NCBI RefSeq assembly: GCF_016097555.1 | Contig: NC_054701.1 | Coordinates: 58,521,679 to 58,585,678, forward strand | Direction: 5' to 3' | From: Gigantopelta aegis | Lineage: Eukaryota > Mollusca > Gastropoda > Neomphalida > Peltospiridae | Length of the DNA: 64,000 nt | Shown: positions 1 to 64,000 of the stretch, piece after piece | How positions within the stretch are numbered: position 1 is the first letter of the stretch | Layout: the number at the start of each line of letters is the position of its first letter | Position numbers and translations under genes: made by a program | The notes under the pieces: generated by a model | Told to the model about the DNA's origin: nothing | The model's input: only the letters and a program-made list of their open reading frames with translations | Databases searched by the model: none

Positions 1-813
1 ACATGGTTGTAAGGACATCAGTCCCATGCATGGACGTCGGACAAACAAAACTCCACTCTATACTACAGTGTTAAACATTTCTGAAATTGGAGAAAAGTAT
101 ATTATTAGATGGTGGCTATCTTGTAAAATGTCAAATTAATGTATTATTAGACCTGAAACTGCTTATATGTACCAGAAGGTTTGTGTGGTCTGTGAATCTT
201 GTGATGACATGTAAACATTTATGTCTTGAAAGCCAACATAGTATACTGAATATATTCATGTCTCATGGACATCCTTGGATGAGTTGAACTATTCAAAATA
301 ACCACCACAATATTATAGCAGTGACGTAGGAAGGTGCCAAAAAGTGAGGGGGGGTGTACACTTTTATATTTACACACGTTTACACTATTATAAAGCAAAT
401 ATAAAGCAGTGTATAGTAACTAAACTAACAGATAAATAATCACACCATACACGTTTTGGTCCAAATGGAGATATATTTAATAAAATATTACATAACCAAC
501 ATGTTTTCCAATATTTCTCAACAAGTTCCATTTAGTACTGAAACCTAAGAACAACATACAGATAGGCTGATGTAGTCTACCTCTAAAGATAAACATACAT
601 CTATGTGCACATAGAAACAACTTAACAGCGGAATGCAATGTTATATTATTTTGTACAAGACAAGACATGACATTCATTCAGTTATTGAGGCCACCTGACC
701 AAGATAACTGTGGTACTTTTAAAACATATAATTTTAGCATACATGTAACATACAATCTGGATCCTTTTATGTGACTTTATTATATAAAAATTGTATAATG
801 GTTGTATTATGTA
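1..813. other. AT-rich intergenic DNA, no gene recognised
   Basis: No coding exon or clear repeat stands out apart from a short gtgacgtaggaaggtgcc motif near 321, which resembles the end of the small inverted-repeat element at 50980-51073. The short open frames here have no recognisable protein features. Confidence 0.4.
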
Positions 814-2244
814 CAGGCTGTCCAGCATACCCTTACGAAAAAGTAGGACAAACATAGGAATGAAAATATAGAAAAAGTAGGACAAAAGGACAAAAGTAGG
901 ACAAAAGTATGACTGAAAGAGTACATATCAACATTGTTCATGCTCATATTGGGTAAACGAATGTCTGAATGTCTTAAATCCAAAAAGTGGTATTAATATG
1001 GAAACATATTAACAATTTTTATGAGGTGCTCAGTTTGTACACATATTTTTTTTTCTATCTACAATAATATGAATCTTATGTTAAAGTCACATTATACAGT
1101 TATTTGAAATTGTTGTAAACTGTATTTATAAATATACATATTTATATGTACAGTAATGTTGATACACCTAGCTTGTCAAATTTAGCTAAAACAGAACACA
1201 TATTAATGTACAATACGTAAACTAATGGAAATAGCTGGAAGCAGTGCTATCGTTGTACGACAGCTAATTAGCATTGCAACACTCATAATAACATCCTGAC
1301 TGACTGCAGTGCTAAAACGATTTTGTTCACTATAGAGCCTCTCCATGGGTTCAAATGTTTACAACACCACATTTCATCTGGGTCTTTTTAATATCAAATG
1401 AGGTGGAAAATAATAAATATTATGAAATTTGACAGCAACAGCTTATAAGGAGTGATATTTTGAGGCTGAAATTCATAATTGATGGTTTAAAGACTGTCAA
1501 AAACAGCACAAAAATTACAAATTTTTTTAACAGTGATGTGAGAGGCAAAAATACATTAAAACTAATGTGAGATAAAGACAATTACTCAAAACTCCAGTAC
1601 TCAGCTGACAACTTCATCGGAGTATTGAAGGAGCACACTACTGAGACATGGCAAATGTAACATTTGGGTGCCAGAAAGTAAACTTCATCTCACATTGACA
1701 TTTAGGGTGTAAATTATTTTAAATAAAAATGTTTTTTAAAAATCCAATAACTGTTCACTTTTATAATAACACAAGCAATATGCAGACTTAACAAAAATTT
1801 GCGAATTTTGAAACAAAAAAGTAGGAAAAACTAGGTACATTTATTTGAAAGAAAAAGGAGGAAAAATAAAAGTTTGTTTTGTTTAATACTACCACTAGAG
1901 CACACTGATTTATTAATCATCGGCTATTGGATTTCAAACATTTGGTAATTCTGACTCGTAGTCATCAGAGGAAACCTGCTACATTTTTTTCTTATGCAAC
2001 AAGGGATCTTTTATATGCACTTTCCCACAGACAGGAACACACATACAACGGCCTTTGTCCATTTCCGGTGCGCTGGTTGGGACGAGAAAATCCCAGCTGA
2101 ATGGATCCACCGAGGTGCTTCGATCCTGTAATGCAAGCACCTCAAGCGAGCACTCGACTGACTGAGCTAAATCCTGACCAGGAAAAATAGGTCAAAGACC
2201 AAAAGTAGGACAAAGTAGGAAAAGTAGGATCACCGGACAGCCTG
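814..2244. mobile_element. candidate non-autonomous DNA element with CAGGCTGTCC ends
   Basis: The left end CAGGCTGTCCAGC and the right end (reverse complement CAGGCTGTCCGGTG) form an inverted repeat, and both ends are followed by runs of aaagtaggac. A SINE lies inside it at 1872-2181. I could not see a convincing target duplication, so the boundaries are tentative. Confidence 0.4.
1872..2181 (-). mobile_element. tRNA-derived SINE, family D, near full length
   Basis: Read on the minus strand it has a tRNA-like head with box B near its start, a central core with GTGCATATAAAAGATCCC-like sequence, the phrase catcggctattggat (on plus), and a cgttaaacaaaacaaac-type tail. The same order recurs at 31196, 33297, 48403 and 50313. 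Confidence 0.75.
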
Positions 2245-2370
2245 AATATAGGAAGACAATAGTGAGTTACATATAATTATATAACTCATGTTTGTTAATA
2301 ACTAATACCAATGCAAGCTTTATATAACATTTAATAGTTAAACAAAATGATCCCAAAATAAAAAAGCCCA

Positions 2371-2515
2371 CCCAAAACACACACACACAGCCCATTCACC
2401 TCAAAACACCCACCTTGTTCACAGAACAATGAATATACAAGACCAAAACACACACACACAGCCCATTCACCTCAAAACACCCACCTTGTTCACAGAACAA
2501 TGAATATACAAGACC
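2371..2515 (+). repeat. direct tandem duplication, ~73 bp x 2
   Basis: Two near-identical units begin ccaaaacacacacacacagc and run through aatgaatatacaagacc. Nothing coding is visible. Confidence 0.85.
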
Positions 2516-3185
2516 TAAATATATATGCCCAGTAGTTTTACAGTAAAAATCTAAATCAAAATATCACAATTCAGCAATTTTTTCAGAATACATGGATTTT
2601 TTGTTTGTTATCAATACAAAGTAGAACATGTCATGTGCACAGTATGAACCATATATTGTGAGAAAAGATGGATGTTAAGTATCGATAAATATGAAGAAAA
2701 TTAACATCAATGAAACACACTTTATATATACATGTAATAATTGTTTGTCATCTTTTATGAATTTATTGATGTATAACAGTTAAAAATTGTATAGAAGCAT
2801 GTAGCATAGCAAAGCAAATTTATGACTGTTATTCATTATAATTTTTTTTTTTTTAAAAGACAGACAATTCTTATATGTCAAAAAGAAATTAAATCAATTT
2901 CTGAAGTAATTTTTATGACCCATTGCACATAATGACATTACATTCTATTCAATGGCGTCATTTTGTGCATTTGATCAAAGGATAACATTCAGTAATAATA
3001 TGAATTTCATTTTGAAAGTATTAAGTGTTTATGTTCTACTGTGATGTCATTATACACAGTACAAAAAGTATTACTTATATGTAACAACAATGACAAATAC
3101 CTTATTGCAATTTAAATACTGTTATGAGTGTACATGAGATGACAATAACACTTTTCTTGAAATTTAATTACCGGGTACTGTTCAA
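2516..3185. other. AT-rich intergenic DNA, nothing recognised
   Basis: There are no long open frames, no inverted ends and no matches to the repeat families found elsewhere in the window. Confidence 0.4.
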
Positions 3186-3189
3186 GTGA

Positions 3190-3740
3190 TTTAATGTAAC
3201 CAAAGTCGATGACAGTCACTCTTTGCACCCTTGTTTTGGCTTCATACACAATAAATATAACATCTATTGGTTATTTCATATTTTAAATCCATAATTCATA
3301 AATAGTAAAACAAAATTACTGAAAAGATTTTCTTCAAACACATTCACGTGCATTAGTAATGTTGAAACAAATTTTGTATTGGAATTTTTCAAGCATTCTT
3401 AAAACGGAACCATCATGTATCATTGGAATACTGACGTCATTCGAGTTCAAAATTAACTGTATTATTACAATGCTTCGCCACAATAAAATAAAAACTGGTT
3501 TACTAACCGTGACCCCTGTTAAAATTCTATAACGAGCAGACAACGCTGTTTACAGGTCGGTATGTTTTTAATTTTCACAATTCTGGACAAAATATTAAGT
3601 TTAAGTTTTAAAAGATGAAAGCAATAAAATGTACCTTTTGTCAAATATATCATATCAAAAAATTACTATAGGATGTTATATTTATTGTGTACGAAGCCAA
3701 AACAAGGGTGTGAAAAGTCATTGACTCTAGTGATAAGTAG
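3190..3740. repeat. inverted pair of family G repeat ends
   Basis: The string ttgttttggcttcatacaca at about 3229 recurs in reverse complement near 3690 (tgtgtacgaagccaaaacaa). This defines a ~550-bp palindromic element. Related single-orientation copies occur at 23560-23850 and 27740-28030. Confidence 0.6.
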
Positions 3741-4235
3741 CTAGCGGTGACCTGATCAAGATATGAAGTTTTCCAGCTTCCTGGGATATACAACAAAGCT
3801 ACATGTATGTCTAACTTGCTCTAGGAACGAGAGAAAAACCCCCACATCAACAGACTTTATAAACTGCACCCAAAGCTACATCATACTGTATAGTTATTGA
3901 ATGTTTCATAAAACTGTGAACTCCTGTATATATGAAAAGTAAGCTTATACTTATATTACACTTTGATTTCTCACATTGTGACCTTTTAAAAAGTAGTTCA
4001 CGTCACTGGTGTTCTGAATGCATGGCGAGTTTATATGCAAATCTGATTAATCTAGCATGTTCTTCAGAAATGGACCTATATATATATATAAAGCCAAAAA
4101 TATTAAATGCAAATCTGCGTAACATAAAAGATTGATGCAGTCACAAACAGGAATTCTGGTACATGTACTTAAACCAGTAACAGGTTTTATCTTAGTATTA
4201 TGACTCACTAACTCAACAAATGAAACTACATGTAT

Positions 4236-4417
4236 CAGGGGTGGGAATTCTCCTTGGATCAGCTTTTTTCCTCTCACGGAACATTGGGTTTCCTCGCATT
4301 TTAATCGTCCTTTCCTCCAAAATGTGTCAGATGGCACAGATTTTAACCTAGGATTTCAAGAATTTCCAGGACCCCTCTAGATTTTCTCTTTTTACAGTTC
4401 ACCAATTCTCACCCCTG
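4236..4417. mobile_element. short hAT-like MITE with CAGGGGTGGGAATT ends
   Basis: The left end CAGGGGTGGGAATTCTCC and the right end (reverse complement CAGGGGTGAGAATTGG) form imperfect inverted repeats about 180 bp apart. The ends resemble those of the larger element at 6702-7906. No clean target duplication is seen. Confidence 0.55.
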
Positions 4418-4732
4418 AACTATAGTCTATCCCATCCTCCAATAAAACGGTTTTTTAAAATAATTTCAGTTTGGTTTGATGTATGAAGAAGAGTAAACTG
4501 TTTTTGTAAGATGCCAAACAAAACTACTATGCACAGGCACAGTGGAGCAGGGTAGGGTTTGTGTCTAGATCTAGTTCCATTTCTTGAGAGAATGAGTCCT
4601 AATAACAAGATAAAACTTGTTACTGAACAACCTAGAAACATTTCATCGCTATTGGATGGCAAACATTTTGTAATTCTGACAGTCTCAAACTATATCGGTA
4701 CAAAACAATGGCTGCAGTCCTCTGTCAAACAA

Positions 4733-5060
4733 GGAAGGAAAGAAATGTTTTATTTAACGACGCACTCAACACATTCTATTTACAGTTATATGGCATCAGG
4801 CATAAAGTTAAGGACCACACAGATATTAAGAGGAAACCCGCTGTCGCCACTTCATGGGCTACTCTTTTCGATTAGCAGCAAGGGATCTTTTAAATGCACC
4901 ATCCCATAGACAGGATAGCACATACCACAGCCTTTGATGTACCAGTCGTGGTGCACTGGCTGGAGTGAGAAATAACACAATGGGCCCACTGACGGGGATA
5001 TCCCAAACCGACCGCACATCAAGCGAGCATTTTACCACTGGGCTAAGTCTTGCCCCCTTC
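4733..5060 (-). mobile_element. tRNA-derived SINE, family A, full length
   Basis: On the minus strand: tRNA-like head (aagacttagcccagtggtaa region), the core ggtgcatttaaaagatccc, and a tail cgttaaataaaacatttc. The head keeps box A-like and box B-like sequences. Confidence 0.8.
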
Positions 5061-5282
5061 TGACACACAGTCTCAAACTGTATCAGTACAAAACAACAGC
5101 TGCGTTCCTCTGTCAAACAAATGCAAATACATAAATAATGTATATGAATAATATGTCACAAAATATATAATATAATAATTGTATTTTAAATAAACTTCCC
5201 ACATGATTAAACACACAATTATGCACCCAAAATGAAGATCTGTAAAGAAATAAGGGAACACACACACACAGTGTCTTTGAGA

Positions 5283-5373
5283 CCAAACTTAGTTCAGTAC
5301 TAGAGTAAACTTAGTTCAGTACTAGAGTAAACTTAGTTCAGTACTAGAGTACACTTAGTTCAGTACTAGAGTA
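5283..5373 (+). repeat. 22-bp tandem repeat, four copies
   Basis: The unit cttagttcagtactagagta is repeated about four times with single-base changes and ends at the border of the pogo-like element. Confidence 0.85.
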
Positions 5374-5552
5374 CATTGAAAGTCCTCTAAACCAGACACC
5401 CTCGGGACCAAGTCAAATGTCCGGTTTTTAAGAGATATCCGGTTTTGAGAGGTTCTCTTCTATACAGTTATTTAAAAGGGGGATGCGAAAAAAACGTCCG
5501 GTTTTGAGGAAATTCCGGTTTACAGAGGGTCCGGTTTTGCAAGGTTTCACTG
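5374..5552. mobile_element. pogo/Tigger-like MITE
   Basis: The ends cattgaaagtcctctaaacc and (reverse complement) cagtgaaaccttgcaaaacc match the style of Tigger/pogo termini. TA is present on both sides (5372-5373 and 5553-5554). The interior is rich in the phrase ccggttttgag. There is no coding capacity at 179 bp. Confidence 0.6.
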
Positions 5553-6565
5553 TAGTTATGGCTGTATAAAATGCAGAGATGAATGTGGGACTGAACTGAA
5601 GCCGCGGTGGATTGTCGGCCAGTAACACGGTTAACTTCCTCAGACTGTGGACGAGTATTTGGGTTGCAGTGAATATTTGCTGCTATTCTTTATGTGTTCC
5701 CTTATTTTTTTCCATCACTACATGTATATATTAGATCTGTACAATTCATCTTACCCCCAGCAGGCATGCATGGTATAATGTACAAGTTAGTGGATGATTT
5801 AGTGCTTAGCACTGCTTACAAACCAATGACCTTTGTTGGTACTAAATATGATATCTTCACAATTTGGTAAACAAATGTCACATACATGTAGGTTAAAGAG
5901 TTTGCATTTATGCCTCTGTTTTCCCTGTTACACTCTAGTTTTTTAAAACAATCTGAATATGAATAGGATACAAAGTAATAGCAATACTGAGAACAGTGTG
6001 TAAAGTGGTTTGTACATCTTTTTTAATAATAATGTACGGATATTGAAAAAAAAAAAGGAGTGAAAATAGCCGAGGTAATAAACAGAATAACAAACTCTGT
6101 CACAGTAATTACCATCAAATTTATGTCCCTTGTGAAATAATTTTCATTTCAGAGCTTCTAGATTTGTTATAAACATCCACTAGCCATGGGATCAGTGATT
6201 TAAAAAAGTGACCAGCCATGATTAAAAATTCTCTACCCCTACTTTAAGTACAATTTTACTAATAGGAATAATTGGACATGTTGGGTAACACTCGGGAGAC
6301 AGGAGCATAATGAAGTGGGTGAAACTAGGTGTATGTGATCTTAAAACTTCCCATTGAACCTAGCGGTGCACTCACTCGGAGTCAGAGTCTATACTCGCAT
6401 GAAAAATCATGCATCGCCTTAGGTGGGATATGAACCCAGTACCTACCAGCCTCAGATTATCCACTATGTTAGTACTAGCATCTTCATAAAGGACTTTTAA
6501 ATTTTAAATATTAATTTTCATAAAAATAGGTTTCCTTTTTAATTAATGATGAAAACCTCATTAAA
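5553..6565. other. AT-rich intergenic DNA, nothing recognised
   Basis: I see no gene or transposon boundary here. Confidence 0.35.
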
Positions 6566-6567
6566 AG

Positions 6568-6665
6568 TAAAAATGAATGAATGAATGAATGAATGAATGA
6601 ATGTTTAATGACACCCCAGCACGAAAAATACATCGGCTATTGGGTGTCAAAAGTAAAAAGGAATG
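6568..6665 (-). mobile_element. SINE/LINE-like 3' tail with (GAAT)n end
   Basis: The sequence cagcacgaaaaatacatcgg next to ctattgggtgtcaaa, ending in a (tgaa)n run, reappears in reverse complement at 32835-32912 (ctggggtgtcgttaaacatt plus (attc)n). This points to a dispersed element that ends in a tetranucleotide tail. Confidence 0.55.
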
Positions 6666-6701
6666 CGAGTCTACATGACCTAATAAGACAGCTATTACAA
6701 T

Positions 6702-7906
6702 CAGGGGTGGGGAAAAGCCATTTTTTCCCGGTCTGGGACCGATTCTCGATCTCTGAGACTGAAATTATTTTTTAAAAACGCGCGTTTGCCGGTCCCACTT
6801 TTGTCATTCTTGTCGGTCCGTAGCACCTGTCCATTTCTATTTTTGGAACAAATTCCTATCGGTCAAGTGGACCGGCCAGCCCAGACATCGGTATCTCGTG
6901 CATGATTTAAAATAATAAATAAATAGTGGTCAATATGGCTGGTGTTTCAGACGTTTGTGATTTTAAAGTCTGCCCAAGTATATCGCCAGTCACTGAAGTC
7001 GGACCTACAGTAGTGTTAATCGACTGCCACTAGGCTAGACATTTGTCAAAGTCGCTGAGCCGGTCAAGAGATTACACAGACATTAACGATAGCACCATTC
7101 TTGGTTTAGAGAGCCATCAAGGTATTACACTCCAATTAAAACAAAGGACCCAGAATTTGCAACTGGTCACAATCAACACCTGTCAACACCTATGTACGGA
7201 GCTATGTCGGGTCGAGTGTCCTAGTCTGAATCAAGAGGCTTTTGTGCAATACAAACTGCTTAAAATAGCATAAAATATAATGAAATAATCTATAATTGTA
7301 TTTAATGTTGACTGTTCAGTGTAGTGTATCCAATAATTATAAAGGATTTTAAAATTAACAAAAGGTTTCCACCTGTTTTTTTAACAAGTGGGAGTAAGCA
7401 GAACAGCTACATGTACTGTTATCTCGAGCTAGTAGAGGTCAAATTTCATCCAATCAGTGATGACGTTATTAATCTCGTTGTCTAAACATGTGCTAGCTCA
7501 GGCTGTCAAACGCTTCAACGCTGCCATCTTTTATTAATTTTCAGGACACAGTACTAAATACTCGTACTTTTTATACATATATGGGAATTAAAATGCATAA
7601 CTTTTATTCCTTTTTTATATTATTTACTCTATTATGTAAAATATATACAATTTGTGGGGGTTTTCACTGATCATATGTGATTAATTTTTTTTTTTAAATT
7701 CATGTTTTCATGTTTATCGTTTCGCGTTCATGATTCAAGATAAAACTATACAAATATCACCTATGATTTAAAAAAAAAACTATTTGGCAAATATCGTTTT
7801 TTAAATGTTCTTTTTTTTTAAATTCCTTTCTCTCCCCCCCCCCCCCCCCCCGGTAGTGACGACATCAAGTGGGACCGATTGACAATTTTATTTTTCCCCA
7901 CCCCTG
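6702..7906. mobile_element. hAT-like non-autonomous DNA transposon with perfect 8-bp target duplication
   Basis: The terminal inverted repeats are CAGGGGTGGGGAAAAGCC on the left and CAGGGGTGGGGAAAAATA on the right (reverse complement). The flanks are an exact 8-bp duplication, ATTACAAT (6694-6701 and 7907-7914). Together with the CAG start, this is diagnostic of the hAT superfamily. The 1205-bp interior has no recognisable transposase; a 76-residue open frame at 7043-7273 has no known features. A poly-C run lies at about 7836-7850. Confidence 0.85.
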
Positions 7907-7914
7907 ATTACAAT

Positions 7915-8456
7915 GCATGTGTCAAACATAATCAAGCATTCTAACAGAAAATAATTTGAGACAGAGGGTATGTAATAAAAACAAAGCAGACCATAAGTGG
8001 CTAGTACTAGGTGGCTATGGGTTTGAAATGTTTAAAATTAGAAACTGCATTTGATGCACGTTGACAAATTTTAAACAGAAGTTCTCTTACTCTGTTATCT
8101 ATCTAAAAAAATATATCCATTAATTTCCAAGATTTTATGGTATGTAATGTGATAATGTAACTGACAGCCTAAAGAATGTGAGGAAATATGTTGTCATCAT
8201 ATGTTAATCCTATTTCACAGCAAGGAATGTTTTATATGACAAACAAGACAGTACACACCACAGTATTTGATATACCAACAAAAGAATAGAATATATATTG
8301 CACTTAAAGTGCTCCCTGCCTGAACAAGGTCAGAAATTAGCTATTTTTATGAGGTAGTCTAGTCAAATCAAAAAGTAGGTTGTGGTAACCTAGTTATGGC
8401 AACACACACCCATCCCAAGTTATACATGCATACAAGGTTTTATGGTCCTATATATA
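7915..8456. other. intergenic DNA, nothing recognised
   Basis: This is AT-rich single-copy-looking sequence leading up to the Tc1 insertion site TA. Confidence 0.35.
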
Positions 8457-9949
8457 CTAGGCGGCAATAAAAACGCAATCTCGGAAATGATCATGGTTTA
8501 TTTTATTATGCGAGATCCCACAAAAATGAAACTGATACCACCAGTGAGACCAACCACTGGCCCATCTGACTGGCATTGTCAGCCGCCAACAGTGAATCGC
8601 GCATAACGTCTCTGGCGATGTCAACATCATGGGGGTCAGTATTTCGTGTGACCTCCATGTGCTGCGATGCACGCCTGCAGCCTCCTAGGCATGGACATGC
8701 ACAGGCGCCTCACCACACGTCGTGGGATGGCTGCCCAGTGATGCTGCAATGCCTGCTGCAGCTCAGCGAAGTTCTGTGGTGGATTCGGTTGGTTTTGAAC
8801 ACGACGTCCCAGCTCGTCCCACATGTGCTCTATTGGGTTCATGTCCGGGGAAACTGCTGGCCAGTCCAACACAGTGACATGGTGGGCACGAAGAAACGCC
8901 TGTGTACGCCTGGCAGTGTGCGGCCAAGCGTTGTCTTGCTGGAAGACGAGCCTGTTTCCGCCATGCCATCTCATCAATGGGAGGAGGACCGGCCGCAGGA
9001 TGTTGTCGACGTAGTGTTGCGCATTAAGGTTTCCCTGTACCACCACGAGTTCGGACCGGAAGTCAGCACTGATGGCGCCCCAAACCATGACTCCGCCGCC
9101 CCCGTAGCGGTCCCTCTCCAGAACTCAGGCCTGCGCGACACGTTCTCCACGACGGCGGTAAATGCAATGACGTCTGTCCGTGACACTCACGTTAAATCTC
9201 GATTCATCCGAGAAGATGACATCTCGCCATCTCCTGGGTCGCAAATGCCCACCATTCCTGGCCCATAAGAGTCTTGCTTGACGATGTCTGTGCAGGAGGA
9301 TAAGGCCACGGTAGGGTCGGTGGCAATGCAGTCGTGCTGCGGCAAGACGTCTCCGGACAGTTCGGGCGCTGATGAGTCGTCCCCTGGTTCCCACTTCAGT
9401 CCTGGCAGTGGTTGCGGCTGTCAAAAACTGATTGCGCAGGTGCCGCAACTGTATGTTCCGGTCCTGTCTATTGGTCGTTACGCGTGGTGTGCCCGAACGA
9501 CGGCGGTCATTGACGGTCCCTGTCGTCTGATATCGGTTGAGGAGCCGATTAATGGTTGACGGGTGCACGTGGAACCGTTGTGCTACCCACAATTGCGAGT
9601 TTCCGGCATTCAACAAGCCAATGGCTTGATTCCGATCAGCGTTGTTCAACCGAGGCATCGTGTAGGAGTGAGATACTCATTGCCACCCGCGTGTTCTGAG
9701 TGTGCCCGGGTATCAGGAAATGCATGTGCAAAGTGTTATTTCGCCAAGTGGTTGTGTGTGCGCGATTTACCGGATAATGCGTTTTTAGCGTTGTTCCCCT
9801 TATGTTGGGAACAGGCCGGAAGTCGACCTTTACATGCTGCTGAAATAATGTGTACCACTGTACCATGTACATTGACGAATAGCGTCAACTAAGTCCAACC
9901 GGAACGTATATTATTTTGACAAAAGGAAATTGCGTTATTAATGACGGCT

Positions 9950-9951
<2 letters not shown>
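8457..9951 (-). mobile_element. Tc1/mariner-like transposon, nearly intact
   Basis: The element is 1495 bp, with terminal repeats beginning ctaggcggcaataaaaacgc (left) and ctagccgtcattaataacgc (right, reverse complement). It sits between TA dinucleotides at 8455-8456 and 9952-9953, as expected for this superfamily. Counting the TA, the outer 25 bp of the ends agree at 21 positions. It contains one transposase frame on the minus strand. Confidence 0.9.
8636..9658 (-). pseudogene. Tc1-type DD34E transposase with one in-frame stop
   Basis: A 341-codon frame runs from ATG at 9658 to the stop at 8636, broken only by TGA at 9127-9125. The N-terminal part has the paired helix-turn-helix DNA-binding region (SQLWVAQRFHVHPSTINRLL). 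The catalytic residues are visible: first Asp in VIFSDESRF, second Asp in FQQDNAWPHTA, Glu in SPDMNPIEHMWDELG with 34 residues between the last two. All three lie in one reading frame. The TGA sits just before VLERDRYGGG, where relatives usually carry Cys. The enzyme would cut and paste the element at TA sites. With the stop it is probably inactive, unless the stop is a sequencing error. Confidence 0.9.

Positions 9952-9956
<5 letters not shown>

Positions 9957-9991
<35 letters not shown>
9957..9991. repeat. (TA)n microsatellite
   Basis: A tgtgtg-(ta)n run lies just outside the right end of the Tc1 element. Confidence 0.9.
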
Positions 9992-9999
<8 letters not shown>

Positions 10000-10000
<1 letters not shown>

Positions 10001-10255
10001 CATTTCAACTTATTTTCAAGCTTATATCCAATTAAGGTTCAAGCACGCTGTCCTTCGCACACACCTCAGCTATCTGGGCTGTCTGTCCAGGACAGTGGGT
10101 TAGTTATTTGTGGTTAGTGAGAAAGAAGAGGGTGTAGCGGTCTTACACCAATCGAGTCATTAAAACTTGCTCTGGGTGGGAGCCGGTACTGGGCTGTGAA
10201 CCCTGTACCTACCAGCCGTACATCTGATGGCTTAACCATGACACCACCGAATCAA
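10000..10255 (-). mobile_element. tRNA-derived SINE, family B
   Basis: On plus it reads catttcaacttattttcaag, then gcttatatccaattaagg, ending near the tRNA-like head (ggcttaaccatgacaccacc). The same family occurs at 13186, 15656, 27074, 33947, 35782 and 55668. Confidence 0.78.
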
Positions 10256-10658
10256 TAAGGAAAATATGGCTCGGATAAGGATTTCCTTTAATATGCAGTA
10301 ATGCTTGTAAAGTAGGTCACTGTGACCTAGTTATGGTACCTGACAGACCACCTTCCCAAGTTGTACTTGCATGCAAGGTTTGATGCTCCCATATGAATTA
10401 ATAAGAAAGATATTCTTCACAAAGGAAAAGTTTATATACCATAATATGACCCATCAAAAGTTAAGGATTCTGACATATTGTCTTAGAGAAGAGTTGAGGC
10501 AGGAATACCCGAAAATATTGTAAGAGAACCAAGAGCATTTAAAAAGAGCCTTAAATAAATTACATTATAAAATACACCTGTAATAGTGAATAAATATAGA
10601 AAGAAGCAAAAGTTGTGTGTGGTTTAAAATAAAGAATTTAAAGTAATGAGACACATCT

Positions 10659-26128
<15,470 letters not shown>

Positions 26129-26532
26129 TGTTTTCGTTCCTTTTTCTATTTTTCCTCTCTTGATTTCTGGACCCGCTTTAAATTCAGTTCGCAACACAAA
26201 TAAAACTATATTGCCGCCGTAAAGACAGTAAACAAGCTACGTCATTAGAAATTATGTGTGCAATGCATAGTGTATTCAAATGTGTAACGCGGTCTTCTGT
26301 CAAAGAAAAATGTACAAAAAACCGTATTAAATCGACCAAGGTGTTCTGGTGAATCCGTAATCGACCGATGTAGTCCGAATGGACCGAGAGGTACCGAATG
26401 GACATCTGCCGAAATGTTCCGATTACCGAGTTGATACTTCCTAGTTCCTTGTTTAGGCTAAACTGGCTAAAGTTACTTGGCTTTGAAAGTTGACTTCAGC
26501 AACGTTATTGCAGCTGAGTATTCAGACTTAAA
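26129..26532. promoter_or_regulatory. probable bidirectional promoter between two head-to-head genes
   Basis: Only 404 bp separate the start codons of the SLC35E3 orthologue (minus) and the ankyrin gene (plus), so both 5' UTRs and both promoters must lie here unless an upstream non-coding exon exists. The stretch is free of recognisable SINEs, unlike its surroundings, and is locally richer in CpG (the gaccgaatggaccgag stretch near 26375, and gccgccg near 26214). No TATA box is obvious in the right place on either strand. Transcription start sites are not determined. Confidence 0.6.
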
Positions 26533-26592
26533 ATGGTGAAAGAAAGTGATTTGATAAAAGCAGTGAAACAAAATGACCAGTCTAAATTGCAG
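26533..26592 (+). CDS. ankyrin gene exon 1 (start codon)
   Basis: This exon has 60 nt and encodes [20 protein letters not shown], ending in phase 0 at CAG followed by GTGATT. It is too short for simple ORF listing; it was found by phase-consistent joining to exon 2, whose residues KLLTDPN continue an ankyrin-like helix. Confidence 0.82.
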
Positions 26593-29500
26593 GTGATTTG
26601 TTTTTTAATTTAAACATTGTTTGTGGAAGAGTGAGAGGAACACTCCAAACAGACTGGAAGAGAGTGAAGAAAGTATAATAATAATAATAATCTGAAGGGG
26701 TGGGCGTCAGACAGAACACTTAAACAATATTTTGATGGCATTTTTCACCAAAATCTACATGTACTGGTACCAGCTGGTACATCAAAGGCCGTGGTATGTG
26801 CTATCCTGTTTATGGGATGGTGCATATAAAAGATCCCTTGCTGCTAATCAAAAACAGTAGCCCATGAAGTGGCGACAGCGGGTTTCCTCCCTCAGTATCT
26901 GTGTGGTCCTTAACCATTATGTCCAATACCATATAACCATAAATAAAATGTGTTAAGTGTGTCGTTAAATAAAACATTTCCTTCTTCTTCAGTCTTACCA
27001 CTACAAAATTGTAAAAGCATCATAAGCTATGATGTGTTGTAGTGATATCATCGCCTACACTGGTTTTACCATAGCGGCCTCGGTGGTGTCATAGTTAAGC
27101 CATCGGATATTTATAAGGCTGGTACGTACTGAGTTTGCATCCCGGGACCGGCTCCCACCCAGAGCAAGTTACGACTCAATGGGTAGGTGTAAGACCACTA
27201 CACCCTCTTCTTTCTCACTAACCACTAACCCACTGTCCTGGACAGACAGCCCAGATAGTTGAGGTGTGTGCCCAGGACAGCATGATTGAACCTTAATTGG
27301 GTATAAGCACGAAAATAAGGTTGAAATTAAAAAAGGTTTTACCATTTCATAGCACTAAGATGGTTTCGTAAAATCTGAGCCCAGGTTTACAGAGCCCTCA
27401 AAAGTACCCGGTCTCCGGCGGCAAATTGCCGCCTGAAACAGCTTTTGCCACCGCCTATTTAATGGATGGTGACTGATTTGCGCTAACAGAGGCCATGAGA
27501 ATGCATCTCAGAGGTTCGATTTTTCAAATGTTTCTAGGGGAGGGCCCCCAGACCCCCCACTTTGCCCCCTGCTATCATCACTGTTGTAGCCTGCTACTTC
27601 TTAAACTATTGAGGGCGCTGGGTTTATAACTTATGCGTTTGGGCTTTCGACATGCAGTCACATGTAGTTTGGAACAATTTTGACAGGGGTCAAGGTATTT
27701 ATTTTATTTTAATGTGATGGAACATTGTAATAATATAGCTAATTTTCAATTTGAATGATGTCAGTTTTCCAATGACGTCACTTGGCATTTCTTTACAATT
27801 ACAACAAACTGCATGGGTACATGAGATTTCCGTTTTCAGAATGTAAAATTGTTATTGAAAATGTTTTGTTTAAGAATTACAGAAGAACATGACTGTGTTT
27901 GGAAAAAACTTTGTAATAAAAAAAATTGTACTAGTTATGAAATATGGCTTTGAAGTGAAAGTACGGTAACATTATGTTATATTTATTATGTAAAACTTTT
28001 AGCCAAAACAAGAGTTTGAAAAGTGACTGCTGCCGTCGACCTTAGTTCTACATGTATATTATGATATGAGACACATTTTGTATACCATCACCATCCCAAA
28101 CTAATGTCAAAAACACAAACACGATATTATATGTGAAGAATATTCTACATTTTTCAAATATGGTATGTAAAATAAAATATATTTCAATCAGTTAATGTAA
28201 AAAATTCAACCTCATGGATATAACATGAATCCATTCTTGTCAATAAAAGTGTACAACCACAGGGCTCGAACTTAAGAATTTGTCTCCAACAGCAATTAAT
28301 TTTTACCCTACCTATGGCATTTATTTTTAAAACTAACTTTTGCAGCAAATAAACATGACTGAAAGGTTGTTTTGTTGTATGTAGACATATTTTAAATGTA
28401 CAAATGTTATAATACACTGGCATATAATCAATCTAATTAAAATTAGCTCCACTATTACATGTGGATCTAAAGACAGCCAGTTGGAGCTCATGTCCACCAA
28501 TCAAAACCTTACTTGCAGAATCCTGCCAATGATTTAAAAATAATTTGAAAACATTCCGAATTATCCTGAGGGTATACGACATGTTTCGTGTGAATTACGA
28601 ATGCCTTAAAACATGTTTTATTTTATAAAATAAATAATTTGTAATGTAAAACTGAAGACTGATTTAGGTTTTTTTAAATTTTATAAATAAATAAATAATT
28701 TTTAATGTAAAATTGAAGACTGATAACCCACCCCGTACGTATTGGTATGGTTCGCTATACTGCGGCCACTAAAATAGACTCGCCCGATATTTTTAGAATT
28801 TGTATGCTCCCAAATAACGTTATAAAAGGCGAAGTGTGATTGGTCAATATTTAAATTATTATTTACAGACGAAATGTTACCTGGACATTGGGGACTACGC
28901 AGTGTTGTTAGTTTTAAAACATTGGCAGGATTCTGCAAGTAAGGGTTTGATTGGTGGACATGAGCTCCAACTGGCTGGTGTTAGATCCACATGTAATAGT
29001 GGAGCTAATTTTCATTAGATTGGCATATAATGTACATCAGGTATATGCATTTTGCCATTGTTGAGGAGCTTTACCGACGGCAATTTTGTGCCATTGGTGA
29101 TGCTCCTGACCTACAACAATTTATGTATATCTCAACAACAGCAATTGCTGTCGGTGCCGTCGTTAAGTTTGAGCCTTGTAATCATTCAGTAAACAGGAAA
29201 GTGTATTAGTTATAACTAAAGTAAAAAAATTTATTTTTCTGACATAGGCGCAATGTACAGTGGATGAATACTTTGATTAATATTTTTTAAAAGGAAAAAC
29301 TCAGTTTGTCATACAGGAGCAGTCAGTTCACCGCTTTGCTGGGGGAGTTCGGGGGGTTCTGAACATCGAATGTTAATTCATCTTCCTCCATTTTAAGTCA
29401 GCTCCTACTAATTAAGTCAAGTGAATCCGATGTTGCTAATTTTAAGAAATAAATAAAGTTGGGCAGTATTAACATATGAGGTTCGGTATTGGTACTGGTA

Positions 29501-32500
29501 CTTTACCTTGGTATTGGTATATATGGGCAGCGATAGAAATAAGCAGAATTTTTAATTTGTCCACCGGACAAGTACATCGAGAAATCTACTTGTCCAGCAA
29601 TATTTTTACTTGTCCAAATAAATTACTTGTTTTATTCAAGCATTGAACATTTTTACTTGTCCACTGGACAACCACTGAGGTACATTTTGCTTGTCCAAGC
29701 AGATTTTTACTTGTCAGGACAAATGGACAATTAAGTGCTTATTTTGAACATTAATGGTATTCGGAATTGACACAATACCAATATCGACCAGTATTTTCGG
29801 TATACTCCACTTTATAAATGCATGCTTGAGTTAAGGCTCACTGTCTTAACAATCAATGTGCTCTAGAGTTGTCGTTAAACAAAACAAACTTTTTATTTTT
29901 AATTAATGAAAATGTTCCCGAAATGTAAAGAAAACCCCCCACCCAATGTTGCTTGCATGAACAGTGCACGAGAAAACAAACACAACATACTTTGAAGCAT
30001 AACAGTTAGGGACATTGATGATAATATTTTTTGGCAGTGTTCGAGATTAAATTTCTTGGCCAGTATCCCACCTGAGAATTTAGTATTATATGGCATCCCA
30101 GTGGGATACTGGGTTCTTGAAGTCTGGTATCCAAAATTAAATTCTGGTATCCCCGGGATATCGGGATACCGTTAATCTCGAACACTGTGTGGGTGTACTG
30201 TTTTTGTTGGTGCCATATCATACAATAGAAAATTTACTTAATTTTTACAAATCCCAAATTTTCCCTAAAAAAAACCCCTATCTGTTAAAAAATTAAACAA
30301 CCCATCAAACATTGAATTTAAGCCGTGTGCTATTTTAACACCCATCGCCAAGAGCACGGGACGTAGCCCAATGGTAAAGCGCTCGCTTGATGGGTGGTCG
30401 GTGTGGGATCGATCCCCATCAGTGGGCCCATTGGGCTATTTCTTGCTACAGCCAGTGCACCCTGTACATCAAAGGCCGTGGTATGTGCTATCCAGTCTAT
30501 GGGATGGTGCATATAAAAGATCCCTTGCTGCTAATCGAAAAGAGTAGCTCATGAAGTAGTGACAGCAGGTTTCCTCCCTCAATATCTGTGTGGTCCTCAT
30601 TAAACCATATGTCCAATGCCATATAAACATAAAGAAAATGTGCTGAGTACATCGTTAAATAAACCATTTCCTTCCTTCCTTCCATTGCCAAGATGTTATA
30701 GGTCATATATCTGGCATTGTAATTGTTTTACAGAACTTCAGCTAGGTTACCATATAGTATGAACCTGGTAACCTATATCTATTATGTGATGACACTTTTG
30801 CAATGTTTATATACTTCCTGTTATAATTGTTTCATAAACATGCTACACAATGTCATATACTTTGTTATTCATTCATATATCACTGATTTACTGTTATCTT
30901 TGTACTAATACTTGTTTGTGTGAAAAATTTAAACAACATAAATTACAGGGGTGCACAAATGTGAAATTGTGATTGTTGCCCGGTGGGCAACCAGTAGCTG
31001 AAGTTTGGTTGCCCAACATCACCTCTTGGTTGCCCACATATTTCATAAAACTTTTTATGAATATAATTTTGAACTGTCTTTAAACTGAAACTGAAATTTA
31101 AAATGTTTTTATTATTATCATTACTTATCAGTTTAGTTTTATTTCTTTGTTAACATTATTTATTTACAGCTCATCTTCGCTTAGGCTGAAAAAAAGTGTG
31201 TTTTGTTCCATGACACCACTAGAGCACACTGATTAATTAATCATCGGTTATTGGATGTCAAACATTTGGGAATTCTGACTCGTAGTCATCAGAGGAAACC
31301 CGCTACATTTTTCCTAATGCAGCAAGGGATCTTTTATATGCACTTTCCCACAGACAGGAAGGCACATACCACAGCCTTTGTCCGGTTGTTATGCACTGGT
31401 TGGAATGAGAAACAACCCAATCAGGTGAATGGATCCACAGAGGTGGTTTGATCTCGCTTGGTCTGTCACAGTCATAATACTTGATGAACTCAGGGCTTAT
31501 CGAAGATTAAAAATACCTGTTGCCAAACAAATTGCCAAGTGGGATTTTTATTTGCCATAATGAAAATGTTTTAGCCAAAATTGTTTTGTGTAGTACTGTG
31601 TAAAAGAGGTAAACAACATAAATGTTCTACTACTACTGATGATGTACATGTATGTACATGTATATACATGTGTGTACAACAGGAACCGATCACCAACATT
31701 CCAAATTGTATTTTCGTAACACACCGATAGGTATATCCTATTATTCCCAGCCTAATCATGAGCATGTATGGTGACTGAAGCATAGAATGGCTAAATGTAA
31801 AAATAAATAATATAAGTCTACGAAATGCTGCAGGGTTTGGTAACAAAAAAGGTTTAGTAGAAGAAAAATAAAATAAAATAAACAGCCCATGTATCCATGT
31901 GTTATGCAAAAATAAATTCAGTAACCTATTTTGTTTGTACTTAACCTATAATGTAAATGATGTGATAGATTCAATGCATGAACAAAAAATGGGTTATGCA
32001 AACTACATGTATACTTACACGAGTGGTGTGCAAACGAAACTATCGCTCTCGAATATTTTTAAAACCACAAATTATTTGTTTGCAGCATAGTGTAAATTCT
32101 ACCAAATGTTTCAACATAATATTTATTTTTAATTAATTATTTTAATGAAAAAAACCCACCCCAAAAAACCCACACTCTCACCCCAATTTGTTTTAATTAA
32201 AGTTAACACAAATAAATATTAAATATGTAAAATGTAAAATAAACAATTATATATAGGCCTATACACTTAATATAAAAAAGCAAGCAATAATATACACCTG
32301 ACTTTTGAACTGACAGTACCCCCATCCCCACTTTCAAATACTGATTAAAAAAAATAAAATAAAAATAAATCAACGACAAACATGATTAATGGGGAATAGG
32401 ACGAAGTACTTGCAAACACACCATGCAGCACCCTCCCCCTCACCAAAAAGCGGTCAACAATTATGAATATACATAAACAAATGTCCATATAACATGTATA

Positions 32501-35500
32501 CATAAAAAAAGAAGAAAATATAATATTGCAACTAAATTTTATTTAAATAAAAATGATAAAGAAAAAATCCACACACCGAAAATGGATAGGTGTTTGGCAA
32601 TGACATACAAATGTCTCGTTCTCCAGTGCCCCTGCATGTGCTGTAACCTCACCGTGGTGCAGGGGTGTAACATTCTCTTTGAGAATGGCCAATACAGTGC
32701 AAAATTGAAATTTTGAGTAAAAGTCAGTATCTATCTGTGATATTGTGTTTTTGCACAGTTTTTTTAAACTGTGTTTTTATTTAAATTTTGAATTTTTGTA
32801 TTGATGTTGATCATCACTTTAATTGTTTGCATTACCATAATTTGACACCCAATAGCAGATGTATTTTTCGTGCTGGGGTGTCGTTAAACATTCATTCATT
32901 CATTCATTCGTTCTCCAGTGATTCACGTTTTGTTTTTGTTTTGTCACCGAATCGATCCGTTATGAAGTCTATATAACCATTCTTAATTTGTTCAATGCCC
33001 CATCTTCTGAAAAAATATGACCACCTTCCCTGTTCATACAGTAGCAGACAAAGTAATGTTATTTGATTAGTGGCTTCAAAACACTAGTTACTGAAAAACC
33101 TGGGTTACAGTGAGATAGTAGGATGTAAAGTATGCGAGCACCCTCATAAAGAGCGATAATTCCTGGGTCTTTGCCATTGATTAAAATTCAAATGGTCATG
33201 TTTTTGTTCAAAAGATTTTGTGGAATACTGTTCTCAACTTTCTTTACATCATGTAATAACCATGGTAAGCTGAATGTCTGTTCTTGATTTTGTTCATGTT
33301 TGTTTGTTTTGTTTAACGACATCACTAGAGCACATTGATTTATTAATCATCGGCTATTGGATGTCAAACATTTGGTATATGACATTTGGTCTTAGAGAGG
33401 AAACCCACTACATTTTTTTCATTAGTAACAAATGATCATATATATGCATCATCCCATAGACAGGATAGCACATGCCACAAGCTTTGATATGTACCAGTCA
33501 TGATGCACTGGCTGGAGCGAAAAATAGCCCAATAGGCACACTGGCGGGAATTGATCCCAGACTGACCGTGCTTCATGATTTAGTTTAATGACTGATTCAG
33601 AACAAAAGTAGCTTTAATGTGCAAACATGTTAAAACTTTGTAAAATGTTTACCTGTATGTGGCATTATTTTAACAGCACGTGTATGTAAAAAAAATTTAT
33701 AAGCTTATATATTTTTGACAGTATTATTATTATTGTGTCACATTACACTGAAATGTTGTTGCAATGGAGCAAAATACTGTTTTTATTGCAGTCACTGTAG
33801 GAAATCTATATATGGAGGAATGATTTGTGTTAGCACGTTTCCTATATTGTGTTCAGCTTTCTTTAATGATCAAGTTCTTTAACATTACTAATTATTTCTA
33901 TAACTAAGAGAGCTGTGCTTGCAGCTTTACTGTTACATGTTCCTTTTCATTTCATTTCAACTTATTTTCGTGCTTATATCCAATTAAGGTTCAAGCACAC
34001 TGTCCTGGGCACACACACCTCAGCTATCTGGGCTGTCTGTCCAGGACAGTGGGTTAGTTTTTAGTTGGTTAGTGGTTATTGAGAGAGAAGAGGGTGTAGT
34101 GGCCTTACACCTACTCATTGAGCCTTTAAGAACTTGCTCTGGGTTGAATCCAGTACTGGGCTGCGAACCCTGAACCCTGTACCTACCAGCCTGTAGTCCG
34201 ATGGCTTAACCACTGCACCAGTGAGGCCGGTTATATATTCCCTAACTATTTGTAAATTAACAGTAAAAAATTACATCAGAAATATTAATAGTATTACAAT
34301 TCTAATTTTAATTTTTGATTTCAGAAACTTTTGACAGATCCCAATATTGTTATCAACACACCTGATCCAGGAAAGAGAATCCGGCTACAGTTGAATCATC
34401 TGGACATCAACTGCCACGAGAAAGGGTCAGAGTACACTCCCCTTATTATTGCAGCATTAAATGGTAAGGTTTTAAACAACAAGGTATAGATCCATCCTGT
34501 ACAGAAAAAGCTAAAGTTTGTTTTGTTTAACAACTATACATGTAATTATATAGTCCGTCCCATCCTCCTACAAAAATATTTCTGGTATATAATTTCAGTT
34601 TGGTTTGATATAAGAAGAAAAGTAAAAGTGTTTTAGAAATACCGTAACAAAAACCCACTATTTTTGTGTGCAATTTAGAAAAAAATCAGCTCAAAAATAA
34701 ATAGCTAGTAGTAAATTCCACAACATGAAAAAAGACATTCCCAGTGGGAAGGACTATAGATTATAGATAATTTGGTAATTTTTACATAGACTTAGGAAAA
34801 TTGTAACATTTGTTCCATTAGTAGTAAGTGATATTTTATATGCTCCATTCCACAGACGGCATAGCACATACAGGTGTGGATGCAGGATTTCTGAAAGGGT
34901 GGGTGGGTCCAAATGTGATGACTGATCTCTCCTTTTACACAGAACAGTTAATATAATCATATTTCCCTTTAAAGGTTATGGTCGGTTTTCAAAAAGGGGG
35001 AGTCCAGACCCCTGGACCCCCCCCCTCCTGATCTGCTGCTGACATACCATGGCCTTTGATAAACCAGTTGTATTGTGCACTGGTTGGAATGAGAAATAGC
35101 CCAATGGGCTAACTGATTGGGATCGATCCTAGACTGACTGTGTGTCAGGTGGGTGATTTATCACTGCATGGGTTACAAAGATCGACCAACTGAGCCAAAT
35201 TCTCCTATCCCCCAGTCCTAGCAGTGTGTTGTATTTCAGTAATACAAAAACAGTTATGCAGGGGCAGATTATAGGGGTTTCCCAGTTGCACAGACCCCCC
35301 CCCCCCCCTTACCCCTAGCTAAAAAAACCCAACCCCACCACGTAGATCTAAACTGATGTCCATGTAAAATTTATGATTTCAAATTATAAACATTTACATA
35401 TTGTTTCAGAAACCCCCCTTACCTAAAGCATAATCAGCCCCTGTTTAAGCTGTTATGCCAATTTGTTTTGCATAACCCCTTTTTAGGTTATGATCATTTG

Positions 35501-36636
35501 AATTGACAGAGGACTGCTGGCATGTTTTGTACATGTATCAACCATTTAATACATGAGATACATTTATTGATTTAATTTGTTTCGTTTCAGGAAATGTCGC
35601 CTGTGCCGAAGCTTTAATCTTCCATTCAGCTGATGTTAATGCCACAGACTCCAAAGGGTAAATCTGACGCCATATAACTGTAAAAATAAAATGTGTTGAG
35701 TGTGTCGTTAAATAAAACATTTCCTTCCTTCCAAAGGGTAATCAGTCACCTGGCAGTATCTTTTTACTCTTAGTTAGACTAGCTTCAGTGGTGTAGTGGT
35801 TACACTTTCAGACTAAAGTCTGGTAGGTACTGGGTTCACATCCTGTAAACAACAGCTCCCCAGGCATGTGTGCAGGAATTTTAGCGGAGGGAGTGGGGGG
35901 GGTCTAGACTGGCGAGCAAATTTCATAGGAGATCGAGACATGCTCCCCATGAAAATGTATTGGAAAAAAAAAAAAAAATTGCTTGAATCAGGGTGGGGGG
36001 GTTCTACTCCAAACACCCCACACACACACCCAACTGCTCCCACCAAGAGTTAATCGACTCAGTGGGTAAATGTAAGGCCATATACACTGACATCTGTCTC
36101 ACTAACAACTAATGACTAACCCATTGTTCTGGACATGCAGAGACAGACAGCCTAGATAGTTGAGGTATGTCCAGGGTAGCATGTTTGAACCTTAGTTGGA
36201 TATAATATAAACACGAAAATAAGTACATAATTATATAAACAAACAACACTTTTAATTATGGCCATCCTTGAAAATGTTTGCTTTACTGTAACCCAAGTTA
36301 ACATTTTAATAGTTTATTTTTTAAAAATAAGAATTGAAAAAAGAAAAAGGAAGAAGCAAGATTATTGCAGAAAACCTTACACATTATTCCACTTTAAAAA
36401 AAAGAAAAGAAAAAAGACCCTAAATTTACACATTGTTAAATATTGTTGAACACCATGTGTACAGTCTACATTGTTAAACAATATTACAAAAGCTTTTGTC
36501 CTGAGGAAACTTAACTATTATTTTTCTATATACAAGGCATAAATTTCATTATGTGCAAAAAATGTAAGCTAAGTGCTCAGCTGTAAGGAAGGAAGGAAAT
36601 GTTTTAATATTGAATCTCGATACAGGCCCGAAAGCA

Positions 36637-36667
<31 letters not shown>

Positions 36668-39600
36668 AAAAAAAAAAAAAAAAAAAACGTCTTTACCAAA
36701 GGTCCACATTTTATTTATCATATTTAGATAACATTATGTAAATATTTCTGTGGTTTTTTTTTTTTTCATAGCAATTGTTGGTCCCATCGCAAGGAATTTA
36801 TACACCTCCCTCTCCCCCCGCCGCATTACAGAATTAACAGCTGAACCAGATTTTTCAAGACTTGTGTTCTTAAGGCTCTTGACAAGCTAATCATTATATG
36901 ACATTGTGTATTTAATATTAGTAATACAATGCATTTTTATTCATCTTTATTTTGAAACCCAGAGAAAACACGTGCTCAGTAGTTTTTCAGTTGTCGTTAC
37001 CTTATTTAATTAGCTCAAGTAATTTTACTGGTATATACATGTATTACATGTTGTCATGTGGTTACATGAAATATTTAACTTTATTATTATTAACATAATT
37101 AAAATATCAAATTACAAACGAGCAACATATGCACACTGACGTGACTGTACAAATAAAGACACTTAAATTGCCCACTTTATTTCAGAAATACTGCTTTGCA
37201 CATGGCCGTATTCTCTCTGAATACTGAAATGGTGGACCTCTACATTGAGAATAGTGCACAGGTAATATTTCATTGTATTTTGTAACATCACACATGTAGG
37301 TTACTATCAATACAAGTCAAGTACTGGTATTCCACAATCATATATTACATTGAACTATACACATGTAGATTATTATCAATACAGGTCAAGTACTGGTATT
37401 CCACAATCATATATTACATTGAACTATATATACACATGTAGATTAGTATCAATACAAGTCAAGTACTGGTATTCCACAATCATATATTACATTGAACTAT
37501 ACACATGTAGATTATTATCAATACAGGTCAAGTACTGGTATTCCACAATCATATATTACATTGAACTATACACATGTAGATTATTATCAATACAGGTCAA
37601 GTACTGGTATTCCACAATCATATATTACATTGAACTATACACATGTAGATTATTATCAGGTCAAGTACTGGTATTCCACAATCATATATTACATTGAACT
37701 ATACACATGTAGATTATTATCAATACAAGTCAAGTACTGGTATTCCACAATCATGTATTACATTGAACTATACACATGTAGATTATTATCAATACAAGTC
37801 GAGTACTGGTATTCCACAATCATATATTACATTGAACTATACACATGTAGATTATTATCAATACAAGTCGAGTACTGGTATTCCACAATCATATATTACA
37901 TTGAACTATACACATGTAGATTATTATCAATACAGGTCGAGTACTGGTATTCCACAATCATATATTACATTGAACTATACACATGTAGATTATTATCAAT
38001 ACAAGTCGAGTACTGGTATTCCACAATCATATATTACATTGAACTATACACATGTAGATTATTATCAATACAGGTCGAGTACTGGTATTCCACAATCATA
38101 TATTACATTGAACTATACATGTAGATTATTATCAATACAGGTCAAGTACTGGTATTCCACAATCATATATTATATTGAACTATATATACACATGTAGATT
38201 AGTATCAATACAAGTCAAGTACTGGTATTCCACAATCATATATTACAATGAACCAGTGGTTGCAAAACAAGGCGTCGCATGCGACGTTTACTACCCTCTT
38301 TTCCAACGTTTGTTTTCGCTACAGTTGCTCAGACTCCAGTTCATATTTTCTTGGTTCTTGTCTGAATGTATAGTTCGGCTTCTATGGGTTAATTTCTTCA
38401 GGAAAACTTTGAGTTTCCCACGAATACAGCGTCCATTAATGCTCATTGCCTTTGTTTTTAAAATATATTTTGTTTTGATTCATGAGCACATTCACTGGTA
38501 GACCCAGTGATTTTCTGCGATCGTGGAAAACGGACGGAATTCCCGGAATTCCCATTGTGAAACAGAATTTACATTTGGAAACGGAATTACGATTTTCCGC
38601 GAAGTTAAAAAAACCCCAAAAAACAATTTTACTATTGCCACACTCTGTAAACTGACGATTGACCCGTGCGCAGTACAATTGGCAAATGCTAGACTGGATT
38701 ATGCATTTCACAGTAAACCAAATGGTCACACTGGGAACCAATCAAATACTTCGCGAACGTTAGCGAAACGTTTTCTGGCTGAACTTGGGGCTGGTTTACT
38801 ACTTAGTCTGTTGCGCCTGCGCAGATGGGACAGGTTTTTTTTCCCCATGAGTAAGTTTAGCCAACGGTTTGTCGCTAACGCTTCTCTCGGAAGACAGATT
38901 TTTACGCTACACCTTAAACCGAATGACCATTTCTGGAACCACCAGTCAAAATATGTTTGCTAACGTTTAGCAAAAAACGGCTGGCTGAACGTTGCAATGC
39001 TACTTTATTTCCGCTGTGTCATGAGCATACTTCAATTTGCAGATGACGTTAGACTGTCAAAGAGATGATAAAATAAATGTTTACGTTTTGTGAACCCTAA
39101 GCCCCATTGAATAAAGCAGTGCACTTAATTGTTGGACAATCATGCTTTATGTAGTTATTACAATTGTAGCCTTTGCTCCTGATGTGATTTTTTGCTACTA
39201 ATATGTAGGCTTACTTTGATTTAATGACAAATAGCGACGCATGTCGACGCCAGTAAATTTTCGGACTCTTTAATTTGTTACAACTTGTGTTAGTTCAAAT
39301 GTTAATTACATATTGTAGTCTGAAACGGAAATGAAACGGAATTTACAAAAACATGAAACTGAAAATAGCTTTTTTTTAAAAACGGAAAACCACCGAGTCA
39401 TACTTGTTTTATTCTTGGGCCAACAATTTCACCAACTATATGCATTACAAGTGGACTACATTGCACACTTCTGTGGTAACAGAGTCCGGCCCATAGAGCC
39501 CCCCCCCCCCCCCCCCTTCCCCTCCCCCCATTACTGAGTGTCTGTAGCTCTCGATAAACCTCCAACTCCTGCTCTGGCAGTTCCAACGCCTACTAGTACT

Positions 39601-42600
39601 TCGTTTTGCAACTGCTGATTGAACTATATATACACATGTAGATTATTATCAATACAAGTCAAGTGCTGGTATTCCACAATCATATATTACATTGAACTAT
39701 ACACATGTAGATTATTACCAATACAAGTCAAGTACTGGTATTCCCCAATCATATATTACATTGAACTATATACATGTAGATTATTACCAATACAAGTCAA
39801 GTGCTGGTATTCCACAATCATATATTACATTGAACTATACACATGTAGATTATTACCAATACAAGTCAAGTGCTGGTATTCCACAATCATATATTACATT
39901 GAACTATACACATGTAGATTATTATCAATACAAGTCGAGTGCTGGTATTCCACAATCATATATTACATTGAACTATACACATGTAGATTATTACCAATAC
40001 AAGTCGAGTACTGGTATTCCACAATCATATATTACATTGAACTATACACATGTAGATTATTACCAATACAAGTCAAGTACTGGTATTCCCCAATCATATA
40101 TTACATTGAACTATATACATGTAGATTATTACCAATACAAGTCAAGTGCTGGTATTCCACAATCATATATTACATTGAACTATACACATGTAGATTATTA
40201 CCAATACAAGTCAAGTACTGGTATTCCACAATCATATATTACATTGAACTATACATGTAGATTATTATCAATACAAGTCAAGTACTGGTATTCCACAATC
40301 ATATATTACATTGAACTATACACATGTAGATTATTACCAATACAAGTCAAGTGCTGGTATTCCCCAATCATATATTACATTGAACTATACACATGTAGAT
40401 ATTACCAATAAAAGTCAAGTACTGGTATTCCACAATCATATATTACATTGAACTATACACATGTAGATTAATATCAATACAAGTAGAGTACTGGTATTCC
40501 ACAATCATATATTACATTGAACTATACATGTAGATTATTATCAATACAGGTCAAGTACTGGTATTCCACAATCATATATTACATTGAACTATACATGTAG
40601 ATTTTTCAATACAAGTCAAGTACTGGTATTCCACAATCATATATTACATTGAACTATACACATGTAGATTATTATCAATACAAGTAGAGTACTGGTATTC
40701 CACAATCATATATTACATTGAACTATACATGTAGATTAATATCAATACAAGTCGAGTACTGGTATTCCACAATCATATATTACATTGAACTATACATGTA
40801 GATTTTTCAATACAAGTCAAGTACTGGTATTCCACAATCATATATTACATTGAACTATACACATGTAGATTATTATCAATACAAGTCGAGTACTGGTATT
40901 CCACAATCATATATTACATTGAACTATACACATGTAGATTATTATCAATACAAGTCAAGTACTGGTATTCCACAATCATATATTACATTGAACTATACAC
41001 ATGTAGATTATTATCAATACAAGTCAAGTGCTGGTATTCCACAATCATATATTACATTGAACTATATATACACATGTATAATTATTATCAAATACAAGTC
41101 AAGTACTGGTATTCCACAATCATATATTACATTGAACTATACACATGTAGATTATTATCAATACAAGTAGAGTACTGGTATTCCACAATCATATATTACA
41201 TTGAACTATACACATGTAGATTAATATCAATACAAGTAGAGTACTGGTATTCCACAATCATATATTACATTGAACTATACACATGTAGATTAATATCAAT
41301 ACAAGTAGAGTACTGGTATTCCACAATCATATATTACATTGAACTATACACATGTAGATTAATATCAATACAAGTCAAGTACTGGTATTCCACAATCATA
41401 TATTACATTGAACTATACATGTAGATTATTATCAATACAAGTCGAGTACTGGTATTCCACAATCATATATTACATTGAACTATACATGTAGATTTTTCAA
41501 TACAAGTCAAATACTGGTATTCCACAATCATATATTACATTGAACTATACACATGTAGATTATTATCAATACAAGTCGAGTACTGGTATTCCACAATCAT
41601 ATATTACATTGAACTATACATGTAGATTATTATCAATACAAGTCAAGTACTGGTATTCCACAATCATATATTACAATGAACTATATATACACATCACATT
41701 GTTTTATAGATTATTATCAATACAAGTCAAGTACTGGTATTCCACAATCATATATTACATTGAACTATATATTACACCTGTAGATTATTATCAATACAAG
41801 TCAAGTGCTGGTATTCAACAATCATATATTACATTGAACTATATATTACACCTGTAGATTATTATCAATACAAGTCAAGTGCTGGTATTCCACAATCATA
41901 TATTACATTGAACTATACACCTGTGGATTATTATCAATACAAGTCAAGTGCTGGTATTCCACAATCATATATTACATTGAACTATACACATGTAGATTAT
42001 TATCAATACAAGTCAAGTGCTGGTATTCCACAATCATATATTACATTGAACTATACACATGTAGATTATTATCAATACAAGTCAAGTGCTCGTATTCCAC
42101 AATCATATATTACATTGAACTATACACATGTAGATTATTATCAATACAAGTCAAGTGCTCGTATTCTAGAATCATATATTACATTGAACTATATATTACA
42201 CCTGTAGATTATTATCAATACAAGTCAAGTGCTGGTATTCCACAATCATATATTACATTGAACTATACACATGTAGATTATTATCAATACAAGTCAAGTG
42301 CTGGTATTCCACAATCATATATTACATTGAACTATACCCATGTAGATTATTATCAATACAAGTCAAGTGCTGGTATTCTAGAATCATATATTACATTGAA
42401 CTATACACATGTAGATTATTATCAATACAAGTCAAGTGCTGGTATTCTAGAATCATATATTACATTGAACTATACACATGTAGATTATTATCAATACAAG
42501 TTAAGTGCTGGTATTCTAGAATCATATATTACATTGAACTACACACATGTAGGAAAAGTTTCATGGAGAAGGCCTAGCTGATGAGTTGGAAAATGTTTGC

Positions 42601-45600
42601 CCAATCCATTAAAAATAAAATGTGTTTCAATCAACTTCCCTAAATAGAGTGCATTTTTATGGGCCTGTAAATATATATCTTAAAAGCCAGATATGTGAAT
42701 GTAGGAACAACATGTCAATTAAATAGTCATTCTGTAACAAGACACTTTTAAATCATGTTGTAAAATATGCCTAGTAAGATAACAAATAACTGTTCTGTGT
42801 ATTATTCGATAACTGCATTTACAGGGTAGCTATTGTCTTATACAAACATTACAATGATCTTATTTGGATGGAGTTGTCCTTGGGGACATTTGTTCATTCA
42901 TTCATTCATTCATTCATTCATTCATTCATTCATTCATTCATTCATTCAATATATATATTCATTCATTTTGTAGATTAACCTTATGAATAATGATGGCGAC
43001 ACAGCTCTTCATATTGCTTGTCGAAGTGACATTGACAACAATATAAGTCTTCTTATGAAACTTGTTGATGTAAGTTAACAATATAAGTCTTCTTATAAAA
43101 CTTCTTGATGTAAGTTAACAATACAAGTCTTCTTATGAAATTTCTTGATGTAAGTTAACAATACAAGTCTTCTTATGAAACTTCTTGATGTAAGTTAACA
43201 ATACAAGTCTTCTTATGAAATTTCTTGATGTAAGTTAATCATATGTCTTCTTATGAAACTTCTTGATGTAAGTTAACGATACAAGTCTTCTTATGAAACT
43301 TCTTGATGTAAGTTAACAATAAAAGTCTTCTTATGAAACTTCTTGATGTAAGTTAACAATACAAGTCTTCTTATGAAATTTCTTGATGTAAGTTAACAAT
43401 ACAAGTCTTCTTATGAAACTTCTTGATGTAAGTTAACAATACAAGTCTTCTTATGAAATTTCTTGATGTAAGTTAATCATATGTCTTCTTATGAAACTTC
43501 TTGATGTAAGTTAACGATACAAGTCTTCTTATGAAACTTCTTGATGTAAGTTAACAATAAAAGTCTTCTTATGAAACTTCTTGATGTAAGTTAACAATAC
43601 AAGTCTTCTTATGAAATTTCTTGATGTAAGTTAACAATACAAGTCTTCTTATGAAACTTCTTGATGTAAGTTAACAATACAAGTCTTCTTATGAAATTTC
43701 TTGATGTAAGTTAATCATATGTCTTCTTATGAAACTTCTTGATGTAAGTTAACGATACAAGTCTTCTTATGAAACTTCTTGATGTAAGTTAACAATAAAA
43801 GTCTTCTTATGAAACTTCTTGATGTAAGTTAACAATACAAGTCTTCTTATGAAACTTCTTGATGTAAGTTAATCATATGTCTTCTTATGAAACTTCTTGA
43901 TGTAAGTTAACAATACAAGTCTTCTTATGAAACTTCTTGATGTAAGTTAACAATACAAGTCTTATAAAACTTGTTGATGTAAGTTAACAATACAAGTCTT
44001 CTTATGAAACTTGTTGATGTAAGTTAATCATATGTCTTCTTATAAAAGTTTTTGATGTAAGTTAACAATACAAGTCTTCTTATGAAACGTCTTGATGTAA
44101 TTTAACAATATAAGTCTTCTTATGAAACTTCTTGATATTAGTTAACAATACAAGTCTTCTTATGAAACTGATTGATTTTAGTTAACAATACAAGTCTTTT
44201 ATGAAACATCTTGATGTAAGTTAACAATGTAAGTCATCATATAAAACTTCTTGATGTAAGTTAACAATATAAGTCATCTTATAAAACTTCTTGATGTAAG
44301 TTAACAATGTAAGTCATCTTATAAAACTTCTTGATGTAAGTTAACAATGTAAGTCATCTTATAAAACTTCTTGATGTAAGTTAACAATATAAGTCATCTT
44401 ACGAAACTTCTTTATTTATAAGTCTTCTTATGAAACTTCTTGATTTCAATAACAATATAATATGACTTAATTATGAAACATCTTGACAAAAGTTAATAAT
44501 ATGTTTTCTTATGAAACTCGATCTGTCTGTGGGGCATTTCATGGTATTTTTTTGTGATTGATGTAACATTTTAACACCATAAAATTATGTTTCCACTGAA
44601 ACTTGTGTGTACTTTTCATTACATTTTGTATTAATAGAAACAGGTCTGTCTGTCTGTCTGTCTGTCCCACATATAGTTTCCAGATGTGTTTTTTCACAAT
44701 GCCTTGAGATAGTGAGCTGACATTTTGTTTATAGTTTTATCATGTACCGTTACAGATAAAGTTTGACGTTTATGGCGATTTACCCATTTTTGACAGAGTT
44801 ATGGCCCTTGAACTTGGGAGATATAAAAATGAGTTTTTCTGACTTTTTCTTTTTGCAATGGAATTTTGTATATAGCTTTATCAAGTTTAACTTGTATGAT
44901 GGTTTACCTATTTTTCACAGCATTATAGCCCTTGAATTTAGGAGATACAAAAACTTGTATGGTCTGGAAGGACATGTATTGCTTTAGCAGTACTCTCAGA
45001 ATGCTGAAATTGGTTAAATATTTTTTTTAAAACCAACATTCTTCCCCCAAAAGAGGTCAGAAATTATTTTGACACCGGTCGATTTTTGTGGGTCGATTGG
45101 GTTAAGACAAACAAACCTAATTTTTATTTTTGCCTGGCAGCTTTCAAGTTAGTGTTAGCACACAAAAAGTATATTTTTGTATTTATAATAGGACATTTGA
45201 TGGAGAAAAGCAACGAAAATCACTCATCTTAGATTGTCGTTTGATTATTGTTGCCCATTAACCTTTTAATTTGTATCTAACTACTGAAGAAAATTGTTCG
45301 TGTAAACACTAAAACCACATTAACGACATATTTGTTGTCTGAAAAATTCAGATTTATGCCCTGCTTATTGCTGGCTTACTAGCATGGATATTGTTACAGA
45401 ACATTGCAATGCATACCTATTTTATCATCCCGCATTTGTTTCTCTAGTTCTAACACTCATTCCTGATGTTAAGTATTACGTAACCGCCTGAGGGCGTATT
45501 CACTGGGATGGTACAAAATGGTTGCGCACGTTATATATAATCGCCGTCACATTTAACCGTTTTATTAATTAACTATAAGATTATACTTGTTGATATTAAG

Positions 45601-46643
45601 TAATCACATGCATTATATATCATTGAATATGTATACCAGTCCAAAAAGCCTTGCTCGAGCATCCCTTTAATGAAACAACAAAATGCCATGAAAATGGTGA
45701 AAATTAATGCCTCAAAAGTGTTTTGAGTACATGTAGGCATACATGTATGTATATTTTTCAAGGTACAGTAAAAATGGTTGATTCTTGAAGACTTTAAGGT
45801 CATGAGGTTTGTGTTATTAAATTGCATGTTATTTAATATGTTAATACTACTTAAGGTCAAGTTGAAGCTGTGTACGTTACATTGTAGGCTGGGGCTGACA
45901 CAGAGTGTGTTAATCGAGCAGGGCAGAGTCCCATGGATATGTTGGCCATATACAACAGAAAAAGTAAGTCACTCCATGTGTACACGGTATTGTATTTTAC
46001 AGTTTCTGCAGTCAATAAAATTTGAATTGTTATAATTTAATGTTAAGGGCTGTATGAAATAAAAGCTTTTCAAAATAATGTCACTCATAATATTCTATTA
46101 ATTTAAGTAAATTACATAAAACAACTTAGTTACTGGGTTATTAATAAACATGTGCATTGCAGAACGAAAGTGTTTTAAAACTGTACCTGTAGTATCACTT
46201 AATACGTGGTACTTGTATTATTTAACCTATTAAAGGGACACACCTTAGTTTCAACCCGTGAAAATTAACACTACCTCGTTAAGTTGAGTTACCGGTAATC
46301 TACAAACCTATAACACATTTGGATAAAATTACAACTGAGTGAAACATTAGTCTGACTTTGACATGGTGAAATACCCTCTTTGAATAGACTAAAACTCGAC
46401 TCCATAGCTGTTACTTCTGAGACGCACGTGCATTTTTAAAAATATGAGAAATGCATTTTGTGATATTAAAAACACCAGGATGACCAAAAACACTTTGAAT
46501 GTACAGAAATGGATAATCTAAACAATAGTCAAAAATATGCCTTAGTGTTTAAAAACTAGGGTATGTCCCTTTAAAATACATGTACAATGTCTGTACAAAT
46601 TTGTATTTCTGATCAAACATATAATTATGTATATATACATGTG

Positions 46644-46706
<63 letters not shown>

Positions 46707-46708
46707 TG

Positions 46709-46747
<39 letters not shown>

Positions 46748-46750
46748 ATG

Positions 46751-46819
<69 letters not shown>

Positions 46820-47995
46820 GTTATTACCAGAGTGTTTTTCGGTATCGTCAATATCATATATTAGGAATAAAAATTGTATTATGCGAGCCTCTGGCGAGCA
46901 TAATACATTATTTTTATTCCTAATATATGATATTGACGATACCGAAATACACAAGGGTAATAATCTCTTTATCATATAAGCTCAAGCTTAATACAACATA
47001 TTTTTGTAAACTGTACACGTAACTTTAATTCCAGTCCGCCATTACTAGATACTCAAATGACGTAAGAATATGTGGCGCGGTGTATTTTTGAATGGAAATG
47101 ACGTCAAACTCGAATGATGTCATTTTGGATGTCCTTACATCAAAATAAAGTTATGCCTAACGTTTTTGGTTTTCTGAACACTGGACAGCTTTCAATGCCA
47201 AATTGCCATTGAAATGTTTTAATTTGATGACTATGAATGCATACGTCAATCATGGAGTGTCACCCAAGTATGTTTGCTTAAATGTCAATAAACCTAGTGC
47301 CGAGACCTAGACTAATTTACATCTAATTTGCAAAGTTATCAAATTCTTAAAGTATGTGATCTGAAAAATATCACATACTTTGATTGCACTGAAAATGTAA
47401 GATATTATATGATAAATATATATATATATATATATACAGTATATGCTTGCAGAAAGGAGTAATATATCAAGCTACCGTTAATACACTCAATGACAACAAG
47501 CAAAAAACATACATTGGTTTGACCGAGAACACATTTAAGACGAGATATACCGCGCACACGAGCAGTTTTCAAAACGCAACACAGAAGAACGCAACAGCGC
47601 TAAGTCAGTACATTTGGACACTGAAGGATAGATTCACCCCATACACCATTAAGTGGAAAATTTTATCCAAAGCAAAATCATACTCTCCAGCGAGCAAAAG
47701 ATATAACCTCTGCCTGAAGAAAAAACTGTTCATAATGTATAAACCTGAAACCAGCACACTAAACTAGAATGAACTCATATCAGCATGTCGACACAGACGC
47801 AAATACCTTCTGTGCGCATACCACACCACACATCACCTATAGACCTGCATAGTGACATAACCTCGACGTCACAGAGTCCATTACGTCATCAGCTTTCCGT
47901 TGACGGTGTAATTAAATCTACATCTGATGAGTGAGAGCAATTCAACTCTCTCACGAAACAAGCCTGTCATGTAGAGATAAACATATACTTTTTAA

Positions 47996-48045
<50 letters not shown>

Positions 48046-51000
48046 ATATATTGAATATGTTGCAGAACTTGGAAATTTTAAGATGGAATTATAATTATTT
48101 TTATTATAAATTTGAGTTGATTTTGCCTACAGTACATTAAAACATAAAGAGGTGGCATTGTTAATTCTCTGTGATTTTTTACCACCGTTTTTAAAAGGAT
48201 AATGTCGTTCATGGTATTTTGTTGTAATGTTTGATATGCTGACCTTGATCATTAGATTTTCATGTAGGTCAATAATAAATGTTTTGTATTGGTACAGTTA
48301 AAAATATCAACTTATTGTCTTCCTGATTGCTATGTTCACATATTTTGTATGACTTCTAAACATGAAAATTACTTTGTTTTGTTTTCATTCGTAATAGGGG
48401 CTGGGTCGTAGCCTAGTGGTAAAGCATCCTCCTGATGCGCAGTCAGTTTAGGATCGATCCCCATTACTGGGCCTATTGGGCTATTTCTTGTTCCAACCAG
48501 TGTACCATGACTGGTATATCAAAGGCCGTGGTATGTGTTATCCTGTGTGGGATGGTGCATATAAAATATCCTTGCTACTAAAGGATTTTTTTTTAGGTTT
48601 CTTCTCTAAGACAATAAATATGTTAAAATAACCAAATATTTGACATCCAATAGCCGATGATTAATAAATCAGTGTTCGCTAGTGGTGTCGTTAAACAGAA
48701 CAGACTTTAACTTTAACTTTTTCTTCCTAACAGAGGCTTTGTCAGTATTGTTGGATTACAATCCGTCTCTGCGCTCAAACACGCATTCCTTGACGGAGGC
48801 AGCTATACGAGGAAACCACGAAGTTGCTGAACTCCTCCTGGATTATGGGATTGATCCGAACTGTGTTTATGCTGAAAAACAAACTGCACCACTCCACGAA
48901 GCAGTTCGCTTTAATAGGTAAATGTTCGGTCAGTTTAGTAGCTGTTAATTGTATCAGTTGGTAAGTATGTGTTGTAGGATTAACGTAATAATTATTGTAT
49001 TGTGAAAAACGTTTTGGGATGGGATGTTGCTCAACTGCAGATCGAGTACTTCCCTGAGTTGTGTTTGGTAACAGGGTTGATCACCCGTGACAACAGAGCT
49101 TCTAGATTATGGTAGCCCCTCTCCCATGGCTAGTGATATTCAATGTTGGGCTAGTAAATAACTACTATAGCCATGCCTGACGGCTGGTGGATATTTTGGG
49201 TTAAATGTTGCAGTTAAGTCTGTTTTGTAAATACAAATATCCTGCCCACACCCAAACCCTCAATGTTAGTGTTTTAAACTCTTATCTCCCTCTTTTGTTA
49301 ACATATTTGATTATTACTAGTATTTAGTAAAATTGTATTAACTTTAAGTAAAGTAGGGCTAGTGAATTTTTAATTGTGGCTAGTAAATTTTTTAAATCAC
49401 TGATCCCATGGCTAGTGGATTTTATGAAAATTCTAGAAGCCCGGCTTGACAGACTCAGGTTTTTCCTACCCCAGCCAGTGCACCACAACTGGTACATCAA
49501 ACACCATGGTATGTACTATCCTGCCTTTGGGAAAGTGAATATAAAAGATGTTTTGCTGTTTTATCTGTAGGAGTAGCCTATGTGGTGGCAGCAGCAGGTT
49601 TCCTCTTTCCCTTGACGAGGCAGGATCTAGCTCAGTTGGTCTGTGGGAAACTGTATATAAAAGATCCCTTGATGATAATGGGAAAATTTAGCAGATTTCC
49701 TTTTAAGACCTCATGTCAGAGATATCCAATGTTAGACATCCAAGAGCCAGATATTAAATATGAATGTGCTTTATGTGGTGTTATTAATCAAAATAAACTT
49801 TTCACTTTTAACTTTCTTTCTATTGACCAAACAATAGGCCTAACCATTTGTTAGACATCATGATGATCATGATCATAGAGCTTGGTGCATGTACAGACAT
49901 TTCCTGTCGGTTTCCACGCTAATGCTGATGCATAGCTTCTGTACTCTGACTTCAGTGGACATGGTTTGAGTTTGGAGTTTTCCTTCTCCTAGGAGAGTTG
50001 TCTTTCTTGACTCACATCCTCTGTGTGTTCGGTCCATATTAGTCTAGTCTACCCTTTGACCAGTCCAGCTTGGGTGACCCTACCAGGAGCTGATGCTTCA
50101 GCTGGTATAGCTCTCCGAGTCATTGAGACATGCAAGCTACCTCACCACATCAAGGAATGGACCATGAGATAGGTCAGACAGCGTAGTTTTAAATGTGCTG
50201 AAGTGTAATTAAACAAATATTCTTTTACATTTCTTTCAGAAAATTTCTTTTGACAAATTTAGTTACTCAGTAAAATTAAACTACACAATACTATGTTTGA
50301 AAAGTTAAAAAGTTTGTTTTGTTTAACGACACCACTAGAGCACATTGATTTATTAATCATCGGCTATTGGATGTCAAACATTTGGTAATTCTGACACATA
50401 GTAATCAAAGGAAACTCGCTACATTTTTTCTAATGCAGCGAGGGATCTTTTATACGCTAACTCCCAAAGGCAAGATAGTACATACCACAGCCTTTGATAT
50501 ACCAGTTGTGGTGCACTGGCTGAAACGAGAAATAGCTGAATGGGGATCGAACCCAAACCGACGATGCATCAAGTGAATGCTTTACCACTATGCTACATCA
50601 TGTCCCGGTTTGGAAAGAGACCTTCTATAGTCTGTCACACAGGGAACGCTTTTTTCATGCTATGGAATTTACTACAAGTTATTTATTTCTGAGCCAGTTG
50701 TTTCCTAACTTGGACACAAAAATTGTATTTTTGTTTGTTATTCCTAAAAGCTTTTTCTTTTCTTCTTACGTCAAATGAAACTGAAATTATTTACAAAAAA
50801 ACCAACATATTTTTAGGAGGATGGGACAGACTATAATCATGTAGTTGTGTGTTTCAGGTATAAAGTTGCTGAAGTCCTGCTGGCATTTGGTGCATCTTCG
50901 GACATGAAAAACAACAAGAATGAGGTACATGTTGTCATACATCATTAAACACTGTTGTACACTGTCGCACACACTTCAAGCACTGGCGTAGGAAGTCGGG

Positions 51001-54000
51001 GGGTGGGGCATGTATTTATATATATGTGTGTGTGCCCTCCTCCCCAGTTTTTGGCACCTTCCTACGCCTGCGAGTCTTGTTATTTATACACTGTTAAAGG
51101 CTTGTTTTTGTTAGTTTTATTGCAGTTATGGTATGGCCATTTACTATACTTTATAAAGTTGTGATATTTATCTCAATATCCCATACGTCACCCGTAACAC
51201 CAACTTGGTGTAAATACAGTTTACATTGATCTTACTGTGACCATGTAGACCTACTTGATAAAGACACAATACACCTGTTCAGTTGAGACTTTTTTTCTGT
51301 GGATTGTACAAACTGGTATTTGATGTGCAATCTGGATTTCTGGGAAAACTGACACAATGACCGGATCCTTGGAAGTGAGAGTAGACAGAGAGACATCTGG
51401 CACTCTGTATACCAGCACATTTCAGACCTTAGAGTTTCTCTACCTATTGATGTCCACCATCCTTTCTCTCTTTATCTCTCTCTACTCTGTTTTGTCTCAC
51501 TTCTGCTCCACCCCATACCCCGATTCCCACAATACTGCTTGTGAAACTATTCCAGTTCACTTGGACATCTAACTAATGTGAGTGTCACTCTTGTGATAAT
51601 CTCAGAGTAATTAATTTTTACTCAGACATGGAATTTAATGTTCTAAACCGAGGCAGGGATCCATGCCACTTAGCAAGGGTGGAATAATGTTTTGTTAGCC
51701 CATTGGGTTATTTCCCGTTCCAGCCAGGGTGTGGTATGTGTGCTATCCCTGTCTGTGGGATAGTGCATATAAAAGATACTATAAAAGATCCCTGGCTACT
51801 AATGGAAAAATGTTGCGGGTTTCCTCTCTTATGACTGTGTCAAAATAACCATATGTTTGATATATGATTAATGATTAATAAATCAGTGTGCTCTAGTGGT
51901 GTCGTTAAACAAAACAAACTGTATATTTTGTTAGCGTTGGTACATGCAAGGGGCAGGACGTAGCCCAGTGGTACAGCGTTCTCTCAATGCACAGTCAGTG
52001 TGGGATCGATCCCCGTCGGTGGGCCCATTGGACTATTTCTCGTTCCAGCCAGTGCACCACGACTGGTATGTCGAAGGACATGGTATGTACTACCCTGTCT
52101 GTGGGATGGTGCATATAAAATATCCCTTGCTGTTAATCGGAAAGAGTAGCCCATGAAGTGGCGACGGCAGGTTTCCTCTCTCAATATCTGTGTGGTCCTT
52201 AACCATATGTCTTGCGCCATATAACCCAAAATAAAATGTGTTGAGTGCGTCGTTAAATAAAACATGTCTTTCTTTGGTACATGCACATTGTATATTTAGG
52301 TGTTAGAGTAGTTTCACACATTATTCTGTTGCTTTGTTAGATTTTGATAAATACATATCTCATTATAAATACTTATTATCTCATTATACACCAGTATTTT
52401 ACACCACAGTACTGTTGAAGAAATGTGAATTCTGTAAGTACCCGTAGGAGCCAAAGAGTGATTTATCTGGAAGTGCATGGTGTTATTGGTGTTTTAGAAA
52501 TATCAGAAACAAATCTTTTTAATTTATTTGCATGATGTTAATGGTGTTTTGTATTTTCATTATTAGTGGAAAAAAAAAAAAAAAAGGTTTTGAGTTTTTG
52601 TCATAGTGAATGTGTTAACTAATTGTGGAAGTTTTTAGGCATATTATATTGGTGGTTATTTTACATTTTTTAAAGGATTCTATATATTTAGAATTTTATT
52701 TAATCGGATCATGGCTTAATTTTTAAAATGTTTATTAAATCTTTACATTTTTCTCATATTTCTTATGAGTTTTGAATTATTGTTTTAGTTTTTGTTAATT
52801 ATAAGCCAAACATTTCTTAGATTATTTTTGAATAATGGAAAATATTTTGTCCATTCTGAAGATAATTTTTTTAGTGTTATTGATATTAATCTCATAAATA
52901 TTTATTGTAGGTTACTATTTCTTTAAAAATCTAGGGTCTGTCACTTTAATAGTCAGTTAATATTTTGTTAACTTTCTGAACATTCTAAAAATAAGATGCT
53001 GTTTACTGTTAAATCTTTTTTATTTGTATACATGTACAGTGAAATCTCTCATAACCGGACCCTCAATAAACCGAAATTCCCTCAAAACCGTACATTTTTC
53101 CTAGTCCCTTTTCCAAAAACCAGAACAGAACTTAACCTAGCCCGAGTACTCTGACTGTAAGAGAGCTAGACGGACATTTGGACATAAACACGCTCTAATG
53201 AGAGCATATTTATGTCCAAATGTCCGTCTAGCTCTCTTTACAGTCAGAGTACTTGGGCTAAACTTAACCTATCTAAACTGGATCCCTCTTAAAAGCGGGC
53301 ATTTGTTTTGGTTCCAAGGGTGTCCAGTTTAGAGGGGTTCCACTGTATATTCAATGAATGTTTTTGCTTCCATTTATACTGTTCTGTCAGCCCATGATCG
53401 TGATAGAGAGATGGATGTTTGGAAATAGTCAGCTTTCACGGATTTAGATTTTTAGCAATTGATTTAATTTTTTCATTCATTCACTTACTTTTGATATGCA
53501 AACACTGTTTAATATTGTTTGTTGTTGTTCAGTATTTTAGTGTTTGAGTTATTTAGTACTCCTCAAATGTGAGAATGTTTCATTTGTCCTGCTGCCTGTT
53601 TGTGTTATCATTTTAATGTACGTGGTAATAAACCATCTAATTAATATACGTTTGGTTTTTAATTGATAGTACGTGCACTGTCGTTTGCTGGCCATGTGTT
53701 TATTTGCATGTTTTGTGGTGTTCACTGTTGTTGCATGCTTTGTTTGATCACAGACACCTGAGTCACTGGCAAAGGATCAACTGGCGGCTGTGAGTGTTGA
53801 GTTTTTCAAACTGTTTGAAGGTATGACGTGTTTCAGGTTTAAGAAATCTGATTTTTTATATGACATTCATTGTACATACAGACAGCTTTTTAAAAATCTG
53901 AGTTTTCATGACATTCATTGTACATATAGACAGCTTTTAAAAACTGATATTTTATATTGTACATACAGATTTTTTAAAATAAGATTTTTATATGACTTTA

Positions 54001-57000
54001 ATTTCATTGTACATACAGACAGCTTTAAAATAACAAATGTTTACATGACACTGTACACACATACAATTTTGTTTTTAATCTGAATTTTTACATGACATTC
54101 ATTGTACATATACAGTCTGTGACTCTGTGGTACAGACAGTTTTTAAAAGAAAAACATCAGATTTGTTTATATGACTTTCATTGTACATACAGACAGTTTA
54201 AAAAAAAAAAAAATTAATCTGACAATTCATTGTACATACAGATAGTTTATGAAAAATCAGATTTTTATATGACATTCATTTTACACAGAGACAGTTTCTA
54301 AAAATGAATAAAAGGTACATTTAGAAGAATTTAAGAATATGTTAGTTAATATTCTGATAATAATAGTTATTCCCATGTTTGTGCTGTGGGGAAGATTCTT
54401 CTTGTTAATTGATATTTTGGTTTACTTACTGTATGTCCATATTCAATTTGCTGCAGTTTTTCTGATTCCCTCCCAATGGTTGCATCCTTGGCATCAGTTA
54501 CATGACTCTATAATATTTGTAATGTGGAAATAACAATGTGTATGTTAAGACACTATAAAATAGTATAATTTTGTCAATGCTGAATTGACTCGCAGTTTTA
54601 GACACAAGTATGTTACCGTATCCAGTCTTGTAGTGTGTACTTTTTAAATAGTAACAGAATGTAATTACAAAGTTTATTCTGCCATGTGTTGTTACTAAAA
54701 GAAAAAAGTGAATTTTATCCTTGATAAAATGCAGAAGTGACATCATTGTGGAAATGGGATATGTTGTTATGTGAAAAAGATCATAGAAAGGATACAAACA
54801 ACTGGGTTAACTTAAGTGTATTTTGAACTAAATATGCTATATTTCGTAATATTGTACAAATTGTTTGTCATGTTGTGAATTTATCAAAGTATAACAGTTA
54901 AAAATGTACTGCAAATACATTTAGATCACTTCACTATGTTCAGTATCGTGTTTAAGCAATTCATATCAATTAAAATGTGTTTCATATTTGTCACAATACA
55001 GATAACAGTGACAGTTATTTGCATTAATGTATTTCACAGTTGCATTTACTGGTGACAATCAGTTGCAATGTATTTAACAATCACAATAAGTTGCAATGTA
55101 TTTAACAATCACGATAAATTGCAATGTATTTAACAGTCACAGTCAGTTGCAATGTATTTAACAATCACAATCAGTTGCAATGTATGTATCAGTCACAATC
55201 AGTTGCAATGTATTTAACAATCACAATCAGTTGCAATGTATTTAACAATCACAATCAGTTGCAATGTATTTAACAATCACAATCAGTTGCAATGTATTTA
55301 ACAGTCACAGTCAGTTGCAATGTATTTAACAATCACAATCAGTTGCAATGTATGTATCAGTCACAATCAGTTACAATGTATTTAACAAACACAATCAGTT
55401 GCAATGTATTTAACAGTCACAATCAGTTGCAATGTATTTAACAGTCACAGTCAGTTGCAATGTCTTTAACAATCACAATCAGTTGCAATGTATGTATCAG
55501 TCACAATCAGTTGCAATGTATTTAACAAACACAATCAGTTGCAATATGTATTTAACAATCACGATAAGTTGCAATGCATTTATCAGTCACAATCAGTTGC
55601 AATGTATTTATCAGTCACAATCAATTTCAATGTATTTAACAATCACAGTCAGTTGCAATGTATTTAAACCAGCCTCGGTGGCTCAGTGGTTAAGCCATCA
55701 GACTACAGGCTGGTAGGTACAGGGTTCGCAGCCTGGTACCAGTTCCAACCCAGAGGGAGTTCTTAATTAAGGGCTCAATGGGTAGGTGTAAGGCCACTAC
55801 ACCCTCTTCTTTCAGATTAACCACTAACCAACTAACAACTAACCCACTGTCCTGAACAGACAGCCTAGATAGCTGAGATGTGTGCCCAGTACAATGTGCT
55901 TGAATCTTAATTGGATATAGGCACGAAAATAAGTTGAAATGAATTAATGATAAATGTATTTAACAGTCAAAATCAGTTGCAGTTTATTTAACAGCTACAG
56001 TCAGTCACAACATATTTAACAATCACAAGGAGTTGCATTGTAATTAACAATCACAAGGAGTTGCATTGTAATTAACAATCACAAGGAGTTGCATTGTAAT
56101 TAACAATCACATTCACTTATAATGTACATATGTACTTAACACTCATATCTACATGTCAGTTTATTATATAATTTTTGTTTGAATATTTTTGGTGTATTAT
56201 TGGACATTATTAATAAGTTTGTAACATTTTTTATAATCATCACTTTGTTAAAAAAAGTTTTATGTATAATGTTTATTTTTATGTTTGTTTAATATTCTTC
56301 ACAGTTTAAAGTTTTCAGTGCTAGCATTACTGGTATACTGTCCACACACTAAGAATGTTATTAGTGTTAAAATCAGACATGTTCTTTTTCAGCTTATAAA
56401 AACGTCGCTCCACGAATTCCTCGATTTGTGACAAATAAGGGGCTTACTTTGGATAAACAAGTTTGTTGCAAAGGTAAACTTATTCTGTGATACATTTATT
56501 TTGTTTTTAACTGGGGCATTTGCATGTAAATTAAATATGCCTCTCTAAAGCCATACACATGTATGTATATTTTCACTAATATACCTCAAGCGCGGATGCA
56601 GGATTTTAGAAAGGTGGGGGTGGGTCCATATTAAGCATTTAGAACAGTTAACATAATAACGTTTCTCCTTAAAGGTTATGATCGGTTTTCAAAAGGGGGG
56701 GGGGGTGTCCAGACCCCTGGATCGGCTACTGTATTTCTCTTTTAATGCTTGTTGAAATACTTAAGAAGGGAGGGTTTGGTTCAGTTGTAGTTATTTGCCA
56801 ATAAATATGCATACACCTCACTGTAGGCTGGGGTGTCATGAGACATGTACATGCACCTCACAATACGATACATATCACGATACATAAGCCACGATATGAT
56901 TCATATCACGATACCTCACAATGGCATAGCCAGCACGAGGCAGACGAGGCGCTTGCCTCATCTGGAATTCCCCCAGATTTATTTTATCTTTCCCATGACA

Positions 57001-60000
57001 CAGATATTTATTTTACAGGTCTGGGTTTGCCTCAGTGTTTTTTTCTCTCTGGCTACACCCAAGCCTCATTCATGGTGTTGAAGCTTCAGTGAAGTGATTT
57101 AAAAATAAGAAAATAAATATGACAAAAGTGAAGTACTGATTAAACACAGTTTTAATATAGAAATACCACATCACAGACGCATTGACATAAGTAGAACATG
57201 TTCTCTGTCCACTGCCCTGTCTTTCCTCGACAGATTTAACTTGTCAATAAGTACATCTCAGTACATATTGGTGTTGGTAGATCGATAAGAAATTAAGATA
57301 TGAATCGATACACAAGCAAAGGTATCGTGTGTTGTATCGCCAGCAGTAGTATCGTGATGCATCGGTGTATCATGTCGGTCTGGGATCGATCCCTGTCGGT
57401 GGGTCCATTTGGCTATTTTTCGTTCCAGCCAGTGCATCACGACTGGTATATCAAAAGCTGTGGTATGTACTGCCCTGTCTGTGGGATGGTGCATATAAAA
57501 GATCTCTTGCTGCTAATCAAAAAGAGTAGCCCATAAAATGGCGACAGTGGGTTTGCTCTCTCAATATCTATGTGGTCCTTAGCCACATGTCTGATGCCAT
57601 ATAATCATAAATAAAATGTGTTGAGTGTGTCATTAAATAAAACCTTTCCTTAATTCCTCCGGTGTATTGTGACACCTCTACCTCACTGAGTGTTGCATGC
57701 AGTCACTCTGGATTCAGGGCTGATCCTAGACGTGTTGTATCGCCAGCAGTAGTATCATGATGCATCGGTGTATTGTGACACCTCTACCTCACTGAGTGTT
57801 GCATGCAATCACTCTGGATTCAGGCTGAACCTAGACGTGTTGTATCGCCAGCAGTAGTATCATGATGCATCGGTGTATTGTGACACCTCTACCTCACTGA
57901 GTGTTGCATGCAGTCACTCTGGATTCAGGGCTGATCCTAGATGTGTTGTATCGCCAGCAGTAGTATCATGATGCATCAGTGTATTGTGACACCTCTACCT
58001 CACTGAGTGTTGCATGCAGTCACTCTGTATTCAGGCTGAACCTAGACGTGTTGTATCGCCAGCAGTAGTATCATGATGCATCGGTGTATTGTGACACCTC
58101 TACCTCACTGAGTGTTGCATGCAGTCACTCTGGATTCAGGATTGAACCTAGCTGAAAATACCAGTGGTGCCACTGCACAAAGAATCGGGGCATACATTAT
58201 GGACACACTTCTCTCTCGGGGTCAACAAAAAAGGAATTTTCTAAATTAAAAGGGTGTTTTTTTTCATAATCTGCTGATGGTGCAAACCTCCCATCCCTGC
58301 TATAATTAAGTGTGGCTGACGGAATTAGCATAGGGATTTGAACCCAACACCAATTAAAACCCCACGCATGCTCCATATCATTGATGCATGAATTCACATG
58401 ACCATATTATTTTAACAACAGAATTAAGATCACTAGCTGAGTCTGTTTATACTATGAGTGTCATGAACCTCTATCTATTTTTAACACTGTTAGCTATTTT
58501 AAAATGGTGGCTTAATTGGGAAAAGAAATCCATTTTTAAACCAAGCAGGTGAAATAGAAATTTAAAAAACCCCCCAAAACCCAAAAAAACAACAACAACT
58601 GCAGATCATTGTTATGAAACAGATGTACATATGATTATTTCATCTGCTATTTTACTTAATATGATTCTATTATATTTTAATTCCATAAAGTTCTAAAATA
58701 TATCATAGAGAATCTAATTTTTCACATACCATTCCCAACCCTACCATCAGTCCATATTTTCAACAGGACATATAAATAATTATTTCTTTTGGTCTGATTT
58801 ATAAAAGAAATAACACCTGGCCATATTTTATTTCCTACATGTAACATACACATGTACAAATTTCAGCAAGCAGGTGCTTGATTTATTTTTAATTAGAGAG
58901 AAACAAGGAAGTTAAAACAATATAATTATATGCACGAGCTAAGCCTATTGATGGTATTTTGTGGTTTGTTGAAACTGATTTGGCCTGAGGGTTTGTGAGA
59001 AGCTGATTGATGGTGTCGATACATTACACCGACAGAAACACTTAGGTGTATTGAGGCTCAGGTCATTTCAACACTTAGGCAAACTAAACATAATCATTCT
59101 TACAGTCATCATTTATAACCTCTTGTTAATGCATGCAGAAAAATTAATCAGATTTTGTCACGACACATGATGAATGTGATACATGTATTTGAAGGGAACA
59201 CAGTATGAGGGGATAGGTGTGGGAGAGAAGAGCGAGAGCGAGAGCGAGAGAGAGAGAGAGAGATAGACAGAGATAGATGGATGGAAGGATGGATGGATGG
59301 AAGGATGGATGGAAGGATGGATGGATGGATGGAAGGATGGATGGATGGATGGATGGATGGATGGATGGATGGATGGATGGATGGATAACAGATAAGAGAG
59401 GCAGATTTTGTCACGACACATGAATAATGTGATATTTGAAGGGAGCACAGTATGAGGGTATAGGTATGGGAGAGAGGAAAAAAGTAAGATAGATATATAG
59501 ATAGATAGATAATAGATAGATAGATAGATACATGTAAATAGATAGATAACAGAGAGAGAAACTAGATAGACAGAGATGGATGGATGGATAAATAGAATAC
59601 AGAGATAAGAGAGGCAGACGGACGAACAGACAGACAGACAGACAGACAGACAGAGAGAATTAATACTTATTACAATTAATTAACACTGAAGAGATACTAG
59701 TATTAGTGATTTGTTCATTTATTAATAATTAAATTTCTGTTACATTCATTACCACATAACATCATCCCACTGGTCCAGACGTAGCAACCGGAGTTTGTTT
59801 AATTCTCGATGAACGAAAAAATTACGTTGTTAGGGAACATCATATCTGATGATGTCATTTATATTGGCAAGTTGTCTCATTGAGTGTTATTCTTTATGGA
59901 CCAAAAGTAATTCAAAATAAAGTATGAAGTTTTAATGTTATTATTAGCAAGTATGTTTCACATTTAATTATAAGTATTGTCATTTATTTATTTTATGTTC

Positions 60001-61509
60001 ATCTGGGTATGAAAAAAAAAAAAATCATCTGCAAACTTATAGATTCCTCGATTCACACAGTTTGCTGTGTAATTGATTCATTGACCCATTCTGCCACCTA
60101 TCTATACTGGTATGTTAACGTCCATGCATGTGTCGGCCAGTGAGAGGAATCAGTGTGATTGATGAGGCCTGCAGTAGGGTGGGTGTATCAGCGCACAGCC
60201 CCAGGCAACATGCTGCACCTCCCGCGTCTACTCAACTCATTATTAGAGTTCAGTTAAAGTTATGTGCCAAGCCTTGGTCCTTTTGTTTCAATTCACAGTG
60301 CTATGGATAAGAAAAGTAATATCCCAGTCCGAGGTAAGGTCATTTTGTCTCCATAAGTGTTATGGTTGAGGACCCTTTCCTTTAGCCACCTACCTTTAGT
60401 CACCTACCTTTAGTCCACCATTATTTCATTACACATGCATGTGCATATCAGATGGATAATATAAACATATATACAATAGCATATACATGTATGTAGACGC
60501 TGCATATAGCAAGACTATTTCTTAGGATATATATTTCTTTTGAACTTTACATGACCTCACACCAGAGGTAGTTCCCCTATTTCAATAGTTTGCTTATTTA
60601 TACTATAAATTAATTTATTAGATTATTTTATTTATTAGTTACATGTATAGTTGTATACACCATCAATACTACAACACCATACATGTACATGTACTTACAA
60701 AATCCTTATCTTTTACTTATAAGTCACTTTTACTTTAAAAGTATTAACGACTTATACTTCATTTATAAATAAAAAATTATAAGTCATTTCCGTAAGTGTA
60801 TAGGTAACATCTGACATGACCATGCATGGTTAACAGGCAGAAGATAACATTGATGTGACTATGCATGTATAGAATTCATGGGTACAATACAAATTGTGAT
60901 GAAAATAAAAACTGGCAGCTGGCAAAATTAGTTTTCTGTTGTGTAAAGTTTTAAATTTGAATAGTACTTATTATAAATAATTTGATCTTAGACTTTCTTT
61001 CAGCATTTAAAAATATCACATACATGATACAGGTATTATATGTTATTAAAAAATATGTTCATGTGGGTTTTTTTAAATATATGAAAACATGCCACATGCA
61101 GGAGTGGATGCACGGCTTACATTTATGACTGACTGATTTGTACTTAAATGACATACCGTAAATATTCATGGTTATGTTGTTAATATTTTTCAGGTGTGCC
61201 AGAGTTTCCACTAATACCCAATAAAAGTCGCTGGACAGAAAACACTCCAACATATTGCAGTACATGCACTGAGAAAAACACAAACCTCCGTATACTGGAC
61301 AGTAAGTTGTACTGAGTCTATTAAGTGCATACATTTTGTAGTGAATCTTTTTCATTTAACAATAGACTTATATTGCATACCCTCCCACATTCTAGATGCG
61401 CTTCACACACAGACACACGTACACATGTACACATACGCACACACGCACAAACACATGCACACATGCATGCATGCACACACACACACATGCGCACGCACAC
61501 ACACACAGA

Positions 61510-61543
<34 letters not shown>

Positions 61544-62068
61544 ACAAACGTTAAAGGTGCTTTTTTCTTAAATTACTATAATTATAATAGTGTAGGATAT
61601 CCTATAATGTAAATCATGAAATTATTCCAAATTACTAATTTATCAGCGATTAATTATTTGACACATTATATTTTTAATCAGTGACACCGTATCCAATAGT
61701 TACATGTATATTTATGCAGGGCTGCCTGATATTTGTTTGTTAATTCATTCAATCATTCATCCATTCTTCAATTAATTTCATTTGTTCCTTAGATTTTGGA
61801 AATGATTTGTTTAAAAAAAAAAAAAAAAATTAAAATATCTTTTGGATATCTGATTACATGGAGATGTTTTGTTTTAAAGATGATCCTCATACGTATATAT
61901 GTATGTTTTGGATATTCAGTTATGGATGTGCTATAATTATTTCAAAGGATTTGTTTTCTTTTAAGATAATCCGCATACGTACTGGGTGATTCCTGTTCTA
62001 CATCATGCGTGGACTGTCCTTAACCTTCAAGAAGAATATATCATTTCTGGAATCACTGTTTTTGGATG
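26533..62068 (+). CDS. ankyrin-repeat protein leading into a discoidin-like domain, 12 exons, 3' end outside window
   Basis: Exons are 26533-26592, 34325-34463, 35591-35657, 37186-37261, 42974-43069, 45888-45963, 48734-48917, 50858-50924, 53754-53820, 56393-56473, 61194-61301 and 61966-62068. Together they give 1124 nt, about 374 residues, all GT/AG with phases that chain without a break. The ATG has A at -3 and G at +4. After a short helical N-terminus ([19 protein letters not shown]), about six ankyrin repeats span residues ~47-260, recognisable by [38 protein letters not shown] and APLHEAV. A linker of ~45 residues follows, then [12 protein letters not shown] with one CxxC, then NNPHTYW and [13 protein letters not shown], which resemble the start of an F5/8 C (discoidin, galactose-binding-like) fold. 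I do not recognise a named orthologue. The function is probably protein-protein scaffolding; partners are unknown. Confidence 0.9.
26765..26990 (+). mobile_element. 5'-truncated SINE family A in ankyrin intron 1
   Basis: It starts at tggtacatcaaaggccgtgg, holds ggtgcatataaaagatccc, and ends gtcgttaaataaaacatttc. Confidence 0.8.
27074..27332 (+). mobile_element. SINE family B in ankyrin intron 1
   Basis: The head gcggcctcggtggtgtcata, body and tail ttaattgggtataagcacga are all present. Confidence 0.78.
28260..29178. mobile_element. CAGGGCTCGAACTTAA-ended element interrupted by a nested one
   Basis: The left end CAGGGCTCGAACTTAAGAAT pairs with the right end CAAGGCTCAAACTTAACGAC (reverse complement). 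Both are followed by acagcaatt. The paralogous family G copy at 18770 lacks the insertion, which supports the borders. No clear target duplication remains. Confidence 0.6.
28429..29022. mobile_element. Mutator-like MITE: ~107-bp inverted repeats and 9-bp target duplication
   Basis: The arms start CAATCTAATTAAAATTAGCT (left) and CAATCTAATGAAAATTAGCT (right, reverse complement). They stay near-identical for about 107 bp, through ccagttggagctcatgtcc to agaatcctgccaatg. The exact 9-bp word GCATATAAT flanks both sides (28420-28428 and 29023-29031). Long arms with a 9-bp duplication are typical of Mutator-like elements. The 594-bp element encodes nothing recognisable. Confidence 0.8.
30035..30187. 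mobile_element. MITE with perfect 16-bp terminal inverted repeats
   Basis: CAGTGTTCGAGATTAA begins the left end and, in reverse complement, the right end exactly. The interior repeats ggtatccc/gggatacc. The target duplication is unclear. Confidence 0.7.
30355..30687 (+). mobile_element. full-length SINE family A in ankyrin intron 1
   Basis: The tRNA-like head gggacgtagcccaatggtaa, box B region gggatcgatcccc, core ggtgcatataaaagatccc and tail (ccttccttcc) are all present. Confidence 0.85.
31196..31470 (-). mobile_element. SINE family D in ankyrin intron 1
   Basis: On plus it begins near ttttgttccatgacaccact, then ttaatcatcggttattggat, and ggatcttttatatgcacttt follows. The head is truncated. 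Confidence 0.72.
31475..33290. other. ankyrin intron 1, AT-rich
   Basis: The stretch has no coding exon. At 32835-32912 lies a copy of the (attc)n-tailed repeat also seen at 6568-6665. The rest shows no structure I can name. Confidence 0.4.
33297..33575 (-). mobile_element. SINE family D in ankyrin intron 1
   Basis: On plus: gtttgttttgtttaacgaca, atcatcggctattggatgtc, catcatcccatagacaggat and ggaattgatcccagactgac. Confidence 0.75.
33947..34232 (-). mobile_element. SINE family B in ankyrin intron 1, ~90 bp before exon 2
   Basis: On plus it runs from catttcaacttattttcgtg to aaccactgcaccagtgaggc. It is full length apart from small duplications. Confidence 0.78.
34325..34463 (+). CDS. ankyrin gene exon 2
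   Basis: This exon has 139 nt. It encodes [19 protein letters not shown] through [10 protein letters not shown] plus one base, and contains the start of ankyrin repeat 1 ([18 protein letters not shown]). The acceptor is TTTCAG and the donor GTAAGG. Confidence 0.92.
34805..35215 (-). mobile_element. diverged SINE interrupted by a second repeat
   Basis: SINE pieces lie on both sides (tattttatatgctccattcc; gggatcgatcctagactgac). The middle, 34871-35041, is a different repeat (gtggatgcaggatttctgaa ... gagtccagacccctgg) that occurs again at 56588-56726. Confidence 0.6.
35591..35657 (+). CDS. ankyrin gene exon 3, donor duplicated by a SINE
   Basis: This exon has 67 nt and encodes [20 protein letters not shown] then SK. 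The donor is GTAAAT at 35658. A 68-bp SINE tail follows immediately, and its target-site duplication copies the end of this exon plus GGTAA at 35730-35741. Confidence 0.92.
35662..35729 (+). mobile_element. 68-bp SINE family A tail inserted at the exon 3 donor
   Basis: Only the last 68 bp of the SINE are present (gccatataactgtaaaaata through acatttccttcc). The exact 12-bp duplication TCCAAAGGGTAA flanks it (35650-35661 and 35730-35741). The duplicated word spans the exon 3/intron 3 border, so a second donor now lies 80 bp downstream. Confidence 0.92.
35782..36235 (+). mobile_element. SINE family B split by a ~170-bp insertion
   Basis: The head tagcttcagtggtgtagtgg and the body resume after 36033 (ctcccaccaagagttaatcg) and end ttagttggatataatataaa. 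The inserted part (about 35861-36033) starts caggcatgtgtgcaggaatt and is unlike the SINE. Confidence 0.6.
36637..36687 (+). repeat. poly-C then poly-A tract
   Basis: There are 26 C, one T and 24 A in a row. Just upstream, near 36586, is a SINE tail in reverse orientation (ggaaggaaatgtttta). Confidence 0.95.
37186..37261 (+). CDS. ankyrin gene exon 4
   Basis: This exon has 76 nt. It encodes [20 protein letters not shown] then IENSAQ, the end of ankyrin repeat 2. The donor is GTAATA. A tandem array starts about 35 bp downstream. Confidence 0.93.
37297..42560 (+). repeat. 69-bp tandem array in ankyrin intron 4, split by a hAT-like insertion
   Basis: The consensus unit begins attgaactatacacatgtag, then attattatcaatacaagtca, agtactggtattccacaatc and atatattac (69 bp). 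About 13 units lie at 37297-38253 and about 41 at 39618-42560. Variants such as agtgctgg, attaccaat and tctagaatc cluster regionally. Because 69 is a multiple of three, long open frames appear (for example 39692-40411); these are not genes. Confidence 0.95.
38254..39617. mobile_element. hAT-like element inserted in the 69-bp array
   Basis: The left end is CAGTGGTTGCAAAACAAG and the right end CAGCAGTTGCAAAACGAAG (reverse complement), which is hAT-like. The bases next to the ends are aatgaac and attgaac, matching the array consensus and giving a 7-bp near-duplication. The 1364-bp interior has a poly-C run (39500) and no recognised transposase. Confidence 0.7.
42895..42950 (+). repeat. (ATTC)n microsatellite before exon 5
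   Basis: About 13 copies of attc end 27 bp before the exon 5 start. They may form part of the pyrimidine tract of its acceptor. Confidence 0.92.
42974..43069 (+). CDS. ankyrin gene exon 5, 3' end copied into a tandem array
   Basis: This exon has 96 nt (32 codons). It encodes [20 protein letters not shown] through ISLLMKLVD. The acceptor is TTTTGTAG and the donor GTAAGT. The last ~30 coding bases plus the donor recur more than 30 times downstream. Confidence 0.93.
43037..44520 (+). repeat. 40-bp tandem array made of the exon 5 end plus its donor
   Basis: The unit aacaatacaagtcttcttat gaaacttcttgatgtaagtt occurs about 37 times. The first unit is the true end of exon 5 (coding ISLLMKLVD then GTAAGT). 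Variants aatcatatgtc, aacgatac and aacaataaaag recur in fixed order as blocks of six units (~238 bp), at least three times between 43120 and 43840. This shows higher-order amplification. Most units keep GATGTAAGT intact; distal units from about 44100 decay. Confidence 0.95.
44630..44965 (+). repeat. (CTGT)n and a duplicated ~135-bp repeat
   Basis: A short ctgt run at 44645 is followed by two related blocks, each containing atggcccttgaacttggga or tagcccttgaatttaggag. They look like tandem copies of a dispersed repeat. Confidence 0.6.
44966..45887. other. end of ankyrin intron 5, nothing recognised
   Basis: The stretch is AT-rich with no element borders; the acceptor of exon 6 ends it. Confidence 0.4.
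45888..45963 (+). CDS. ankyrin gene exon 6
   Basis: This exon has 76 nt and encodes [20 protein letters not shown] then IYNRK plus one base. The acceptor is ACATTGTAG and the donor GTAAGT. AGAD completes the loop after ankyrin repeat 3. Confidence 0.93.
46621..46817. repeat. compound (TA)n/(TG)n/(TATG)n microsatellite
   Basis: Nearly 200 bp of ta, tg and tatg runs. Tyr-Ile open frames over it are by-products. Confidence 0.95.
46820..46964. mobile_element. near-perfect foldback (hairpin) element
   Basis: The arm ttattaccagagtgtttttc ggtatcgtcaatatcatata... returns in reverse complement after the centre at about 46893 (cctctggc). The arms are about 70 bp each. It resembles a foldback MITE; it is adjacent to a (TA)n run so its ends are unclear. 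Confidence 0.75.
47040..47270. repeat. family G fragment
   Basis: It has cgaatgatgtcattttggat, and gatgactatgaatgcatacg resembles the gatggttatgaatgcattcg block at 23683. Confidence 0.4.
47442..47767 (+). pseudogene. GIY-YIG endonuclease fragment of a Penelope-like element
   Basis: The GIY-equivalent is VIYQATV and the YIG motif is in [20 protein letters not shown]. Downstream are [11 protein letters not shown], the conserved Arg/Lys-rich stretch, and [24 protein letters not shown] at 47765-47767 interrupts where relatives usually read Lys (LNK-RNELI). After it the same frame continues [15 protein letters not shown], the usual C-terminus. In intact elements this domain nicks DNA to prime reverse transcription. 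The copy lacks the upstream polymerase, has a stop, and is dead on arrival. Confidence 0.85.
47917..47975 (+). ncRNA. type I hammerhead ribozyme motif of a Penelope-like element
   Basis: All core parts are present in order. Stem I 5' strand is TCTACAT (47917-47923), then CTGATGA (47924-47930). Stem II is GTGAGAG (47931-47937) paired with CTCTCAC (47948-47954), with a 10-base loop. GAAA is at 47955-47958. A short stem III (ACA/TGT) has an AGCC loop. The cleavage triplet GTC ends at 47968, and stem I closes with ATGTAGA (47969-47975). Short stem III type I motifs are known from Penelope-like elements, which fits the GIY-YIG fragment 150 bp upstream. Cleavage activity is inferred, not shown. Confidence 0.88.
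48000..48052. repeat. (TA)n microsatellite
   Basis: It directly follows the Penelope-like 3' end. Confidence 0.9.
48403..48720 (+). mobile_element. SINE (A-type head, D-type tail) abutting the exon 7 acceptor
   Basis: The head ctgggtcgtagcctagtggt, box B gatcgatcccc, core ggtgcatataaaatatcc and tail gtcgttaaacagaacagact then tttaactttaacttt are present. The tail ends 13 bp before the AG of exon 7 and forms most of its pyrimidine-rich tract. Confidence 0.82.
48734..48917 (+). CDS. ankyrin gene exon 7
   Basis: This 184-nt exon encodes [39 protein letters not shown] and the start of the next repeat ([10 protein letters not shown]). The acceptor is TTCTTCCTAACAG; a SINE tail ends within about 15 bp upstream of it. 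The donor is GTAAAT. Confidence 0.94.
49445..49830 (+). mobile_element. diverged, doubled SINE fragments in intron 7
   Basis: Two partial copies follow each other: ccagtgcaccacaactggta ... aatataaaagatg and then ggatctagctcagttggtct ... aaaagatcccttgatg. Confidence 0.55.
49860..50165. repeat. possible LINE 3' fragment
   Basis: GC-richer than its surroundings, with gaccagtccagcttgggtga and agctggtatagctctccgag. It reads like the 3' UTR end of an old LINE, but this is from general impression only. Confidence 0.3.
50313..50605 (-). mobile_element. SINE family D in ankyrin intron 7
   Basis: On plus: gtttgttttgtttaacgaca, atcatcggctattggatgtc, ggatcttttatacgctaact, and ggggatcgaacccaaaccga at the head. 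Confidence 0.78.
50858..50924 (+). CDS. ankyrin gene exon 8
   Basis: This exon has 67 nt and encodes (R)[20 protein letters not shown] then NE. The acceptor is GTGTTTCAG and the donor GTACAT. It completes an ankyrin repeat. Confidence 0.93.
50980..51073. mobile_element. short MITE with ctggcgtaggaag ends
   Basis: The left end ctggcgtaggaagtcggggg and the right end (reverse complement) caggcgtaggaaggtgcc are inverted. It is under 100 bp. Confidence 0.5.
51690..51920 (+). mobile_element. SINE fragment (core and tail)
   Basis: It begins agcccattgggttatttccc, has an internal duplication of ataaaagat, and ends gtcgttaaacaaaacaaact. Confidence 0.7.
51949..52273 (+). mobile_element. full-length SINE family A with 12-bp target duplication
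   Basis: TTGGTACATGCA occurs exactly at 51937-51948 and 52274-52285. Between them are the complete head (gacgtagcccagtggtacag), core and tail (cgttaaataaaacatgtc). This is the cleanest SINE in the window, and likely the youngest. Confidence 0.92.
52286..53036. other. ankyrin intron 8, AT-rich
   Basis: There is no exon or element border, only an A-run near 52567. Confidence 0.4.
53037..53345. mobile_element. pogo/Tigger-like MITE with TA target sites
   Basis: The ends CAGTGAAATCTCTCATAACC and CAGTGGAACCCCTCTAAACT (reverse complement) flank 309 bp between TA dinucleotides. A hairpin element is nested inside at 53139-53260. Confidence 0.75.
53139..53260. mobile_element. nested hairpin MITE with 10-bp target duplication
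   Basis: The ~50-bp arms (agcccgagtactctgactgt ... gacggacatttggacataaa) are almost perfect reverse complements around gagagcat. AACTTAACCT occurs exactly on both sides (53129-53138 and 53261-53270). The 9-10 bp duplication suggests a Mutator-like origin. Confidence 0.8.
53754..53820 (+). CDS. ankyrin gene exon 9
   Basis: This exon has 67 nt and encodes [20 protein letters not shown] then FE plus one base. The acceptor is TTTGATCACAG and the donor GTATGA. TPESLA is the cap of the last ankyrin repeat. A degenerate tandem repeat begins within about 30 bp of the donor. Confidence 0.9.
53850..54310 (+). repeat. degenerate ~55-bp tandem repeat starting at the exon 9 donor
   Basis: Phrases gacattcattgtacatacag and acagtttttaaaa recur about eight times with drift. 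The array begins about 30 bp after exon 9. Confidence 0.7.
55010..56125 (+). repeat. 28-bp tandem array split by a SINE
   Basis: The unit agttgcaatgtatttaacaa tcacaatc repeats more than 20 times up to 55667. It resumes after the SINE at 55950, with diverged units (aggagttgcattgtaattaa) to about 56125. Confidence 0.9.
55668..55949 (+). mobile_element. SINE family B inserted in the 28-bp array
   Basis: The head accagcctcggtggctcagt and tail ttaattggatataggcacga are present. The array word aatgtatttaa flanks both sides, consistent with a target duplication. Confidence 0.82.
56393..56473 (+). CDS. ankyrin gene exon 10 (linker)
   Basis: This exon has 81 nt and encodes [20 protein letters not shown] then DKQVCCK. 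The acceptor is CTTTTTCAG and the donor GTAAAC. No domain was recognised; it reads as the linker after the ankyrin block. Confidence 0.88.
56588..56726 (+). repeat. dispersed repeat, second copy (see 34871-35041)
   Basis: It shares gcggatgcaggattttagaa, ggttatgatcggttttcaaa and tccagacccctgg with the segment inside the SINE at 34871-35041, which is in the same orientation. Confidence 0.65.
57320..58150 (+). repeat. ~106-bp tandem array, about five units
   Basis: The unit runs from ggtgtattgtgacacctcta through cactgagtgttgcatgcagt to cgccagcagtagtatcatga. The first unit is split by a SINE at 57371-57659. Confidence 0.88.
57371..57659 (+). mobile_element. 5'-truncated SINE family A in the 106-bp array
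   Basis: CGGTGTAT occurs at 57363-57370 and 57660-57667 as the target duplication. The body has ggtgcatataaaagatctc and ends gtcattaaataaaaccttt. Confidence 0.88.
58151..59200. other. ankyrin intron 10, nothing recognised
   Basis: The DNA is AT-rich; no exon with matching phase or element border was found. Confidence 0.35.
59228..59656. repeat. compound microsatellite: (GA)n, (GGAT)n, (GATA)n, (CAGA)n
   Basis: Successive runs of gaga, ggatggat, gatagata and cagacaga are broken by a partly duplicated segment (gattttgtcacgacacatga at 59152 and 59404). Confidence 0.92.
59660..61193. other. rest of ankyrin intron 10, nothing recognised
   Basis: No element border or exon was found. The 60128-60310 open frame has no protein features and no matching splice phase. 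Confidence 0.35.
61194..61301 (+). CDS. ankyrin gene exon 11
   Basis: This exon has 108 nt and encodes [20 protein letters not shown] then [16 protein letters not shown]. The acceptor is TTTTTCAG and the donor GTAAGT. It contains a single CxxC pair and leads into the discoidin-like segment. Confidence 0.9.
61405..61545. repeat. (CA)n-rich microsatellite in intron 11
   Basis: Runs of acac with atgc and acgc interruptions. Cys-Val and His-Thr frames over it are by-products. Confidence 0.93.
61869..61915 (+). repeat. decayed duplicate of the exon 12 acceptor and first codons
   Basis: The sequence gttttaaagATGATCCTCAT then ACGTAT parallels ttcttttaagATAATCCGCAT then ACGTAC of exon 12, 86 bp further on. 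In the same phase it would read NDPHTYI beside the real NNPHTYW. Confidence 0.7.
61966..62068 (+). CDS. ankyrin gene exon 12, discoidin-like start; donor duplicated by a SINE
   Basis: This exon has 103 nt and encodes [20 protein letters not shown] then [14 protein letters not shown] plus two bases. The acceptor is TTTTCTTTTAAG and the donor GTATGT at 62069. The pattern D/N-N-x-x-T-Y-W ... L-x-L-x-E-E-Y-x-I-S-G-I-T-V fits the first strands of F5/8 C-like folds. The open reading continues beyond the window. Confidence 0.85.
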
Positions 62069-62081
62069 GTATGTGCATGAA

Positions 62082-62320
62082 AGAAAGAAAGACATGTTTT
62101 ATTTAACGACACACTCAACGCATTTTATTTACGGTTATATGGCATCAGACATATGGTTAAGGACCACACAGATTGAGAGAGGAAACCTGATGTCACCACT
62201 TCATGGGCTACTCTTTTCGATTAGCAGCAAGGGATCTTATATATGCACCATCCCACAGACAGGGTAGTACATACCATGACTTTTGATATACCAGTCTTGG
62301 TGCACTGGCTGGAACGAGAA
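62082..62320 (-). mobile_element. 5'-truncated SINE family A inserted at the exon 12 donor
   Basis: GTATGTGCATGAA occurs exactly at 62069-62081 and 62321-62333. The left copy is the donor of exon 12, so the insertion has produced a second identical donor-like site 252 bp downstream. On plus the body reads from acatgttttatttaacgaca to ggtgcactggctggaacgag. Confidence 0.92.
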
Positions 62321-62333
62321 GTATGTGCATGAA

Positions 62334-63078
62334 TGTGGGATCAAACTAGGCTGAGGGACTAAACTAGGCTGTGAGACTAAACTAGGCTGTGGGACTCAAC
62401 ATGATGTCTTGAGAAACTCGTCTGTAGTTAACTGTAATGTAACTTTCCTTCACAGTACATTAGGGAAACAACTTTCAAAATGTAAAGAAGAGAAAAAATA
62501 AAAAAATATTAAAGAAAATATTTTGAAAGTGACTATTTCTTTGATGTGTATTTGCCATTTAAAAAAAAGTTTTGTTTGTTTGTTTTTAAGTTCAGTTGTA
62601 TATAGTCCTGCAGAATTCCAGATAACCTTGCACTTGCATTCCTATAAAGTTTTTTTGTGGTTTTTATATCTTTCAAGGGTGCTGAACAAGAATCCAAGTA
62701 ATAACATCCTGTCAGGTTTGGGCAATTTGCATAATATGCAAATGAAGTCGGCCATCACTGAAATTCAGTTTTTTGGCTATATCTATGGCTATACATGTAT
62801 ATGGGATAGGATGGAAATAATGGTGTCTAAACCTAGGTTTTCATGGTCAAGGAATATAATAATACCAGTTACAAGTGTCTGAGATGGTGGCCATCTTGGA
62901 TTCCAAGATGGCCACCACAGTGTTTGGCTATATTTATGGGACTATGGCTATATGGGATAGGACAGTTTGTATCAACATGAAATCTATGAAGATAGGAGTG
63001 GATTCTATTTCTAACCAACATTTTGGATAATAGCTGGTACCATTATAAGGACTAGAAGCACGAAGTACGTAACAGAGG
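62334..63078. other. ankyrin intron 12 (part), with a short palindrome
   Basis: No next exon was found before the window edge. A short palindrome, ggtggccatcttggattcca and back, lies at 62884-62919. Confidence 0.45.
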
Positions 63079-64000
63079 TCAGTCATCGTCGGCGTCATCA
63101 GCAGTCTCCTCGTCGGTCTCGTCATTGTCAATGTCATGTTCTACCTGTTTTGTATGTTCATTATGGCAATTAATATTTGAATCTCTATGACATGCACAGA
63201 AGAAAGTGCATGGTAAATGAGCGGTACAATAACCACACTGCGCTGTTCTACATGGGGTGCCTGAAGTACAACCACACCTTATTAACTCCAGAATTTGTGG
63301 TGGAGCAAGTCCAACGTCTGTGGGTATTGGAACAGGAAGAAGAGACTTGGAAGTTTCCTCTCGCGCCCATCCGTATTCTTCTGGATTCATGATGGGAGGC
63401 TTTGATTGAAGGGCCGCCTTCCAAATTGCCGTCTGGAAATGAGCACGTCAAACATTTTCTACAAATGCTTGGCTTGTTGGCAGCAGTGTCTTTAGTTTTG
63501 GCACTGCTGTCATGTTCTTTCACCCCATTTTCCGGGACCATACTTGTACCCTAGTGTCGGACATGTCTGCAGTAGTCGTGCACCCATAACACTTCGCGAT
63601 AAATTTGGTAGCTTCGTCTATAATAGTTGACATTGGAGCATCAAACTCACCCAAGCATCCTAGTGTTTGACTGGCCTGAAGCATCTTGATGGCAGTTGAT
63701 TTGCCAACACCAAACAGTTGCGCAACAGTATCGCACCCAGAAAGGCAGTGCATCGCTGGAAGCTGTGGAGCTATTTTAGCATGCTCTTTGGCAGATGCTG
63801 CTATGTCAACCAAGGCTCTTTCAGAATGAGTAGATTCCACTGTTAGGCCGCACGTGAGATCAAGTTTGTGGTAAAAATGTAGGAGCAGTACAAAGACGTC
63901 TGTATCATCGCCGTTGCACTTTCTTCTGCCAGCTTCGACATTTGATGATTACATCTGCGTCTTCATGAAAGTTCTAGATCTTCCCTCTGTCTCAGGACAT
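63079..64000 (-). pseudogene. relic of a repetitive FEN1-like ORF, central and C-terminal part
   Basis: The minus strand reads from the window edge. It shows HEDADVIIK, then after a frameshift GDDTDVFVLLLHFYHKLDL, ESTHSERALVDIAASAKEHA, LPAMHCLSGCDTVAQLFGVG and KSTAIKMLQ. Two further frameshifts (near 63530 and 63390) lead to PSICRKCLTC and then EEYGWAREE, LLPVPIPTDVGLAPPQILEL and a Cys-rich tail (IRCGCTSGTPCRTAQCGYC). The acidic DAD and DDTD pairs and GCDT...GVGK resemble the metal site and helix-hairpin motif of FEN1/XPG nucleases. It is the same family as 19565-21285. At least three frameshifts make it non-functional; it continues past the right edge. Confidence 0.72.

Follow-up and report, generated by a model that had tools for sequence, protein, structure and literature searches.

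A tandem array that multiplies the 5′ splice site of an ankyrin-gene exon in the snail Gigantopelta aegis

Exon 5 of LOC121368321, a gene of the deep-sea vent snail Gigantopelta aegis, runs at its 3′ end into a tandem array whose units repeat the last bases of the exon together with its donor. This raises the question of which copy serves as the end of the exon, what the remaining copies would do to the transcript, and whether an array of this kind is kept for a function. We addressed it in a window of 64,000 nucleotides, by which we mean the whole stretch of DNA that was analysed and to whose first letter the coordinates refer. The array, its parts and the two exons that flank the intron are listed here, with a caret marking splice borders in this list and in the text.

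42974..43069, + strand: exon 5 of LOC121368321, 96 nt long and in phase 0 at either border, ankyrin domain, 100% identical to the database protein P0121
43037..44518, + strand: tandem array of 38 units of ~40 bp, the last one partial, with 34 GTAAGT (31 in register, 3 off register)
43037..43076, + strand: unit 1, the 33 bases that end exon 5, followed by GTAAGTT, with the real donor at 43070
43076..43078, + strand: in-frame TAA just past donor 1, which would stop transcripts spliced at later donors
43117..43830, + strand: three identical 238-bp blocks of six units each, starting at 43117, 43355 and 43593
44064..44518, + strand: diverged distal part, with the donor gone in units 27-29 and 35-38 and intact in units 30-34, plus the three off-register copies
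45888..45963, + strand: exon 6, bordered as cattgtag^GCTGGG...GAAAAA^gtaagt, fitting P0121

P0121 is a database gene prediction for this locus (uncharacterized protein isoform X2, 597 aa). Seven exons joined at GT/AG borders gave one ankyrin-repeat protein, and the 235-aa spliced model is 100% identical to P0121. In window coordinates the exons start at 26533, 34325, 35591, 37186, 42974, 45888, 48734 and 50858 and continue to ~77.5 kb, an exon map by which the number five given to this exon in an earlier note on the DNA is correct. Exon 5 has the borders ttttgtag^ATTAAC...GTTGAT^gtaagt. The database protein reads ...SLLMKLVD straight into AGADTECVN, as expected when the first donor is spliced to the exon 6 acceptor (45888), and so agrees with the placing of the exon end at the first GTAAGT in the same note. 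In an alignment with eight relatives, including seven from named molluscs or a brachiopod, no row was gapped at the junction columns, as judged by eye. The database protein and this homology together show that the first donor is the one joined to exon 6.

Other tandem arrays occur within the same gene. Much of intron 4 is occupied by a 69-bp array in two blocks (37290-38253 and 39629-42552), which begins 28 nt past the exon 4 donor and leaves the exon edge outside. A 21-bp T-rich array (L012, window-relative 72072-72410) continues into the exon 16 polypyrimidine tract and seems to supply that tract for the 3′ splice site of the exon.

For the array after exon 5, TRF gave a period of 40 with 34.8 copies and 91% matches at 43037-44412, together with a period of 238, and wrap-around alignment pushed the end to 44518, at 38 units. 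The exon-derived part of unit 1 is AACAATATAAGTCTTCTTATGAAACTTGTTGAT, followed by GTAAGTT at the true exon end. On the + strand, 43037-44530 contains 34 GTAAGT, that is, the real donor and 33 copies. The remainder of the window holds 18 (11 on the + strand and 7 on the − strand) and no comparable cluster; three of these 18 (45964, 61302 and 24316) are real donors, which is a rough yardstick in a gene-dense window. The earlier note had described a unit made of the end of exon 5 plus GTAAGTT, an array that multiplies the exon 5 donor, and more than 30 donors after the first; array and exon anatomy confirm this, with 33 exon bases in unit 1 and 33 donors counted after the first. The repeated order of six variants, read there as recent block amplification, is likewise borne out by the 238-bp blocks, which show no mismatch in any of the three pairwise comparisons. 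A DNA search of the 1.149-Gb assembly, in which the window lies on contig C3 (96,789,575 bases), matched the array only to itself, with very common words skipped and only the best candidates scored.

The donor motif is retained unevenly along the array. In register, GTAAGT is intact in 31 of the 38 units and lost in seven (27-29 and 35-38), while the off-register copies (44229, 44309 and 44349) occupy the left halves of units 31, 33 and 34, a single A-to-G step away from neighbour units reading ATATAAGT. All 31 in-register donors have the ten bases GAT^gtaagtt in common, and the 30 in-register decoys share GATGTAAGTT with the real donor. Within units 1-26, the 10-nt donor block contains none of the 11 variable columns (chance 0.024 in a post hoc comparison of units that are not independent), the other unit classes being defined partly by donor intactness. 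The clean donor block could hint at constraint; selection on the decoys was set aside as a reading of these units, given the post hoc split and their non-independence.

What would a later donor yield? When all 34 donor choices were translated, donor 1 left the frame open across the joined exons, to residue 560 of 597. Every one of the 33 later GTAAGT donors gave a single common product of 148 residues, ending in ...KLVDVS before the stop, because the TAA at 43076-43078 is in frame after donor 1. The period of 40 nt is not a multiple of three, as the earlier note had pointed out, but the varied frame-shifted products that it expected do not follow, since every later donor meets the same TAA and frame shifts become irrelevant. 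The array would thus be at most a two-way switch or a leak and not a source of variety. With donor 2, the stop would stand 31 nt ahead of the exon 5-6 junction, with many junctions further on. A stop followed by many junctions is expected to lead to nonsense decay.

The TAA right after donor 1 also rules out the array as a coding or alternative exon, and no open reading frame runs through the units in the way of a tandem-repeat coding exon. Recursive splicing and microexons were rejected too. Between 43070 and 44518 there is no AGGT, and hence no AG^GT recursive (ratchet) splice site, and there are two TAG and no CAG, so that the array lacks both ratchet sites and good acceptors.

Use of the first donor finds no explanation in its strength. 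Scored with a weight matrix, the exon 5 donor comes fifth among 17 donors of the gene, whose exon borders were picked by script to fit P0121, and the off-register copies score slightly above it. By its computed energy of pairing with the 5′ end of U1, −5.4 kcal/mol, only one of the 17 is weaker. The word 'strong' that had been applied to these donors therefore holds by the first measure and fails by the second. As the copies are the same and the U1 energy is so low in rank, preference over 33 copies is unexplained by strength. Masking of donors by RNA structure is equally unsupported: the exon plus the start of the array folds no more strongly than shuffles (z −0.63), and shorter folded pieces gave z of −2.15 (80 nt), −1.73 (21 nt) and −0.21 (120 nt). 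Eperon et al. are said to have found in 1993 that the intron-proximal donor may be favoured when several donors are equal. If it is favoured here, the array should badly hurt expression, barring a role for the array or a strong exon context.

We consider it likely that the array is a minisatellite born over an exon-intron border, of which the exon-proximal donor is used and the other copies are decoys that may leak, with no selected function. Slippage or unequal exchange would have multiplied, in place, a 40-bp segment that spans the border between exon 5 and intron 5 and comprises 33 bases of the exon and GTAAGTT. Growth would be tolerated on the intron side only, because an array spreading into the exon would disrupt the protein, and copy 1 would remain the true exon end. 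The spliceosome would mainly pair the exon 5 acceptor with the first donor, presumably through exon definition of the 96-nt exon; the entire array would then leave with intron 5, and the remaining 33 copies would act as decoys. Low-level leakage may nevertheless occur: occasional use of donor 2 or a later one would add 40 nt or more and reach the same TAA, giving a short product or a target of nonsense decay, possibly along with exon 6 skipping of the sort reported after the ABCA7 repeat. The decay of the donor motif in 7 of 38 units and the genome-wide counts given below, by which consensus-donor arrays are not favoured, both point in this direction, and we think the array has no selected function and is simply tolerated as a by-product of a genome rich in minisatellites.

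Two of the closest known systems are human. A report on the ABCA7 intron 18 VNTR, whose copy number is highly variable, describes canonical splicing and one-unit retention leading to a frameshift and stop, as well as a cryptic exon 18 acceptor and skipping of exon 19, and a section heading associates repeat length with decreased expression (PMC5954066). In IFI6 (6-16, G1P3), an older case, minisatellite units are reported to serve as donors (Turri et al. 1995, as cited in PMC4526556, PMC2572611 and PMC3618361). Like the ABCA7 repeat, the snail array stands directly after an exon and its first unit carries the exon's donor. It shares with the IFI6 and ABCA7 kind that it adjoins the exon, with the exon's own donor inside unit 1, and that later units keep donor motifs, here 33 further GTAAGT. 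There are also differences. The ABCA7 unit spans 25 bp from the GT on and repeats no exon bases, whereas the snail unit repeats 33, and ABCA7 is the case in which splicing effects have been measured. For IFI6 different isoforms are reported, while the later donors of the snail would all give the same truncation.

These precedents bear on a reading in which the snail array is a copy-number-tunable set of poison donors kept by selection, so that leakage or exon 6 skipping sets the amount of productive mRNA and allele length sets the dose. It would fit with all 33 later GTAAGT donors being non-productive in the same way, and with the one-unit retention, exon 19 skipping and link between repeat length and decreased expression at ABCA7 (PMC5954066). 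We regard it as unlikely, given that 7 of the 38 donor copies have decayed and that consensus-donor arrays are not enriched genome-wide.

The array is not the only one at an exon edge. We fetched 200 kb flanking the window on both sides, giving 264 kb in total, together with places elsewhere in the genome, and the following arrays were found.

16019..17901, − strand: SLC35E3-like acceptor array, repeating ...TTGTAG^TTGGTTGG(A/T)GA(G/A)AAGCAACA... upstream of the real exon (~16036-15877)
131771-133642, window-relative (C3 ~58,653,449-58,655,320): CUB exon donor array (L018), 46-bp unit, 30 GTAAAC
135483-137591, window-relative: EGF exon acceptor array (L019), 39-bp unit, containing a 200-N gap
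C1:3910400-3911800, − strand: donor array (L030) at the end of a diacylglycerol kinase delta-like exon of Gigantopelta aegis
C1 ~1,235,500 and ~1,273,500, − strand: related, putatively C-type-lectin-like exon ends ~37 kb apart (L036 and L037)

The acceptor array that the earlier note had reported in the neighbouring − strand gene is real: the acceptor pattern matches at 19 places, the real acceptor among them. Non-repeat sequence interrupts this array between ~16174 and 16516. In the LVGEKQ frame, its units place a TAG directly ahead of the acceptor position. The exons of this gene were matched by tblastn with a human SLC35E3 query (E-values 6e-43, 1e-14, 4e-14 and others). The joined piece hit Pfam EamA at 2e-6 and TPT at 4.9e-6, the latter below its cut-off, and single-exon pieces hit no Pfam family at 0.001. 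Also on the − strand of the window, 8636-9676 carries open frames, which we take to resemble a Tc1/mariner-type transposase.

In the flanks, the CUB exon itself occupies 131771-131971 in window coordinates and, joined to the next exon, gives a CUB domain (E 3.3e-20); all 29 of its later donors lead to a stop. The EGF array has 38 exact TAG^GTGTGACTGT, including the real one, ahead of the EGF exon at 137420-137591 (Pfam EGF 1.2e-5). Seven of the eight upstream sites to the right of the gap meet stops and only the nearest stays open in frame, where it would add 13 residues. That the window holds arrays of both splice-site types, a point made in the earlier note, is thus true of both arrays but less special than it seemed, since similar arrays recur nearby and elsewhere.

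Such recurrence could mean that a mutation process coupled to splicing or transcription acts on exon edges, making them preferred sites of array formation in this genome. Four clear cases in 264 kb (the window donor, the window acceptor, the CUB donor and the EGF acceptor) look commoner than our hand estimate of chance; exon edges were judged where homology was obvious among 30 array rows in that sequence, and the window itself had been selected for arrays. The 200 kb outside it were not so chosen and contain two clear exon-edge arrays among ~21 array loci (23 rows), where by hand ~0.1 would be expected with recognisable exon edges and up to ~0.5 on a generous count. The chance of two cases is near 0.007 and 0.08, computed for 0.12 and 0.46 expected, in an estimate that leans upward as genes beside arrays were annotated first. 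The three real donors among 18 GTAAGT outside the array serve as a yardstick that also speaks against targeting.

The genome-wide counts show no excess. Three AGGTRAGT gave 3,599 matches against 4,150 in the mirrored control, counts in which a few large arrays weigh heavily, and three GTAAGT with gaps gave 22,172 against 65,741 in the backward control, which we think is inflated by tetranucleotide repeats. Both controls exceed the real patterns, and enrichment of donor arrays as a class was rejected. Eighteen places were fetched. For the GTAAGT pattern these were 12 of the 16 loci listed on C1, leaving aside three that were simple-repeat-like and one with a further copy of a unit already included, and they comprised one confirmed exon-edge array (L030) and three pieces fetched without the array start. 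For AGGTRAGT they were six of the eight listed loci, leaving aside two simple-repeat-like ones, with two probable cases (L036 and L037) and one piece without the array start. Among all 18, one is thus confirmed, two are probable, 11 are not of this type and four (L026, L032, L033 and L038) have the array start outside the fetched piece.

At L030 the exon is identical to the diacylglycerol kinase delta-like protein in 61 of 61 residues, 18 GTAAGT run from the exon end onward, and the database protein again takes the first. The L036 and L037 exons are each followed by a 47-bp donor array with nearly the same unit, which suggests that the array was carried through gene duplication. Both exons are probably C-type-lectin-like; neither hit a family at 0.001, and the L036 matches were a Pfam E of 0.0057, below cut-off, and a best PDB E of 2.2e-4. 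At L031 the array starts 87 nt past the donor of an exon-like stretch and not at its edge, and this stretch hit no Pfam family even at E 5; the three donors of L039 are not repeats. A 46-bp array at C1:1173772-1174643, starting in L035, has units with CCCCTGCAG^GTGAGT, and no exon was seen at its start. We take this border to resemble a recursive splice site consensus.

Weighed against the yield of the 18 places and the lack of excess over the mirrored control, preferential formation at exon edges appears very unlikely. Because consensus-donor arrays do not exceed the mirrored control, random birth across exon edges in a repeat-rich genome is sufficient for now. TRF arrays of any kind make up 13.6% of the 264 kb, and a published study compares the tandem-repeat share of G. 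aegis with that of another snail (PMC7736800). A broader possibility is that hundreds of exon-edge arrays act as length-variable rheostats and make minisatellite turnover a major source of heritable splicing variation here. This strikes us as quite doubtful, 'hundreds' being an extrapolation from few places and not a count.

An assembly artefact, whether in the number of copies or in the three perfect 238-bp blocks, we judge highly improbable. Perfect long repeats are hard to assemble and the neighbouring EGF array holds a 200-N gap, but the ordered variant pattern, the diverged distal part and the finding of no other copy in the DNA search argue for a genuine array, and an error could change the count and not its existence. 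U1 binding protects introns from premature cleavage and polyadenylation, a process termed telescripting. Least probable of all is that the copies form a U1-site array which shields the 2.8-kb intron in this way or boosts exon definition: 34 GTAAGT do lie within 1.3 kb directly downstream of the exon, but intron 5 is only of middling length for LOC121368321, the 18 other GTAAGT of the window are unclustered, and the donor is weak by U1 pairing energy.

A birth over an exon-intron border, as preferred here, has a parallel in the potato RdRp gene, for which intron gain via tandem duplication over such a border is described (PMC4974935). In both cases the duplicated segment spans the border and brings its splice signals with it. 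In potato a single duplication gave a new intron, whereas the snail has a many-fold array and one intron kept, and the snail array contains no AGGT and hardly any acceptor-like AG.

Among the titles and abstract openings listed for our search terms in an open-access library, none concerned splice-site arrays in molluscs. To our knowledge, copy-number variation at exon edges as a source of variation in expression is known mainly from human IFI6 and ABCA7. The snail array is a clean example of a rarely described phenomenon with human precedents. What it adds is that all 33 decoys converge on one nonsense product and that exon-edge arrays recur in this snail. It also amounts to a natural competition for one acceptor among 31 in-register donors, which are identical over ten bases, nearly identical over the 30-odd bases before them, and distinguished mainly by position. 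Counts of junction reads would gauge to what extent exon definition prevails over the intron-proximal rule, with a clean read-out because every choice other than the first gives the same nonsense product. Should this snail prove rich in such arrays, differences in copy number at its exon edges would be a testable source of variation in expression.
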